From positions 1 to 56,102 of the forward strand of contig PLOR01000050.1 in the NCBI GenBank assembly GCA_003142185.1: a stretch of DNA of 56,102 nt. The letters run 5' to 3'. Source of the stretch: Bryobacterales bacterium (GTDB lineage Bacteria > Acidobacteriota > Terriglobia > Bryobacterales > Bryobacteraceae). Under the pieces are notes generated by a model. The model did not search any database. It was not told the DNA's origin and saw nothing but the letters and a program-made list of their open reading frames with translations. Below, one piece after another: positions 1 to 56,102 of the stretch (position 1 is its first letter; every line of letters starts with the position of its first letter). A program made the position numbers and the translations under genes.

Positions 1-303
1 GTCCGTGGAGGTGCTGGGGGGCGCGATAGCAGGCACAACCGGGATTGCCGCAACGGCGAGAGGTCTCCGACAGGCCACCTTGGACCATGGTTTCCGTAGC
101 ACGGAGGAGTTGCTCTATGAGCCGTTGTTGCTTACGCATAACTTAATATTAAGATAGATCTGTCTGTTTTTGCCGTCAAGACAAAAATGACAAATATCTT
201 CAAAAATGTTTCGGGACGGAAACTTGTACGATCCTGCAGAGTCCCGGCGACCGAGACCCTGAGCCGAAAGAACCTGGCCTCTCATTTTTGCGCCGGAAAG
301 TAG
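1..303. other. Left-edge intergenic region
   Basis: No gene is supported here. One frame (+, bases 2-157) is open from the window edge for 51 codons and ends in TAG, so it could be the 3' end of a gene lying further left, but its translation shows no recognisable motif. Bases 140-235 are clearly AT-rich compared with the rest of the window, fitting an intergenic or terminator region. The GGDEF gene on the minus strand ends at 304. Confidence 0.4.
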
Positions 304-1308
304 CTAGGCCGGCACCTCCAAGGTCCGAGTCATGAATTCGCGAACGCGCGCCAGCAGCCGTTCCGGGTTCCCCTCCGCGCCCTCAACCACCATCACGCGG
401 ACCTGCAGGTCGGGGCGGACAACCTTTCCGTCCAGCAAACAAGAATAGGTACCGGAGAGTTGTTCGGCAACGGCCTTGGCAGCTTTGATGGCATCCGCCG
501 CAGACGCGTCCAGGATGGCCACGAATTCCTCGGTGCTCCACCGTCCGATCACCGTGTTCGAGGGAAGGACGTTGCGCAGCCGCTTGGTGAACGCGCCCGC
601 CAGTTCCGCCGCCACGTCACCGTTAAAACGTACCTCCGACAGCCGGAGGCCCGAGGTGGCTATCAGCAGCAGGCTGACGTTGCCCTTTTCCAGGCTCCTA
701 ATGTGCCTTTCGATCTCGCCGCGGGTCAGCAATTGCGTAACGCTGTCGATGGAGGCGGCCGATTCCAGTTGGCCGATCCGGCTGTGCAACATGCGAATTT
801 CCGTCATGAATTGCGCCACATGGGCCCGGTGCTGTTTCCGCATCTCCTCCACACTGTTCCCGACCGCATTCGCCGCCGACAACAGCAGCTCGCGAACGGG
901 TTCAGCCGCCGGCTGCTGCGCCAGTTCCCGCAGACCACCGAGAGCGCTGCGCATTCGGGTTTCGCAATCGCCGTCGGTCTGCGCCAGCGATTCCATCACC
1001 TCCTCGAGAGCGCGGGCGGTGGACGCCAGTTGCTCGCGAATATTGTTCAGGTACTCAGCCGCCTTGGCCCGGTAGTCGCGCAACAGCGCCCGCAACGTGG
1101 CGCCGGCTTCGCGCAGCGACTCGGCGGTGGAGGTTAGGCCTTCCGCGACGGCCGTTACGTAGCGGCGATGCTGAGAGGTAACCTGATCGTCCAGTTCCAC
1201 TGCGTAGTTCGCCACGTTGTGAAGGACGTCGCGATAGCAGTCGACGGCTGTATCGCGCTCCGCGGCGAGCCGCTCCAATTCGGTAATGTTGTTGCGGATG
1301 GAGAGCAT
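304..1308 (-). CDS. Coiled-coil protein with degenerate GGDEF domain
   Basis: A 334-residue soluble protein. Residues 1-185 are predicted largely helical and charged, without membrane segments, and probably form a coiled-coil sensory or dimerisation region. Residues 186-330 align with a diguanylate cyclase (GGDEF) domain: a D-x-x-T-x-L-x-x-R motif near 188-196, then the signature region at about 256-266. There the GG[D/E]EF motif reads S-T-E-E-F (258-262). Both glycines that contact the GTP substrate are replaced, so cyclase activity is doubtful; such domains often become c-di-GMP or GTP binding modules or inert scaffolds. No RxxD inhibitory site is obvious. The gene is monocistronic; its start ATG lies 90 bases from the end of the C45 hydrolase gene transcribed in the same direction. 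Confidence 0.8.
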   Translation of the reverse strand: MLSIRNNITELERLAAERDTAVDCYRDVLHNVANYAVELDDQVTSQHRRYVTAVAEGLTSTAESLREAGATLRALLRDYRAKAAEYLNNIREQLASTARALEEVMESLAQTDGDCETRMRSALGGLRELAQQPAAEPVRELLLSAANAVGNSVEEMRKQHRAHVAQFMTEIRMLHSRIGQLESAASIDSVTQLLTRGEIERHIRSLEKGNVSLLLIATSGLRLSEVRFNGDVAAELAGAFTKRLRNVLPSNTVIGRWSTEEFVAILDASAADAIKAAKAVAEQLSGTYSCLLDGKVVRPDLQVRVMVVEGAEGNPERLLARVREFMTRTLEVPA

Positions 1309-1398
1309 AGGTCCAACTCAGTTACCACTATCGGCGCGTCTGGCGGAGACCTTTAACCAAAGTTCTCAATGCCAACGAAAAAAGGGCGGGACGGCCTG

Positions 1399-2790
1399 CT
1401 ACGGCGTCGCCTGCTTCGCCTGGAATTCCGTCCACGGCCTGGCATCCATGTCGTGGAGGATCCGTCCGTACCACCCGTACTCCGGGTATCGGGCCAGGTG
1501 CGCGGCGGAATGGAAGTCGCGGCCGCAAGCGTGGCCCAGGGCGGCCGTGAAGGACATCTTCACGGCCTGCGCGGCGCTGGTCACTTTGTTCTGCACCGCG
1601 CCAGCCGGAGCGTACGGCTCCAGCCAGTCCGCTATCCCGCGGGGGGAAAGGTCGGCGTGGCCGCATAACGTGCGCTCGCTGGGCTGGACCTTCTTCGCAA
1701 ATGCGTCGTAGTGGTCGGCCAGGAAACGTTGTCCCGCGGCGACGTCAATCTTGCCCCGGTTCTCTTCCATCAGCGCCAGCCAGCGCGAGTGGCGCGCGTT
1801 TGCCGAATTGCCGGAGTCATCCACCTTGAAGGTTGTCTCCTCGCGGATCAACTGGGGATTGATCGGAAAGTTCGAACCGACAAAGAAACCGTCCCGCGTC
1901 CGATTGAGATTCACGTTCTTGAGACCCAGTTCCAGATCGGCGATCTCGTTGGTATTGCGGTCGGCTACCAGCCAGTTGTTGGCGTAGCCGCCATTGTTGC
2001 CTTCCTTCATGATCCGCGCGAAATCGTCGATGGACGCGGCATATTGCATGGCCTTCCGCGCGCGCACGAATTCGGGAACGCCGTTCGGGTCGAAGCCGGA
2101 GAATTCGCTGATGGTGGTCTCCGTGATGAGGATGCCGGCCGAATTCATACCGAAATCGTCGCCGCTGTGGATCAGGCCGGCCATGCCGTCCATCAAGATG
2201 TGGTAACCGCTGGCCGGCACGATATCGAAGACGATGTTCCAGCGCTCGCCATCGGCATAGGTGGTCCAGTTATTGTGGCCGATCACCACGCGACCGTCCG
2301 CCGTATAGCTGCCGGTGGCCACGAAGGCGCTGCAACGGCCGGCGGTGCCGCCGGTCCTGTGATTAAGCTGCTTGGTGTAGTACGTCACCTCCAGCCAGGA
2401 ATTCAGCGCCACGATGTCCCACAGGTCGAGCTTGCTGCCGCGCGCTTTCACTCCTTCCGCGATGCCGTTGAGCTCGGCGCGGTACTCCTCCTCCACGTGC
2501 GGCCAGAAAATATCGCGCGCGGTCGAGCGGAAGAACGCCCAGTCCCGCTTTTCGTCGTGCGCGAACTCGGCGGAAATCACCTTGAAGGTATCCTCGATTT
2601 CATCGGCCAGCAGAAAACCGTGCTGGAAGCCGATCTCCGCGGGCGAGCCTTCCAGGTGAACCTGGATCCAGCCATTGCGCTCCGCAATCCGCGAAGCCTT
2701 ACTCAGACGCGGATCGGAGCTGGGGTCGCGGGACGCGAGCGCCAGCGCCAAAGCCAGCAGCAGGGCGGAAAAAAGGAGGGTGCGATACAT
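1399..2790 (-). CDS. Exported C45-family / phospholipase-B-like NTN hydrolase
   Basis: 463 residues starting with a hydrophobic signal peptide (M-Y-R-T-L-L-F-S-A-L-L...). The mature part resembles C45 autoproteolytic acyltransferases/hydrolases and the related phospholipase B-like proteins: an 'EIGFQHGFLLADEI' block near the N-terminus, a central G-R-C-S-A-F segment whose cysteine is the expected N-terminal nucleophile after self-cleavage, then 'VIGHNNW' and 'GMNSAGI' blocks typical of the NTN fold. It should act outside the cytoplasm on an amide or ester substrate that cannot be named. The frame stays open far upstream, but an earlier start would overlap selD; the ATG at 2790 is followed by a signal peptide and preceded at seven bases by a perfect TATAAT, so it was chosen. 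Confidence 0.78.
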   Translation of the reverse strand: MYRTLLFSALLLALALALASRDPSSDPRLSKASRIAERNGWIQVHLEGSPAEIGFQHGFLLADEIEDTFKVISAEFAHDEKRDWAFFRSTARDIFWPHVEEEYRAELNGIAEGVKARGSKLDLWDIVALNSWLEVTYYTKQLNHRTGGTAGRCSAFVATGSYTADGRVVIGHNNWTTYADGERWNIVFDIVPASGYHILMDGMAGLIHSGDDFGMNSAGILITETTISEFSGFDPNGVPEFVRARKAMQYAASIDDFARIMKEGNNGGYANNWLVADRNTNEIADLELGLKNVNLNRTRDGFFVGSNFPINPQLIREETTFKVDDSGNSANARHSRWLALMEENRGKIDVAAGQRFLADHYDAFAKKVQPSERTLCGHADLSPRGIADWLEPYAPAGAVQNKVTSAAQAVKMSFTAALGHACGRDFHSAAHLARYPEYGWYGRILHDMDARPWTEFQAKQATP

Positions 2791-2797
2791 TGCCGTT

Positions 2798-2803
2798 ATT
2801 ATA
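2798..2803 (-). promoter_or_regulatory. -10 box of the C45 hydrolase gene
   Basis: A perfect TATAAT on the minus strand lies seven bases upstream of the ATG at 2790. No convincing -35 hexamer is visible 16-18 bases upstream. The distance would put the transcription start at or next to the ATG, giving a leaderless or nearly leaderless mRNA. The box sits in the 33-base gap to the divergent selD start. Confidence 0.5.
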
Positions 2804-2823
2804 GTGAAGGAGCCAACGATGCG

Positions 2824-3858
2824 ATGGAAGATACCACGCAGCTTCGCAAACTGACGGCGCACGTGAAGGCAGCGGGTTGAGCTTCCAAGCTGAGTCCAAA
2901 GTTGTTGGACCAGGTTCTGGCGAGCGTCCCCCGCTGGGCAAATGAGAACGTGCTGATCGGGTTTGACACTGCCGACGATGCCGGCGTGTACAAGCTGACG
3001 GCGGAGCTTGCCCTGGTGCAGACCGTCGATTTTTTCACTCCCATCGTGGACGATCCGTACACCTTCGGCGCTATCGCCGCCGCCAATGCGCTGAGCGACG
3101 TTTACGCCATGGGCGGCCGGCCGATTTCGGCGCTCTCGATTGTCGCGTATCCTGCCAAGGGCAATGTGGAGGACTTGCAGCAGATTCTCAAGGGCGGCGC
3201 CGAAAAGATGCATGAGGCCGATTGTTCGATTCTGGGCGGCCACAGTGTGGCCGATGATGAAATCAAATTCGGCTACGCGGTCACCGGCACCGTGCATCCG
3301 GCGCGTGTCACCGCCAACGCAGGCGCGATGCCAGGCGACGCGCTGGTCTTTACCAAGCGCCTCGGCACCGGCGTGATCGGGACCGCATTGAAGCGCGGTC
3401 TGGCGGAGCCGGACCACGTCGAGGAATCGGTGCGCCAGATGCTCACCCTGAACCGGCGCGCGGCGGAGGAAATGCTGCGCTTGGGTGTCCACGGCTGCAC
3501 CGACGTCACCGGCTTCGGCTTGATTGGCCATGCGCGGGAGATGGCGCTCGCCAGCGGCGTCACGCTCGAAATCGAAACGGATCGGGTGCGGTTTCTGCCT
3601 GGAGCCGTCGAGTATGCGCGGCTGGGTGCCGTTCCCGGCGGCCTCAAGAACAATCGCGAGTTCGCCTCCTGTGTGGTGGAAGCGATGCGCGAATTGCCGC
3701 GCGAGATCGAGGATCTGCTCTATGACCCGCAAACTTCCGGCGGCCTGCTGATCTCGCTGGCCGAAGCCGATGCCGCGCGCCTCGAACAGGCGCTCGAAGG
3801 CGCTTACCGTATCGGCCGCGTGCTGGATCGCGGCGAAAAGGCGATTCGACTGATATGA
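2824..3858 (+). CDS. selD: Selenide, water dikinase, selenocysteine-containing (SelD)
   Basis: SelD makes selenophosphate from selenide and ATP, the selenium donor for selenocysteine and selenouridine. The gene must be read through an in-frame TGA at 2878-2880. The 18 codons before it end in ...T-A-H-V-K-A-A-G, and the codons after it give A-S-K-L-S-P, matching the N-terminal active-site loop of SelD, where E. coli has Cys17 and Lys20. Here residue 19 is encoded by UGA (selenocysteine) and the catalytic lysine is Lys22. With UGA read as Sec the product is 344 residues, normal for the family; downstream are 'GGHSVADDEIKFG', 'DVTGFGLIGHA' and 'DPQTSGGLL' blocks. A GAAGGAG ribosome site lies at 2806-2812. 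A conventional caller would truncate the gene to a TTG start at 2902 and lose the active site. It overlaps pyrF by four bases. Confidence 0.93.
2890..2913 (+). promoter_or_regulatory. Bacterial SECIS-like hairpin in selD
   Basis: Immediately downstream of the UGA (2878-2880) the mRNA can fold into a stem of nine pairs: C-T-G (2890-2892) with C-A-G (2911-2913), a bulged A at 2893, then GTCCAA (2894-2899) with TTGGAC (2905-2910). The five-base apical loop is AGTTG (2900-2904). The loop begins 20 bases after the UGA and has G in its second position, which agrees with the known bacterial SECIS consensus (small apical loop with an early G, roughly 16-37 bases from the UGA). It is the expected SelB recruitment site. 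Confidence 0.8.
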
Positions 3859-4547
3859 ACTACAACCCCATCATCATTGCCCTCGACGTGGAAACCGCGG
3901 CTGATGCGCGTGCCTTGGTCAAGCGCATCGGCGAACGCGTCGGCTTTTATAAGGTTGGGCTGGAGCTGTACACCGCCGCCGGCCCGGAGATCGTACGCGA
4001 GTTGATCGATCAGGGCAAAGAAGTTTTCCTCGATCTCAAAATGTACGACATCCCGGAAACCGTGAAACGCGCGGTGGCCCAGGTGGCGCGCACCGGCGTG
4101 CGGTTCCTGACCGTGCACGCGGTTGGTTCGGTCATGCGCGCGGCGGTGGAAGGCCGCGCCGGTGCGGACTTGAAGCTGCTTGCGGTCACCGTGCTCACCA
4201 GCTTTGGCCGCGAAGATATGGAAGAGATGGGCTACCAAGGCGAGATCGCCGAGCTGGTGGGCCGCCGCGCGCGGCTGGCGATGGAGTGCGGCGTGGATGG
4301 CATCGTGGCCTCGCCGCTCGAGGCCGCGGACCTGCGCCGCCTCTTCGGCCCCGCGCCCATTCTGGTGACGCCAGGCGTGCGCTCGCCCGGCGCCAATCGC
4401 GGCGATCAAAAGCGCGTCGCCACCCCCGCCGAAGCCTTGCGCGACGGCGCCAGCTACCTCGTGATCGGCCGCCAAGTAACCAGAGCCCCAGATCCCGCCG
4501 CCGAAGTCGAGCGCCTGCTCGAAGAGATCGCCGGCGCCAAGAATTGA
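3855..4547 (+). CDS. pyrF: Orotidine 5'-phosphate decarboxylase
   Basis: Converts OMP to UMP in the last step of de novo pyrimidine synthesis. The 230-residue product is full length for the short bacterial PyrF group. The N-terminal strand 'IIIALDV' leads into the TIM barrel, and the catalytic D-x-K-x-x-D motif is intact (Asp60, Lys62, Asp65 in 'DLKMYDIP'). The C-terminal phosphate-binding region reads 'VTPGVRSPGA...DQKRVATPAEAL' and 'YLVIGRQVTRAPDP'. The ATG overlaps the selD stop codon (ATGA), so the two genes are almost certainly co-transcribed and translationally coupled. No functional link between them is obvious. Confidence 0.95.
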   Translation: MNYNPIIIALDVETAADARALVKRIGERVGFYKVGLELYTAAGPEIVRELIDQGKEVFLDLKMYDIPETVKRAVAQVARTGVRFLTVHAVGSVMRAAVEGRAGADLKLLAVTVLTSFGREDMEEMGYQGEIAELVGRRARLAMECGVDGIVASPLEAADLRRLFGPAPILVTPGVRSPGANRGDQKRVATPAEALRDGASYLVIGRQVTRAPDPAAEVERLLEEIAGAKN

Positions 4548-4712
4548 GATCGAACCATGCCTATGAAGAATTCCCCTCACCCCGGAGGTTTTGTCCCGCG
4601 CCAACGTATTGAGCCCTTGGGCTTGAGCGTCACGAACGCGGCCCGCCCTTGCATCCGGGCCAATGAAAAGCGGCAACCCTGCCAGCGTGCAAGGCGATAC
4701 AGTTAGACCGCC

Positions 4713-5405
4713 GTGGTACATAGAGCCGTTTTTTTCGTGGTCGCCTTTGCGGCGTTACTGCCCCCAACTTTCGGGGCTGAAAAACCGGAAACACCCCACC
4801 TCGCGTTTGTAACCGAATACGTTCGTGAACTCGGGGAATTTGAAACTCTCCGGGCTGCAGGTGAGCAGGAACAAGCCGCAGGTAAGGAGGATGAGGTTTT
4901 TGCAAACGCCATCCATACCAGTACTTCAATCCAGCTAGAGCTAGGGTCACAGATTCGCATGTTGAAGGGCATGCTTCTTAAGCCGCCGTTCGATGAGCTC
5001 ACTAAGAATCTTGCTGGGTTCTACGCGCAAAAAATGGAGCTACATCAAAGACTGATCGATATCAGCACCGCCTTTTTGGGTGGCCCGAAACCGGGTGCCG
5101 ATTACGAGAAAATGGCCGCCGAGATGCCTAAAATAAGGGCCTCACTCGAATTTGTTGACCGCGCCATCGTTGAGGCCACACCTTTGATTTTTGCGACTCT
5201 CATAGACCAAAGACCAGACTCCAAAAATCACGTAAGCCACCTGATAATCACAAAGGCAGAGAAAGCGAAGCTGCTGGACGACCTTACTATCCGGTTTGGG
5301 TCGAAGCTCGATCAGAAGAGTCAGAACTTTACAGTCAGCGCCGCCTCAGTTTTGAAGGCATACCTTCTGAAAGGTTTTAAGTGTTCTGATGAGCCTTGGG
5401 AGTGA
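4713..5405 (+). CDS. Exported protein of unknown function
   Basis: 230 residues with a clear Sec signal peptide (hydrophobic core about residues 4-18, probable cleavage after T-F-G-A). The mature part is mostly helical and charged with no family I recognise; only one cysteine is present, near the C-terminus. The GTG start at 4713 is the first in-frame start giving the signal peptide. Base composition is visibly less GC-rich than neighbouring genes and codon use is less biased (many A/T third positions), suggesting acquisition by transfer. It stands alone after pyrF, with 165 non-coding bases before it. Confidence 0.65.
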   Translation: MVHRAVFFVVAFAALLPPTFGAEKPETPHLAFVTEYVRELGEFETLRAAGEQEQAAGKEDEVFANAIHTSTSIQLELGSQIRMLKGMLLKPPFDELTKNLAGFYAQKMELHQRLIDISTAFLGGPKPGADYEKMAAEMPKIRASLEFVDRAIVEATPLIFATLIDQRPDSKNHVSHLIITKAEKAKLLDDLTIRFGSKLDQKSQNFTVSAASVLKAYLLKGFKCSDEPWE

Positions 5406-5477
5406 GGCCCCCCGCGCGGGAGATGTTTCAAAAAAGGGGAGGCGCTAAGCTTGCCGCAAGGAAGGACGTGAAATGAA

Positions 5478-5714
5478 ATGTTAGGGCAGCAATGGAAGGC
5501 TCTTTGTAATGCGGCGGTCGCTGAGGCCGCCGAAAAGTTCGGCTCGACTTGGGCCCTCTCCACTGCCGAGTGCCCTGCGAACAGCACAACGTGCTTTGCT
5601 GACTTCTCGAAGAAGGGTGAGAAGCCGAGACGAATCATCGTGTCGATAGGACAGCAAACGGACGAGGCCATAAAGGCGGAAATAGTCAGACAACTTGCCG
5701 CCCTCGACCGGTAA
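5478..5714 (+). CDS. Small hypothetical protein
   Basis: A 78-residue frame beginning at an ATG with a purine-rich stretch (GGAAGGA) about ten bases upstream. The product is soluble with three cysteines (residues 10, 32 and 39) and no recognisable domain. It follows the exported protein at 4713-5405 by 72 bases in the same direction and shares its less GC-rich composition, so the two may have arrived together. Function unknown; short length leaves doubt that it is a real gene. Confidence 0.45.
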   Translation: MLGQQWKALCNAAVAEAAEKFGSTWALSTAECPANSTTCFADFSKKGEKPRRIIVSIGQQTDEAIKAEIVRQLAALDR

Positions 5715-5809
5715 GCTCTTTCACGCCCCCGTGTCTCGCAAGGGGCGGGTTTCAGGACGATCCGTTCAGTGTGACTTGCGCGGCGTTCCCCGCGGTCAGA
5801 TCATAAGGT

Positions 5810-6070
5810 ATGACACCGCAAGAGCATCTCCTAAGAATCAGGGTTCCGATGGAACGAGCGTGCTCCACGCCGAGCTGTCCCAGTACGGAAGTCGAGACCC
5901 TTACCGTCGGCCGCGTTGAGCTACCCGATTCGGAGCCTCGCGAGTACTCTTATAGTGGGTTCTGTTCGGGTTGCCACCGGCAATGTGCCGGGGTGTTTTT
6001 TGTTCGGCGCGATGACATGACTATTGAGATCGCCTTGAATGCTGCCGAGCTTGCGTCTCGCAAAGGGTAG
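5810..6070 (+). CDS. Small cysteine-rich (possible zinc-binding) protein
   Basis: An 86-residue frame preceded by ATAAGG close to its ATG. It has an N-terminal C-x-x-x-x-C pair (residues 18 and 23) and a C-x-x-C-H-x-x-C cluster around residues 52-59, an arrangement that could bind one zinc ion as in zinc-ribbon proteins. The C-terminal part contains predicted strand segments. No family was recognised. It ends the run of three less GC-rich small genes between pyrF and the convergent epimerase gene. Confidence 0.5.
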   Translation: MTPQEHLLRIRVPMERACSTPSCPSTEVETLTVGRVELPDSEPREYSYSGFCSGCHRQCAGVFFVRRDDMTIEIALNAAELASRKG

Positions 6071-6204
6071 GTCTTGCGACGAAAGCCGGAGGCCTGAAAT
6101 CAGGCCCGTGCGCGTCTCGTGATCCTGTCGCAAATAAGCCGGTGAAATACGGCCGTAAGCGCCCCCCGGCCATACAGCGGAGATGCCCCGCTTCGCCCAC
6201 GGGC
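6071..6204. other. Convergent intergenic region with a hairpin
   Basis: This stretch separates the convergent small cysteine-rich gene and the epimerase gene. It contains a short perfect hairpin, GGCCTGA-AA-TCAGGCC, at about 6090-6105. It lacks a T tract, so a terminator role is only possible. Nothing else is seen. Confidence 0.35.
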
Positions 6205-7296
6205 CTACGCCGCCCTCAACCCCAACCCCGCCCGCTCCGGCAATATCAGCTTCCCCTTCTCCACTCTCACGCCTGTGAACGGGTCGTTGGCGATGAGCAG
6301 ATTGCCGTCGAGATCGGCGTAATCTACCAGGGGCGACAGGTGCGCGGCGGCGGTTACCGTCACCGAGCTCGACACCATGCAGCCCAGCATCGTCTTCATG
6401 CGCAGCGATTTCGCCACCGCGATCATGCGCCAGGCCTCCAGCAATCCGCCGCTCTTATCCAGCTTGATGTTGATGCCGTCGTATGCGTCTTTCAGTTTCG
6501 GGATGTCGGACGCGTGCCGGCAGGCCTCGTCGGCGATGATCGGGATGTGCACACGCGCGCGCACCCAGCGCGTCTCTTCCACCATTTCCGCCGGCATCGG
6601 CTGCTCGATGAACTCGACCCCCTGCTTCTCCAGCCAGTTGATCTTGCGTACCGCTTCTTCCTTGTCTCTCCAGCCTTCATTGGCGTCGACGCGAAGGGGC
6701 TTCGAAGTCACGCTGCGCACGGCTTCGATGGTCGGCTCGTCGGTGGCCAGACCCACCTTCACCTTGAGCACCGGAAAATCCGCGGCCTCCCGCGTCTTCT
6801 GCCGCGTGATCTCGGGTGTGTCGATACCGATCGAGAACGTGGTCACCGGCGCGTCCCCGCGATCGAGTCCGAAATACGAGTAGAGCGGGATGCCCAGCTT
6901 CTGACCCACCCAATCCATCAGCGCGATATCGATGGCGGCCTTGCCCGCCCAGGCCCCTTCCACGCGTCCGAAAACGGCGGCCATCACTTTGTCGAACTGC
7001 ATCGGATCCGCCGCCAGCAGCAACCCGCGCACCGATTCCACCGCCTGGCGCGCGCCCTCGGCGTCCTCGTGATAGCGGACGATCGGCGCGCCTTCGCCGT
7101 GACCGGTGATGCCGTCGCGCGTGTAGCTCACGTGCAGCGTGTCGCGGAACTGGCTCGACGACATGGTGGTGGTCCAGGTGTGCCGCAGGTTGAGTCGGAC
7201 GATTTTGGCTTCGAGCGCCGTGCCTCCGCTTGCCGCCGTCACCCGGCTCAGCGGCCAGGCCGCCGCCGCGATCATCACGAAGTTTCTCCGGTTCAT
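6205..7296 (-). CDS. Dipeptide epimerase (L-Ala-D/L-Glu type), exported
   Basis: An enolase-superfamily enzyme of the muconate-lactonising/AEE group, 363 residues. All key residues are visible: K-x-K at 178/180, metal ligands Asp204 ('RVDANEGW'), Glu231 ('EFIEQP') and Asp256 ('IIADEA'), the opposite base Lys278 ('INIKLDKSGG'), and a D-L-D motif at 328-330 that in Ala-Glu epimerases binds the dipeptide amino group. The N-terminus M-N-R-R-N-F followed by a hydrophobic stretch looks like a Tat signal, unusual for a family usually found in the cytoplasm. Its start overlaps by four bases the stop of the NlpC/P60 gene, the same pairing as YkfC-YkfB in Bacillus, so a role in recycling murein peptides (L-Ala-D-Glu) is likely. 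Confidence 0.88.
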   Translation of the reverse strand: MNRRNFVMIAAAAWPLSRVTAASGGTALEAKIVRLNLRHTWTTTMSSSQFRDTLHVSYTRDGITGHGEGAPIVRYHEDAEGARQAVESVRGLLLAADPMQFDKVMAAVFGRVEGAWAGKAAIDIALMDWVGQKLGIPLYSYFGLDRGDAPVTTFSIGIDTPEITRQKTREAADFPVLKVKVGLATDEPTIEAVRSVTSKPLRVDANEGWRDKEEAVRKINWLEKQGVEFIEQPMPAEMVEETRWVRARVHIPIIADEACRHASDIPKLKDAYDGINIKLDKSGGLLEAWRMIAVAKSLRMKTMLGCMVSSSVTVTAAAHLSPLVDYADLDGNLLIANDPFTGVRVEKGKLILPERAGLGLRAA

Positions 7297-8123
7297 TTCA
7301 CTCTCCTCATCGCCACCAGCAGGCGCGACCAGTGCGGGTCATCCAGACTGTCTATGCGCACCACGGGCGTCTGGTAGGTGGTGGCGCTGATGAATTGGCT
7401 GTCGCCCAGATACATACCCGTGTGCGTGATGCGCTCGGGCGAAGCGCCGAAGTACAGCAGGTCGCCGGGCGCGAGATCCGTCCGGCTCACCGGCTTGAGA
7501 CCGCTCCAATCCGCCTGCGGCTGCGCATCGCGCGGCAGCATCACGCCGTGACGCCGCTCGAGCATTTGGACGAGGCCCGAGCAATCGTAGCCGAAGCTGG
7601 AAGTTCCGCCCCAGGTGTACGGCAGTCCCAGAAAACGGTGGCTTAGCGCCAGCATCTCCGCGGTGTTTAGGGGCGCCTCGTTGAGGGTCACATCGCCCGC
7701 TTGCACCCAGCCTGCGCGCCCATCCGCCAGCCGCGCCTGGCGCCAGCGCCCCTGCTCGTCGCCGGTAGTTTCCAGTCTTGTTTCGAACGGCACGGTGAGC
7801 ATGGGCGCGTGCACGGTGACATCGGGCTCACGATAGATGTGCGCGAACAGGCTGGTCACAGTTGCCAGTTGCCCCGCAACGGCATAGGGCGGGCCGACCT
7901 TCAGCGCGGCCAGCGGCGCCCAGCCGGTGTATTCGTCCACGGTGCGGATCCGCGCCCAACCTTCGCGCTGTTCCAGCAGGGCCGCGTTGGCGCCGTAGAT
8001 CGCCTGCGAGACCACCCCCGCCGCTTCCGATGGTTTGGAGTACATATTCACCACCGGCCGCAGCACCACTGCGTTCGGCAACGCCGCCGCGAATAACGCC
8101 ATCGCCATGCCGATCATGACCAC
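7293..8123 (-). CDS. NlpC/P60 endopeptidase with SH3 domains (YkfC-like)
   Basis: 276 residues: a short hydrophobic N-terminus (signal peptide or anchor), two bacterial SH3-like regions (about 18-75 and 85-148), then a C40 cysteine peptidase domain. The nucleophile is Cys181 in 'YDCSGLVQ', with the histidine at 234 in 'THTGMYLG'. This architecture is that of gamma-D-glutamyl-L-diamino acid endopeptidases, which release L-Ala-D-Glu from murein peptides, the substrate of the adjacent epimerase. The first gene of a two-gene operon, divergent from the GT87 gene. The start could be one of several methionines (residues 1, 3, 6 or 8). Confidence 0.9.
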   Translation of the reverse strand: MVMIGMAMALFAAALPNAVVLRPVVNMYSKPSEAAGVVSQAIYGANAALLEQREGWARIRTVDEYTGWAPLAALKVGPPYAVAGQLATVTSLFAHIYREPDVTVHAPMLTVPFETRLETTGDEQGRWRQARLADGRAGWVQAGDVTLNEAPLNTAEMLALSHRFLGLPYTWGGTSSFGYDCSGLVQMLERRHGVMLPRDAQPQADWSGLKPVSRTDLAPGDLLYFGASPERITHTGMYLGDSQFISATTYQTPVVRIDSLDDPHWSRLLVAMRRVK

Positions 8124-8208
8124 TTCCCAGCGTACCGCAGGCGGCCCGCGCGGTCGTTATACTGGATCTTTCTCGGAAGATGGCAAGAGCAAACGGGCAA
8201 GCTAAAGC

Positions 8209-9297
8209 ATGCCCCACCATATGAAATTGCGCCACGCGATTGTGATCGCCATCCTGGTCGCCGGCATCCTCCTGCGTTTTTGGATCTTCAGCCACCTCAG
8301 CCGCGACCTGAGCGTGTGCAGCGTGGATTTCGGCGCCTTCTATGCGGGCGGGAAGCTGGCCGGCAGCTTGGCGATGTATTCGCCCGACGCGGTGTTCGCC
8401 GCGCAGGATCGCGCCATGGGCTGCCACAAGGATTACATCATTTTCATCAAGCCGCCTTTTTACGGGCTCATCATGTGGCCGCTGGCGCGGTTGCCGTTCG
8501 ATGCCGCCCTCTGGCTGTGGCGTATCCTCGGGCTGGCCGCGCTGGGCATCTTCCTCTGGCTTTGGCCCTGCGACCGCCTGGTGGCCGCCGCCGCGTGCGC
8601 CTGGTTTCTGCCCGAGGCCTCCAACTTCACCGCCGGGCAGGACGTCGCATTCGTGCTGGCGCTGGTTGCCGGAGCTTATTATTGCCTGAAAACCGGGCGC
8701 CCCATTGCCGCCGGAGTGCTCTTCGGTTTGGGCGCCATCAAGTTTCACCTACTTGTGCTGCTGCCCCTGGTGGTGTTGCGGCGCAAGCTGTGGCGAACCA
8801 TTGCTGCCGCTGCCGGCACCGTCGCCCTGCTGCTGGGAGTCGCGTTGGTGGCCTACGGCCCCGGTTGCCTGGCGACCTACCGGAACGCTTTGCGTGACGC
8901 GCGCGGGAGTCCGGCTTTCCGCAATATGGACAACCTCAACGGCTTGTTTCACGGCCATCCCATCTGGATCGCCGCGGCCGTTGTGGTTGCGCTCCTGGTG
9001 TACTTCATCAATCGCAAAGCCTCGCTGGAGCTGGCCCTGGCCGCCGTGCTGGCGGGCGGCGTTCTCATCGTCCCGCACAACACCATTTCCGACGGTCTTC
9101 TCTTTCTCCCGCTGATTCTGGAGGCTCGCCGCTTCGCTGCAGCGCCTGTGCGCGCGCTCGCCATAGTGGCTCTCATCCCGGTCCTGCCGCCCGGCGCGTT
9201 GCAGGTTGCCGTAATCCTGCTTTTGTTGGCGGCCCTGCGTAACCTCTACCTGAAGCCGGCGGCGCCGGGCGGCCAGCCAGCCGCCGCCGCCGCGTAA
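8209..9297 (+). CDS. GT87-like (DUF2029) polytopic glycosyltransferase
   Basis: 362 residues with roughly nine to ten hydrophobic segments and a GT-C architecture. The first periplasmic loop contains 'VDFGAFYAGGKL' with the acidic residue expected for GT-C enzymes, followed by 'IIFIKPPFYGLIMWPLA', both typical of the DUF2029/GT87 family, whose characterised members transfer mannose from polyprenyl-phosphate-mannose. The central 'GVLFGLGAIKFHLLVLLP' block also fits. A TATACT box lies at 8158-8163. An alternative ATG is at 8221. Acceptor and sugar are unknown. Confidence 0.75.
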   Translation: MPHHMKLRHAIVIAILVAGILLRFWIFSHLSRDLSVCSVDFGAFYAGGKLAGSLAMYSPDAVFAAQDRAMGCHKDYIIFIKPPFYGLIMWPLARLPFDAALWLWRILGLAALGIFLWLWPCDRLVAAAACAWFLPEASNFTAGQDVAFVLALVAGAYYCLKTGRPIAAGVLFGLGAIKFHLLVLLPLVVLRRKLWRTIAAAAGTVALLLGVALVAYGPGCLATYRNALRDARGSPAFRNMDNLNGLFHGHPIWIAAAVVVALLVYFINRKASLELALAAVLAGGVLIVPHNTISDGLLFLPLILEARRFAAAPVRALAIVALIPVLPPGALQVAVILLLLAALRNLYLKPAAPGGQPAAAAA

Positions 9298-9342
9298 AAC
9301 TCCGCGCCAGGGAGTATCATCATGTGTGCTATAAGGAGCGCC

Positions 9343-10158
9343 ATGAAAACGAAATCCCTGTCCGCCTTCGTCTGTCTGTTGCTCGCCGCCTGTGCTTCCG
9401 CACAGGCTCAGCCGCCCGCCAAGAAGCTGCTGGTGATCGGCGAGGTGAAAGGATACGAGCACGATTCCGTCTCGCACGCCATGGCCACCATCGAAAAGCT
9501 GGGCCGCCAGACCGGCTTGTGGGACACTTACATCCGCACCGACGCCGAACTCCTCACCAAGGCCAAGCTCACCAACAATTCGAAGAACCTGAATTATTTC
9601 GACGCCGTATGGTTCTACACCACTGGCGACCTGGGCCTCACCGATCAGCAGAAGGCGGATCTTCTCTCCTTCGTGCGCGACGATGGCAAGGGCTTCCTGG
9701 GCGCGCATAGCGCGACCGACACTTATTACAACTGGCCCGAATTCGGCGATTTGATCGGCGGCTACTTCAACGAGCATCCCTGGATGCAGGTGCACTGCAC
9801 TATTCGCACCGAGGACAAGACCTTCCCGGCCACCGCGCATTTCCCGGACAAGTTTCCCTTCTACGACGAGATCTATCAGTTCAAAGCGCCATACTCGCGC
9901 GAGAAAGTGCGTGTGCTGATGAGCGTGGACCCGGATTCGGTGGATCTCACCAACCCGAAGGTGCACCGCACCGACAAGGATTTCGCCGTCACCTGGGTGC
10001 ATAACTATGGCAAGGGGCGCGTCTTCTATTCGTCGCTCGGCCACCGCGACGAAGTCTGGGACATGCCGGACATCCAGAAAATGTGGATCGAAGCCGTGAA
10101 GTGGACGCTCGGCCTGACCGCCGGCGATGCCACGCCGAGGCCGCAGGGCGGGCACTAA
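9343..10158 (+). CDS. Exported ThuA-domain protein
   Basis: 271 residues from the ATG at 9343, which has AAGGAG just upstream and begins a lipoprotein-like signal ('LSAFVCLLLAACASAQA'; the cysteine after L-A-A could be lipidated). The rest is a ThuA-like, class I glutamine amidotransferase-like fold: 'KKLLVIGEVKGYEHDS', 'FDAVWFYTTGD', 'GFLGAHSATDTYYNWPEF' with the invariant histidine, and 'VTWVHNYGKGRVFYSSLGHRDEVW'. ThuA proteins are associated with carbohydrate utilisation, but the reaction is uncertain. An in-frame ATG at 9322 is possible but gives no better signal peptide. The gene is followed by the hairpin repeat at 10161-10232. Confidence 0.85.
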   Translation: MKTKSLSAFVCLLLAACASAQAQPPAKKLLVIGEVKGYEHDSVSHAMATIEKLGRQTGLWDTYIRTDAELLTKAKLTNNSKNLNYFDAVWFYTTGDLGLTDQQKADLLSFVRDDGKGFLGAHSATDTYYNWPEFGDLIGGYFNEHPWMQVHCTIRTEDKTFPATAHFPDKFPFYDEIYQFKAPYSREKVRVLMSVDPDSVDLTNPKVHRTDKDFAVTWVHNYGKGRVFYSSLGHRDEVWDMPDIQKMWIEAVKWTLGLTAGDATPRPQGGH

Positions 10159-10160
10159 GG

Positions 10161-10232
10161 CGTGGGGCAGGTCCCCGACCTGCCAACTTGAAAAAGAAGG
10201 CAGGTCGGGGACTGTCGGGGACCTGCCCCACG
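10161..10232. repeat. Long palindromic intergenic repeat (copy 1)
   Basis: CGTGGGGCAGGTCCCC (10161-10176) is perfectly complementary to GGGGACCTGCCCCACG (10217-10232), and inside it GACCTGCC (10177-10184) pairs with GGCAGGTC (10199-10206). The right half, 10199-10231, recurs almost exactly (one base shorter) at 30442-30473. It lies between the ThuA and PD40 genes. It is a dispersed REP-like element and may also terminate or protect the transcript. Confidence 0.8.
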
Positions 10233-10261
10233 TGACTGCGCGGTGATATGCTGATTCCGTC

Positions 10262-11833
10262 ATGCGCAATCCATTTCTGCTCGCAGCCGTTTCCTTGTTC
10301 GCGTTGGTAACGGCGCTTCCCGCCCAGACCGGCAATTCCGCGCTCGGCATTTTCGAAGCCCGGCAGGACGTGGGCGCCAACCCGATGCCCGGCGCCGCGG
10401 TGTACGATGCCCCGACCGGCGAATACCGCGTCACCGGCGGCGGAGCCAACATCTGGGCTGCCACCGATGCATTTCATTTCGTCTGGAAGCGCGTCACCGG
10501 CGATTTCGGCCTCAGCGCCGACGTGCAATTCGTCGGCACCGGGGCCGTGGCGCACCGCAAAGCCGTTCTGATGATACGCCAGGATCTCACGCCCGACTCC
10601 GCCTACGCCGATGTCGCGCTGCACGGCGACGGCCTCACTTCACTGCAATTCCGTCCGACAGCCGGCGCCGGGACTCAGGAGATTCGGTCGACCGTGAACG
10701 CTCCCCTCCACATCCGCATTGAGCGCCGCGGCAATTCCTTCATCGCCTATGCAGGCAAGTCCGGCGAACCCTGGACGGCCACCGCTCCACAAGAGGTGAA
10801 CCTGCCCGGGAATGTCTATGTCGGACTCGGCGTATGTTCGCACGATGCAGGCGTCCTCGAAACCGCCATCTTCAGCAATGTACAGCTCAACCAAGAGGGA
10901 CATCCCATCGTGAGTAACCCACCACCACACCCGCCCGCCTCGCACTTTCGCAGCAAGATTACCATTTACGACCTCGCCACCCGCTCCACTCGCGTGGTAT
11001 ATCAGGCCGACCAGGTGATCGAAGCACCCAACTGGTCGCGCGACGGCAAGTTTCTTCTGATCAACACCGAGGGCAACCTGTACCGGCTGCCGTTGCAGGG
11101 CTCCGGCGAGCCCAAGCCCGAGCAGATCGATCTCAGTCCGGGCAGCTACCTGTGCAACAACGATCACGACTTGTCCCGCGACGGTAATTGGCTGGCGTTT
11201 TCCGCGTCCAGCCCGTCCTCGCACCAGTCGCAGGTCTACCTGGCCAAAGCCGTTGGCTCCGGCGTGCGCTTGATGACGCCGGCCGCGCCCAGTTACTTCC
11301 ACGGCTGGAGCCCCGATGGCAAGTGGCTGGCATTCGTGGGCCAGCGCGAGGGCGCGTTCCACCTCTATCGCGTCTCCGCCGACGGCGGCGCCGAGCAGCA
11401 ACTCACCTCCCAGGGCACTTACGACGACGGCACGGAGTACAGCCCCGACGGCAAGTGGATCTACTTCAACTCCAACCGCTCCGGCAGTTGGCACGTCTGG
11501 CGCATGCCGGCCGATGGCGCCGGCCCCGGCGATGTCAAGGCCGAGCAAATCACCAGCGACGACTGGGAAGACTGGTTTCCGCACTTTTCGCCGGATGGAA
11601 AACACATGCTGGTGTTTTCCTTTCCCAAGGGCACCAAGACCCACAACGACCGCATGGATGGCGTTGTCCTGCGCCTGATGCCGGCGCCGGGTGAGAAACT
11701 CGAACCGGCGAAGCTGGACATCCTGCTCCGTTTCTACGGCGGCCAGGGCACCATCAACGTCAATTCCTGGTCGCCCGATTCGCGCCAGTTCGCCTTTGTC
11801 GTGTATGAGCCGCTGCCCGCCGCCAAGCCGTAG
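10262..11833 (+). CDS. Exported TolB-like beta-propeller (PD40) protein
   Basis: 523 residues. Residues 1-22 form a signal peptide ending at A-Q-T. Residues about 30-215 resemble a concanavalin-like jelly roll of the DUF1349 type ('FHFVWKRVTGDFGLSADVQFVG', 'AGVLETAIFSNVQL'). From about 235 on there are repeated PD40/TolB blades with the S-x-D-G-K-x-[LI] signature ('NWSRDGKFLLI', 'DLSRDGNWLAFS', 'GWSPDGKWLAFV', 'EYSPDGKWIYFNS', 'HFSPDGKHMLVFS', 'SWSPDSRQFAFV'). Likely periplasmic or outer-membrane binding protein; ligand unknown. A TATGCT box lies nine bases before the ATG. Confidence 0.85.
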   Translation: MRNPFLLAAVSLFALVTALPAQTGNSALGIFEARQDVGANPMPGAAVYDAPTGEYRVTGGGANIWAATDAFHFVWKRVTGDFGLSADVQFVGTGAVAHRKAVLMIRQDLTPDSAYADVALHGDGLTSLQFRPTAGAGTQEIRSTVNAPLHIRIERRGNSFIAYAGKSGEPWTATAPQEVNLPGNVYVGLGVCSHDAGVLETAIFSNVQLNQEGHPIVSNPPPHPPASHFRSKITIYDLATRSTRVVYQADQVIEAPNWSRDGKFLLINTEGNLYRLPLQGSGEPKPEQIDLSPGSYLCNNDHDLSRDGNWLAFSASSPSSHQSQVYLAKAVGSGVRLMTPAAPSYFHGWSPDGKWLAFVGQREGAFHLYRVSADGGAEQQLTSQGTYDDGTEYSPDGKWIYFNSNRSGSWHVWRMPADGAGPGDVKAEQITSDDWEDWFPHFSPDGKHMLVFSFPKGTKTHNDRMDGVVLRLMPAPGEKLEPAKLDILLRFYGGQGTINVNSWSPDSRQFAFVVYEPLPAAKP

Positions 11834-11923
11834 TTCCGGGGTAGCACAGACGATCGGTTTTTGTCGTCAATGCCTCTCGCGGCCTATACGACCAGTCCCG
11901 CGTGTCACCCTCGCCTCCGTCTG

Positions 11924-11966
11924 AAGCTCCGGCCGCGGGGCCCGACTCCCGCGGAGGCCGGAGCTT
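11924..11966. terminator. GC-rich hairpin after the PD40 gene
   Basis: AAGCTCCGGCC (11924-11934) can pair with GGCCGGAGCTT (11956-11966), and inside it CCGCGGG with CCCGCGG, leaving a loop of about eight bases. It lies between the PD40 gene (+) and the CAAX protease gene (-), so it is positioned to terminate either transcript. Only two T residues follow on the + strand, so Rho-independent function is not certain. Confidence 0.45.
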
Positions 11967-12032
11967 TCCGACGAGGAGAAGGAAGACTTCTGAGCCCGTC
12001 ATTACCGTGAGACGCGGGAGGAGGGAATCCGG

Positions 12033-12731
12033 TTATAGCCAGTATTGCCACTGTCCGGCGGCGACCACGTAAATTCCCAGCGCCAGATTGGTTACGGCGT
12101 GCGCCAGTACGCAGTTGCCGAGCGACTTGGTGCGTACCAGCCACCAGTTGTAAATCACGCCCGCCACCAGGCCCACTTCCCAATACGGGCCATGCTCGGA
12201 AGCAAACATCAGCGCCACCACCCAGAATGAGCTGGCCCGGTAGGTTCCCAGCGGTACTTTCTGCCAGTCGCGTTCCATCACCCAGCGCATCAGCCAGCCG
12301 CGCCAGAACAGCTCCTCGACCACCGGAACCACCAGCGCCGAGCCGGCGATCCGCACCGCCAGAAACCCGAAACTGCGCCGCAGCCCTTCCGGCAGCGAGC
12401 TGGCCGCAACGTGCGTCAAGGAGTTTTCAAAGAGCCAGTGATGCCGGTAATGGAACAGGATATCGGGCGCCACCCAGACCGCGAACACCAGCACCCCGAT
12501 GCCGATGCTGGCCGCCGGCAGCGCGAAACGGAACCTGAGCAGCGGGCGCGAAAGCGCGGCGAGGGTCGCCAAAACCGCTGCCAGGCGGAGCGGATAGGCC
12601 CATAAGGGGTTGAGACCCAAGGCCCGTTCCAGCGCCAACAGGGCCACGAAAACCAGGAAGGGCGCGGTGTAGGCCGCGGTGGCGCGGCTCCGGGTATCGG
12701 GCACGGGCTGCATCGGAATGGACTTATCCAT
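12033..12731 (-). CDS. CAAX-type (CPBP) intramembrane protease
   Basis: 232 residues with about seven hydrophobic segments. Residues in the second half carry the CPBP/Abi signature: V-E-E-L-F-W-R-G (Glu-Glu-x-x-x-Arg motif), a later 'FASEHGPYWEVG' segment with histidine, and 'NCVLAHAVTNLALG' with the third conserved histidine region. It matches the group annotated as 'CAAX prenyl protease-related', often near exosortase genes, though none is visible here. The start at 12731 (M-D-K-S) was chosen because the upstream in-frame extension consists of dispersed-repeat sequence. Substrate unknown. Confidence 0.8.
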   Translation of the reverse strand: MDKSIPMQPVPDTRSRATAAYTAPFLVFVALLALERALGLNPLWAYPLRLAAVLATLAALSRPLLRFRFALPAASIGIGVLVFAVWVAPDILFHYRHHWLFENSLTHVAASSLPEGLRRSFGFLAVRIAGSALVVPVVEELFWRGWLMRWVMERDWQKVPLGTYRASSFWVVALMFASEHGPYWEVGLVAGVIYNWWLVRTKSLGNCVLAHAVTNLALGIYVVAAGQWQYWL

Positions 12732-12786
12732 TCTAATCGGCTGCTTGCCAGGAAAACTCCACGAAAGAGCAAAGTAATGACAGCCG

Positions 12787-12813
12787 GTACTGGAGGTACC
12801 TTTGACTTGGCAG
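12787..12813. repeat. Diverged direct repeat, unit A copy 1
   Basis: GTACTGGAGGTACCTTTGAC followed by TTGGCAG. The second copy at 13039-13066 differs at only a few positions and has one extra base. In reverse orientation both would encode a K-G-T-S-S-T-G-like string, which explains spurious open frames through this region. Confidence 0.6.
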
Positions 12814-12942
12814 GGGAGTTGGCAGGCGAAAGCGCGCTGCCCCACATAGTAAGCCATCTCGCAATTGCGATAGCGGTTTTTTGGCGCGAACGCGCGGGCG
12901 AAGCGTGCCTCGCCCCTACAGCGCCCCACCCGCCGGCAGTAG

Positions 12943-12962
12943 GGGCCGGGCATGCCCGGCCC
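12943..12962. repeat. GGGCCGGG-N4-CCCGGCCC palindrome, copy 1
   Basis: A perfect palindrome with CATG at its centre. The same arms with AACG at the centre recur at 15196-15215 between dnaK and dnaJ. Both copies are intergenic, fitting a REP-like family. Confidence 0.65.
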
Positions 12963-13038
12963 GGGCCGCCGCGAAGCACTCGGTCTCCGCCGGAAATACG
13001 TCACCGCGTTTACGATCGGGCGTACTTAGCCGTAGCCT

Positions 13039-13066
13039 GTACCGGAGGCACTTTCGATTTGGGCAG
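13039..13066. repeat. Diverged direct repeat, unit A copy 2
   Basis: GTACCGGAGGCACTTTCGAT followed by TTGGGCAG; second copy of the unit at 12787-12813, in the same orientation and 252 bases away. Confidence 0.6.
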
Positions 13067-13102
13067 CGGTTTGAGGTGCTGACGAGCCTAGAGAGCTTTC
13101 GA

Positions 13103-13480
13103 TCAGGCCACTATGCTCGAGTGGGCGGCTACAACATGCCAAGTCTCGTAAGGGGAGATAGCCCAGACACGCGTGAAACGAAAATCGCCGCCCGCCGGAC
13201 TCCCGTCGTACATGCCTGACAATTGCATCCGTACCGAGACGATCGCTACGTCGCCGTTCGGTCGAACATGTTGTTCGGAAGGTGTCAGCTCTTTCACTTT
13301 GAGCATGCCTGACCGGTGGGCTGCGAGATCGTCTTCCTTGCCCAGCAACTGCCCGAGGTGATTTGTGAAGATCAGATCGGGAGCTAACAATTCGTCTAAA
13401 GCGCTTACATCCGAGCTAAGCATTGCAGCTCTGAGCCGGTCTTCCGCGTCCACGATCTGAGCTTCCACTGTTCGGTTCAT
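13103..13480 (-). CDS. NTF2-like (SnoaL/DUF4440) protein
   Basis: 125 residues forming a compact alpha+beta barrel sequence of the NTF2-like superfamily: helix 'EAQIVDAEDRLRAAMLSSDVSALDELLAPDLIFTNHLGQ' followed by strand-rich 'VSVRMQLSGMYDG...FRFTRVWAI...WHVVAAHSS'. This group includes DUF4440 and SgcJ-like proteins of uncertain or small-ligand-binding function. The ATG at 13480 was preferred over the TTG at 13495 because AGAGG lies just upstream of it. It is monocistronic, downstream of a repeat-dense region. Confidence 0.75.
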   Translation of the reverse strand: MNRTVEAQIVDAEDRLRAAMLSSDVSALDELLAPDLIFTNHLGQLLGKEDDLAAHRSGMLKVKELTPSEQHVRPNGDVAIVSVRMQLSGMYDGSPAGGDFRFTRVWAISPYETWHVVAAHSSIVA

Positions 13481-13577
13481 GACGCCTCTTTGCAAATAGG
13501 ATAGCCGGTGTTGGTCATGCGGATCTGCAAGTCAAAGTGTCAAACTGACCCACCACTTCGATTGGGGAGGACCGTGC

Positions 13578-13973
13578 TTACCGGCGGCGTGCAGCGGGCG
13601 CGGGCGGGCGGGCATTGACGACCGGAACCAGCGTGTTGCGTTCGTCGGCCTCGGCAGGATGCGCCGTGTGCGCCACCAACTCGCGGTTCAGGCTGGCCAC
13701 GAATTCCTGGATCTGGGCGTGCATTTGCCCCATCTTCTCGCGCATGTTGAGAATGATGTCGACGCCCGCCAGGTTGACGCCCAGGTCGCGTGTCAGGTGA
13801 AGGATCACTTCCAGGCGCTCCAGGTCCTCGCCCGTATAGAGCCGCGTGTTGCCTTCGCTGCGCGAGGGCTTGAGCAGGCCTTCGCGCTCATACAGCCGGA
13901 GCGTCTGCGGATGGATGGCGTATTGCTCCGCCACCGCAGAGATCATGTAAGCCGCTTTGGATTTTCTCGCCAT
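13578..13973 (-). CDS. hspR: HspR, MerR-family heat-shock repressor
   Basis: 131 residues. Residues 8-75 are a MerR-type winged helix ('YMISAVAEQYAIHPQTLRLYEREGLLKPSRSEGNTRLYTGEDLERL'), the sequence type of HspR rather than metal-sensing MerR. There are no cysteines for metal binding. A coiled segment (about 80-110) and a Pro/Ala/Arg-rich tail follow. HspR binds HAIR inverted repeats and represses dnaK operons, using DnaK as co-repressor in Streptomyces. It starts three bases after the dnaJ stop, so it is the last gene of dnaK-dnaJ-hspR, and a HAIR site stands upstream of dnaK (17354-17374), which gives autoregulation. Confidence 0.9.
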   Translation of the reverse strand: MARKSKAAYMISAVAEQYAIHPQTLRLYEREGLLKPSRSEGNTRLYTGEDLERLEVILHLTRDLGVNLAGVDIILNMREKMGQMHAQIQEFVASLNRELVAHTAHPAEADERNTLVPVVNARPPAPAARRR

Positions 13974-13976
13974 GCG

Positions 13977-15182
13977 CTAGACCTTGCTCCAGAGCTCGGC
14001 TCGGGGATCCTCGTCGTGGTGCAGGTCTCGCAACTGGCCCAGCAGCTCGCGGGTCCGCTCGTCGCGCGGGTCGGGCGCTTCCACGGCCACTTCCACAATC
14101 TGGTCGCCGCGCTCGCCCGCGCGCGAACCCTGCACGCCCTTTTCGCGCAGCCGGAAACGCTGCCCGTTCCGCGTGCCGTGGGGAATCTTCAGCAGAGTGC
14201 GGCCATCGATGGTGGGCACCTCGATCTTGGCGCCCAGTGCAGCTTCCCACACGGCCACCGGCACTTTGATTTCGATATTGTCGCCCTCGCGGTGGAAGAA
14301 GGGATGCTCTTCCACTTTGGTAGTGATGTACAGATCGCCCGGAGCGGCGCCCCTGGTTCCGGCGTTGCCCTTGCCCGGTACGCGTAGCCGGGAGCCGTTG
14401 CGCGCGCCCGGCGGAATACGGACGTCCACCAACTCCGTGCGCGTGACACGGCCATCCCCGCCGCAGGTGGGGCAGGAGTTGCGCAGGCGCCCGCCACCAT
14501 TGCAGCGCGGGCAGGTGAGATTGAAGCGCATCGCGCCCGCCATCTGGCTGACGTTGCCGGTTCCCTTGCATTGCGGGCAGTTCACCTCGCCCGCGCCCGT
14601 CGCGCCCGACCCGCGGCAGGTGCCGCAGATGTCATAACGCGTGATGCTGAGCCGCGTCTGCGTTCCCTTGATGGCCTGCCAGAAATCGATGTCCATCACG
14701 TATTCCAGGTCGCCGCCCTTTTCCGCTTCCGGCTCGTGTGGCTGGCCGTGGCCGGCAAAGAACTGGGAGAAGATGTCGCGAAAGCCGCCGCCGCCCGGTT
14801 CGCCGCGTCGCCCGCCGGCGCCCGCACCTGCTCCGGGGCCTGCACCGGCTCCCGCACCGGAGGCAAAATCGGAAAAATCGAAGCCGGAGAAATCCATGTT
14901 GGGCGTGGGGCCCGCGCCCGCCGTTCCGCCCGGCGCGCCGCCCGCAAATCCGCTCTCGGAGTAGAAGCCGTACTGGTCGTACATCGGGCGCTTCTTCGGG
15001 TCGCCCAACACATCGTAGGCTTCCTGAACAGTCTTGAAACGATCTTCGGCCGCTTTGTCTCCGGGGTTCAGGTCCGGATGGTGCTTGCGCGCCAGCTTGC
15101 GGTAGGCCTTGCGGATCTCGTCCACCGAGGCCGTCCGCGGTACGCCCAGCGTTTCGTAATACTCGTGCTTGGGAGGAGACAT
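13977..15182 (-). CDS. dnaJ: Chaperone DnaJ (Hsp40)
   Basis: 401 residues with full class I architecture. J domain at 6-70 with the H-P-D motif ('KHHPDLNPG'), a glycine- and alanine-rich linker about 75-130, and a zinc domain with four C-x-x-C-x-G-x-G-type repeats ([32 protein letters not shown]). A C-terminal substrate-binding region includes '[20 protein letters not shown]'. It stimulates DnaK ATPase and delivers unfolded clients. The gene is 94 bases downstream of dnaK, a gap that contains a palindromic repeat, and three bases upstream of hspR. No grpE is present between dnaK and dnaJ. Confidence 0.95.
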
Positions 15183-15195
15183 AGCAAAGTGTTTG

Positions 15196-15215
15196 GGGCC
15201 GGGAACGCCCGGCCC
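15196..15215. repeat. GGGCCGGG-N4-CCCGGCCC palindrome, copy 2
   Basis: Hairpin with eight-pair stem and AACG loop in the dnaK-dnaJ spacer, the same arms as at 12943-12962. Within an operon such a structure could stabilise the upstream dnaK message or reduce read-through into dnaJ, in addition to being a dispersed repeat. Confidence 0.65.
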
Positions 15216-15276
15216 GATTCCTGTGCGGGCCGGACGGTGCCTGGTTCAATCGAGCGCCGCCCAGCCCCCAGGATGC

Positions 15277-17217
<1,941 letters not shown>

Positions 17218-17318
17218 ACCGCTGCTAATCCTCTCTCGCTCGAATCAATCTCTTGTCTTGAAAAGTCTTGAACAATGGCGTTTCGCCGCTGAAATGTGCG
17301 GCGTCTTAGTCCAAGCCT

Positions 17319-17347
17319 ATTATCAAACCTTAGCGTAATATTGTCAA
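17319..17347 (-). promoter_or_regulatory. dnaK promoter
   Basis: On the minus strand TTGACA (17342-17347) is followed after exactly 17 bases by GATAAT (17319-17324). This vegetative-type promoter would start transcription near 17312, leaving a leader of about 95 bases before the dnaK ATG at 17217. The HAIR operator lies six bases upstream of the -35. Confidence 0.82.
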
Positions 17348-17353
17348 GTTTTT

Positions 17354-17374
17354 CTTGAGTGCGTGTTGCTCAAG
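17354..17374 (-). promoter_or_regulatory. HAIR operator (HspR binding site)
   Basis: On the plus strand CTTGAGT (17354-17360), seven bases, then GCTCAAG (17368-17374): one mismatch from the HspR-associated inverted repeat CTTGAGT-N7-ACTCAAG described in actinobacteria. It overlaps the stop codon of the cbiX-like gene and sits next to the dnaK -35 box. With hspR as the third gene of the operon, this supports an autorepressed heat-shock circuit. Confidence 0.85.
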
Positions 17375-17741
17375 TAGCCATCCCCGTCTTGATCCGATCC
17401 AGCAGTGCTTCCACCAACGCAGGATGCCCATCCAAAGGGGCCGTGGCACGAATCCTTACGTGTTCGATTCTGTTGGCTATCTGATTGATAATACTAGGCA
17501 AGTCTCGCTCAAGATGAATGCCAAGGGTGAGGAAATACGGAACCACCAGGATGTCGTGAACACCCCGCGCCACTAGCGCTTCCACGGCGCCTTCCAGGCT
17601 GGGTTCGCCTAACTCCAGAAATGCTGTTTCCACGGCTTCGAGACCGCCGGCGGCGGCCAATTGGCGGGCGACTGCGCGCACCGCTTCATTAGCCGGTTCC
17701 AGGCGCGAGCCGTGGGCGAAAACAATGATTCCGGTGGTCAA
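17370..17741 (-). CDS. CbiX/SirB-like sirohydrochlorin chelatase family protein
   Basis: 123 residues, the length of a single CbiX domain. It has the N-terminal 'GIIVFAHGSR' motif with the conserved histidine, 'VETAFLELGEPSLEGAVEALVARG' and 'ILVVPYFLTLGIHLERDLP' with the second histidine. Members insert Co2+ or Fe2+ into sirohydrochlorin on the way to cobalamin or siroheme. No other tetrapyrrole gene is nearby, so the metal cannot be assigned. Its start overlaps the stop of the CBS-domain gene by four bases; its stop overlaps the HAIR operator of dnaK. Confidence 0.82.
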   Translation of the reverse strand: MTTGIIVFAHGSRLEPANEAVRAVARQLAAAGGLEAVETAFLELGEPSLEGAVEALVARGVHDILVVPYFLTLGIHLERDLPSIINQIANRIEHVRIRATAPLDGHPALVEALLDRIKTGMAT

Positions 17742-18166
17742 GTTCCGTGAATATACGCCTGCATATGATGCAACTCTTCGGTCTTTTGCATCAGCTCATG
17801 ATGGATCACGTCGCGCATGGATAAGAACCCGGCGACCGCCCCGCCGCGCATCACCGGCAGGTGGCGGCAGCCGTGCGTTTGCATGGCCTCCATCGCCTGC
17901 TCCACGGTGGCGGAATCGTCAATGGTGGCCACGCTGGTAGTCATCACCTGATGCACTGCGGTTCGTTCCGGGTCGCGGCCCTCCAGCACCACGCGCCGCA
18001 TCAGGTCGCGCTCGCTGAAAACGCCGCGCAGTTCGCCGCTGCCCATCACCATAATGGCGCCAACGCTCAGCTCCGCCATCCGCCGCACCACTGCGGCCAC
18101 GGAGTCGCCCTCTTCGACGTAAAAGAGACTGTTGCGCTGTTGCAGAATGTCACGCACAAGGGACAT
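17738..18166 (-). CDS. Two-CBS-domain protein
   Basis: 142 residues consisting of a CBS pair: CBS1 about residues 8-60 ('SLFYVEEGDSVAAVVRRMAELSVGAIMVM...GVFSERDLMRRV'), CBS2 about 72-128 ('VMTTSVATIDDSATVEQAMEAMQTHGCRHLPVM...GFLSMRDVI'). Such stand-alone modules bind adenosine nucleotides and regulate partners. The ATG at 18166 has a GGAGG-containing leader, so longer in-frame extensions were rejected. It forms an operon with the cbiX-like gene. Confidence 0.85.
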   Translation of the reverse strand: MSLVRDILQQRNSLFYVEEGDSVAAVVRRMAELSVGAIMVMGSGELRGVFSERDLMRRVVLEGRDPERTAVHQVMTTSVATIDDSATVEQAMEAMQTHGCRHLPVMRGGAVAGFLSMRDVIHHELMQKTEELHHMQAYIHGT

Positions 18167-18380
18167 GCCACACCCCTCCCGGAGTGGGATGAGCATATCA
18201 CAAACCGGAACGGATTTACATCGAAAAGAATTTACCGGGGTGACTGGAATGGTGGAGGTTCTCGGACATCTCTTCGGCACTCGATCGAACGGGCGCTCGA
18301 CAACGGCGCTTCCTTTCTGGAACTGGAGTTTGGATTCTTGCAGTATTTCATTCACCCCAACCGCGCAGCTTTGCAGACTG
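18167..18380. other. Intergenic region without recognised features
   Basis: No credible gene or RNA was recognised. Frames on both strands are open for some distance but are repeatedly broken and show no family resemblance. It contains the upstream region of the CBS-cbiX operon. Confidence 0.4.
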
Positions 18381-18566
18381 CTATTTCCTGACGGAGCAGC
18401 GCAAGAAAGCCATTCGAATTGCCGAATGCACGGCCGCACAAAGCACGAGGAAGGTGGTCACCCCGAGGATGTAAAAGACCGCGTCGAGTCCGCTCACACC
18501 ATGAATCCGGAGGTAGCCCAAGACGATATCGAGCCCATGGCCGACGCGCCCGACGAAGTCAGCCAT
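18381..18566 (-). CDS. Small predicted membrane protein
   Basis: A 61-residue frame with one strong hydrophobic segment (about residues 28-48, 'AVFYILGVTTFLVLCAAVH'). It overlaps the preceding frame (18559-18789) by eight bases, compatible with translational coupling. No family recognised and the length is short, so the call rests on the overlap and the membrane segment. Confidence 0.4.
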   Translation of the reverse strand: MADFVGRVGHGLDIVLGYLRIHGVSGLDAVFYILGVTTFLVLCAAVHSAIRMAFLRCSVRK

Positions 18567-18789
18567 TGACCGCCTCCCCTTCGGCTTCCGCCTGGCGCGG
18601 GCGTCTGCCAGACGCCAATTCGGAAAGCAACTGCGCCGCCAGATTCAGTTCACCGATCGCGTAGAGCCTCTGGGCTCGTTCCCAGAGCTGTTGCCGGATC
18701 GCAAACGTCTGCCCACTGTCGTCCGGTGATCCAGGCAAAACCCGTTCGCCCGTATACCGAGGCCTCGTTGAGCGGTTTTTCATGTTCAT
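18559..18789 (-). CDS. Small hypothetical protein carrying a palindrome
   Basis: A 76-residue basic frame, soluble, with a helical middle ('RQQLWERAQRLYAIGELNLAAQLLSELA'). Its 3' part crosses a perfect 17-base palindrome (18600-18616), encoding Gly-Arg-Arg-Pro-Arg, as if a REP-like element had been captured in the gene. No Shine-Dalgarno is visible. An alternative ATG is at 18783. It could be a genuine gene or a chance frame. Confidence 0.4.
   Translation of the reverse strand: MNMKNRSTRPRYTGERVLPGSPDDSGQTFAIRQQLWERAQRLYAIGELNLAAQLLSELASGRRPRQAEAEGEAVNG
18600..18616. repeat. GGCGTCTG-C-CAGACGCC palindrome
   Basis: A perfect 17-base palindrome with a one-base centre, located inside the 18559-18789 frame. 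It resembles the other GC-rich palindromes of the window, which are otherwise intergenic. Confidence 0.5.
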
Positions 18790-19020
18790 GTGAGGGAAAT
18801 CGGCGGCGAGAATCAGAGGCTGTAGTGGACCGAAGTACTATCAGTACCAGGCTGGACGGCGACCGGCTCGGCGGGTTTCCGGTGATGGGAGCCATCCCTT
18901 GGCCGTTTTGGCCAGAGGTGGTCCCGATTCAACGCGGCAAGTGAATGGATCGGGGTGGCGTGTATGCTTCCACCAGCCGCCGCCAACGCGGCGAGGAAAG
19001 TAGCCGCCGCTGTACCCGCT

Positions 19021-19425
19021 TCACTTCTTCAGCTCAGGATGTTCCGAGATGCTCAGAATGTTTCCGTCCGGATCCTTGAACCAAGCCACTTTCGCGCCGG
19101 TAGGGGCGATCCAGATGCCCAGTTCGTCCTGTTTCATGAAGCCATATCGTTCGAACTGAATTCCGGCTGCCACCAGGTCCTTTGCCGCTGCGGCGATATC
19201 CGGCACCTGCCAGCCCAAGACCGTGCCGTGGGCCGGCGGAAGCTCCTTGCCCATGCCGAGCCGCAGCATGATACCGTTGGCGTCGAACACCAGTGCGAAC
19301 GGAGGTTCTTCGCTCAGCAGACGCAGGCCGAGCGTGTCACGGTAGAACTCCTTCGCTCGCGCGACATCGACGATGGTCACGAATCCGATGATGGTGTAGT
19401 TGCTTAGCCCTGAGTGTTGAGACAT
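19021..19425 (-). CDS. Glyoxalase/VOC-family protein
   Basis: 134 residues, one vicinal-oxygen-chelate domain: 'IIGFVTIVDVARAKEFYRDTLGLRLLSEEP', 'LVFDANGIMLRLGMG', 'VLGWQVPDIAAAAKDLVAAGIQFERYG' and the terminal 'GAKVAWFKDPDGNILSISEHP'. The last block is typical of the family and provides the glutamate/histidine region for metal binding. The substrate is unknown. It is divergent from the AraC-family gene with 41 bases between the starts, so that regulator may control it. ATG 19425 is chosen over upstream in-frame starts that would run into the regulator's control region. Confidence 0.85.
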   Translation of the reverse strand: MSQHSGLSNYTIIGFVTIVDVARAKEFYRDTLGLRLLSEEPPFALVFDANGIMLRLGMGKELPPAHGTVLGWQVPDIAAAAKDLVAAGIQFERYGFMKQDELGIWIAPTGAKVAWFKDPDGNILSISEHPELKK

Positions 19426-19453
19426 GGGGATAGCATGTACCAAAACGCCCCTT

Positions 19454-19498
19454 TGTCGCAAGACTGTTGTTGCGCCATAATATATGGCTGTTGCGACA
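19454..19498. promoter_or_regulatory. Nested inverted repeats between VOC and AraC genes
   Basis: TGTCGCAA (19454-19461) is repeated inverted as TTGCGACA (19491-19498), and between them GCCATA (19474-19479) faces TATGGC (19483-19488) across ATA. The cluster covers the 5' end of the AraC-family gene and lies 29 bases upstream of the VOC start. It is a plausible binding site for the AraC-family protein, controlling both genes. Confidence 0.5.
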
Positions 19499-20279
19499 CG
19501 GTGAAATCCTGACCGAGTTCGACCCGAAACGCGGCGTTTCCGTCGCTTCGCTGGCCTACGAATACCCACGCGGATTTCGCGTTCCCGAGCACGCGCACGG
19601 GTCGAACCAGTTGATTTACGCAACCCGCGGCGCGATGGAGGTTTCCGCCGGCCAGAGCGTTTGGTTGATTCCGCCTCACTTTGCGCTATGGATTCCGGCG
19701 CGAACCTGCCACCGGATCCAAATGCCCGGGCCGGTTTCCATGCGTACGCTCTACTTGCGGCGCGGCATGGCTTCCCCATTCTCGGCGGGTTGTGTGGTGC
19801 TCCATGTGACTCCATTCCTGCGGGAGTTGATCGTGGAGGCGGTGCGCCTCGGGCAACTGCGCACGCGCAATCGCCACGAGCGCGCGCTGCGCGACCTGCT
19901 GATCCTGCATCTCAAAACCGCATCGCCCATGCCGACTTTTGTCACGCTGCCCAAAGAACGCCGAGCGCTTGCGATCGCCGAGGCTGTGATGACAAACCCG
20001 GCCCAATTGAAGCCGCTGGCGGCGCTGTGTGCCAACGTCGGAGTCAGCGTCAGGACCATCGAGCGGGCGTTTCGAAAAGACGTCGGCACCGATTTCGAAT
20101 CGTGGCGCCGCCAGGTCCGGCTGATGAAAGCCGTGGAGCTCCTGGTTTCGGGATGTTCGATCAAAGAGGTCGCCTTCGCGGTTGGTTATCGCCAATCCAG
20201 CGCATTCGTGGAAATGTTCCGGCGAACTTTTGGAACCACTCCGAAGGCATGGGTCTCAGCTCTCGAGAAACTGGATTGA
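19467..20279 (+). CDS. AraC-family transcriptional regulator
   Basis: 270 residues: an N-terminal cupin sensor ('YEYPRGFRVPEHAHGSNQLIYATRGAMEVSAG...WLIPPHFALWIPA') and a C-terminal double helix-turn-helix (about 170-265: 'LAALCANVGVSVRTIERAFRKDVGTDFESWRRQVRLMKAVELLVSGCSIKEVAFAVGYRQSSAFVEMFRRTFGTTPKAW'), the classic AraC signature. There is no ATG at the expected place; TTG at 19467 or 19491 are the candidates, the former being used here. Likely target: the divergent VOC gene and itself. Confidence 0.88.
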   Translation: MLRHNIWLLRHGEILTEFDPKRGVSVASLAYEYPRGFRVPEHAHGSNQLIYATRGAMEVSAGQSVWLIPPHFALWIPARTCHRIQMPGPVSMRTLYLRRGMASPFSAGCVVLHVTPFLRELIVEAVRLGQLRTRNRHERALRDLLILHLKTASPMPTFVTLPKERRALAIAEAVMTNPAQLKPLAALCANVGVSVRTIERAFRKDVGTDFESWRRQVRLMKAVELLVSGCSIKEVAFAVGYRQSSAFVEMFRRTFGTTPKAWVSALEKLD

Positions 20280-20287
20280 AGAGCAAG

Positions 20288-20340
20288 AAAAAGCCGAGAT
20301 GACTCTCGGCTCAGCAGGCCGGACGGCCTGAGACACGGCG
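20288..20340 (-). repeat. Terminator-like dispersed repeat, copy A
   Basis: On the minus strand: a GC-rich left part followed by AGCCGAGA-GTCA-TCTCGGCT and T-rich sequence. Related copies lie at 22715-22766, 22871-22925 and 40186-40255. Stem plus T tract is the form of an intrinsic terminator reading on the minus strand; on the plus strand it follows the AraC-family gene. Confidence 0.7.
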
Positions 20341-20361
20341 AATCGTGGCCGCTCCGCGCGC

Positions 20362-20367
20362 TATAAT
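20362..20367 (+). promoter_or_regulatory. -10 box of the PD-(D/E)XK gene
   Basis: Perfect TATAAT ending ten bases before the ATG at 20378, with no Shine-Dalgarno between them. The -35 region is not conserved. The arrangement implies a very short leader or a leaderless mRNA and supports the ATG at 20378 over the GTG at 20345. Confidence 0.5.
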
Positions 20368-20377
20368 CCGGTTTCCG

Positions 20378-21880
20378 ATGCCACCTGAACGGCGGGCGGC
20401 GGGCCGTTGCGGGGAAGAGGCCCGCGCCGCCATCGAAGCGTTTCTCGAAGGCGCTCGGCAGCCGGCGCTGCTTGAGCCGGGTGAGGAACTGCTGCCGCTC
20501 GGCGATGGCAACTTCGCGCTCGAATTGCGGGGCGCGCGTCTCACGCTGCAAGCTTGGGACCGCACGCGCAACCTGACGCGGCGCGTCACCGGCGTTGGCG
20601 TGGCTTCGGCTGGGCGCCTGGAAATGGTGGTGGAGCGGTTCGCCCGGCGCGAAGGGCATATGTACCTGCTCGACCTGGCGCGGCGCGCGGGCGCGGAGAT
20701 GGGCAGGCGCAGCGGACGGCTGGTCTTTCGTGAGCGCTTCCGGCTGTTTCTGCGTCGCCAGTTCCCCGAATGGATGCTGGCCGAGCTCTCGACCGAGCCC
20801 AACCTCCAGCACAGCCTCTCGCCGGCTTTCCCGCGCGCCTTTCTGCGCCACGGCCAGCACGGCTGGGCGGCCATCGCCTGCCCGGAGGGTGGCGACGCGG
20901 CCGGTGCCGTGTCCTTCGGCTTGATCTGGCTCGCGTACTTGCGCCGCCGCGAGCGCCGGGTGACGGTGGAAGGGCTGGCGCTGTACCTGCCGCAAGGCCA
21001 CGAGCGCGCCGCCGCGCTGCGCCTGCTCTGCCTCAATCCAGCCGCCGCGCGGTTCGAGCTGTTTCGTTATTCGGACGAGGATTTCGTGGCGCCGGTGGAT
21101 CCGCGCGACCACGGCAATCTGGATACCCGCCTCGAGCCTTTCCGCCGCCCGGCGCCCGGCGCCGGCGCACGCTGGCAGGGCATCGCCGCCGTTCCCGGCG
21201 TCGAACAAGTCCTCAAAAGCGGAGGCCGCGTCAGCCTGCGCGTGCGCGGCATCGAGTTCGCCGAACTGGATGGAGAGGATCTCTCGTTCGGGCTGGGCCA
21301 CCGTCATCCGGCCGGCGAGCAGGACATGAAGCAGGTCGAACGCGTGGCCGAGCAGCTCGATCGCGCGCGATCACCCGAGGCGGCGGACCGCGACCACCCG
21401 CTCTACCGCCAGTACCCGGAAGCGTGGCTGGAATCGCAGGCCCGCGCGCACCTGCAAATCCTGGATGCGACTCTGCGGCCCGAACCGGTCTATGGGCAGG
21501 TGCCCGCGTTCGCCGGCGGTGAGCGCGGCATCCTGGACCTGCTGGCGGTAGATCATGCCGGCCGGCTGGTGGTGGTGGAATTGAAAGCGTCCGCGGATCT
21601 GCACCTGCCCTTGCAGGCGCTCGATTACTGGATCCGCGTGAAGTGGCACCTGGACCGGGGGGAATTCGGACCGGCTGGCTATTTCCCCGGCATCGAGCTG
21701 GCCCCCGGCCCGCCGCGGCTGCTGTTGGTGGCGCCTTCGCTCGAATTCCATCCCTCCACGGAGACCCTCCTCGAGTTCTTCTCGCCCGCGATCGAGGTCG
21801 AGCGAGTTGGGATAGGCGTAGAATGGCGTAAGGGACTGCAGGTGATGTTCCGCCTGACCGGTTCCGAACGGCCCCGCTGA
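20378..21880 (+). CDS. Uncharacterised protein with C-terminal PD-(D/E)XK nuclease-like domain
   Basis: 500 residues, rich in arginine. The C-terminal 140 residues read 'GILDLLAVDHAGRLVVVELKAS', giving Asp387, Glu401 and Lys403 in the order D-x13-E-x-K of PD-(D/E)XK nucleases; the setting resembles the NucS/DUF91 type ('LQALDYWIRVKWHLDRGEF' follows). The N-terminal 330 residues are not recognised; they include a helical 'RRSGRLVFRERFRLFLRRQFPEW' region and could bind nucleic acid. The next gene starts four bases later, so the two form a module. A role in DNA repair or defence is possible but unproven. Confidence 0.65.
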   Translation: MPPERRAAGRCGEEARAAIEAFLEGARQPALLEPGEELLPLGDGNFALELRGARLTLQAWDRTRNLTRRVTGVGVASAGRLEMVVERFARREGHMYLLDLARRAGAEMGRRSGRLVFRERFRLFLRRQFPEWMLAELSTEPNLQHSLSPAFPRAFLRHGQHGWAAIACPEGGDAAGAVSFGLIWLAYLRRRERRVTVEGLALYLPQGHERAAALRLLCLNPAAARFELFRYSDEDFVAPVDPRDHGNLDTRLEPFRRPAPGAGARWQGIAAVPGVEQVLKSGGRVSLRVRGIEFAELDGEDLSFGLGHRHPAGEQDMKQVERVAEQLDRARSPEAADRDHPLYRQYPEAWLESQARAHLQILDATLRPEPVYGQVPAFAGGERGILDLLAVDHAGRLVVVELKASADLHLPLQALDYWIRVKWHLDRGEFGPAGYFPGIELAPGPPRLLLVAPSLEFHPSTETLLEFFSPAIEVERVGIGVEWRKGLQVMFRLTGSERPR

Positions 21881-21884
21881 TTTT

Positions 21885-22709
21885 ATGCTGACCTTGCTGA
21901 AACAGGCACGAAGCGCGCTGTCCCTGCTGAATCCAGAGGAAGTCCGCAGCCGCTCCGGCCGGCTGGTGACGATCGGCCTGGTGGCGTCGAGCGACCACGC
22001 CTACGCACGCTTGGAGGATTTCCTGGCCAGCGGCGGCGGCCCGCGCGAGTTCGTTTTCCGCGCCGGCCACGCGAGCGCTCCGGAACGCGTCGACCTGGTA
22101 ATCTGCGAAGCCGGCATCGAGCCGCCGCCGGGCGCGTTCGCACTCGATCCATCGGCGGCCGGCGGCACCTTGGCGGCAATCGCCCGCCACCGGGAAGACG
22201 TGGCTCTTGCTCTGGCGCGGCGCCATCCGGTGTTCCGCCGCGCGGTGGTGGATCGCGCCATCCAGGCCGTAGCGTGCGAGAACGCCCTCTTCGCCATCGC
22301 CACTGCGCTGCCGGACGTGGTGCCCAATTTGATCGAGCTTCCCTGGGTGCTCGGCGAATGGGCTTCCGACACGGCTTTCCTCACCGCCAACCAGTTGCGC
22401 ATGGCGTTTTTCATCGCCGCCGCTTCCGGCAAACCGGTGGGTTTCGGCCAGCAGAAGCTGGAGATTCTCTCGATCGGAGCCAGCGCGTTCGGCTGGCGGG
22501 CGCTGGCGCGCGAACTGGCGGGCAAGATTCCCTTCGGCGGCGGGTTGATTCCCAAGGGCGCCATCGCTTACGCTGGCACCTACCTGGTAGGCAAAGGGCT
22601 GGAGCGGTTGCACGCAGGCGACGGCCCGCTGGGTCGGCGCCAGCGGAAGGAACTCTACCGGCAGGGCATCGAGCAGGGCCGGGCCGTGGCAAGTTCCGCC
22701 TTGCGCTAA
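21885..22709 (+). CDS. Conserved-looking protein, possible DUF697-like C-terminus
   Basis: 274 residues. The N-terminal half is a soluble alpha/beta region ('RLVTIGLVASSDHAYARLEDFLAS', 'VDLVICEAG'), reminiscent of a degenerate Rossmann or GTPase-like fold without a visible P-loop. The C-terminal half is helical and ends in a glycine-rich hydrophobic segment ('KIPFGGGLIPKGAIAYAGTYLVGKGLERLH') like that of DUF697/YcjF-type proteins, which may associate with membranes. It lies four bases after the nuclease-like gene and is probably its partner. Function unknown. Confidence 0.6.
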   Translation: MLTLLKQARSALSLLNPEEVRSRSGRLVTIGLVASSDHAYARLEDFLASGGGPREFVFRAGHASAPERVDLVICEAGIEPPPGAFALDPSAAGGTLAAIARHREDVALALARRHPVFRRAVVDRAIQAVACENALFAIATALPDVVPNLIELPWVLGEWASDTAFLTANQLRMAFFIAAASGKPVGFGQQKLEILSIGASAFGWRALARELAGKIPFGGGLIPKGAIAYAGTYLVGKGLERLHAGDGPLGRRQRKELYRQGIEQGRAVASSALR

Positions 22710-22714
22710 AAGCC

Positions 22715-22766
22715 GTGGCGCGGCCTGTCAAGGCTGCTGAGTCGAGAGTCGTCTCGACTCTTCTTT
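22715..22766 (+). repeat. Terminator-like dispersed repeat, copy B
   Basis: Begins GTGGCGCGGCCTGTC and ends with the hairpin GAGTCGAGA (22739-22747) / TCTCGACTC (22752-22760) followed by T-rich sequence. It follows directly after the 21885-22709 gene, so it can act as its terminator. It faces copy C (22871-22925) in inverted orientation about 105 bases away, the arrangement of a REPIN-like pair. Confidence 0.75.
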
Positions 22767-22870
22767 GCTTAGTCTTTTTCCTGCCAAACTGGATCATGGA
22801 TCATCGTGGACGTGTTTTTTGATGCCAGCTCAGATGCCTTCCCAGCAAGCGATTCGCCCGCATCCGCTAC

Positions 22871-22925
22871 GAAAAGCCGAAACGACTCTCGGCTCAGCAG
22901 GCTCGGACAGCCCGCGCCACGGGCG
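22871..22925 (-). repeat. Terminator-like dispersed repeat, copy C
   Basis: The reverse complement reads from a GTGGCGCGG-type start (around 22915) to AGCCGAGA-like/TCTCGGCT stem sequences and TTTTC; one stem position is mismatched. Inverted relative to copy B. Confidence 0.7.
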
Positions 22926-22992
22926 AAATCGATGTAAACACGCGGGCTGCGGCGCGCGTCGTACAATGAGAAGGAATTTCCAAGGGATACCT

Positions 22993-23991
22993 ATGCGTTG
23001 GTTATCGACTGTATTGGTACTCGCTCTGGCTACCGCGGCTTCGGCGGACGTAATCACGCTGAAAAGCGGTCGCGTCATCAACGGCACCTATGTGGGCGGC
23101 ACGGCGCACCAGGTGCAAATCGAGGTCGCCGGCACGGTCCAGACCTTCGACGTGGCGGACGTCTACCGCATCGAGTTTTCGGGCAACGCGCCCGCCCCGG
23201 TGGATCCCGATCGTCCCGCGCTGCGCCGCGCGCCGGATTCCGCGGACTCGGGCAGGCCAACCCTCCGCCGTGCGCCGGATGCCGATGCGGATTCCGGCCA
23301 GCCGACCCTGCACCGCGCGCCGGATGCCGGTGCGGATTCCGGCCAGCCCACGCTGCACCGCGCGCCGGATGCCGATGCGGATTCCGGCCAGCCGACGCCG
23401 CGCCGCAGCGACAGCGGCAACACCGTCGCCATCCTGAAGCCGGGCGAGGAGCCCTCGGTGTCTTCCCGTCCCTCCGCGGCGCCGGCGCAGATCATGCTCC
23501 CGGAGGGCACTAACTTCGTGGTGCGGATGATCGACGCTGTCGATTCCGATAAGGTGACGGTGGGGCAGAACTACAGCGCGGCGCTCGATGAGCCGGTGGC
23601 GATTGACGGCCAGACCGCGATCCCGCGCGGAGCCGACGTGGTGGTCAAACTGGTCAACGCCAAGGACGCCGGCAAGTTCACCGGCCGCGCCGAACTCACG
23701 CTGGCGCTTTGGACAGTGAAAGTGAACGGCAAGGAGGTGGACGTGAATACGCAGACCATCACCAGGCAGAGCGATTCGCGCGGGCAGCGAACCGGCACCA
23801 TGGCGGCCGGTGGCGCGATCGTCGGAGCGGTGATTGGCGGCATTGCCGGCGGCGGGAAGGGTGCTGCTATCGGAGCGGGTGCGGGCGGCGCCGCGGGAGC
23901 CGGAGCCGAGGCCGCCACCAAAGGCCCGCGCGTCAAGATCCCGGCCGAAACTCGGCTCACCTTCGTGCTCGATAACGCCGTGCGCTTATAA
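22993..23991 (+). CDS. Exported protein with tandem repeats and glycine zipper
   Basis: 332 residues. A signal peptide (residues 1-18, ending T-A-A-S-A) precedes a short beta domain ('DVITLKSGRVINGTYVGGTAHQVQIEVAGTVQTFDVADVYRIEF', about 19-65) like those in other acidobacterial exported proteins. Then come four units of about 15 residues (R-A-P-D-x-D-A-D-S-G-Q-P-T-L), a second beta domain about 155-270, and a glycine-zipper segment ('GGAIVGAVIGGIAGGGKGAA') that could insert in or cross a membrane. ATG 22993 has AAGGG upstream and starts the signal peptide. Function unknown; an envelope role is likely. Confidence 0.72.
   Translation: MRWLSTVLVLALATAASADVITLKSGRVINGTYVGGTAHQVQIEVAGTVQTFDVADVYRIEFSGNAPAPVDPDRPALRRAPDSADSGRPTLRRAPDADADSGQPTLHRAPDAGADSGQPTLHRAPDADADSGQPTPRRSDSGNTVAILKPGEEPSVSSRPSAAPAQIMLPEGTNFVVRMIDAVDSDKVTVGQNYSAALDEPVAIDGQTAIPRGADVVVKLVNAKDAGKFTGRAELTLALWTVKVNGKEVDVNTQTITRQSDSRGQRTGTMAAGGAIVGAVIGGIAGGGKGAAIGAGAGGAAGAGAEAATKGPRVKIPAETRLTFVLDNAVRL
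23221..23397 (+). repeat. In-frame tandem repeat, four units of 42-45 bases
   Basis: Units at 23221-23262 (42 bases), 23263-23307, 23308-23352 and 23353-23397 (45 bases each). The last three are nearly identical at the DNA level while the first is diverged, so the array expanded recently. Each unit encodes a proline- and aspartate-rich 14-15 residue linker. Length is a multiple of three, so copy-number change would keep the frame. Confidence 0.9.
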
Positions 23992-24198
23992 GTATTTCGC
24001 CCGGCCTTCGCCAGTTATCGGCGTACGCCGTAGTCGTTCGGTATCGGACGCAACAATCACACCCCTTTGTGGTGATGCTTTTGACTCAACTTTGCGGTTA
24101 CGGTGAGCAATATAGCTCCCCCCATTATTGTTTAGCCAAAAATGCACTATTAACGTTATTATGCAATTGGTACCATCGTTACCTGTCGGAACGATAAC
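23992..24198. other. AT-rich intergenic stretch
   Basis: About 200 bases of markedly lower GC content than the surroundings, containing TTATTATGCAATTGGTACCA-type sequence near 24150-24175. It probably holds the promoter of the small gene at 24199. No structure with a clear function was seen. Confidence 0.4.
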
Positions 24199-24444
24199 AT
24201 GCAGAGTGGTGATTCCCATCGAGGGGTTCGGATTTCGCCGCACCTGATGCTGCTGACGGTCAGACAACTCGCCAGGGAAAACGCGGAGTTGTCCGAAGAA
24301 GTGAAGCAGCTCCGGGCTGCCGTCAACGTCTACCGCGAGCTTGCCATGAGGAAGGGCCTGGCCAAGGAAAAGGGTTCGTCTTTGAGCCCGATGAGGACCG
24401 CCAGAAACAAGCTTGCCGATCCCTTTCGAAGCATCGTCGCATAG
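24199..24444 (+). CDS. Small coiled-coil protein, hypothetical
   Basis: 81 residues. The middle (about 20-52, 'VRQLARENAELSEEVKQLRAAVNVYRELAMRKG') has heptad spacing with leucines and should form a short coiled coil; both ends are basic. No family recognised. It follows an AT-rich intergenic stretch with possible promoter sequences and precedes the DinB gene by 35 bases. Confidence 0.5.
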   Translation: MQSGDSHRGVRISPHLMLLTVRQLARENAELSEEVKQLRAAVNVYRELAMRKGLAKEKGSSLSPMRTARNKLADPFRSIVA

Positions 24445-24479
24445 GCCTTAAGCGCCGCGGCGACGTGCGACACTGAGGC

Positions 24480-24926
24480 ATGATCCCGTTTTCTCAACGA
24501 TTGAAAAGTGTGATTGCGGAGGCGGAGCCACGGCTGCGCGCCGCAGCGGAACCAGCCGCCGGCGCCGCGCCGGCCGATCCGCAAGGCTGGTCCAGGAAAC
24601 AGGAACTGGGCCACCTGGCCGATTCCGCCATCAACAACCGCGTGCGGTTCATCAAAGCGGCTCTCGAGGGCGAGTTCACGGGGCCGTCTTATGACGGGGT
24701 GGGCTGGGTGAAGCTGGGAGGCTACGCCACCACGCCGTGGCAGGACGTTATCGACCTCTGGAAGAGCCTGAACCAGTCGCTGGCTGCGGTGCTCGAAGCC
24801 ATCCCGGCGGACCGCTTCACGGCACAATGCCGCATCGGGAATGGCAGCCCGGTGACGCTGGAGTTCCTCATCGGCGATTACATCGTTCACTTGCAGCATC
24901 ATCTCGACCACATCTTCTCCAGGTGA
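24480..24926 (+). CDS. DinB-superfamily protein
   Basis: 148 residues forming a DinB/YfiT four-helix bundle. The metal-binding histidines are in place: 'WSRKQELGHLADSAINNRVRF' (first histidine, about residue 45) and the terminal 'YIVHLQHHLDHIF' (second and third). Members act as metal-dependent thiol transferases or are uncharacterised. The 3' end abuts the palindromic element at 24926-25046; the element's first base is the last base of the stop codon. Confidence 0.8.
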   Translation: MIPFSQRLKSVIAEAEPRLRAAAEPAAGAAPADPQGWSRKQELGHLADSAINNRVRFIKAALEGEFTGPSYDGVGWVKLGGYATTPWQDVIDLWKSLNQSLAAVLEAIPADRFTAQCRIGNGSPVTLEFLIGDYIVHLQHHLDHIFSR

Positions 24927-25046
24927 CGTGGCGCACGCAGTCTTGCGTGCAGGGTCGAGATTCGTCCCGACCTTTCTTCGACCCGAGACAACAAAGAAAT
25001 GTCGGCACGAGTGCCGACACAGCACCGACGAGTGCGTGCGCCACGT
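24926..25046. mobile_element. MITE-like element with 14-bp terminal inverted repeats
   Basis: ACGTGGCGCACGCA (24926-24939) is perfectly inverted as TGCGTGCGCCACGT (25033-25046). Inside are further hairpins: GCACGCA with TGCGTGC (24933-24950) and TGTCGGCAC facing GTGCCGACA (about 24992-25011). No coding capacity. The 121-base size and terminal inverted repeats fit a miniature inverted-repeat element, but no target duplication was established, so a large REP-type structure is the alternative. Confidence 0.55.
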
Positions 25047-25132
25047 CGGACCTGACAGGCCCCAAAATAGATTCCTGCGCTACTTTCCGCGGGGCGCTGG
25101 GTTATCATCACCATGAACTTTTCGAGGGGCTT

Positions 25133-26701
25133 ATGAAGCAGCTCTTTCTACTCGCCGCATTCGCCGCGATGGCGGCGCTCACCCCCGCCGCCGGCCAGAC
25201 GTCGTCCCCGCTGATGAGCGACCTTGCCGCCGCCCGCTTCCTCGACCAGGCGACCTGGGGGCCTACACCAGCCTCCATTGCGCAACTGGAACAGATAGGC
25301 ATCAACGCCTGGCTGGCCGCGCAATTTAAGTTGAATACCTCCGACCTGCCGGATCAGCCAATCCTGGATTCCGCCGGAAAGACGAACCGGGATCTGACAC
25401 CGGTGCAGCGGGCGTTTTTTTCCAACGCCGTCAGCGGACAGGATCAACTGCGCCAGCGCGTGGCGTTCGCTTTGTCGGAGATTTTCGTCGCCTCGGCGGT
25501 GCAGGTGAAGCCCGCTTATGCGATTCCCCCGTACTGGCGGATTTTCCGCGACAACGCCTTCGGCAATTACCGCGACATTATCAAAGCGGTCACCCTGAAC
25601 CCGGCCATGGGGACCTATCTCAGCATGGCCAATAACAATAAGGGAAACGCCGCCAAGGGCACGTCGGCCAACGAGAACTACGCGCGCGAGCTGATGCAGT
25701 TGTTCACGCTGGGCCTGACGCAGCTCAATCCCAACGGCAGCCCGGTGCTTGATTCCAACGGCAACCCGGTTCCCACTTATGACCAGGCGGAAGTCACCAG
25801 CCAGGCCAAGATGCTGACCGGCTGGACGTTTCCTACCGCGCCCGGCGCCAGCGCCAAGAACGACAACCCGGCCTACTACTTCGGCAAGATGATAGCGGTG
25901 GAAGCCGAGCACGACACCACCGCCAAAACCATCTTCGGCGGCATACAGATTCCGGCCGGCCAGACGGGCGAACAGGACCTGGAATCGCTGTTGGACGCTT
26001 TGATGGCGCAACCGACCATGGCGCCGTTCGTCAGCCGGCAACTGATCCAGCACCTGGTCACCAGTAATCCGAGCCCGGCCTACATTCAGCGCGTGGCGGC
26101 CATGTTCGAGAACAATGGCGGGGGAGTCCACGGCGACATGGCTGCGGTAATCACGGCGATTCTCAGCGACCAGGAAGCGCGCGCCGGGGACGAGATCAGT
26201 GCCGCCCCGAACCCGGGCTTCGGGCATCTGCGCGAGCCGGTACTGTTCATGGCCAACCTGCTGCGCGGACTGAACGCGACACTCGACGCTTCCAGCACGG
26301 TCTATAACGAGGCCAACCTGATGGGGCAGGACCTGTTCTATGAGCCGAGCGTGTTCAGCTATTTTTCGCCGCTCTACCGGATTTCGAGCGGACAGCTCGC
26401 GCCTGAGTTCCAGATCTATTCGACGCAAGCCGCGGCCGAGCGGGCCGATGTCATTAACGCCGCGCTGTACGGCAAGCTGGACCAAAGCACCACCGTCGAT
26501 CTCACGCCGTTCGTGAGCCGCGGCAGCGACTTGCCCAGCCTGCTGGATTACGCGAGCTTCGTCTTCCTGCACAGCACCATGCCGCCCGGGCTGAGCGAGC
26601 AAGCCTTGGCCGCGGTCAGCGCGGTCACCAGCCCGAAGGCGCGCGCGCAGGCGGTTCTCTATCTGGTGCTGACCTCGAGCGACTACCAGGTGATTCAGTA
26701 A
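25133..26701 (+). CDS. Exported DUF1800 protein
   Basis: 522 residues with a signal peptide (residues 1-22, 'LLAAFAAMAALTPAAGQ'). DUF1800 features: 'AARFLDQATWGPTPASIAQLEQIGINAWLAAQF' near the mature N-terminus, 'LRQRVAFALSEIFVAS', 'NENYARELMQLFTLGLTQLNPNGSP' and 'FGHLREPVLFMANLLRGL'. The function of the family is unknown; genes almost always occur with a DUF1501 gene, as here, and the pair is abundant in Acidobacteriota and Planctomycetota. ATG 25133 opens the signal peptide; the upstream open frame crosses a repeat and was rejected. Confidence 0.9.
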   Translation: MKQLFLLAAFAAMAALTPAAGQTSSPLMSDLAAARFLDQATWGPTPASIAQLEQIGINAWLAAQFKLNTSDLPDQPILDSAGKTNRDLTPVQRAFFSNAVSGQDQLRQRVAFALSEIFVASAVQVKPAYAIPPYWRIFRDNAFGNYRDIIKAVTLNPAMGTYLSMANNNKGNAAKGTSANENYARELMQLFTLGLTQLNPNGSPVLDSNGNPVPTYDQAEVTSQAKMLTGWTFPTAPGASAKNDNPAYYFGKMIAVEAEHDTTAKTIFGGIQIPAGQTGEQDLESLLDALMAQPTMAPFVSRQLIQHLVTSNPSPAYIQRVAAMFENNGGGVHGDMAAVITAILSDQEARAGDEISAAPNPGFGHLREPVLFMANLLRGLNATLDASSTVYNEANLMGQDLFYEPSVFSYFSPLYRISSGQLAPEFQIYSTQAAAERADVINAALYGKLDQSTTVDLTPFVSRGSDLPSLLDYASFVFLHSTMPPGLSEQALAAVSAVTSPKARAQAVLYLVLTSSDYQVIQ

Positions 26702-26712
26702 AGGAGCCAAGC

Positions 26713-28056
26713 ATGTTTTCGCGTCGTGGATTCATTCGCATCGGAGCAGCCTCGGTGAGCACGCTGGCGCTTCGTCCATTCGGCCTGTTGCCGGCGATAG
26801 CCGCCGCCAGCAGTTCCAACTATCGCGCCCTGGTCTGCGTGTTTCTGTTCGGCGGCAACGATTCCAACAACAGTGTGATTCCGTTGGACGATGCGGACTA
26901 CACGGCTTACCAGTCGGCGCGTGGCGCGCTTGGCCTGGCCACCAGCTCCATGGTTCAGGTGACCGATGCGACCGGCGTGCCGTACGGCTTCCACTCGCTG
27001 CTCACCGAACTCGCCTCGCTGTTTACCAGCAAGCAACTGGCGGTGGTGGCCAACTTGGGGCCGCTGGTGGCGCCGCTGACGCGCGCGCAGTACCAGGCGC
27101 AGCAGGGCTTCATTCCGAACAATCTTTTCTCGCACGCCGATCAGCAGTTGGAATGGCAGTCGTCCATCGCGCAAGGCAACAGCCCCACCGGCTGGAGCGG
27201 CCGGGCCGCCGATTACGTCACGGCGCAGAAGCTCAACGCTTCCTCGTTCCCGGTTTTTCTGTCGACGGCGGGCAACGTGCTGCAAGGCGCGGGCGCGAGC
27301 ACTTCTCCGGTGGCGGTGGCGCCGGGCGAATCGTTGCAACTTGCCGGCTTCAACGCTTCCGCCGCGTCGGAAGCGCGCTGGAACGCGCTCAATAATCTGA
27401 TCTCGACGGATAGCGGTGTGGCGCTGGTGCAGGCGGCGAACAACACGCTGGCCAACAGCATCAGCGATGCCAAGGCGCTGACCGCTGCGTTAGCCAAGTC
27501 CACCGCACTGAAGACCCAGTTCCCCAAGACCACGCTGGCCGCGCAACTCCAGCAGGTGGCCGAAATCATCCAGGTGCAGGCCGATCTGGGAATGAGCCGG
27601 CAGATATTCTTCTGCTCGCTCGGCGGCTTCGACACCCACACCGCCGAACTGTCGACGCACGATACCCTCTACCCGCAGGTGAGCCAGGCGCTGGCCGCCT
27701 TCTACGAAGCCACCGAGGAACTGGGCGTGGCGGACAGCGTCACCACGTTCACCGAATCCGATTTCAACCGCACTTTCCAGCCCACCTCCGGCAACGGCAG
27801 CGACCATGCCTGGGGCGGCCATCACTTCGTGCTCGGTGGCGCCGTCCAGGGAGGCAGGATCTTCGGTAAGTTCCCGAGCTTCGAATTAGGCGGCCCGGAC
27901 GACACCGACGTGCGGGGACGATGGATCCCCACGAGTTCCACCGATCAGTACGGGGCCACGCTATGCTCCTGGTTCGGCATCCCCAGTTCCGGCCTGGCCG
28001 GCGTGTTCCCGAATCTCGCCAATTTCCCGACCGCCAACCTGGGATTTTTGGGCTGA
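26713..28056 (+). CDS. DUF1501 protein with Tat signal
   Basis: 447 residues. The N-terminus 'SRRGFIRIGAASVSTLALRPFGLLPAIAAA' is a canonical twin-arginine signal, so the protein is exported folded. The rest is a sulfatase/alkaline-phosphatase-like DUF1501 domain: 'ALVCVFLFGGNDSNNSVIPLDD', 'FFCSLGGFDTHTAEL', 'VTTFTESDFNRTFQPTSGNGSDHAWGGHHFVLGGAV'. The aspartate and histidine residues in these blocks are those expected for metal binding. It starts 11 bases after the DUF1800 gene, with AAGGAG in the gap. Substrate unknown. Confidence 0.92.
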   Translation: MFSRRGFIRIGAASVSTLALRPFGLLPAIAAASSSNYRALVCVFLFGGNDSNNSVIPLDDADYTAYQSARGALGLATSSMVQVTDATGVPYGFHSLLTELASLFTSKQLAVVANLGPLVAPLTRAQYQAQQGFIPNNLFSHADQQLEWQSSIAQGNSPTGWSGRAADYVTAQKLNASSFPVFLSTAGNVLQGAGASTSPVAVAPGESLQLAGFNASAASEARWNALNNLISTDSGVALVQAANNTLANSISDAKALTAALAKSTALKTQFPKTTLAAQLQQVAEIIQVQADLGMSRQIFFCSLGGFDTHTAELSTHDTLYPQVSQALAAFYEATEELGVADSVTTFTESDFNRTFQPTSGNGSDHAWGGHHFVLGGAVQGGRIFGKFPSFELGGPDDTDVRGRWIPTSSTDQYGATLCSWFGIPSSGLAGVFPNLANFPTANLGFLG

Positions 28057-28147
28057 AGGAAAAGCCCGCGGCCCCACAGAACGGTTGGATACGCGTAAAA
28101 TCAGGAAAGGACATGGCGTTCGCACATTTGCGGATACCGTTGCATGG

Positions 28148-28645
28148 ATGGCCACCAGCTCGATCATTAGCGTAAAAGATTACCTTTCGACCAGCTACCG
28201 TCCGGACTGCGACTACGTGGACGGAGTGGTGGTGGAGCGGAACGTGGGCGAATACGATCACGGCAGGTTGCAGGCGGCGCTGGTCATTTACTTCGGCATC
28301 CGCCGTAAGGAACTGGGCATTCGCGTAGTTCCGGAACAACGCGTGCAGGTTTCCGCCACGCGATTCCGAATCCCCGACGTATGCGTGGTGCTGGGCGAGC
28401 CCGGCGAACAGATCTTCACCAAGCCCCCGTTCATCTGCATCGAGATTCTCTCGCGTGACGACCGGCTATCCGAGATGCGGGAGCGGGTGGAAGACTATCT
28501 CGCTTTCGGCGTTCCGTATGTGTGGATACTCGATCCTCGCAGGCGGGTGGCCTACCGCTGCACGGAAGCGGGCTTTCTGGAGACGCGGGAACTGCGGACC
28601 GAACGGCCGGAGATCGTGGTTCCGCTGGACGCGTTGTTCGAGTGA
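28148..28645 (+). CDS. Uma2-family (DUF820) putative endonuclease
   Basis: 165 residues, a PD-(D/E)XK-fold protein of the Uma2 family. Visible elements: 'CDYVDGVVVERNVG' with Glu30, 'RIPDVCVV' with Asp77, 'ICIEILSRDDR' with Glu99, and the terminal 'ERVEDYLAFGVPYVWILDP' block. Uma2 genes are numerous in Acidobacteriota and cyanobacteria; their biological role is not settled. ATG 28148 gives the usual family length; a longer frame from 28085 is possible but adds residues without family resemblance. Followed at once by two hairpins. Confidence 0.82.
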   Translation: MATSSIISVKDYLSTSYRPDCDYVDGVVVERNVGEYDHGRLQAALVIYFGIRRKELGIRVVPEQRVQVSATRFRIPDVCVVLGEPGEQIFTKPPFICIEILSRDDRLSEMRERVEDYLAFGVPYVWILDPRRRVAYRCTEAGFLETRELRTERPEIVVPLDALFE

Positions 28646-28649
28646 GCGA

Positions 28650-28690
28650 GCCGGGCTGGCGCCCGGCGGTTGGCCGGTCGGGGACCGGCC
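28650..28690. repeat. Two adjacent GC-rich hairpins
   Basis: GCCGGGC-TGGC-GCCCGGC (28650-28667) is followed by GGCCGGTC-GGG-GACCGGCC (28672-28690). They occupy the gap between the Uma2 stop and the next promoter. Possible terminator for the Uma2 transcript or a REP cluster. Confidence 0.65.
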
Positions 28691-28711
28691 TCACTCTGCT
28701 ATTCTCGGAAT

Positions 28712-30388
28712 TTGCGCAAACCTGATCTCCCCCGTCCCGACACTTCCCGCTGGCTGAATGCGGCTCTGCTGGCGCTGGCGGCGCTGTTCCTGCTGGGGCT
28801 GTTTTCTACCGAGCTGGCGGATACGGATGCCTGGTGGCATCTGGCGTCGGGGCGGTACATCGCACACACACACCGGCTGCCGGCGCCGGATCCGTTCGCC
28901 TACACGACCGCGCGCGCGCAGGATGCTTACCCCGGCGAGGCAGCCACGCGGCGCTTCAACCTGACGCACGAGTGGCTGGCGCAACTGGCCATGTACGGTT
29001 TCGAAGCGGCGGGCGGCATGGGCGCGGTGGTGCTCTGGAAGGCGCTGCTGCTGACGCTGCTGTGCGGCGCGGTTGGCTGGACGGCGGCGCGGCGCACCGG
29101 TTCGCTGCTTTGGGGAATCGCGGCGGCGCTGGCGGCGTCATCGCTGGCAATCGAGTTCGCGCACGACCGGCCGAGCATCCTGAGCTACGTTTTCACGGCG
29201 GTGTTTCTCGCCATCTGCGAACGCGGGCGCCGGCTATGGCTGCTGCCGGTGCTGTCGCTGGTTTGGGCCAACTGCCACGGCGGATTTTTCCTGGGATGGA
29301 TCATCGTGGGCGCCTACACAGCCCAAGCGTTGCTGCGCCGGACGGACGTGCGGCGCTGGCTGGCGGCGAGCCTGGCCACCATCGTGGTTTCTGGCGCGAA
29401 CCCGAACGGCTTCGGCGCAATCGAGGCTGTCTTGCGGTACCGGCAGAGCCCGTTGCAAGCGTCGCTGATCGAATGGTCGCCGGCGAGTTTATGGGGATCG
29501 CCGTATGCGTTCGACCTGCTGCTGTATGCGGCGGCGCTGACCATGATCTGGTCGTGGCGGCGGGTGCGGCCGGCCGATTGGCTGCTGGCCGCGGCGTTGG
29601 CGGCAGCGGCGTTGACGGCTTTCCGCAATGAAATGCTAGTGGGAGTGCTGGCGCCAATCCTGATTGCGGACTATTTTCCGTGGAAGCGGCGCCTGCCACG
29701 CGCGGCGCGATACGCGGCTGCGGCGTTGCTGGCGGCTGGGTTGGTTTGGGGCGCCGGCACGGGACGATTCTTCCAGTTGCGCGCGGCGGAGTGGCGTTTT
29801 CCCGTGGAAGCCACTCGCTTTCTGCGCGAGCACGGCATCCGCGGGCCGCTGTTCAACACCTACGAGTATGGCGGCTATCTGATCTGGCAGGGAGAGCCGG
29901 TGTTCATCGACGGCCGGGCGTTAAGCGAACAAGTGTTTCAGGACTATCGGGTGATCCTGGGTTCGCCGCCGGGCGACCCGGCGCGCGGGCAGACGCTCGA
30001 ACGCTACGGCGTGACGGCGATTGTGGCCAACGCCTTCGAATACAACTCGGGCACGCTGTATCCGCTGGTGCCGGCGCTGATGGCGCCTTCCGAGACGAGC
30101 TGGCATTTGATCTACGAGGACGCGCAGGCGCTGATTTTCGTGCGGGACCTGCCGGTGGGAGTGGCCGCGCTGCCCGCCGGACGGGTGGATTCGCACCTGG
30201 AAAACGAATGCCGGCTGCATGTGGAGCGCGACCCGGAATTTTCCTTGTGCGCGCGCACGCTTGCCAGTTTGTATTTGCGGGTGGGCGATCGCGAGCGGGC
30301 GCGGCGCTGGTTGAAGTATTACCTGGACCATCCTTATGGCGACGACCCGGAAGCGCAGCGGGCGTACGTGCAGTTCTTTGAGCGATAG
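28712..30388 (+). CDS. GT-C-like polytopic membrane protein
   Basis: 558 residues from a TTG start. About ten or more membrane segments cover residues 15-370; the first extracytoplasmic loop carries 'LADTDAWWHLASGRYIAHTHRLPAPDPFAYT' and then 'THEWLAQLAMYGFE', an arrangement resembling GT39/oligosaccharyltransferase-type GT-C enzymes with acidic residues after the first helix. The C-terminal 190 residues are soluble ('FNTYEYGGYLIWQGEPVFIDGRA', then a TPR-like 'LCARTLASLYLRVGDRERARRWLKYYL'). TATTCT ends six bases before the TTG, which favours this start although GTG at 28670 is in frame. Activity unproven. Confidence 0.7.
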   Translation: MRKPDLPRPDTSRWLNAALLALAALFLLGLFSTELADTDAWWHLASGRYIAHTHRLPAPDPFAYTTARAQDAYPGEAATRRFNLTHEWLAQLAMYGFEAAGGMGAVVLWKALLLTLLCGAVGWTAARRTGSLLWGIAAALAASSLAIEFAHDRPSILSYVFTAVFLAICERGRRLWLLPVLSLVWANCHGGFFLGWIIVGAYTAQALLRRTDVRRWLAASLATIVVSGANPNGFGAIEAVLRYRQSPLQASLIEWSPASLWGSPYAFDLLLYAAALTMIWSWRRVRPADWLLAAALAAAALTAFRNEMLVGVLAPILIADYFPWKRRLPRAARYAAAALLAAGLVWGAGTGRFFQLRAAEWRFPVEATRFLREHGIRGPLFNTYEYGGYLIWQGEPVFIDGRALSEQVFQDYRVILGSPPGDPARGQTLERYGVTAIVANAFEYNSGTLYPLVPALMAPSETSWHLIYEDAQALIFVRDLPVGVAALPAGRVDSHLENECRLHVERDPEFSLCARTLASLYLRVGDRERARRWLKYYLDHPYGDDPEAQRAYVQFFER

Positions 30389-30389
30389 G

Positions 30390-30407
30390 GTTGGCAGGCG
30401 AAAGCGC
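30390..30407. repeat. Dispersed 18-base repeat, second copy
   Basis: GTTGGCAGGCGAAAGCGC, identical to 12818-12835. Both copies are intergenic and each is soon followed by further repeat sequence containing CCCC, so the full repeat is probably longer and diverged. Confidence 0.65.
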
Positions 30408-30441
30408 CGGCCCCGCTAAGTGTTCGCTCTACGGCGGCGTC

Positions 30442-30473
30442 GGCAGGTCGGGGACGTCGGGGACCTGCCCCAC
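30442..30473. repeat. Palindromic intergenic repeat (copy 2, half element)
   Basis: GGCAGGTCGGGGAC directly followed by GTCGGGGACCTGCCCCAC. This equals bases 10199-10231 apart from one missing T. Only the right half of the longer element is present. It lies in the gap upstream of the sphingolipid-type operon. Confidence 0.75.
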
Positions 30474-30542
30474 TTTGGCGATCCGATGGCGGAAAACGTT
30501 CGTACTACGATAAGATAGAAGTTACAGGCCGGTTCACCGCTG

Positions 30543-31202
30543 GTGAGAGCTCATTTGAAGCGCGTCCTCTTAATCCCGATTTTTGCGTGTACGTTTATCG
30601 CTCAAACCGCGCCGCTGGCGATGGTGGTTCTGAATACAACGGGGTGGGGCGGCGGGCGCATACCGGCAAGCTGGGAGATCAAGGTAAACCATGGCAAGCC
30701 GGTGGTTTCGGTGTGCAAGGACGCGGATACGGCCTGCCTGCACCTGTTAAGCATCAGCTCATCGTTCTCACTCGAAAAGTCGGTGGATGTGGATCCGGCG
30801 CAGATGCCGTACCTGACCTGGAGCTGGAAGGTGGCGCAACTTCCCGGCCGCGGGGATTTCCGCAAGTCGTCGACGGACGATCAGGCCGCGCAGTTGCTGG
30901 TGGCGTTCAGCGACCGGCGCGTGATTTCCTACATCTGGGACACGCGCGCGCCGAAAGGAGCGATGGAGAGCGCGAGCTCGATTCCGCTGCTGCGCATCGT
31001 GGCAGTGGTTTGCGAATCCGGGGCCGGGCAAGCGAACCAGTGGATTGAAGAAAGCCGCAACGTGGCGGCGGATTACGCGCGGGCGTATGGCAAGCCGGCG
31101 CCAAGGGTGAAGGGCCTGCGCATCCAGATCAACTCGCAGCATACCGGCACCGTAGCCGAGAGCTACTTCGGCGACGTGGCTTTCCGCAGCACGCTGCAAT
31201 AG
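30543..31202 (+). CDS. Exported DUF3047 protein
   Basis: 219 residues, GTG start, with a signal peptide (residues 1-26). The mature part matches DUF3047: 'GWGGGRIPASWEIKVNHGKPVVSV', 'YLTWSWKVAQLPGRGDFRKSSTDDQAAQLLVAFSDRRVISYIWD', 'RNVAADYARAYGKPAPRVKGLRIQINSQHTGTVAESYFGDVAF'. The fold is predicted as a beta-sandwich and the function is not known. It is only four bases ahead of the epimerase gene and is the first gene of the ceramide-type operon. An envelope role linked to those lipids is therefore a reasonable inference, not a demonstrated one. Confidence 0.82.
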   Translation: MRAHLKRVLLIPIFACTFIAQTAPLAMVVLNTTGWGGGRIPASWEIKVNHGKPVVSVCKDADTACLHLLSISSSFSLEKSVDVDPAQMPYLTWSWKVAQLPGRGDFRKSSTDDQAAQLLVAFSDRRVISYIWDTRAPKGAMESASSIPLLRIVAVVCESGAGQANQWIEESRNVAADYARAYGKPAPRVKGLRIQINSQHTGTVAESYFGDVAFRSTLQ

Positions 31203-31206
31203 CACC

Positions 31207-32184
31207 ATGATTCTCCTCACCGGCGGCACGGGCTTCGTTGGCAGCCATGTGCTGGAACGGTTGCGCGCGGATGGCGCGCCGGTTCGCTGCCTGGTGAGAC
31301 CGAAGGCGGGAAGAACGGTGGATGCGGGTTCTTTGGGCGCAACCGAAGTTGTGGCGGGCGACCTGGAGACGGGCGCGGGGCTTGAAGAGGCTCTGGCGGG
31401 TGTGGAAACGGTGATCCACCTGGCGGGGATCACCAAGGCGTTGCGGCGGGAGGAATATTACGACGGCAACGTGCGCGCCACCACGAATCTTCTGCTGGCC
31501 ATGGCGGGAGGCGGCGCGCGGTTGGTGCACGTGAGCTCGCTAGCGGCGATTGGGCCGTCGGAAGCGGCCAACCGGCCGGTGGATGCTGAAACCGAGCCGC
31601 ATCCGCTTTCCGACTACGGCAGGAGCAAGCTGGAAGGCGAGCGGCTGGTGCGGGCCAGCCTGCCGGACGCGGTGATTGTGCGGCCGCCAGTGGTGTACGG
31701 GCCGCGCGACACGGATGTCTTCCAGTTTTTGAAGCCGGTGGCCAAGGGGTGGTCGCTCCAGATGACCGGCGGCGAGCGCTGGTTCAGTGCGATTTACGTA
31801 GGCGACCTGGCGGCGGGGCTGGTCCGGCTCGCGGCTTCGCAGGCGGGCGCGGGGCGAACGTATTATATGGCGCAGGAACCGCCCGTTTCCTGGAGTGGGC
31901 TGGCGAAGTGCGCGGCGCGCATCATGGGAGTGAAATTGCGGGTGGTGCGGATACCGCCGGCGCTGGCGCTGGCGATCGGGGAATGCGCGGATGGGTGGGC
32001 GCAACTAACCGGGAAGCCCGGCATCATCTCGGAGGAAAAGATGATCGAAGGGCGATGCGCGGCGTGGACCTGCGACACCCAGCCGGCCCGCACGGAATTG
32101 GGGTTTGAGGCGACGACGGATCTTCAGCACGGGCTGGCGGAGACGCTCCAGTGGTACAAAGAGGCTGGATGGCTGAGCTACTGA
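31207..32184 (+). CDS. NAD-dependent epimerase/dehydratase, CerR-like
   Basis: 325 residues, extended short-chain dehydrogenase. NAD(P)-binding 'ILLTGGTGFVGSHVLERL' at the N-terminus, 'VIHLAGITKALR', 'LVHVSSLAAIGPS', the catalytic Y-x-x-x-K ('DYGRSKLEGERL'), and 'AVIVRPPVVYGPRDTDVFQFLKPV'. Many members are sugar-nucleotide enzymes, but the position with spt and a GNAT-type acyltransferase points to the bacterial ceramide reductase CerR, which reduces the 3-keto group after acylation in Caulobacter. The downstream PAP2 gene overlaps it by 16 bases. Confidence 0.82.
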   Translation: MILLTGGTGFVGSHVLERLRADGAPVRCLVRPKAGRTVDAGSLGATEVVAGDLETGAGLEEALAGVETVIHLAGITKALRREEYYDGNVRATTNLLLAMAGGGARLVHVSSLAAIGPSEAANRPVDAETEPHPLSDYGRSKLEGERLVRASLPDAVIVRPPVVYGPRDTDVFQFLKPVAKGWSLQMTGGERWFSAIYVGDLAAGLVRLAASQAGAGRTYYMAQEPPVSWSGLAKCAARIMGVKLRVVRIPPALALAIGECADGWAQLTGKPGIISEEKMIEGRCAAWTCDTQPARTELGFEATTDLQHGLAETLQWYKEAGWLSY

Positions 32185-33047
32185 AGGTCTCGGCGGCAGA
32201 CCGGCGGTTCTGGGCGGTCGACAAAGTCATTCTTGGTTATTTGGTATTCACCAGCGTTCTACTGGTGGGGTGGTGGAGCGCCATACCGAATGCGGCGGCA
32301 CTGGCCGCGGCGCACCTGGGCGGCGTAGCGCTGCTGCTGATCGAAATCAAGGTACCGAACCCCACCAGTTGGTATTTTCGCTGCTGGTATCCCTTGCCGT
32401 ACGTAGGGGCCTGCTACAAAGAGATGGCGCTGCTGGTCCCGGCGATCCGCCACGGCAACGCCGACCGCTGGCTGGCCGCCGTCGATTTTCGTTTTTGGGG
32501 CGCGTATCCGACCATCTGGCTGGAGCGGATTTACAGCCCGGCGCTCACCGAATATTTACAGATCGTGTACACGCTGTTTGTGCCGGCGGTGCTGCTGGTG
32601 CCGTTTCTATTGTGGCGCAAGCGGCGGCGCGGAGAGTTCCAATATTGTGCGTTTTTAATTGCGTTAGGCTATTTGGCGTCTTATGTGGGCTACCTTCTGG
32701 TGCCGGCGCTGGGGCCGCGGTTTCTGCTGAAACCCTTGGAACACTTGCCGTTACGGGGGCTGTGGCTGTTTCAAAACATGCAACATTCGCTGAACAGGCT
32801 GGAATCCACGGCGTACGATTGCTTTCCCAGCGGGCACACGGAACTGACGATTCTGGCGTGCTGGATGAGCCGGATAGTATCAAACCGGTTGTTTTGGGTC
32901 TATTTCTGCTACACACTGTCGATCATTTTTGCTACAGTTTATCTTCGATACCACTATACGGTCGATCTGCTCGCAGGGGCAGCCCTGGCGGTGACCCTGA
33001 TTTTAGCTTCACCATTTTGTTACCGCATTCTGCGGGAAAGGGCGTGA
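32169..33047 (+). CDS. PAP2-superfamily membrane phosphotransferase (IPC-synthase-like)
   Basis: 292 residues with about six to seven membrane segments. The catalytic signature is in the C-terminal third: 'CFPSGHTELTIL' (PAP2 motif 2, S-G-H) and 'RYHYTVDLLAG' (motif 3, H-Y-x-x-D). This pair is the form seen in inositol-phosphoceramide and sphingomyelin synthases and in the PAP2_3 group, which move a phospho-head-group between lipids. Located in the ceramide-type operon, it is best read as the enzyme adding the head group to ceramide or removing a phosphate. The lipid donor is unknown. ATG 32169 was chosen; TTG 32166 and GTG 32151 are nearby alternatives. Confidence 0.8.
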   Translation: MAELLKVSAADRRFWAVDKVILGYLVFTSVLLVGWWSAIPNAAALAAAHLGGVALLLIEIKVPNPTSWYFRCWYPLPYVGACYKEMALLVPAIRHGNADRWLAAVDFRFWGAYPTIWLERIYSPALTEYLQIVYTLFVPAVLLVPFLLWRKRRRGEFQYCAFLIALGYLASYVGYLLVPALGPRFLLKPLEHLPLRGLWLFQNMQHSLNRLESTAYDCFPSGHTELTILACWMSRIVSNRLFWVYFCYTLSIIFATVYLRYHYTVDLLAGAALAVTLILASPFCYRILRERA

Positions 33048-33051
33048 ACGT

Positions 33052-34167
33052 TTGGGAGGAATCGAGGTCGCGGTAGCGGAAGGCAAGGGCGGCCTGAAGC
33101 AGTTCGTCGAACTGCCATATAGGCTCTACCGGAACGAACGGCACTGGGTGCCCCCGTTACGCATCGCGGTGAAGGAGCTGCTGGACCGGGAGAAACATCC
33201 GTTTTACCGCAATGCCGAAGCCGAGTTCTTTCTGGCGCTGCGGGATGGAGAAGTGGTGGGCCGGATCGCGGCGGTGCTGGATAAGGCCTACAACCGTTTC
33301 CATGACGAGGAGGCGGGCTTTTTCGGCTTCTACGAATCGATCGACGACAAAGCGGTGGCCAAAGCCCTGCTGGACCGGGCGTGGCAGTGGCTACAGAAGC
33401 GGGGCGCGACGGTGATGCGGGGACCGGTGAATCCATCCACCAACTATGAGTGCGGGATGCTGATCGACGGCTTCGATTCCGATCCGATGGTGATGATGCC
33501 GTACAACCCGCGCTACTATCCCGAACTGATGACCGAGGCCGGTTTGCGCAAGGCCAAGGATCTGTATGCGTACGGCAGCAGCGTGGCCGGCGTCGGTACG
33601 GAGAAAAGCGAGCGGGTGGCGGAGAAGGCGGTGGCGGCGGCGGGGATTACGGTACGCCAAATCGACCTGAAGAACTTCAATGCCGACGTGGAGCGGGTCT
33701 GGCAAGTTTACAATTCGGCGTGGGAGCGCAACTGGGGATTCGTGCCCATGACGCGCGAAGAGTTCGCGCTGATGGGCAAGGAAATGAAGCAGATCCTGAA
33801 GCCGGAGCTGGTGTTGATCGGCGAGGTGAAGTCGCGCGTGGTGGGGTTCGCGATCGCGCTGCCGGATGTCAACCAGGCGCTCAAGCCGGCGGGGGGTAGG
33901 CTATTCCCCACGGGATTAGTTAAAATACTGTATTATCAGCGTTTGATAAAAAGCGTTCGGGTTCTGGTGCTGGGCGTGTTGGAAGAGTATCGCGCGTCCG
34001 GGCTGGCAGCGGCTTTCTACGCGACCCTGACGCGCAACGCCCGGAAGTTGGGCTATAGCGATTGCGAAATGTCTTGGATCTTGGAAGACAACGTACTTAT
34101 GAACCGGTCCCTGGCCATGATGGGGGCGAAACGGAATAAGACGTACCGAATTTATGAATGGAATTGA
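33052..34167 (+). CDS. GNAT-fold acyltransferase, bacterial ceramide synthase-like
   Basis: 371 residues of a family often annotated only as N-acetyltransferase or hypothetical. Landmarks: 'LKQFVELPYRLYRNERHWVPPLR', 'HPFYRNAEAEFFLALRDGEVVGRIAAVLD', 'GFFGFYESIDD', 'VMRGPVNPSTNYECGMLIDGF', 'MMPYNPRYYPELMTEAGLRKAKDLYAY', and a C-terminal GNAT-like domain ('GVLEEYRASGLAAAFYATLTRNARKLGYSDCEMSWILEDNVLMNRSLAMMGAKRNKTYRIYEW'). Such proteins include the enzyme bCerS that N-acylates 3-ketosphinganine in Caulobacter. Adjacency to spt supports the same role. TTG start follows the PAP2 stop by four bases; the spt start overlaps its end. Confidence 0.78.
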   Translation: MGGIEVAVAEGKGGLKQFVELPYRLYRNERHWVPPLRIAVKELLDREKHPFYRNAEAEFFLALRDGEVVGRIAAVLDKAYNRFHDEEAGFFGFYESIDDKAVAKALLDRAWQWLQKRGATVMRGPVNPSTNYECGMLIDGFDSDPMVMMPYNPRYYPELMTEAGLRKAKDLYAYGSSVAGVGTEKSERVAEKAVAAAGITVRQIDLKNFNADVERVWQVYNSAWERNWGFVPMTREEFALMGKEMKQILKPELVLIGEVKSRVVGFAIALPDVNQALKPAGGRLFPTGLVKILYYQRLIKSVRVLVLGVLEEYRASGLAAAFYATLTRNARKLGYSDCEMSWILEDNVLMNRSLAMMGAKRNKTYRIYEWN

Positions 34168-35411
34168 GAAAGATGCGCCTTTCTACTAGCGACGTCGCCG
34201 GCAAGAAAAGGGGCAGCGGAACGAACGACATTTTCGAAAAATGCCGGAACTTCACTCGTCCGGGTGATCTCCAGTCCGCTGGGCTCTACATGTACTTCGA
34301 GGTCTTTGGAGATCGCGAGGGATGCGGGCCTGGGGAGGTCCGCATAGGGAAGCGGAAGGTGTTGATGTTCGGGTCGAACGATTATCTCGCCCTGATCACG
34401 CACCCCAAGGTGAAGGAAGCCGCGGCCCAGGCGCTGAAGAAGTATGGCAGCGGATGCAGCGGTTCACGCTTGTTAAACGGCACGCTGGACCTGCATGTGA
34501 AGCTGGAAGCGGATCTGGCCGCGTTAATGCACAAACAGGCGGCGATCACCTTCGGCACCGGATTCCAGGCGAACTACGCCACGCTCAGCGCGCTGACGGA
34601 AAAGGGCGACGTGATGGTGTGCGACCACAATCTGCACGCCAGCCTGGTGGAAGGCGCGCTGCGTTCGCCGGCGCGGACGGTGCGCTTCCGCCACAACGAC
34701 ATGGAGCACTTCGAGCGGTGCCTGGAGAACTGCCCGCCGGAGGAGAAGATTCTCATCGTTTCCGAAGGCGTGTTCAGCATGGAGGGCGACATCGCCGACA
34801 TGCGGGGCATCACGCGGCTGGCCAAGCCGTACGGGGCGCGGGTGTACGTGGATGAAGCGCACGGGCTGGGCTTGCTGGGCGCGAACGGCGCGGGCGCGGC
34901 CGAGCACCTGGGCGTGCTGGACGACATGGATATCGTGATGGGCACGTTCAGCAAATCGCTGGCATCGGTGGGCGGATTCATCGCTGCGGACCGCACGGTG
35001 ATCGATTATCTGAAGCACACGGCGCGGCCGTTCGTGTTTTCGGCCAGCCTGCCGCCGGCGTCGGTGGCGGCGGCGGGAGCCGCGCTGGACATCATGCGGC
35101 ACGAGCCAGAGCGGCGGCGGAACGTGCTGCGGGTGGCCCAGATGCTCCGCGATGAGCTGCGGGTGCGCGGATTTTCGGTGTTGCCCGGCGAAACGGCGAT
35201 TGTCCCGGTGGTGGTGCGCGAGGAGATGGACCTCTGCCGGCTGTGCAAGACGCTGCTCGAACAGGGGATCTACATCAACCCGGTGCTGCGTCCGGCGGCG
35301 GCGCAGAACCTGCTGCGAATTTCCTGTACGGCAGCACACACCGAACAGCACGTGGACCGGCTGGTCAGCACGCTGGTGCGGGTGATCTCGGAACTGGGCA
35401 TCGAGATTTAA
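34158..35411 (+). CDS. spt: Serine palmitoyltransferase (alpha-oxoamine synthase)
   Basis: 417 residues, PLP-dependent alpha-oxoamine synthase. Motifs favour serine palmitoyltransferase over KBL/BioF: 'GSGCSGSRLLNGTLDLHVKLE', 'DHNLHASLVEGAL' (histidine stacking on PLP), 'YVDEAHGLGLLGANGAG', the PLP-lysine motif G-T-F-S-K-S followed by 'LASVGGF' (BioF usually has T-L-G-K), and 'RPFVFSASLPPASVA'. It condenses L-serine with a long acyl-CoA or acyl-ACP to 3-ketosphinganine, the first step of sphingolipid synthesis. Start ambiguous between 34158 and 34173; the former overlaps the acyltransferase gene by ten bases. Last gene of a five-gene operon. Confidence 0.9.
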   Translation: MELRKMRLSTSDVAGKKRGSGTNDIFEKCRNFTRPGDLQSAGLYMYFEVFGDREGCGPGEVRIGKRKVLMFGSNDYLALITHPKVKEAAAQALKKYGSGCSGSRLLNGTLDLHVKLEADLAALMHKQAAITFGTGFQANYATLSALTEKGDVMVCDHNLHASLVEGALRSPARTVRFRHNDMEHFERCLENCPPEEKILIVSEGVFSMEGDIADMRGITRLAKPYGARVYVDEAHGLGLLGANGAGAAEHLGVLDDMDIVMGTFSKSLASVGGFIAADRTVIDYLKHTARPFVFSASLPPASVAAAGAALDIMRHEPERRRNVLRVAQMLRDELRVRGFSVLPGETAIVPVVVREEMDLCRLCKTLLEQGIYINPVLRPAAAQNLLRISCTAAHTEQHVDRLVSTLVRVISELGIEI

Positions 35412-35427
35412 GGGCGGGCTGGTAGAA

Positions 35428-35451
35428 CGGACCATCGCCTTTCGTGGTCCG
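35428..35451. terminator. Bidirectional terminator-like hairpin
   Basis: CGGACCA (35428-35434) pairs with TGGTCCG (35445-35451) around a ten-base loop, in the 60-base gap between the convergent spt and ABC ATPase genes. There is no strong T tract on either side, so efficiency is uncertain, but no other candidate is present. Confidence 0.4.
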
Positions 35452-35471
35452 CGCCTCGTGCCTGCCCCAAC

Positions 35472-36212
35472 CTACCGTATCTTTTCGTCCTTTTCGATCT
35501 TCCCGTCGCGGATGTGGATGATCCGCCAGGCGTGCTGCGCGATATCGTGCTCGTGCGTGACCAGGATGATGGTGTTGCCTTGTTCATGCAGACGCTCGAA
35601 CAGGGCCATAATCTCGTTACCGGTGGCCGTATCCAGGTTGCCGGTAGGCTCGTCGGCCAGCAGGATGGATGGGTTGTTGACCAGGGCGCGGGCGACGGCC
35701 ACCCTCTGGCGCTGGCCGCCGGACAGCTCATTGGGCTTGTGCAGCATGCGCTGTTCCAGGTCCACTTGCCGCATTGCCTGCTTGGCCCGCTCGAGGCGCT
35801 CGGCGGAGGACATGCCGGCGTAGATCAGCGGCAATTCGACGTTGTGCAGTGCCGTGGCGCGCGGCAGCAGGTTGAAGGTCTGGAAAACGAAACCGATTTC
35901 CTTGTTGCGGATGCGGGCCAGCTCATCGTCCGTCATCTCGCTCACCAGGTGGCCGTTGATGAAGTACTGCCCCTTGGTGGGCGTGTCCAGGCAGCCGATC
36001 AGATTCATCAGCGTGGATTTGCCCGAGCCGGAAGGGCCCATGATGGCGACATACTCGCCGCGCTTGATTTCGATATCGACACCCGAAACCGCGTGGATGG
36101 TCTGATCGCCCATCGTGTACGTCTTCCACAGATCGTAGGTGCGGATGACCACGCCATCCCGCTTGAGTTGCTCGGCGCGCTCCAGTAATGAGTTGTCGGC
36201 GACGGCTGACAT
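35472..36212 (-). CDS. ABC transporter ATP-binding protein (MacB/LolD type)
   Basis: 246 residues: Walker A 'GPSGSGKST', Q-loop '[23 protein letters not shown]' (the N-L-L-P form typical of LolD/MacB ATPases), signature '[15 protein letters not shown]', Walker B '[12 protein letters not shown]', H-loop '[11 protein letters not shown]'. It would energise an FtsX/MacB-type permease moving lipids, lipoproteins or toxic compounds. It follows the membrane-fusion protein gene by 15 bases, but the expected permease gene is absent; the ADOP permease at 43768 is far away and on the opposite strand. Confidence 0.92.
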
Positions 36213-36227
36213 AAGGTATCTCGAGTC

Positions 36228-37658
36228 CTAACTGGTCGTAGCGGCTACCGGCGCCTTGTTATCGACCTTAACCATGGCCCCGTTCTTGATCGTGCGGATC
36301 ACCTGGTAGGAGCCGGTGACGATCTGGTCGCCCGGCTTCAACCCGGTGAGCACTTCAATGTCGGTGGCGCCGGTGATGCCGGTCTCGACTTTGCGGAATT
36401 CGGCTTTGCCCGCGTTCACCACAAAGACGCCCTGGATTTCTTCCTTGCGCGCTTTTTCGGCGGCGGGGTCCGGCTTGGTGGCGGCTTGCGCGGTGGAAGT
36501 GGTGCCGGGCTTGGGCTGCTCCAGGTCGCCGCGCTGCCGGATGGTGAGCGCCTGAATGGGTATCGTTACCGCGTTGGCGCGCGTCGCGGTGGTGACCTTG
36601 GCGGTGCAGGAAAGGCCGGGCCGAACCTCTTCCGGCGGATTATCCATCGCGATGACCACCTTGAAGTCCTTGGCCTCCTGGCTGGAGATGGCGCTTTGCG
36701 AAGCGGCCAGACCGGTGGAGCGCAGGATGGCGGTGTCGCCGATCTCGGTCACGTGCCCTTTGAAGGTCTTATTGGGAATGGCGTCGATGGTGATATCGGC
36801 CACCTGGCCCAGGTGCACGCTCACGATATCGGTTTCATCCACCTTGACCTCGGCCGTGATCATGGACATGTCGGCGATGGTCATGATCACGCTGCCCTCG
36901 GAATTCTGGATGCCGGGCACGACGGATTCGCCGACGCGCACGGGCAGGTTGGTGACCACGCCATCGAGCGGCGCAACGGAGTCGTACTTGCGCAGGACGT
37001 CCGCGAAGCGGTTGAGGTTGGCGCGGGCTTGGGCGATGTGCCGCTGGGTGGAAGAAACCTGCGCCGCGTTCTGCTCGCGCTGTGCTCTGGCTTGCACGAT
37101 TTTGGCCTCGGATTGCGTGATCTGCGCTTTCTGCGCTTCGTAGGTGAATTTCTTGAGCTCGAAATCCTGCCGGGCGAGCAGTTTTTCGTTGAACAGCTCC
37201 TGGGCGCGGTCGAAATCGGCCTTCATGCGATCCAGGTCTGCTTTATCGTGCTCGAGGCCAGCCTCCATGGTGTGGATGTTTTCGTCGGCCGCCTTGAGTC
37301 CAGCTTCCGAGGCCGTCGTATCGGCCTCCGCGGAGCTGACGGATGCCTGATACGCCGCCACATCGGCCGTGGGTTGCGTGTTTTCCACACGCGCCAGCAA
37401 TTGGCCCTTGCGGACGTGATCGCCTTCCTTGACCAGGATTTCCGTGATGTTGCCCATCGCGTTGGCGCCGATATTGATGTAGTTCTTGGGCTTGATCTCT
37501 CCCGAGGAAGTGACGATGGCAGCCAGGTCGCCGCGCGTTACCTGTCCGGTTTGCACCGTCACCACGCCGCGCTTGCTATAGACCGTGCTCGCGTATACTC
37601 CGATAGCGGCCACAAGCAGAGCCGCCAATGTGATGATTACTTTCCACTTAGTTTTCAC
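36228..37658 (-). CDS. Periplasmic adaptor (HlyD/MacA-like membrane-fusion protein)
   Basis: 476 residues. An N-terminal membrane anchor (about 5-28) is followed by the barrel-sandwich half 'GEIKPKNYINIGANAMGNITEILVKEGDHVRKGQLLARVE', a long alpha-hairpin (about 95-220, heptad-rich) and the second half-lipoyl motif 'DSVAPLDGVVTNLPVRVGESVVPG'. Then come a beta-barrel and membrane-proximal domains with an inserted Lys/Pro/Ala-rich loop near 385-405. It should bridge an inner-membrane transporter and an outer-membrane channel, working with the ATPase downstream. No TolC-type gene is in the window. Confidence 0.9.
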   Translation of the reverse strand: MKTKWKVIITLAALLVAAIGVYASTVYSKRGVVTVQTGQVTRGDLAAIVTSSGEIKPKNYINIGANAMGNITEILVKEGDHVRKGQLLARVENTQPTADVAAYQASVSSAEADTTASEAGLKAADENIHTMEAGLEHDKADLDRMKADFDRAQELFNEKLLARQDFELKKFTYEAQKAQITQSEAKIVQARAQREQNAAQVSSTQRHIAQARANLNRFADVLRKYDSVAPLDGVVTNLPVRVGESVVPGIQNSEGSVIMTIADMSMITAEVKVDETDIVSVHLGQVADITIDAIPNKTFKGHVTEIGDTAILRSTGLAASQSAISSQEAKDFKVVIAMDNPPEEVRPGLSCTAKVTTATRANAVTIPIQALTIRQRGDLEQPKPGTTSTAQAATKPDPAAEKARKEEIQGVFVVNAGKAEFRKVETGITGATDIEVLTGLKPGDQIVTGSYQVIRTIKNGAMVKVDNKAPVAATTS

Positions 37659-37916
37659 GACGAATGTCCTATCACCGCTTTAGACGCAAATTTGCAGGTG
37701 GGAGTTCACCATTTATTTTACAACGCCGGCCCGCAGGCCCTACGGCGGAAGCGTAGGGAGCCATCCGGAAGACGCCGGAAAGGGGGAAATGTTAGCGGAG
37801 GGCAAACAGGATTAGCCACGGGATGAACACAGAGGAACGCCGATAAGCAAGAACGCGTCTTTATCTGTGTTTATCCGTGTTCATCCGTGGCTCAAAATGG
37901 CTCTTTGGGCAGCTCG
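37659..37916. other. Intergenic region with a long hairpin
   Basis: 258 bases upstream of the adaptor gene and downstream of accA, both on the minus strand. Apart from the inverted repeat at 37814-37892 it contains only short GC-rich strings. The adaptor promoter should lie in 37660-37800 but no consensus is convincing. Confidence 0.5.
37814..37892. repeat. Inverted repeat with ATCCGTG motifs
   Basis: AGCCACGGGATGAACAC (37814-37830) is the inverse, with one extra G, of GTGTTCATCCGTGGCT (37877-37892). Between the arms further ATCYGTGTTTATCCGTGTT-like units occur at 37863-37880. The fold gives a long hairpin downstream of accA. The same kind of 'tcatccgtggc' string recurs in many environmental genomes, from memory; this was not checked. 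Confidence 0.6.
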
Positions 37917-38756
37917 CTACGCGAAGAAATTGCCCATTTTGCGGAACTTGGCGTAGCGGTGCTCCACCAGTTGTTCTCCGCTGAGCGCGGCTAGGTCGAG
38001 CAGGCTATGGCGGAGTGCCTGCCGCAGGTTTTCGGCGGCGGCTTCCGGGTCCTCCTGCGCGCCGCCTTCGGGCTCGGGAATGATGGTGTCGATCAAACCG
38101 AGCTGATCCAGATCCTCCGCGGTGAGGCGCAGCGCGGCCGCGGCACGCTCGGCCTTGCCCGAATCGCGATAGATGATGGATGCGCAACTCTCCGGCGAAA
38201 TCACGCTATAGACCGCATTTTCGAACATCAGGACGGTGTTGCCGACGCCCAGCGCGAGCGCGCCTCCGCTCCCGCCTTCGCCAATCACGACCACGATAAC
38301 CGGAATGGCCAGCCGCGCCATCTCGCGCAGGTTGCGGGCGATGGCTTCCGCCTGGCCGCGCTCCTCGGCGTCGATGCCGGGGTAGGCGCCGGTGGTATCC
38401 AGAAACGTGATCACCGGGCGCCCGAACTTGGCGGCCAGTTGCATGATGCGCAGGGCTTTCCGGTAGCCCTCCGGCTTGGGCATGCCGAAGTTGTGCTGCA
38501 GCCGCTCTTTAGTATTGCGGCCTTTTTCTTCCGCCACGATGACGATGGGCCGGCCGTCGAAACGCGCCAGGCCGGCGACGATGGCGGGGTCGTCGGCGAA
38601 CGATCGGTCGCCGTGCAGTTCCTGGAAATCGGTGAACAGGCGGTCGATGTAGTCGAGCGAGTGCGGCCGCTTGGGATGGCGCGCCAGTTGCACCCGCTTC
38701 CACGCAGGATGAAGCTCAGGCGGCGCCGGCGCGTCGGACGTGATCTCGGGATCCAC
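37917..38756 (-). CDS. accA: Acetyl-CoA carboxylase carboxyltransferase, alpha subunit
   Basis: 279 residues from the GTG start. AccA transfers carboxyl from carboxybiotin to acetyl-CoA with AccD, giving malonyl-CoA for fatty acid synthesis. Diagnostic blocks: 'RPHSLDYIDRLFTDFQELHGDRSFADDPAIVAGLARFDG', 'EKGRNTKERLQHNFGMPKPEGYRKALRIMQLAAKF', 'FLDTTGAYPGIDAEERGQAEAIA', 'GEGGSGGALALGVGNTVLMFENAVYSVISPE'. Slightly shorter than E. coli AccA at the N-terminus. The in-frame extension to 38813 would cover the fur promoter and was rejected. accD is not in the window. Divergent from the Fur-family gene. Confidence 0.95.
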   Translation of the reverse strand: MDPEITSDAPAPPELHPAWKRVQLARHPKRPHSLDYIDRLFTDFQELHGDRSFADDPAIVAGLARFDGRPIVIVAEEKGRNTKERLQHNFGMPKPEGYRKALRIMQLAAKFGRPVITFLDTTGAYPGIDAEERGQAEAIARNLREMARLAIPVIVVVIGEGGSGGALALGVGNTVLMFENAVYSVISPESCASIIYRDSGKAERAAAALRLTAEDLDQLGLIDTIIPEPEGGAQEDPEAAAENLRQALRHSLLDLAALSGEQLVEHRYAKFRKMGNFFA

Positions 38757-38806
38757 TCTTAAACATCTTACCAGTGGACCGGGCCGGCACAGCAATCGCG
38801 CCGCAC

Positions 38807-38840
38807 TTGACACGCCGCCGATTTAGATTTAATCTAAATC
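38807..38840 (+). promoter_or_regulatory. Promoter and 21-bp palindromic operator of the PerR/Fur operon
   Basis: TTGACA (38807-38812) is followed 17 bases later by TAATCT (38830-38835), which lies inside a perfect palindrome: GATTTAGATT (38820-38829), central T, AATCTAAATC (38831-38840). AT-rich palindromes of this size are typical Fur/PerR boxes. Binding would cover spacer and -10, so the regulator encoded next should repress its own operon. The GTG at 38847 is so close that the transcript would have almost no leader. Confidence 0.78.
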
Positions 38841-38846
38841 TATATT

Positions 38847-39287
38847 GTGTCTAGTATAAGCACCGAGTTGCGGCAGGCCTTTCTCGCGGCGGATGTGCGG
38901 CCCACCGTGCAGCGCTACGCGGTGCTGCACCACCTGTTGCGGGACGGCGTCCACGCGACAGCGGAGGAGATCTTTCGGGCGGTGAACCGGCAGGATCCGC
39001 GGGCGTCGCGTGCCACGGTTTACAATAGCCTCAAATCCCTGACTCGTGCGGGGCTGGTGCGGGAAGTGATTTCGGAAGGAAAAGCGGCCCGCTATGACGC
39101 CAGCCTGCGTCCGCACCATCATTTTGTGTGCGAGCGCTGTGGGCAAGTGGAAGACATCGCCTGGTTCGAACTCCCGGCGGGAAAACAGGCGCTGGGGGCG
39201 CGCCGGGTGCGCAGTTTTGAGGTAGTGTTCCGCGGCGTATGTGAGAAGTGCGGCGGTTCGCAACCAAGGACAGGAGAGACGACATGA
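38847..39287 (+). CDS. Fur-family repressor, probably PerR
   Basis: 146 residues. Winged-helix N-terminus ('VRPTVQRYAVLHHLLRDGVHATAEEIFRAVNRQDPRASRATVYNSLKSLTRAGLV') with the R-A-T-V-Y-N recognition helix seen in PerR/Fur, then 'HHHFVCERCGQVEDI' with the regulatory histidines and first C-x-x-C. The second C-x-x-C ('CEKCGG') forms the structural zinc site. Co-transcription with ahpC and ahpD argues for a peroxide sensor rather than an iron regulator. GTG start. A 21-base palindrome stands directly upstream. The stop overlaps the start of phhB (ATGA). Confidence 0.88.
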   Translation: MSSISTELRQAFLAADVRPTVQRYAVLHHLLRDGVHATAEEIFRAVNRQDPRASRATVYNSLKSLTRAGLVREVISEGKAARYDASLRPHHHFVCERCGQVEDIAWFELPAGKQALGARRVRSFEVVFRGVCEKCGGSQPRTGETT

Positions 39288-39613
39288 GTCTGGCGGGAAA
39301 GCAATGCAAGCCGTGCACCGGCGGCGTGCCGGCGCTCAAGGGCGAAGAGTTGGCGCAACTGCAAGCGCAGTTGCAAGGTTGGCAAGTGGTGGGCGGACAT
39401 CATTTGCAGAAAATGTTCGCGTTCCCGGATTTCCGCGCGGCGCTGGCTTTCGTCAACCGCGTCGGGGAACTGGCCGAGCGGGAGGGCCACCATCCGGACC
39501 TCTACCTGGCTTGGGGACGCGTGGAAGCCAAGATTTGGACCCACAAAATCGACGGCCTGACCGAGAGCGATTTTATTCTGGCGGCCAAGATCGACACTGT
39601 ATTCGAGATTTGA
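39284..39613 (+). CDS. phhB: Pterin-4a-carbinolamine dehydratase
   Basis: 109 residues, full length for the family. It has the active-site signature: 'EREGHHPDLYLAWGRVEAKIWTHKIDGLTESD', with His69-His70-Pro71 and His87. The enzyme dehydrates 4a-hydroxytetrahydropterin to the quinonoid dihydropterin after aromatic hydroxylation. Its start overlaps the stop of the PerR-like gene and it is 23 bases ahead of ahpC, so it sits inside an oxidative-stress operon. No phenylalanine hydroxylase is nearby. The N-terminus has a C-x-x-C pair ('KQCKPCTGG', residues 8 and 11). Confidence 0.9.
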   Translation: MSLAGKQCKPCTGGVPALKGEELAQLQAQLQGWQVVGGHHLQKMFAFPDFRAALAFVNRVGELAEREGHHPDLYLAWGRVEAKIWTHKIDGLTESDFILAAKIDTVFEI

Positions 39614-39636
39614 GAACACGAGGAGAAACCACAGAC

Positions 39637-40179
39637 ATGTTAGGAGTTGGACAGAAGTTTCCACCTTTCTCTATGCAGGCGACGGTGAGCCTGGAGAAAG
39701 GCAAGACGTTTCGCACCATCACCGAAGAGGACTATCCGGATAAGTGGAAGGTCTATTTCTTCTGGCCGAAGGACTTCACCTTCGTCTGCCCGACGGAGAT
39801 CGCGGCGTTCGGCAAGATGAACAAGGATTTCAGCGACCGGGACGCGCAGATATTGGGCGGCAGCACGGACTCCGAATTCGTGCACCTGGCTTGGCGGCAG
39901 AGCCATCCCGACCTGAAAGAGCTGCCGTTTCCCATGCTGGCCGACATCAAGCGCGAGCTGTGCGCGGCGCTGGGAATTCTGGACCCGCAGGAGGGAGTGG
40001 CGCAGCGGGCGACCTTCGTGGTGGATCCGCATAACCTGATCCGCTTCGTTGCGGTGAACGATCTTTCGGTGGGCCGCAATCCGCAAGAGGTGCTGCGCGT
40101 GCTCGATGCGCTGCAGACCGACGAGCTTTGCCCCTGTAACTGGCACAAGGGCGAAGATGTGCTGAAGCCGGTCGTATAG
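39637..40179 (+). CDS. ahpC: Alkyl hydroperoxide reductase AhpC (2-Cys peroxiredoxin)
   Basis: 180 residues, very like the mycobacterial AhpC group: 'KWKVYFFWPKDFTFVCPTEIAAF' with peroxidatic Cys51, 'LPFPMLADIKREL', 'RATFVVDPHNLIRFVAVND', 'SVGRNPQEVLRVLDALQTDELCPCNWHKGE' with resolving Cys165 and the extra Cys167 that mycobacterial AhpC also has. It reduces organic peroxides and peroxynitrite. AhpD, encoded next, is the reductant in mycobacteria, in place of AhpF. Third gene of the PerR operon; AGGAG lies upstream of the ATG. Confidence 0.95.
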   Translation: MLGVGQKFPPFSMQATVSLEKGKTFRTITEEDYPDKWKVYFFWPKDFTFVCPTEIAAFGKMNKDFSDRDAQILGGSTDSEFVHLAWRQSHPDLKELPFPMLADIKRELCAALGILDPQEGVAQRATFVVDPHNLIRFVAVNDLSVGRNPQEVLRVLDALQTDELCPCNWHKGEDVLKPVV

Positions 40180-40185
40180 CGCTCC

Positions 40186-40255
40186 GTGGCGCGGCTTGCC
40201 CGTGCACCATCCGGGACTGTCAAATCTGCAGAGCCGAGAGTCATCTCGGCTTTTC
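40186..40255 (+). repeat. Terminator-like dispersed repeat, copy D
   Basis: Begins GTGGCGCGGC and ends with a perfect stem GCCGAGA (40233-40239), loop GTCA, TCTCGGC (40244-40250) followed by TTTTC. It lies between ahpC and ahpD, where an intrinsic terminator would lower ahpD expression relative to ahpC. Same family as 20288-20340, 22715-22766 and 22871-22925. Confidence 0.78.
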
Positions 40256-40274
40256 TTCCTTCAAGGGAGTCGTG

Positions 40275-40814
40275 ATGACCTATAGCGAATTAGTGGACTC
40301 CATTCCGGAGTATGCCAAGGATTTGAAGCTGAACCTGGGCAATGTAATGGACCAGAGCGAGCTAACCCCGCAGCAGGCCTGGGGGACGGCGGTAGCCTGC
40401 TCGCTGGCGGCGCGCAACCGGCAATTGTATCGCGCGGTCGTCGCCGAAGCTGGCGCCAGGTTGAGTCCGCAGGCGCTGTTCGGCGCCAGGGCGGCGGCGG
40501 CCGTGATGGGGATGAACAACATCTTTTACCGCTTCCGCCACTTCTCGAGCAATCAGAATTACGGAGCTATCCCAGCCCGGCTGCGCATGCAGAGCATCCG
40601 CACCCACGGCACCGACCCGGCGGATTTCGAGTTGTGGTGCCTCGCCGTGTCCGCCGTCAACGGTTGCCAGGTGTGCGTGGACTCGCACGAGCAGGCGGTG
40701 CGCGAAAAGGGGCTGAGCGAGGAAACCGTGATGGCCGCCATCCGCATCGCGGCGACGATTCACGCGCTGGCGGCGGTGGTGGGGGCGGACGAAGCGGCTG
40801 GCGCGACCGCCTGA
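40275..40814 (+). CDS. ahpD: Alkyl hydroperoxidase AhpD (CMD family)
   Basis: 179 residues. The carboxymuconolactone-decarboxylase-type active site is intact: 'FELWCLAVSAVNGCQVCVDSHEQAV' with Cys131, Cys134, His138 and the upstream Glu119 of the proton relay. AhpD passes electrons from lipoylated proteins to AhpC. GGGAG precedes the ATG at the right distance; GTG at 40272 is an alternative. The fourth gene of the operon, separated from ahpC by a repeat that may attenuate transcription. Confidence 0.94.
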   Translation: MTYSELVDSIPEYAKDLKLNLGNVMDQSELTPQQAWGTAVACSLAARNRQLYRAVVAEAGARLSPQALFGARAAAAVMGMNNIFYRFRHFSSNQNYGAIPARLRMQSIRTHGTDPADFELWCLAVSAVNGCQVCVDSHEQAVREKGLSEETVMAAIRIAATIHALAAVVGADEAAGATA

Positions 40815-40825
40815 GGCGTTCATTC

Positions 40826-42106
40826 CTAGGCGAGGCTCGACGAAAGCGTATTCCAGAATTCGGGGAAGGAAACCGAGGCGGCTTCTGCGCCTTCGATGAC
40901 GGATGGGCCGTCGCCTGCCAGCGCGCCGACGGCAAACGCCATCGCGATGCGGTGATCGCCGTGGGAATCGAACTCGGCGGCGTGGAACCTTTGCCGGCCG
41001 GAAATCGCCATTCCATCCGGTAGCTCTTCGGCCTCAATTCCGGCGCGGCGCAGGTTCTCGACCACCGTGCGTATGCGGTCGGTCTCTTTGATCCGCAGCT
41101 CGCCGGCGTCTTTTACGACGAGCCCCTGTTCGGTAGCCGCGCCGAGCACGGCCAGCACGGGGATTTCGTCGATCAGCGCCGCTGCCAGCGCGCCGTCAAT
41201 CGTGCCGCCGCGCAGTTCGGAATGGCGCACCACGATATCGCCCACCAGTTCGCCATTGTGGCTTTCGAGCTCGGGGATGCGGATATTACCGCCCATCCCG
41301 ACCAGGAAATCAAGCAGCGCCGAGCGCGTCGGGTTGAGGCCGACGCCGCGAATGGTCAGCTCCGAACCGGGCACCAGCAGCGCGGCCACAATGAAGAACG
41401 CCGCCGAGGAAAGATCCGCGGGGACGGCGAGCTCGCGCGCGGTGAGCTTGGGGCGTCCCGTTAGCGTGATGGTGCGGCGCTCCACCGTGAGGTCCGCGCC
41501 GAATTCGCGCAGCGCGATTTCGGTGTGATCGCGGGAGCGGACTGGCTCGGTGACGACTGTCCGCCCCGCCGCGTACAGCCCAGCCAACAGCACGCACGTC
41601 TTCACCTGCGCGCTCGGCACCGGCAGCACGTAGTCGATGGGATGCAAAACGGCGCCGGTAATTTCGAGCGGCGGGAACTTGTCCTCGCGCGCGCGGATGC
41701 TGGCGCCCATTTGGGTGAGCGGCAGCATGATGCGCTGCATCGGCCGGCGCGACAGCGATTCATCGCCAATCAGGCGGCTCGTAAATGGCTGCGCCGCGAG
41801 AATACCGGAAATCATGCGGATGGTCGAGCCGGAATTGCCGGCATCGAGATCGCCGGCCGCCTGCCGCAGGCCGTCCAGCCCGCGGCCATGTATGACGAAC
41901 TCGGTGCCAATACCTTCCACGTCGATGCCCAGCGCCCGGACGCAGCCCAGCGTCGAGTGGCAGTCGGCGCCGGTCGAATAGTTGCTGATGCGCGTTGCCC
42001 CTTCGGCGATGGAGCCGATGAGAGCATACCGGTGCGAAATCGACTTATCGCCCGGCAGCGTGATGGTGCCGGAAACCGAAGAAGCGGGAGTGATGACCTT
42101 TCTCAT
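40826..42106 (-). CDS. aroA: 3-phosphoshikimate 1-carboxyvinyltransferase (EPSP synthase)
   Basis: 426 residues. EPSP synthase transfers enolpyruvyl from PEP to shikimate-3-phosphate, the sixth shikimate-pathway step. Signature blocks: 'LPGDKSISHRYALIGSIAEG' near the N-terminus, 'DLDAGNSGSTIRMISGILAAQPF', 'GDESLSRRPMQRIMLPL', 'SAQVKTCVLLAGLYA', 'DLSSAAFFIVAALLVPGSEL', 'RIKETDRI' and 'SHGDHRIAMAFAV'. All catalytic segments are intact. It is convergent with ahpD with 11 bases between the stops and is not linked to other aro genes here. A TAGAAT sequence lies 11 bases before the ATG. Confidence 0.96.
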   Translation of the reverse strand: MRKVITPASSVSGTITLPGDKSISHRYALIGSIAEGATRISNYSTGADCHSTLGCVRALGIDVEGIGTEFVIHGRGLDGLRQAAGDLDAGNSGSTIRMISGILAAQPFTSRLIGDESLSRRPMQRIMLPLTQMGASIRAREDKFPPLEITGAVLHPIDYVLPVPSAQVKTCVLLAGLYAAGRTVVTEPVRSRDHTEIALREFGADLTVERRTITLTGRPKLTARELAVPADLSSAAFFIVAALLVPGSELTIRGVGLNPTRSALLDFLVGMGGNIRIPELESHNGELVGDIVVRHSELRGGTIDGALAAALIDEIPVLAVLGAATEQGLVVKDAGELRIKETDRIRTVVENLRRAGIEAEELPDGMAISGRQRFHAAEFDSHGDHRIAMAFAVGALAGDGPSVIEGAEAASVSFPEFWNTLSSSLA

Positions 42107-42183
42107 GCGGATCTTCTATTCTAAAGCGCCGAGTGAACTGCGCGTCGGGGAAGTGTATCCTTGAGCATAGGGGGACTCGGCAG

Positions 42184-42405
42184 ATGGACGTCAGACAGGA
42201 GATTGCGAAGCAAGTCGAGAAATTGCCTCCGGACATGCAGGAACAGGTGCTCCGCTTCGTTGCGTCTCTCTCCCCTTCGGCGCCGGTGGGTGAGAACGGC
42301 GCGCGGCTGCGCCAATTCTCTTCGTCTCTGGACACCACTTCAGCCAGGCAGATGATCCAAGCGATCGACGAGGAGTGCGAGCGCGTTGACGCCAGCGAGT
42401 GGTAG
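42184..42405 (+). CDS. Probable VapB-type antitoxin
   Basis: 73 residues. The N-terminal helix 'DVRQEIAKQVEKLPPDMQEQVLRFVASL' is like DUF2281 and related antitoxins, and the acidic C-terminus ('QMIQAIDEECERVDASEW') resembles a toxin-neutralising tail. Assignment rests mainly on its overlap of 20 bases with the PIN-domain toxin gene downstream. GGGGGA precedes the ATG. Confidence 0.72.
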   Translation: MDVRQEIAKQVEKLPPDMQEQVLRFVASLSPSAPVGENGARLRQFSSSLDTTSARQMIQAIDEECERVDASEW

Positions 42406-42796
42406 ATTCCTGCTGGATACCAACATCGTCATCGCCCTACTGGAGGGGGATGATACGGTGCTGTCCAATCTGGACCGGGCGCCCGAAGTATTCATCCCGG
42501 CGGTTGCGCTCGGCGAGTTGTTCTTCGGAGCTGCAAAATCCGGTCGCCCTGATGAGAACACGGCTATGGTAGAGCGATTCGCGGCCGGTAGAGCCATCGT
42601 CTCATGCGATCTCGACGTTGCCCGCGAATACGGACGTCTGAAGCAGCGCCTGAAGGAGAGGGGACGGCCACTTCCCGAGAACGACATCTGGATTGCTGCC
42701 GCGGCGAAACATCACGGGATGGTCCTCGTTACCCGAGACCGGCATTTTCAAGAGGTTGAGGATTTGCAGACCACGGAGTGGGCCGCTCAGCAGTAA
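42386..42796 (+). CDS. vapC: PIN-domain ribonuclease toxin (VapC family)
   Basis: 136 residues with the four acidic PIN-domain residues in order: Asp11 ('FLLDTNIVIALL'), Glu44 ('ALGELFFGA'), Asp100 ('ENDIWIAAAAKHHG') and Asp118 ('LVTRDRHF'). VapC toxins cleave RNA, often tRNA or rRNA, unless bound by the antitoxin. TTG start within the end of the antitoxin gene, so the two are coupled. The closest relatives by motif are FitB/VapC. Confidence 0.9.
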   Translation: MTPASGRFLLDTNIVIALLEGDDTVLSNLDRAPEVFIPAVALGELFFGAAKSGRPDENTAMVERFAAGRAIVSCDLDVAREYGRLKQRLKERGRPLPENDIWIAAAAKHHGMVLVTRDRHFQEVEDLQTTEWAAQQ

Positions 42797-42841
42797 CTTC
42801 TGCCGCGCATCGGTCCGCGCCGAAAGCTACTGCGCAGCCCC

Positions 42842-43348
42842 CTAAAGCAGCGTCTTCTGTGCCGTCGCCAGCGGCAGAAACAGGGTCCGCGGTTGGCCCG
42901 CGATCGGGCGGAATCCGTATCGCTGGTAGAACGCGGCCGCCTGATCGTTCTTGGCATCAGCTATCAGAGCGAACGCGGCCGCCGCGTCCCGCATGGTCCG
43001 ATGGACCGTGTTCATCAGCATGAGTTCGCCGAGGCCGCGCCGTTGGTATCGCTGGTCGACGGCAAGTCTTCCAATGCGGACTGCCGGCAAGGTGGGGTAT
43101 CGCGGCAATCGCTTCGCTTCGTTCGGCGGAAGATCGACCAGCGGAATGCTCGCCGCCGACAGGGTGTAATAGGCTGCGACCCGGCTACTAGCGGTTTCCA
43201 CCATCACAAAACAATTCGCGATCCGGCGGCGGATGTCCTGGGTCACCTGAGTCTGGAAATACCCGTCGAAAGCGCTGTCGCCGCAGCGGAACGCGGCGCG
43301 GTCATGCCCATCGCCGAGCGTTTCGAAGCGAAACGGGGCAATGGTCAT
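42842..43348 (-). CDS. GNAT-type acetyltransferase toxin (TacT/AtaT-like)
   Basis: 168 residues, GCN5-related N-acetyltransferase: 'VRIGRLAVDQRYQRRGLGELMLMNTV' carries the acetyl-CoA pyrophosphate loop (Q/R-x-x-G-x-G/A), and 'AAAFYQRYGFRPI' the conserved tyrosine. 'FDGYFQTQVTQDIRRRIANCFVMVE' near the N-terminus is typical of toxins of this group. Such toxins acetylate the amino acid on charged tRNA. Its start overlaps the stop of the RHH antitoxin gene by four bases, the usual organisation. Confidence 0.9.
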   Translation of the reverse strand: MTIAPFRFETLGDGHDRAAFRCGDSAFDGYFQTQVTQDIRRRIANCFVMVETASSRVAAYYTLSAASIPLVDLPPNEAKRLPRYPTLPAVRIGRLAVDQRYQRRGLGELMLMNTVHRTMRDAAAAFALIADAKNDQAAAFYQRYGFRPIAGQPRTLFLPLATAQKTLL

Positions 43349-43629
43349 GCGACGCCGAACAGTTGGCGGTACCGCCTGGCGGCGCGCTTAAGACCGGGCG
43401 TCGGCGCCGGCGGATCGAGGATCGCCGCCGCGATCTGGCGTTGGCCCTCGATCGAGAGGCGCACAATCTCGGTTTCCTGGATCGCCCGGCACGCCACTTC
43501 ATCGGCGGCCGCCACCACAAAATCCGTCAGCGTGCGCCCCTGGATTTCGGCGGCACGCTTCAGGCGCGCCATCACGTCGTGTGGCAAGCGCGCCTCCAGG
43601 CGCGCGGTGGGTTGGGCTTCCTGTTTCAT
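43345..43629 (-). CDS. DUF1778 ribbon-helix-helix antitoxin (TacA-like)
   Basis: 94 residues. The N-terminal half is a ribbon-helix-helix DNA-binding domain ('ARLEARLPHDVMARLKRAAEIQGRTLTDFVVAAADEVA'), the second half a helical toxin-binding region. It neutralises the GNAT toxin encoded next and represses the pair. The promoter 9-37 bases upstream contains a perfect 19-base palindrome in the spacer, a direct candidate operator. There is no Shine-Dalgarno; the -10 box ends eight bases before ATG. Confidence 0.9.
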   Translation of the reverse strand: MKQEAQPTARLEARLPHDVMARLKRAAEIQGRTLTDFVVAAADEVACRAIQETEIVRLSIEGQRQIAAAILDPPAPTPGLKRAARRYRQLFGVA

Positions 43630-43637
43630 CGCACTTT

Positions 43638-43666
43638 ATTATACGGCAAATTGCCGTATCGGTCAA
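43638..43666 (-). promoter_or_regulatory. Promoter with embedded operator of the RHH-GNAT toxin-antitoxin pair
   Basis: On the minus strand TTGACC (43661-43666), a 17-base spacer and TATAAT (43638-43643). ATACGGCAA (43641-43649), a central base, and TTGCCGTAT (43651-43659) form a perfect palindrome filling the spacer and touching the -10. The transcription start should fall at or next to the ATG at 43629, which gives a leaderless message. Confidence 0.85.
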
Positions 43667-43767
43667 CGCGGGGTGTCTCGCGTGACACCGAAAAAATCCG
43701 CTTTCTCCAGCAAACTTCGCGCACAAAAATGCGTCTAACCATTGCATCGCCACCGTATTAGGTAAAT

Positions 43768-46239
43768 ATGGCCACCCTCTTGCAAGACTTGCGCTACGCG
43801 TTCCGCAACCTCGCGAACGCCCGCGGATTTGCCCTTGTTGCGGCTCTCACGCTGGCCATCGGCATCGGCGCTAACACCGCTATTTTCAGCATCATCGACA
43901 CCATCCTGCTGCGGCCGCTTCCATATCGCAACCCAGGCGAGTTAGTCCGGCTGAATGAGACCGAATCGGCGCCGGGAAAGTACTCGTTTGCCGAGCCGGA
44001 CTTTGTGGATTGGAAAACGCAGGACAGCACGTTCCAGGACATGACGCTATTCGCGTGGCCGAGCGACATGAACCTGGCCGCCGGGGGACGGCCGGAGCAT
44101 GTGCAGGCGCTGCCGACCGAGGCGAACTTCTTTTCCCTGCTGGGGGTCACGCCGCTGCTGGGCCGAGCCTGGGCTGCCGGCGAAGACCAGAAGGGCAAAG
44201 ACGACGTGGTGATCCTTAGCTACGGCTTATGGCAGAGCCGCTTCGCCGGGGATCCCCACGCGGTAGGCCAATCGATTGAGCTGAATGCGCGAAAGCGAAC
44301 CATCGTGGGCGTGATGCCGGCGAGTTTCCGCTTTCCGTGGAAGTCGCAGCTCTGGATTCCGCAGGTGATGGACCCGAAGCTGTATGGCGGGCGCGGCAGC
44401 CACTGGGCAAACGCGATCGGCCGGATGAAGCCGGGGGTCTCGGCCAAAGCGGCGGAGGCGGATCTCAAGATCATCGCCGCGCGCCTGGAAAAGCAGTATC
44501 CGGGACCGAACGAGAAGGTGGGAGCGGCGGTAACGCCGCTGCGCGACGATCTGGTCGGCGACAGGCGCCCTACGCTGTTCCTGATGCTGGGGGCGGTGGG
44601 CGTGGTGCTGCTGATTGCGTGCGCAAACGTGGCGAATCTGCTGCTGTCCAGGGCGCTGGCACGGCAGAAAGAGGTGGCCATCCGCAGCGCGTTGGGTGCG
44701 TCTCGAGTTCGCCTGGTGCGCCAACTGCTGACGGAAAGCCTGCTGCTCTCGCTGGTGGGCGGCGCGCTGGGGCTGCTGCTGGCGTGGGTGGGCGTCAGCC
44801 TGTTTTCCAAAACCAAGGGCTACGGGCTGCCGGAGTTCAGCGTGGTGCAGGTGAATGGAGCGGTGCTGGCGTTCACCTTTGCGCTGGCGATCGCGACCGG
44901 CGTGTTGTTCGGGCTGTTCCCGGCGCTTGAGATGTCGCGGCCGGATCTGCATGAGGAGCTGAAAGGCGGGGCCGGCAGCTCCATCAGCCCCGGGCGGCGG
45001 CGCCGGTTCACCAGCCACGCCCTGGTGGTGGCCGAGATTGCGCTCTCCCTGATGCTGCTGGTCTCCGCGAGTCTGCTGCTGAAGGATTTCGCGGCGCTGC
45101 GCAGCCTGGACATCGGCGTGCGCCGCGACGGCGTGTGGACGGCGGCCGTACAACTGCCCGAGGCAAGCTATAAAACCGACCGGCAAAAGTACGACTTCTC
45201 GCAGACGCTGATGGAGCGCGCGCGCCGCGTCGGCGGGGTCGATGCGGTTGCCCTGAGCGATCACCTGCCGCTCGAAGGAGGCAGCAACTACTACGTCAAG
45301 CTGCGCGGGCAGACCGGCGCGATGAGCAACCAATTGGTGGAGCGTCACTCCGCCTCGCCCGAGTATTTCCGCGCCATGGGAGTGCGATTGCTCCAGGGAC
45401 GGACATTCACGCCGGCTGACATCCAGACGGCCCTCGAGCACGATATGCGCCTCAACCCGATCTGGGAGGCCGGCGCCCAGCCACCCGCGGATCTGACCAA
45501 CGGCATGGTTTTCCCTTGCGTGATCAACGAGAGTATGGCCCGCTTCTTCTGGCCGAATCAAAACCCGCTGGGGAAGATGTTTTCGCAGGGCGGTGACAAC
45601 GGGCCGTGGAAACAGGTGATCGGGGTGGTGAGCGATGTGCGGCAATGGAGCCTCACGCATAAACCCGTGCCGGAAGCGTATGACGCCTTCGACGGCGGCT
45701 CGCGCTTGTTTCTGGTGCTGCACACGTCCCTGCCGCCATCGAGCGTGACGGCCGAAGTGCGGCGCGCGCTGGGGCAGATCGATTCGACCTTGCCGCTCTA
45801 CAGCGTGCGCTCCATGGACGAGGTGGTAGGCGAGCAGGCGGAGGGCCAGCAATTCCTGAGCCTGTTGGTGGGTTCCTTCGCGGCGCTGGCGGCGCTGCTG
45901 GCGGCGATCGGAATCTACGGCGTGCTTTCCTACGCGGTGCGGCAGCGGACGCGCGAGATCGGCATTCGGATGTCGCTCGGCGCCAGCCGCGGCCGCGTGC
46001 TGGGAGAAGTGCTGCGGGAGGGCATGCAACTGGCCGTGCTGGGCCTCGCGGTTGGAATTGCCGGCGCGTTCGCCGCCGGCCGCGTGCTGGCGCGCCTGCT
46101 GAGCGAGGTCAAACCGGGTGACCCGCTGATCTTCGCCGCGACCGCCGGCCTGCTCGCCATGGTGGCCCTGATCGCGTGTTATCTGCCCGCGCGGCGCGCA
46201 GCACGGTTGGACCCGATGGCTGCGCTAAGGTACGAGTGA
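43768..46239 (+). CDS. ADOP-type ABC permease (MacB/FtsX family)
   Basis: 823 residues with the duplicated architecture common in Acidobacteriota: N-terminal 'LLQDLRYAFRNLANARGFALVAALTLAIGIGANTAIFSIIDTILLRPLPY' (first membrane segment), a MacB-type periplasmic domain, and an FtsX core about 265-420 ('ACANVANLLLSRALARQKEVAIRSALGASRVRLVRQLLTESLLLSLVGG'). A second periplasmic domain and a second FtsX core (about 695-820, 'GVLSYAVRQRTREIGIRMSLGASRGRVL') follow. No ATP-binding domain. Many homologues are next to a PadR regulator; none is here. Substrate unknown. Confidence 0.93.
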   Translation: MATLLQDLRYAFRNLANARGFALVAALTLAIGIGANTAIFSIIDTILLRPLPYRNPGELVRLNETESAPGKYSFAEPDFVDWKTQDSTFQDMTLFAWPSDMNLAAGGRPEHVQALPTEANFFSLLGVTPLLGRAWAAGEDQKGKDDVVILSYGLWQSRFAGDPHAVGQSIELNARKRTIVGVMPASFRFPWKSQLWIPQVMDPKLYGGRGSHWANAIGRMKPGVSAKAAEADLKIIAARLEKQYPGPNEKVGAAVTPLRDDLVGDRRPTLFLMLGAVGVVLLIACANVANLLLSRALARQKEVAIRSALGASRVRLVRQLLTESLLLSLVGGALGLLLAWVGVSLFSKTKGYGLPEFSVVQVNGAVLAFTFALAIATGVLFGLFPALEMSRPDLHEELKGGAGSSISPGRRRRFTSHALVVAEIALSLMLLVSASLLLKDFAALRSLDIGVRRDGVWTAAVQLPEASYKTDRQKYDFSQTLMERARRVGGVDAVALSDHLPLEGGSNYYVKLRGQTGAMSNQLVERHSASPEYFRAMGVRLLQGRTFTPADIQTALEHDMRLNPIWEAGAQPPADLTNGMVFPCVINESMARFFWPNQNPLGKMFSQGGDNGPWKQVIGVVSDVRQWSLTHKPVPEAYDAFDGGSRLFLVLHTSLPPSSVTAEVRRALGQIDSTLPLYSVRSMDEVVGEQAEGQQFLSLLVGSFAALAALLAAIGIYGVLSYAVRQRTREIGIRMSLGASRGRVLGEVLREGMQLAVLGLAVGIAGAFAAGRVLARLLSEVKPGDPLIFAATAGLLAMVALIACYLPARRAARLDPMAALRYE

Positions 46240-46264
46240 GGTTGGCGGAAATTCCTCAGCAGTT

Positions 46265-47290
46265 TTACGGCTTCATCATCTCCTGAATCAGTTGCTCGGT
46301 AAGCGCGATCTGGTCTAGCGTTCCGCGCACGGACAGGGCTCTTTGCGAGTAGCAAATGTATACCTGTTCCAGCTTTTGGGTGCGGCGGGCCTGGGCGGCG
46401 ATGTCCACAAATTGCTGCGCCGTGGTCGAGTCCGTAAAGTGGAAGACATGCACAATCTGGTCGCTGTCCGGCACCTGAAACTCGTGGCCGGCCGCGTCCT
46501 GGCTTAGCGCGGAGTTCCCGCCGGCGGGCTGATCCAGTTCGCCCACCAGCCACTCCGCCATCGCTATTTGATCGGCGGAGCCGCGCATGATCACGGCTCC
46601 CTGCACGACGTAAGGAAGTATCTTGCGCACGTCTGCAATCACCCGTATCGCATTGGTGATTTCCTGCAAGTCCTGGCTGGTCTCGACATTTGCCAGGCGA
46701 AACACGAGCACCGCGGGATCGTCTCCGGCCTCCTCGAAATGGTACGTCGCCGACCCATGGACCGGTGAAGCGGGTTGGTCCAGTTGGTTCAGCAGCCATT
46801 CGGACAGCGCGGACTGGCCGGGGGTTCCGCGGACGACGATGGCCCGCTGCGCCGCGTAAGGGACTATCCGGCTTACATCGGCAATCGTGCGAACTGCCGT
46901 GGTGATCCGGTTAAGCTCTACCGGCGTCTCGATGTTGGCCAAGCGAAATACGCGCACGGCGGGATCGCGTTTGGCTTCCTGGTAATCGTATGCGGCCGGC
47001 TGATGGTTCGATGGAACAGGCTGGTCCAGTTGGCTCAGCAGCCATTCGGCCAGCGTGACCTGGCCGGCGGTTCCGCGAAGCGGGATGGTTCCGCGTTCGA
47101 CGTCCGGCGCTGTAGTCACGCTCACCTCCGCTATAGTGCGCACGACGGTGACCATCCCGTTAAGGTCCTGCAGTGACTCCGCCTGGCTGAGATGAAACAC
47201 GCGAGTTGTGACCGGTTGAGTGACGGTTTGTCCAGCCGCCAACGAAGCAAACAGGGCGGTGAGCGCGCGTATAAGAGATCTGGAATGCAT
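46265..47290 (-). CDS. Exported protein of four secretin-N-like repeats
   Basis: 341 residues with a signal peptide (1-20). Four units of about 62-65 residues at roughly 27-91, 111-172, 192-254 and 279-338. Each starts with V-x-V-F-x-L-x-x-x-E and ends R-G-T-x-x-Q-x-A-L-x-E-W-L-x-x-Q-L-D-Q-P, the pattern of the secretin short N domain (N1/N2, PF03958-like), joined by linkers. No secretin pore domain follows, so it may be a stand-alone periplasmic ring-forming or scaffold protein. ATG 47290 has AAGGAG upstream; the GTG at 47296 is rejected. No other secretion gene is nearby. Confidence 0.72.
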   Translation of the reverse strand: MHSRSLIRALTALFASLAAGQTVTQPVTTRVFHLSQAESLQDLNGMVTVVRTIAEVSVTTAPDVERGTIPLRGTAGQVTLAEWLLSQLDQPVPSNHQPAAYDYQEAKRDPAVRVFRLANIETPVELNRITTAVRTIADVSRIVPYAAQRAIVVRGTPGQSALSEWLLNQLDQPASPVHGSATYHFEEAGDDPAVLVFRLANVETSQDLQEITNAIRVIADVRKILPYVVQGAVIMRGSADQIAMAEWLVGELDQPAGGNSALSQDAAGHEFQVPDSDQIVHVFHFTDSTTAQQFVDIAAQARRTQKLEQVYICYSQRALSVRGTLDQIALTEQLIQEMMKP

Positions 47291-47391
47291 GGACACTCCT
47301 TACGATGTCATTTTAGGGCGCTAACCGCTCACACGAAAGTCATCACAAGACTTTCATCCCTATGGGTGGCCCGCAGGGCCATGGCGGCTCC

Positions 47392-48327
47392 CTATGGTCG
47401 CGGCTCCGTTTGCCACCCAAACCCATACCGAAACCCATTCTCCGCGATTCCCCGCAGTTCCCTTTCGCTGAAACCGAACGCTCGCGCCGCTAGGCGGTAT
47501 TCGTCTGTCAGCGTGCAGCCGAACATGGCGGGGTCGTCGGTGTTCAGCACGATCGGCACCCCGGCATCGTACAACGCGCGAATGGGGTGGTCCTCGAGGC
47601 GCGCCACCACGCCCGTCACCAGGTTGCTGGTGATCGAGATTTCGAGCGGGATGTCGCGGTCGCGCAAATGGCGCAGCAGCTCGGGATCGCGCACGGCGGC
47701 GATGCCGTGGCCGATGCGTTCGGCGCCCAGCACCAGCGCTTCCCAAACGGATTCCGGTCCGCCGCTTTCACCGGCGTGCGCGGTGAGATGCAGGCCGGCG
47801 GATTTGGCAAACGCGAAAACATCCTTGAACCATTCGGCCGGCCCGCGTTCCTCGCTGCCGCCGATGCCGATGGCCACCACCCCGCGGTCCTGGCGTGCGG
47901 CCGCCAGGCGCGCCACTTCCCAAGCAGGCTCCACGCCGAACTGGCGCACCGCGTCGAGAATCCAGCGGACTTTGACCGGCGAGCCGCGCGCGGCGTCGTG
48001 AATGGCGTCGAAGATGGGGCCGAATTCCTGCTTTTTCCACAGCACCACGCCCGCCGCAATGATGATTTCGGCGTAGCGGACGTTCTGCGCGGCCAGCCGC
48101 TCGAGCAGCCGGTGCGTGACCAGGGCGTAATCCTCCGGCCGCGCCAGCCGCGTCACCACCGCGCCGAAGGTTTTCAGGAAGGCGTTGAAGTCCGGGTAAC
48201 GGTAGAGCGCGCGCAGCTCCTCAAGTGGCGTGGCCGGGTCCAGTTCGTGCAGCGTTTCGGCATCCACCGCCCCTTCCAGGTGCAGGTGCAACTCGGCCTT
48301 GGGCAATTGCGCGGCAAAATCTTGCAT
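47392..48327 (-). CDS. Adenosine deaminase family, possibly aminodeoxyfutalosine deaminase
   Basis: 311 residues with the metal-dependent deaminase signature: 'PKAELHLHLEGA' (two zinc histidines), 'LTAHAGESGG' (third histidine and catalytic glutamate), 'ERIGHGIAAV' and 'VLNTDDPAMFG' (metal aspartate). The 'ISITSNLVTG' loop replaces the C-P-x-S-N of classical adenosine deaminases. Some members of this family deaminate 6-amino-6-deoxyfutalosine in menaquinone synthesis. mqnA, the first enzyme of that pathway, lies 2.2 kb away, so that role is likely; adenosine remains the alternative. Confidence 0.85.
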   Translation of the reverse strand: MQDFAAQLPKAELHLHLEGAVDAETLHELDPATPLEELRALYRYPDFNAFLKTFGAVVTRLARPEDYALVTHRLLERLAAQNVRYAEIIIAAGVVLWKKQEFGPIFDAIHDAARGSPVKVRWILDAVRQFGVEPAWEVARLAAARQDRGVVAIGIGGSEERGPAEWFKDVFAFAKSAGLHLTAHAGESGGPESVWEALVLGAERIGHGIAAVRDPELLRHLRDRDIPLEISITSNLVTGVVARLEDHPIRALYDAGVPIVLNTDDPAMFGCTLTDEYRLAARAFGFSERELRGIAENGFRYGFGWQTEPRP

Positions 48328-48379
48328 ACTCGGCTATTATTGAGATTCGCATATTTGTAACGGGACCTTGTCAGCTCTC

Positions 48380-50554
48380 ATGACCGCGGCAGAGATTGAA
48401 TCGATCGTGGGCGGGTATCACGGGGATGCCTTCCGGATCCTCGGCCCCCATAGCATTCGCAGAAAAGTCGGGCAGGCGCGCTGGGAAGTGCGCGCGTTTC
48501 TGCCGCAGGCCGAGACCGCCGAGGTGTTGTCCGACGGCCAGGTCTGGCCGATGGAAAAGAGGCACGCCGACGGCTTCTTCTGCGCCCAAATGGCGGGCGA
48601 TCCGAAGCGGTACACTCTGCGCGCGCACCTGTGGGACGGGCGCGACATCGAGATCGAAGACCCCTATCGCTTCGGCCAGTTGATCTCCGATACCGAGATC
48701 TACCTGCACGGCGAAGGCACGCTGCACGAAGCCTACCGCACGCTGGGCGCGCACCTGGCGGAAGCCGATCAAGTTCGCGGCGTGCGCTTCGCGGTGTGGG
48801 CGCCGAACGCGGAAAACGTCACCGTGGCCGGCGAGTTCAACGATTGGGACATTCGCCGCCACCCCATGCGGCGCCGCAACGGCGGCTTCTGGGAGCTGTT
48901 TATTCCAGGCCTGGGCGAGGGGACCACGTACAAGTACAACGTGCGATCGCGCTTCGCCGGCCATCAGCAGCTCAAAGCTGACCCCTATGCATTCGAGTGC
49001 GAAATGCCGCCTAAATCGGCGTCGGTGGTCTGGAACATCGATCACTACCACTGGAACGATGCCGCGTGGCTGGAGCAGCGGGCGAAAACCGACTGGCTGA
49101 AATCGCCGGTTTCCGTCTACGAAGTTCACGCCGAATCGTGGATGCGCGATCCGCAGGGCCAGCCGCTGACTTACCGCGAGATGGCGGTGAAGCTGGTCGA
49201 ATACGTGGTGCGGATGGGCTACACCCACATCGAGCTGCTGCCCATCATGGAACACCCATTCTCGGGCTCCTGGGGCTACCAGGTGATCGGCTACTTCGCC
49301 CCCACTGCGCGCTTCGGAACGCCGGACGATTTCCGCTACTTCGTGGATTGCTGCCACCAGGCCGGAATCGGCGTGCTGGTGGATTGGGTGCCCGGGCATT
49401 TTCCCAAGGACGCGCACGGGCTGGTCTTTTTCGATGGCACCGCGCTTTACGAACACGCCGACCCGCGCCAGGGTGAGCAAAAGGAATGGGGCACGCTGGT
49501 CTTCAACTACGGCCGCAACGAAGTGCGCACCTTCCTGATTTCGAACGCCCTCTTCTGGCTCAAGGAGTATCACATCGACGGGCTGCGGGTGGATGCGGTG
49601 GCCTCCATGCTGTACCTGGATTATTCGCGCAAGGCGGGCGAATGGCTGCCCAACCAGTTCGGCGGCAACGAAAATCTGGAGGCCATCGATTTTCTGCGGC
49701 GCTTCAACGAGCTGGCGCACCAGGAGCCGGGCGTCTTCACGGCGGCGGAAGAATCTACCGCGTTTCCCGGCGTTTCGAAGCCCGTCTACCTGGGCGGGCT
49801 CGGCTTCACCATGAAGTGGAACATGGGCTGGATGCACGACATGCTGGACTATTTCAGCAAGGATCCGGTGTATCGCAAGTTCCAGCACAACCACATCACC
49901 TTCAGCCTGCTCTACGCGTTCACCGAGAATTTCGTGCTGCCGATTTCGCACGATGAAGTGGTGCACGGCAAAGGCTCGCTGATCAACAAAATGCCGGGCG
50001 ACGAGTGGCGCCAGTTTGCCAACGTGCGCGCTTTCCTCGCGTACATGTGGGGACATCCGGGCAAGAAGCTGCTCTTCATGGGGCAGGATATCGGGCAGCG
50101 GGAAGAGTGGAACAGTTCGGGACAGATCCGCTGGGAACTGCTCGAATTCGACTTCCACCGCAAGCTGCAAACGCTGGTGCGGGAGTTGAACCGCATCTAC
50201 CGTTCCAGCCCCGCGTTGTATCAGGTGGATTTCAACTACCGCGGCTTCGAGTGGGTGGACTTTCGCGATTCGGCCAATTCCGTGATCGCCTTCCTGCGGC
50301 GCGCCGAGGATCCCAGGGACTTCATTCTCTTCTGTTGCAACTTCACGCCCGTGCCGCGCGAAGGCTACGAGTTCGGCGTGCCGGAAGAGGGCTTTTACGA
50401 AGAGATCCTGAATACCGATTCGGAGCTGTTCGGCGGCTCCAATCTGGGCAATGGCGGCCTCGTGTCCTCGCGGCCGATTCCCAAGCACGGCCACGCGTCG
50501 AGCATCGCGGTGACACTGCCACCGCTGGCCGTGGTGGCCTTCCGCAAACGGTAA
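48380..50554 (+). CDS. glgB: 1,4-alpha-glucan branching enzyme
   Basis: 724 residues. Introduces alpha-1,6 branches in glycogen. N-terminal module (about 5-100) typical of long-form GlgB, then CBM48 ('[33 protein letters not shown]') and the GH13_9 barrel: '[12 protein letters not shown]', '[33 protein letters not shown]', '[22 protein letters not shown]' (nucleophile aspartate), '[14 protein letters not shown]' (acid/base glutamate), '[15 protein letters not shown]' (third acid). The C-terminal all-beta domain is present. TTG at 48368 is an alternative start. Divergent from the deaminase gene by 52 bases. No other glg gene is present. Confidence 0.95.
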
Positions 50555-50571
50555 TCAACCGCTCCGGCGGT

Positions 50572-51483
50572 TCACCCGATGGAAGCGAGCGCCACCGGAA
50601 CGGCCGAAGCCTTGCCGCCGGCCCATTCGAGAAACAGCCGCATGCCCTGATAATCGCGTGGGCCGAGCCGGTGGACGATGTGGCGGGTGAGATACTCGCG
50701 CACCAGTTCCGGCGTGAAGCCGAGGCGCGCCGATTCCGCCTCCACAATTTCGTCCATGTGCTCCAGGCCAAAGCGGCACGAGTCGCGAAACGCTTGGGCG
50801 ATCGAATCAGTCGCCACGCCCTTGCGCGCCGCCCACACTGCGAACACCATCGGGTAGCCCGTCATCTCCACCCAGTCCGCGCCCAGGTCTCTGACTTCGT
50901 ACGGAAGCTGGGCCGGGTCGATGCGTAAGGCGGGATCGCCGATGATGAGCGCGGCGTCGGCCGCGCCGAGCATCGCATCGAGATCCGGCGCGTGCGGCAA
51001 CACTTGCGGCCGCGCGCCGTATTTGTGATCGAGCACGATCCGCGCCAGCTCCACCGAGGTGCGCGAGCTCGAATCCGCGGCCAGCGTGCGCACTTCGCCC
51101 AGCGGCTTGGCAGACACCAGCAGAATGCTGCGCACCGGGCCATGGCAGGCGATTCCCGCACCGGGGAGAATCTCCAGCTCCTGGCGCGTCAGCTCGAACG
51201 AAGGCACGATGCCGATGTCCGCCTCGCCCGATTCGAGCGCGTCGGCGCACGCCGAAGGCAGGCGGAACTCCAGCTCGAACATCCCCCTCTGCGGCCCGTG
51301 CAGCATGCCCCAGACCAAAGGCGAAGTATTCAGGAAGCTGACCGCGCAAACCCGCGGCTTAGGACCGGTTCCGTCGCAGCCGCGATTGAACTGGCTATTT
51401 CCTGACAGCGCCTTGGAGTAATTCGGGAGGCTCAAACTTCGAGTGTACCTTAGCGTGGGGCTGCCGCTGGTCGGCGCCAACAT
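50572..51483 (-). CDS. mqnA: Chorismate dehydratase (menaquinone, futalosine pathway)
   Basis: Up to 303 residues. MqnA converts chorismate to 3-[(1-carboxyvinyl)oxy]benzoate. The periplasmic-binding-protein-like fold begins 'RVCAVSFLNTSPLVWGMLHGP' and continues 'SGEADIGIVPSFELTRQ', 'GPVRSILLVSAKPLGEVRTLAADSSSRTSVELARI', 'DAMLGAADAALIIGDPAL' and 'WVEMTGYPMVFAVWAARKG'. The ATG at 51483 follows the stop of the upstream gene without a gap and has GGGGGAG before it, but adds a 44-residue extension. TTG at 51435 would shorten this. End convergent with glgB. Confidence 0.9.
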   Translation of the reverse strand: MLAPTSGSPTLRYTRSLSLPNYSKALSGNSQFNRGCDGTGPKPRVCAVSFLNTSPLVWGMLHGPQRGMFELEFRLPSACADALESGEADIGIVPSFELTRQELEILPGAGIACHGPVRSILLVSAKPLGEVRTLAADSSSRTSVELARIVLDHKYGARPQVLPHAPDLDAMLGAADAALIIGDPALRIDPAQLPYEVRDLGADWVEMTGYPMVFAVWAARKGVATDSIAQAFRDSCRFGLEHMDEIVEAESARLGFTPELVREYLTRHIVHRLGPRDYQGMRLFLEWAGGKASAVPVALASIG

Positions 51484-52596
51484 TCAGACTCCCCCGATCT
51501 CCGATGCCCATTGCGCTCTGGCAGCCGCGATCATTCGCTGAACCTCCGGGCTTGCGTTGATGGACATCACTTCTATCTGTGAATGATCCCGAGCGAAGAT
51601 CCTGAAGATTTCATCCGCGAATGCTTGCCCTATGGTATCCACGCCTTCGAAATCGAACAAGACCACCCGGAACAGATCTACCCTGGAAAGCAGCCGCTTC
51701 GCCTGGGACCGCGAGATCAGTTTGTCCTCTCCATACTGTGCCAGTTTCACTGGAACAACTGTCTTGGTGAATCCGTAGTCGTCGCCCGACGAGAATTGGT
51801 CGAAGACCGACTTGTCAGTCCTGGACGAGTGATTGTTCAGCTTCATCAAGATGAGTGTCCCCTGTGCACTCGGCGCACGGGGTTCTTCGAATATCCAGTC
51901 CTCCTCGTTCTCAAACGCGTGCGAGAAAAAGACCCCGCCAGAGAGGATGTTGAAGTGATCGACCAAACGTGAAGTAAAGAAGATTCCCTGGCCAGTGTGG
52001 CGCTCCGGTTCCGTTGTGAGTTTCCCTTTTGCCAGTTCCAGAACCGCATGGCGCTCATCCAGCAGATTCAGTGCGGCCCGGATTTTCCTGAAAATGCCGA
52101 TGCCGTTATCCCGCAATTGAATCTGAGTGTCTGCCGCTGTTTTGATGATCCTCACGCCAATCTCAGAGCCGCCGGAATGGTCAATTGCGTTGTTGAACAT
52201 CTCGGTGAAGCCAAAGTGCCATATGTCCAGAACGTTCTGCGGAAGCTTGCCCAGCACCGGCGCGACATCCCTCGACCACGCTTGGTCTTCCGCTAGACCG
52301 GGGACTATTTGGTACGCGCGGATCCAGTCGGACAACGGCGTCAGTCGATAGGATCGACTCCGCGTGTGTCCTTCCGGGGTCAGCGCCTTCTCGTCCACCA
52401 GTTTCTTGAGATGCCGGCTTACTGCCTGCCTCGTGATTTTGAAGTGCGCTGCGGTGAGGCCGGCGATCTCGTTGGGGTGCTCGCCGACATTGGACAGTAT
52501 GAAATCCCGGATCTCCGAACTCCGTCCATTCACCCTCGACTGACCACCCTCCGTGATCGCATTGGAAACTTCACTCGGTTTGTTTGTCAACTCCAT
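51484..52596 (-). CDS. HTH - GHKL ATPase - STAS-like (DUF4325) fusion regulator
   Basis: 370 residues in three parts. Residues 25-90: winged helix ('DFILSNVGEHPNEIAGLTAAHFKITRQAVSRHLKKLVDEKALTPEG'). Residues 120-250: GHKL ATPase, with N-box Glu132, Asn135, Asn136, Asp139 and His140 ('FTEMFNNAIDHSGG'), G1 'LRDNGIGIF' (Asp163) and G2 'GQGIFFTSRL'. It is like anti-sigma-factor kinases and lacks a phospho-acceptor histidine domain. Residues 275-360: STAS-like DUF4325 ('VVLFDFEGVDTIGQAFADEIFRIF'). Having DNA-binding, kinase-like and anti-anti-sigma-like parts in one chain suggests a one-protein switch. A strong promoter with palindrome lies upstream, and mqnA starts directly at its stop. Confidence 0.85.
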   Translation of the reverse strand: MELTNKPSEVSNAITEGGQSRVNGRSSEIRDFILSNVGEHPNEIAGLTAAHFKITRQAVSRHLKKLVDEKALTPEGHTRSRSYRLTPLSDWIRAYQIVPGLAEDQAWSRDVAPVLGKLPQNVLDIWHFGFTEMFNNAIDHSGGSEIGVRIIKTAADTQIQLRDNGIGIFRKIRAALNLLDERHAVLELAKGKLTTEPERHTGQGIFFTSRLVDHFNILSGGVFFSHAFENEEDWIFEEPRAPSAQGTLILMKLNNHSSRTDKSVFDQFSSGDDYGFTKTVVPVKLAQYGEDKLISRSQAKRLLSRVDLFRVVLFDFEGVDTIGQAFADEIFRIFARDHSQIEVMSINASPEVQRMIAAARAQWASEIGGV

Positions 52597-52604
52597 GCAT
52601 AATC

Positions 52605-52638
52605 ATTGTAAACATAAGATCCTGCTATTGTCAACAAT
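52605..52638 (-). promoter_or_regulatory. Promoter and palindrome of the HTH-ATPase-STAS gene
   Basis: On the minus strand TTGACA (52629-52634), 18 bases, then TACAAT (52605-52610), which ends eight bases before the ATG at 52596, so the mRNA is probably leaderless. ATTGTCAACAAT (52627-52638) is a palindrome with arms ATTGT/ACAAT that covers the -35, a likely operator for the protein's own winged-helix domain. Confidence 0.7.
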
Positions 52639-52825
52639 TCTGGCCGACGGGTTGACAATCGACGCGCATAGCAGCCGGCCAGCCAGCCGCACGTCCAAGC
52701 TACAATAGTTTCGAACTCTATAATCCATGCTCAGTCTTGCCTGGTTCGCCAAGTGATGTCCCCGGTTTGCGCAGTACCAAACGCCCCCGCGCTCCCAAGC
52801 ATGGCAGAGCAATAGGAATCTCCGC
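52639..52825. other. Upstream region of the RND gene
   Basis: 187 bases between the divergent regulator promoter and the RND pump gene. No repeat or gene recognised. A weak ATAGGAA ribosome site lies at about 52813. The RND promoter was not located. Confidence 0.4.
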
Positions 52826-55800
52826 ATGGTTCGCGGCCTGATCGATTTCGCCCTCAACAATCGGTTCCTGGTCACCCTGGCGGCTTTCCTGCTGCTCATC
52901 TGGGGCGCCATTTCATTCCACAATCTGCCGGTCGAGGCCTACCCCGACGTAGCCAACAACTATGTGCAGGTCATCACGCAGTGGCCGGGCCACGCCGCTG
53001 AAGAAGTGGAACAGCAGGTTACCATCCCCATCGAAATCGTGATGAACGGCATCCCGCACCTGGAACACTTGCGCTCCACATCGCTGTTCGGCCTCTCCAG
53101 CCTGATGCTCATTTTCGACGATGAATCCACCAACGACTGGAATCGCCAGAAGGTGCTGGAGCGCCTCTCGCAGCTCAGTCTGCCTGCCGGCTTGCAGCCG
53201 CAGATCGGTTCCGACTACAGCCCGGTCGGCCAGATCTACTGGTACACGCTCAAGAGCACCAACCCGCAGTTCGACCTGATGGAGCTGAAGTCGCTCGAAG
53301 ACTGGACCCTCGAAAAGCAGTTCAAATCGGTGCCCGATGTGGTCGATGTCGTCAGCTTCGGCGGCACTACGCGCGAATACCAGGTATCGCTCGACCCGGA
53401 CCAGCTTGTGGCCTATGGCCTGAGCATCGCCCAGGTCGAGCAGCAACTGGCGAACAACAACGTCAACGCGGGCGGCAGCTTCGTCGAAGCCGGCTTGCAG
53501 CAGATCAACGTGCGCGCGGTCGGACTCGTACGCAGTGTTCACGACATCGCCAATACCGTGATCAAGACGGTGAACGGCACGCCCATCCGGATGAAGGATC
53601 TCGGCACGATTTCGCAGGGGCCGAAAATCCGCCTGGGCCAGATCGGCAAAGCGATCCATCGCTCCGACGGCAAGGTGATCGACGACGGCGACGTGGTCGA
53701 GGGCATCGTTCTGTTGCGCAAGGGCGCCGACGCCGACGCCGTTCTCGACGCGATTCACGCCAAGGTCGATCAGTTGAACCATCACATTCTGCCGCCCGGC
53801 GTCCAGGTGGTTCCGTTCCTCGACCGCAGCAGCCTGGTGCACCTCACCACCCACACCGTGCTGCACAACCTGACCGAAGGCATCGTGCTGGTGGCGCTGA
53901 TCCTGTTCCTGTTTCTGGGCAACGCCCGCGGCGCTCTGATCGTCGCGCTCACCATCCCGTTTTCCCTGCTCTTCGCCGCGATCTGCCTCAACCTGAACCA
54001 CATTCCCGCCAACCTGCTCTCGCTCGGCGCGCTCGATTTCGGCATGGTGGTGGAAGGCGCGGTGGTGATGGTGGAAAACATCGTGATCCACCTGGGCCGC
54101 CACGAAGGCGCTTCGCCGCTCGGGCCGGTGCGCGCGGCGGCCCATGAGGTGCAGCGGCCGGTATTCTATTCGATCGGCATCATCATCACCGCCTACCTGC
54201 CCATCTTCACGTTGCAGCGCGTGGAGGGCAGGCTGTTCAAGCCCATGGCGTGGACGGTCTCGTTCGCTCTGCTCGGTTCGCTGCTGTTCTCGCTGCTGAT
54301 CGCGCCGGTGCTTGCGAGCTTTGTCTTCGGCAAGCGGGTTCGCGAGTGGCACAACCCGGTGATGAATTGGATTACCCGCGCCTACCACGCCGCGTTGCGC
54401 ACGGCCATTCGCCTGCGATGGGTAACCGTGCTGGTCGCGGCCGGCGCGCTGGGCGTTTCGATTTATCTCGCATCGAGCGGCATCATCGGCTCCGAGTTCC
54501 TGCCGCATCTGGATGAGGGCGCCATCTGGGCGCGCGCCACGCTGGCCCCCTCGACCGGCCCCACCGAAGGCGAACGCGTGATGAACCAGGCGCGGCGCAT
54601 TTTCGCATCGTTTCCCGAAGTGACCCAGGTGGTGAGCCAGGTGGGCCGGCCCGACGACGGCACCGACACCACCGGCTTCTTCAACACCGAGTACTTCGTC
54701 GATCTCAAGCCCAAGGCGCAGTGGCGGCCCATCTTCGCCCAGGACAAGGAGGAGCTGATCGGCGCCATGGACCGCGAGGTGGAGCGAATCCCGGGCGCCT
54801 TGTGGAACTTCTCGCAACCGATTGCCGACAACATGGAAGAGGCCGTCAGCGGCGTCAAGGGAGAGTTGGCCATCAAGATCTATGGCGACGACCTGAAAAC
54901 GCTGGAGGCCACGGGCGACCGCATCGTCAACGTGCTGCGCACCGTCGACGGCATCGCCGATCTCGGCCTGTTCCGCGTCATCGGGCAGCCCAACCTCGAA
55001 TTCCAGGTCGATCGCGACGCCGCCGCGCGTTACGGGATCAACGTGGCCGATGTGCAGGACGCGGTCGAAACCGCCGTCGGCGGCAAGGCCGTCACTCAGG
55101 TGCTGCGCGGCGAGCAGCGCTACGACCTGGTGGTCCGCTACCAGGCCGCCTACCGCGGCGACCGCCAGGCGATCGAGAACATCCGCCTGCTCGCGCCCTC
55201 GGGCGAGCGCGTCTCGCTGGCGCAGCTCTGCCAGGTCCAGGTGCTCGATGGCGCCTCGGAAATCTACCGCGAAGGCAACTCCCGCTACGTGGCCCTGAAG
55301 TATAGCGTTCCCAAGCGCGACCTCGGCAGCACGGTGGAAGAGGCCATGCGCAAGGTCGACGCGCAGGTGAAGCTGCCGCCGGGCTATAGCATCGATTGGG
55401 CCGGCGAATACGAAAGCGCCAAGCGCTCCTCAAGGCGGCTGTTGATCGTGCTGCCCATCACCATCCTGGTGATCTGCATGATCCTGTACACCATGTTCAA
55501 ATCCGCCAAGTGGGTGCTGTTGATTCTAGCCAATGTCGCCATGGCGCCCATCGGCGGCTTGCTGGCGCTGCTCATCACCCATACCCACATGAGCGTCTCT
55601 TCCGGCATCGGCTTTTTGGCGCTGTTCGGCGTCGCCGTGCAGACGGGCGTAATCATGCTCGAATACATCAACCAGCTTCGCGCGCGCGGCCACACCATTC
55701 TGAACGCCGCCATCGAAGGCTCCGTGCAAAGGCTGCGCCCCATCATGATGACCATGCTGGTGGCCAGCTTCGGGCTGCTGCCGGCCGCCCTGTCGCGCGC

Positions 55801-55954
55801 CATCGGTTCCGATTCGCAGCGTCCCTTCGCCATTGTGATCGTGGGCGGCCTGGTGGCCGCGCTGATCCTCGGCATCTTCCTGCTGCCGGTACTCTATGTC
55901 TGGGTCGCCCGCGAGCAGGACACTCTCCCGGAACCGGACACGGCGGAAGAGTAA
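52826..55954 (+). CDS. RND efflux pump, inner-membrane subunit (CzcA/CusA-like)
   Basis: 1042 residues with the complete RND plan: first membrane helix (about 12-30), a porter domain 40-330, six membrane helices 335-540, a second helix-porter-helices half to the end. 'LSLGALDFGMVVEGAVVMVENIVIHLGRHEG' in transmembrane helix 4 is the heavy-metal (HME) form rather than the drug-pump form, although the second acidic position is Glu, not the usual Asp. 'NLPVEAYPDVANNYVQVITQWPGHAAEEVEQQVTIPIE' and 'VSFGGTTREYQVSLDPDQLVAYGLS' are also of CzcA type. The adaptor and outer-membrane partners are not adjacent on the left and may lie beyond the right edge. Confidence 0.93.
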   Translation: MVRGLIDFALNNRFLVTLAAFLLLIWGAISFHNLPVEAYPDVANNYVQVITQWPGHAAEEVEQQVTIPIEIVMNGIPHLEHLRSTSLFGLSSLMLIFDDESTNDWNRQKVLERLSQLSLPAGLQPQIGSDYSPVGQIYWYTLKSTNPQFDLMELKSLEDWTLEKQFKSVPDVVDVVSFGGTTREYQVSLDPDQLVAYGLSIAQVEQQLANNNVNAGGSFVEAGLQQINVRAVGLVRSVHDIANTVIKTVNGTPIRMKDLGTISQGPKIRLGQIGKAIHRSDGKVIDDGDVVEGIVLLRKGADADAVLDAIHAKVDQLNHHILPPGVQVVPFLDRSSLVHLTTHTVLHNLTEGIVLVALILFLFLGNARGALIVALTIPFSLLFAAICLNLNHIPANLLSLGALDFGMVVEGAVVMVENIVIHLGRHEGASPLGPVRAAAHEVQRPVFYSIGIIITAYLPIFTLQRVEGRLFKPMAWTVSFALLGSLLFSLLIAPVLASFVFGKRVREWHNPVMNWITRAYHAALRTAIRLRWVTVLVAAGALGVSIYLASSGIIGSEFLPHLDEGAIWARATLAPSTGPTEGERVMNQARRIFASFPEVTQVVSQVGRPDDGTDTTGFFNTEYFVDLKPKAQWRPIFAQDKEELIGAMDREVERIPGALWNFSQPIADNMEEAVSGVKGELAIKIYGDDLKTLEATGDRIVNVLRTVDGIADLGLFRVIGQPNLEFQVDRDAAARYGINVADVQDAVETAVGGKAVTQVLRGEQRYDLVVRYQAAYRGDRQAIENIRLLAPSGERVSLAQLCQVQVLDGASEIYREGNSRYVALKYSVPKRDLGSTVEEAMRKVDAQVKLPPGYSIDWAGEYESAKRSSRRLLIVLPITILVICMILYTMFKSAKWVLLILANVAMAPIGGLLALLITHTHMSVSSGIGFLALFGVAVQTGVIMLEYINQLRARGHTILNAAIEGSVQRLRPIMMTMLVASFGLLPAALSRAIGSDSQRPFAIVIVGGLVAALILGIFLLPVLYVWVAREQDTLPEPDTAEE

Positions 55955-55963
55955 GCCTGGATT

Positions 55964-55979
55964 CCGAAGTCAACTTCGG
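55964..55979 (+). terminator. Hairpin downstream of the RND gene
   Basis: CCGAAGT-CA-ACTTCGG, seven pairs with a two-base loop, ten bases after the RND stop. It lacks a T tract, so it is a weak terminator candidate. Confidence 0.35.
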
Positions 55980-56042
55980 CGAAGTTGCATTTCCGTCGCA
56001 TTTCCACAACGGAGGATCAAGAAAAAACAGGCCTTGTATCAG

Positions 56043-56062
56043 GGCACGGCTTCAGCCGTGCC
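56043..56062. repeat. GGCACGGC-TTCA-GCCGTGCC hairpin
   Basis: A perfect eight-pair stem with TTCA loop near the right edge. Its form (GC-rich stem, four-base loop, intergenic) matches the other REP-like palindromes of the window. Nothing coding can be supported after 55954. Confidence 0.6.
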
Positions 56063-56102
56063 GGAACGGGATGATAGTGATTGGGCTTTAGATGGAATGA
56101 GA

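Follow-up and report, generated by a model that had tools for sequence, protein, structure and literature searches.

The window examined here, i.e., the whole stretch of 56,102 nucleotides from the genome of a soil-type Bryobacterales bacterium (Acidobacteriota), carries a five-gene operon that probably makes a phosphosphingolipid, with a ceramide core built by three enzymes, a phospho-head group transferred by a PAP2 protein and a DUF3047 protein handling the product. This reading draws on gene content, gene order, family membership, conservation and co-occurrence. By homology, the serine palmitoyltransferase (SPT) would catalyze the condensation of a fatty acyl thioester with serine, the bCerS-like GNAT protein would add the second acyl chain, and the CerR-like short-chain dehydrogenase/reductase (SDR) would reduce the keto group, yielding dihydroceramide. 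The transferase activity of the PAP2_3 protein and the side of the membrane on which it would act are likewise deduced from homologs: a phospho-head group would be moved from a glycerophospholipid (PE or PI) to the ceramide, with FPSGH and HYxxD as the His/Asp motifs of the enzyme and the periplasmic side as the probable site of transfer. The DUF3047 protein would be exported and, in its own family, dedicated to the pathway; our guess is that it most likely handles the product in the periplasm.

The genes encoding DUF3047, the CerR-like SDR, PAP2_3, the bCerS-like GNAT and SPT are co-directional on the + strand between positions 30543 and 35411 (Table 1). The first-pass annotation had described five tightly packed genes there and was right on this point, as it was on their motifs, which are present as FPSGH and RYHYTVD in the PAP2 protein and GTFSKS in the PLP enzyme. 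The successive junctions are a 4-base gap, a 16-base overlap, a 4-base gap and a 10-base overlap. The SDR/PAP2 overlap would reach 34 bases with the longest PAP2 ORF; the likely start of this gene is the ATG at 32169, a start shared by 7 of the 13 remaining alignment rows. An upstream gene for a 572-residue membrane protein (28670-30388) was rejected as an operon member: it was matched in 2 of 17 loci (L020 and L028), at least about 1 kb away from DUF3047, and some of the loci are cut upstream.

Table 1. Features of the ceramide operon and of the PAP2 gene within the window.
Feature	Coordinates	Strand	Remarks
DUF3047 protein, 219 aa	30543..31202	+	PF11249 107.7 bits, cut-off 27; GTG start listed, start uncertain
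CerR-like SDR (ceramide / 3-keto reductase), 325 aa	31207..32184	+	PF01370 Epimerase 111.7 bits, cut-off 20.9
PAP2_3 membrane protein, candidate ceramide head-group phosphotransferase	32169..33047	+	PF14378 66.5 bits, cut-off 27
PAP2 longest ORF, 298 residues	32151-33047	+	ORF list start 32151
PSGH motif codons, PAP2 ORF residues 226-229	32826..32837	+	
HYTVD motif codons, PAP2 ORF residues 268-272	32952..32966	+	
bCerS-like GNAT N-acyltransferase, 371 aa, TTG start	33052..34167	+	PF00583 32.3 bits, cut-off 20.7
Serine palmitoyltransferase, 417 aa, PLP-lysine motif GTFSKS	34158..35411	+	PF00155 197.9 bits, cut-off 19.7

Among 120 genomes of the order, 17 had bCerS matches, 14 of them at 50% identity or more (hereafter strong-bCerS genomes). 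All five genes occur in identical order in 10 of these 14. Because this order recurs in nine other sampled genomes of Bryobacterales and in the MAG contig L002, with 47-92% identity per protein, the operon is more than a chance assembly; in one of the nine, the contig ends within SPT. Two genomes are counter-examples: G038 kept the PAP2-bCerS pair with SPT and CerR not above paralog level, and G087 had no CerR above background. The genomes entering these co-occurrence counts are related to one another, so that Fisher values computed from them serve as a guide only.

The ceramide core (SPT, bCerS and CerR) is well supported by sequence comparison. For the PLP enzyme, the best curated model was the SPT model NF047600 (451 bits, under its NCBIfam cut-off of 640), followed by bioF (373 bits), whereas a PLP paralog from the same genome (L157) preferred BioF/Kbl-type models (515 bits). 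SPTs also ranked first in the search of solved structures, with 346 bits for the best one; the Sphingomonas-type SPT structures reached 235-255 bits, no better than the best BioF/Kbl chain (243 bits). In a tree of 69 rows, the window enzyme was placed within the 52-row SPT side (support 93/84), as sister to the f20/f38 SPTs (support 100/100) and apart from the Kbl/BioF-like paralogs. This tree omits SPT matches below 250 bits or 330 residues, and its sole named reference SPT is that of the Rubrobacter locus. On the model scores, the solved relatives, the paralog control and the tree, a Kbl/BioF identity was rejected. Among the results that would overturn its reading, the first-pass annotation had named a phylogeny placing the PLP enzyme with BioF/KBL and the GNAT protein away from bCerS; the PLP enzyme falls among SPTs of ceramide loci. 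It is very unlikely that the lipid is of the 1-deoxyceramide or sulfonolipid kind, made by an SPT-like enzyme using another amino acid. The SPT model score under cut-off leaves some room for it, as do comparisons that cannot tell the substrate amino acid, but the solved cysteate fatty acyltransferase, at 222 bits, falls behind the best SPT (346 bits), and ceramides have been reported from Solibacter usitatus, a member of the same order.

The bCerS assignment combines membership of the GNAT family with a neighborhood containing SPT and CerR, both of which were found; among solved structures, its matches were limited to three GNAT chains, all of them weak (E 0.14-0.2). Outside the order, members of the bCerS and CerR groups were found beside SPT in 32 of 76 bCerS-selected loci, these being the 76 strongest stretches, from at most 75 of the 110 matching genomes of the phylum. 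Relatives of bCerS also adjoin SPT and CerR in Rubrobacter. The CerR-group profile gave 549 bits for the window SDR and 113 for the next SDR of the same genome; in the majority of the phylum's other loci, SDRs beside SPT/bCerS scored 213-307 bits on it, and the one in Rubrobacter 214. The locus score limits (CerR 200, PAP2 40 and SPT 250 bits) were chosen after the scores had been seen, as was a separate PAP2 limit of 140 bits. The 200-bit CerR limit is not perfectly clean, since one SDR from outside the group, in G014, reaches 207 bits, the highest such score in 17 genomes. From these model scores, the tree and the gene neighborhood, the SPT/bCerS/CerR core proposed in the first-pass annotation is well supported.

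The link between the PAP2 gene and this core rests on its position. PAP2 directly follows CerR in every one of the 10 loci of the order that carry CerR (the L002 contig among them), in 8 of 33 CerR-bearing bCerS-selected loci outside it, and in all seven CerR-bearing loci selected by PAP2. As counter-evidence, no PAP2 follows CerR in the remaining 25 of the 33, and 8 of the 15 PAP2-selected loci had no CerR within the stretch read. The alignment searches across the phylum scored at most five candidates per genome, so that misses are possible. In total, seven Acidobacteriota families and one Prevotella record show this arrangement, which rules out a chance insertion of the PAP2 gene. This recurrent adjacency agrees with the pathway role first suggested for a PAP2 protein encoded between CerR and bCerS.

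Sequence features suggest that the PAP2 protein is most likely a head-group phosphotransferase. The motifs VPxxGPR, DCFPSGH and RYHYxxD are invariant in all 14 alignment rows. PAP2_3 was the best Pfam model, PAP2_C being also matched (33.7 bits, cut-off 27). Against the PDB, the PAP2 profile retrieved three chains at E up to 1, with LpxE first (E 0.0097) and the solved AUR1 structures (9ivc and 9vj3) at E 0.013-0.015 over about 67 positions, in the C-terminal part only. LpxE also came first in NCBIfam (16.4 bits, E 0.0057). These weak matches would fit a lipid phosphatase, e.g., of ceramide phosphate or of a phospholipid, devoid of transferase activity, but such an enzyme appears unlikely: the NCBIfam match falls far under the cut-off of 177, the LpxE similarity covers the C-terminal third only, and there is no kinase gene within the five-gene operon. 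Besides, K-x6-RP, the classical signature of PAP2 lipid phosphatases, was present in none of the 14 rows. The predicted structure of the PAP2 protein, from a two-row alignment (window and L002), had a mean pLDDT of 34.7.

A head-group phosphotransferase could be more narrowly an inositol phosphoceramide synthase of the AUR1/BT_1522 type with PI as donor, which we regard as rather improbable. The PAP2_3 assignment and the presence of AUR1 among just three solved chains speak for it, but the protein scored 12.8 bits (E 0.057) on the phosphoinositol-dihydroceramide synthase model NF052609, whose cut-off is 480. Inositol-phosphate synthase occurs in all 14 strong-bCerS genomes; however, it was discarded as a sign of an inositol head group, being carried by 112 of the 120 genomes of the order irrespective of the operon. 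In the window's own genome, a CDP-alcohol transferase (L182, a 147-residue stretch) matched inositol-type models best, below their cut-offs, whereas a phosphatidylserine synthase scored over its cut-off, so that PE is an equally available donor. Both donor routes (PE and PI) thus look possible in this genome. Hence, of the inositol-phosphoceramide-synthase-like enzyme first proposed, the role in the pathway is supported, while the inositol specificity stays unproven.

The DUF3047 protein is probably exported, given a hydrophobic stretch at residues 8-26. Its gene was found in 12 of the 120 genomes of the order, in 11 of them within the operon, i.e., in 11 of the 14 strong-bCerS genomes against 1 of the 106 others. 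Among the sampled genomes of its own family it occurs only with the operon, so that the co-occurrence the first-pass annotation had asked to survey was confirmed at this level. It is doubtful, though less so than the inositol specificity, that DUF3047 is a mere co-transcribed neighbor of unrelated function (e.g., envelope maintenance) kept by operon descent. Beyond the order, the phylum showed no DUF3047 gene close to bCerS, in a comparison made on the positions of bCerS rather than of SPT or CerR, and two annotated plasmid records have unrelated genes around it; yet the gene is lost with the operon and remains its first gene at 52% identity or more. Four f7 loci with DUF3047 (L112-L115) had no ceramide gene, with just a 28-bit PAP2 match in L112. 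The DUF3047 profile had no match among solved structures at E up to 10, and its predicted structure, also from window and L002 rows, had a mean pLDDT of 35.0.

Compared by description, the same three enzyme kinds form the ceramide core of Caulobacter (Spt, bCerS and CerR), in another gene order, to which the window operon adds PAP2 and DUF3047 (PMC11087976, available part). The CpgA/B/C route to ceramide phosphoglycerate in Caulobacter also yields a phosphosphingolipid, but is described, in the part available, with a ceramide kinase and further transferases and without a PAP2 protein (PMC11324152). In Bacteroides, another sphingolipid maker, the AUR1 homolog BT_1522, a phosphoinositol-dihydroceramide synthase, places a phospho-head group onto dihydroceramide and sits in an inositol-lipid cluster (PMC9246714, available part), whereas the window PAP2 gene lies in a ceramide core operon. 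Yeast AUR1, an inositol phosphorylceramide synthase, has, like the window PAP2 protein, a His motif followed by HYxVD, with FPSLH in place of FPSGH. On a Rubrobacter radiotolerans plasmid (L191, NZ_CP007515.1), SPT, bCerS-like and CerR-like genes are consecutive and share one orientation, and the gene after them belongs to the LTA-synthase family; PAP2 and DUF3047 were not found in that stretch. In Prevotella sp. oral taxon 299 (L189), a CerR-like SDR gene (186 bits) ends 3 bases upstream of a PAP2_3 gene (73.6 bits) whose product, aligned with 65% of the window PAP2, is 24% identical to it; neither SPT nor bCerS lies in the stretch.

We tentatively suggest, as a possibility less likely than not, that the CerR-linked PAP2 proteins of several Acidobacteriota families and of Prevotella form a family of ceramide head-group phosphotransferases separate from BT_1522, and that DUF3047 is a periplasmic protein serving the finished sphingolipid in its own family. 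These PAP2 proteins are perhaps ceramide phosphoethanolamine synthases, an activity for which no bacterial gene is known to us. Enzymes that attach head groups to bacterial sphingolipids have been described from few lineages, and the CerR-tied PAP2 provides a concrete candidate gene. It would help to predict which soil Acidobacteriota make phosphosphingolipids and which make free ceramides, while the uncharacterized DUF3047 family gains a pathway context.

ORF reading confirmed five genes on the forward strand of the window, falling along the operon into the Pfam families DUF3047, Epimerase, PAP2_3, GNAT and aminotransferase class I/II. Four bases separate DUF3047 from the SDR gene, and four separate PAP2 from the GNAT gene; the SDR and PAP2 genes overlap by 16 bases, assuming the PAP2 start listed in the table, and the GNAT and PLP-enzyme genes by 10. 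The compact five-gene operon proposed by the first-pass annotation was thereby borne out. An identical gene order, at 79-92% identity, was found in a Bryobacterales MAG (L002), the sole related contig in the species collection. The bCerS gene opens with TTG; among 14 aligned relatives, 12 share this codon, one has GTG and one ATG (script-picked starts).

Coordinates of the operon, its surroundings and related loci
Feature	Location	Coordinates	Remark
Ceramide operon	window, + strand	30543-35411	
PAP2 start (ATG, assumed)	window	32169	
bCerS start (TTG)	window	33052	
Uma2-family gene (PF05685)	window	28085-28645	5' of operon region
Membrane protein, 572 residues	window	28670-30388	ORF 5' of operon; no Pfam/NCBIfam match; relatives 5' of operon in L020 and L028
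ABC transporter ATPase	window, opposite strand	35472-36212	first gene with a family on 3' side
DUF3047-PAP2-bCerS-SPT, no CerR	L027 (genome G087)	6845-10758	
PAP2-bCerS only	L032 (genome G038)	7330-9271	
SDR gene near inositol-phosphate synthase	own genome (G000), contig C12	55602-57030	
SPT, bCerS-like, CerR-like, LTA-synthase-family genes	L191, Rubrobacter radiotolerans plasmid NZ_CP007515.1	4710-10302	LTA-synthase-family gene, 8233-10302
Second SPT-like enzyme (314 bits), CerR-like SDR (145 bits) directly after	genome G102, contig C122	29420-31492	not on ceramide-operon contig

The operon is real and well conserved. GNAT matches occurred in 17 of the 120 genomes of the order, 14 at at least 50% identity and three at 25-27%. 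The five-gene order was complete in ten of these 14 (window, L020, L021, L022, L023, L025, L026, L028, L029 and L030), L025 being counted although a contig end cuts its SPT gene. Among the other four, the best genome-wide CerR match of G087 reached 114 bits, i.e., none above background, while the locus of G110 (L024) was cut by a contig end, its genome lacking DUF3047 and reaching at most 104 bits for CerR. PAP2-bCerS-SPT was kept in L031 (G078) with CerR on a separate contig (412 bits), and in G038 the best SPT-like (303 bits) and CerR-like (134 bits) matches were at paralog level.

The PLP enzyme scored 451 bits against the curated SPT model (NF047600), 373 against bioF and 332 against glycine C-acetyltransferase, all under their cut-offs. 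The Kbl/BioF-like paralog of the same genome (L157), taken as control, gave 515 bits with the BioF/Kbl-family model and 370 with the SPT model. For the window enzyme, the top solved relatives were two SPT sequences (346 bits); after a third SPT at 255 bits came the best BioF/Kbl chain at 243 and then the remaining bacterial SPTs (236-239). In a 69-row tree, the window protein fell inside the 52-row SPT side (93/84), with the f20 and f38 SPTs as its sister group (100/100); both of these families have the gene order SPT-CerR-PAP2. Twelve of 14 paralogs made up one separate, starred group, and the phylogeny thus upheld the SPT assignment; the other two grouped through long branches with three divergent f31 SPT-like rows (90/59), a placement of which we are unsure.

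The Spt-bCerS-CerR core was likewise recovered, profiles built from the GNAT and SDR of the order recovering both genes next to SPT in many families and as consecutive genes in Rubrobacter (SPT 380, GNAT 378, SDR 214 bits). In Roseomonas, GNAT (319 bits) and SDR (145 bits) were seen with no SPT within the stretch. Among 76 loci outside the order selected for a bCerS match, 33 carried CerR (at least 200 bits), 37 SPT (at least 250 bits) and 32 both; CerR and/or SPT were absent from the stretch in the other 44, hence proximity to the ceramide core is not a constant trait of the GNAT family. The LTA-synthase-family gene of L191 is possibly another kind of head-group enzyme.

PAP2, annotated at first as an insertion between CerR and bCerS, does lie there, and the survey shows it to be part of a recurrent CerR-PAP2 pair. 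It directly followed CerR in 10/10 CerR-bearing loci of the order (L002 counted, window apart), in 8 of 33 such bCerS-selected loci outside it (f8, f17, f26; no PAP2 after CerR in 25) and, among 15 loci selected for a close PAP2, in all seven that bear CerR (f13, f20, f38), eight having no CerR in the stretch. The f8, f17 and f26 proteins are distant (44-94 bits) and mostly show FPSSH where the window has FPSGH, the second His-Asp motif being kept. PAP2 also lies beside or near bCerS, on the opposite strand, in L090, L096 and L097. A bCerS match accompanied PAP2 of at least 140 bits in 17/20 genomes, vs 93/376 others. The sole match in the plasmid collection, a Prevotella record (24% identity over 65% of the query), has a CerR-like SDR (186 bits) ending 3 bases 5' of PAP2, and a bCerS-like GNAT elsewhere (174 bits).

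In Caulobacter, ceramide phosphoglycerate is described as made via a ceramide kinase (PMC11324152). The window operon has no kinase gene. Because PAP2 follows CerR in a ceramide operon lacking such a gene, the simplest reading is that the PAP2 protein would transfer a head group onto ceramide. PAP2_3 led its Pfam matches (66.5 bits, over PAP2 39.2 and PAP2_C 33.7), and VPxxGPR, DCFPSGH and RYHYxxD were invariant in 14/14 rows of the order. Speaking against transfer, the phosphatase LpxE is the first of the weak matches in NCBIfam (16.4 bits) and in the PDB comes just before AUR1 (E 0.0097 vs 0.013). An LpxE-like phosphatase is unlikely: K-x6-RP, the signature of classical PAP2 lipid phosphatases, was not found in the protein. 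An inositol phosphoceramide synthase using PI as donor is doubtful, if somewhat less so. Inositol-phosphate synthase was present in 14/14 strong-bCerS genomes, yet also in 112/120 of the order overall, and an own-genome CDP-alcohol transferase (L182, a 147-residue stretch) had archaetidylinositol-phosphate and PIP synthase as top models, with scores on inositol-type models all below cut-off (129/180, 129/350, 111/170). Against the model of BT_1522, described as the AUR1-like PI-dihydroceramide synthase of Bacteroides (PMC9246714), PAP2 reached 12.8 bits (cut-off 480), which speaks against this type. For an ethanolamine donor, the own-genome phosphatidylserine synthase exceeded its cut-off (114 vs 107). 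Separately, in 13/14 strong-bCerS genomes the inositol-phosphate synthase gene has an SDR gene no more than about 1.1 kb away, none being seen there in G038.

DUF3047 was present in 11 of the 14 strong-bCerS genomes vs 1 of the 106 others of the order (Fisher p 4e-12). It was the first gene of the operon, as initially annotated, in 11 of these 12; the twelfth (G002) belongs to a different family and has no bCerS match. Phylum-wide, it occurred in 19/396 genomes; among the 18 non-own ones, 13 had no bCerS match, and in the other five (G120, G136, G150, G380, G411) the two genes were on different contigs or about 450 kb apart. In two annotated plasmid records it lies near genes for cytochrome, potassium uptake and polysaccharides. 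Hence, the co-occurrence with the operon is tight in the bacterium's own family and was not seen elsewhere. The hydrophobic N-terminus of the protein is consistent with export; no solved relative was found at E up to 10.

Solibacter usitatus, a member of the order Bryobacterales, reportedly contains ceramides, according to the title of a 2024 paper. A soil study described an Acidobacteriota variant correlated with ceramides and raised the question of sphingolipid synthesis in the phylum (PMC9969633), and a gene survey is described as widening the potential producers from 9 to 40 phyla (PMC11334938). In Caulobacter, CerR was reported to be periplasmic, Spt and bCerS being cytoplasmic (PMC11087976). 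A literature search covering few subscription journals found no paper that describes a CerR-PAP2 pair or connects DUF3047 with sphingolipids. The operon is a variant form of the known bacterial ceramide cluster and plausibly makes a phosphosphingolipid; bench work is best directed at the recurrent pairing of CerR with PAP2 and at DUF3047, which is bound to the operon.
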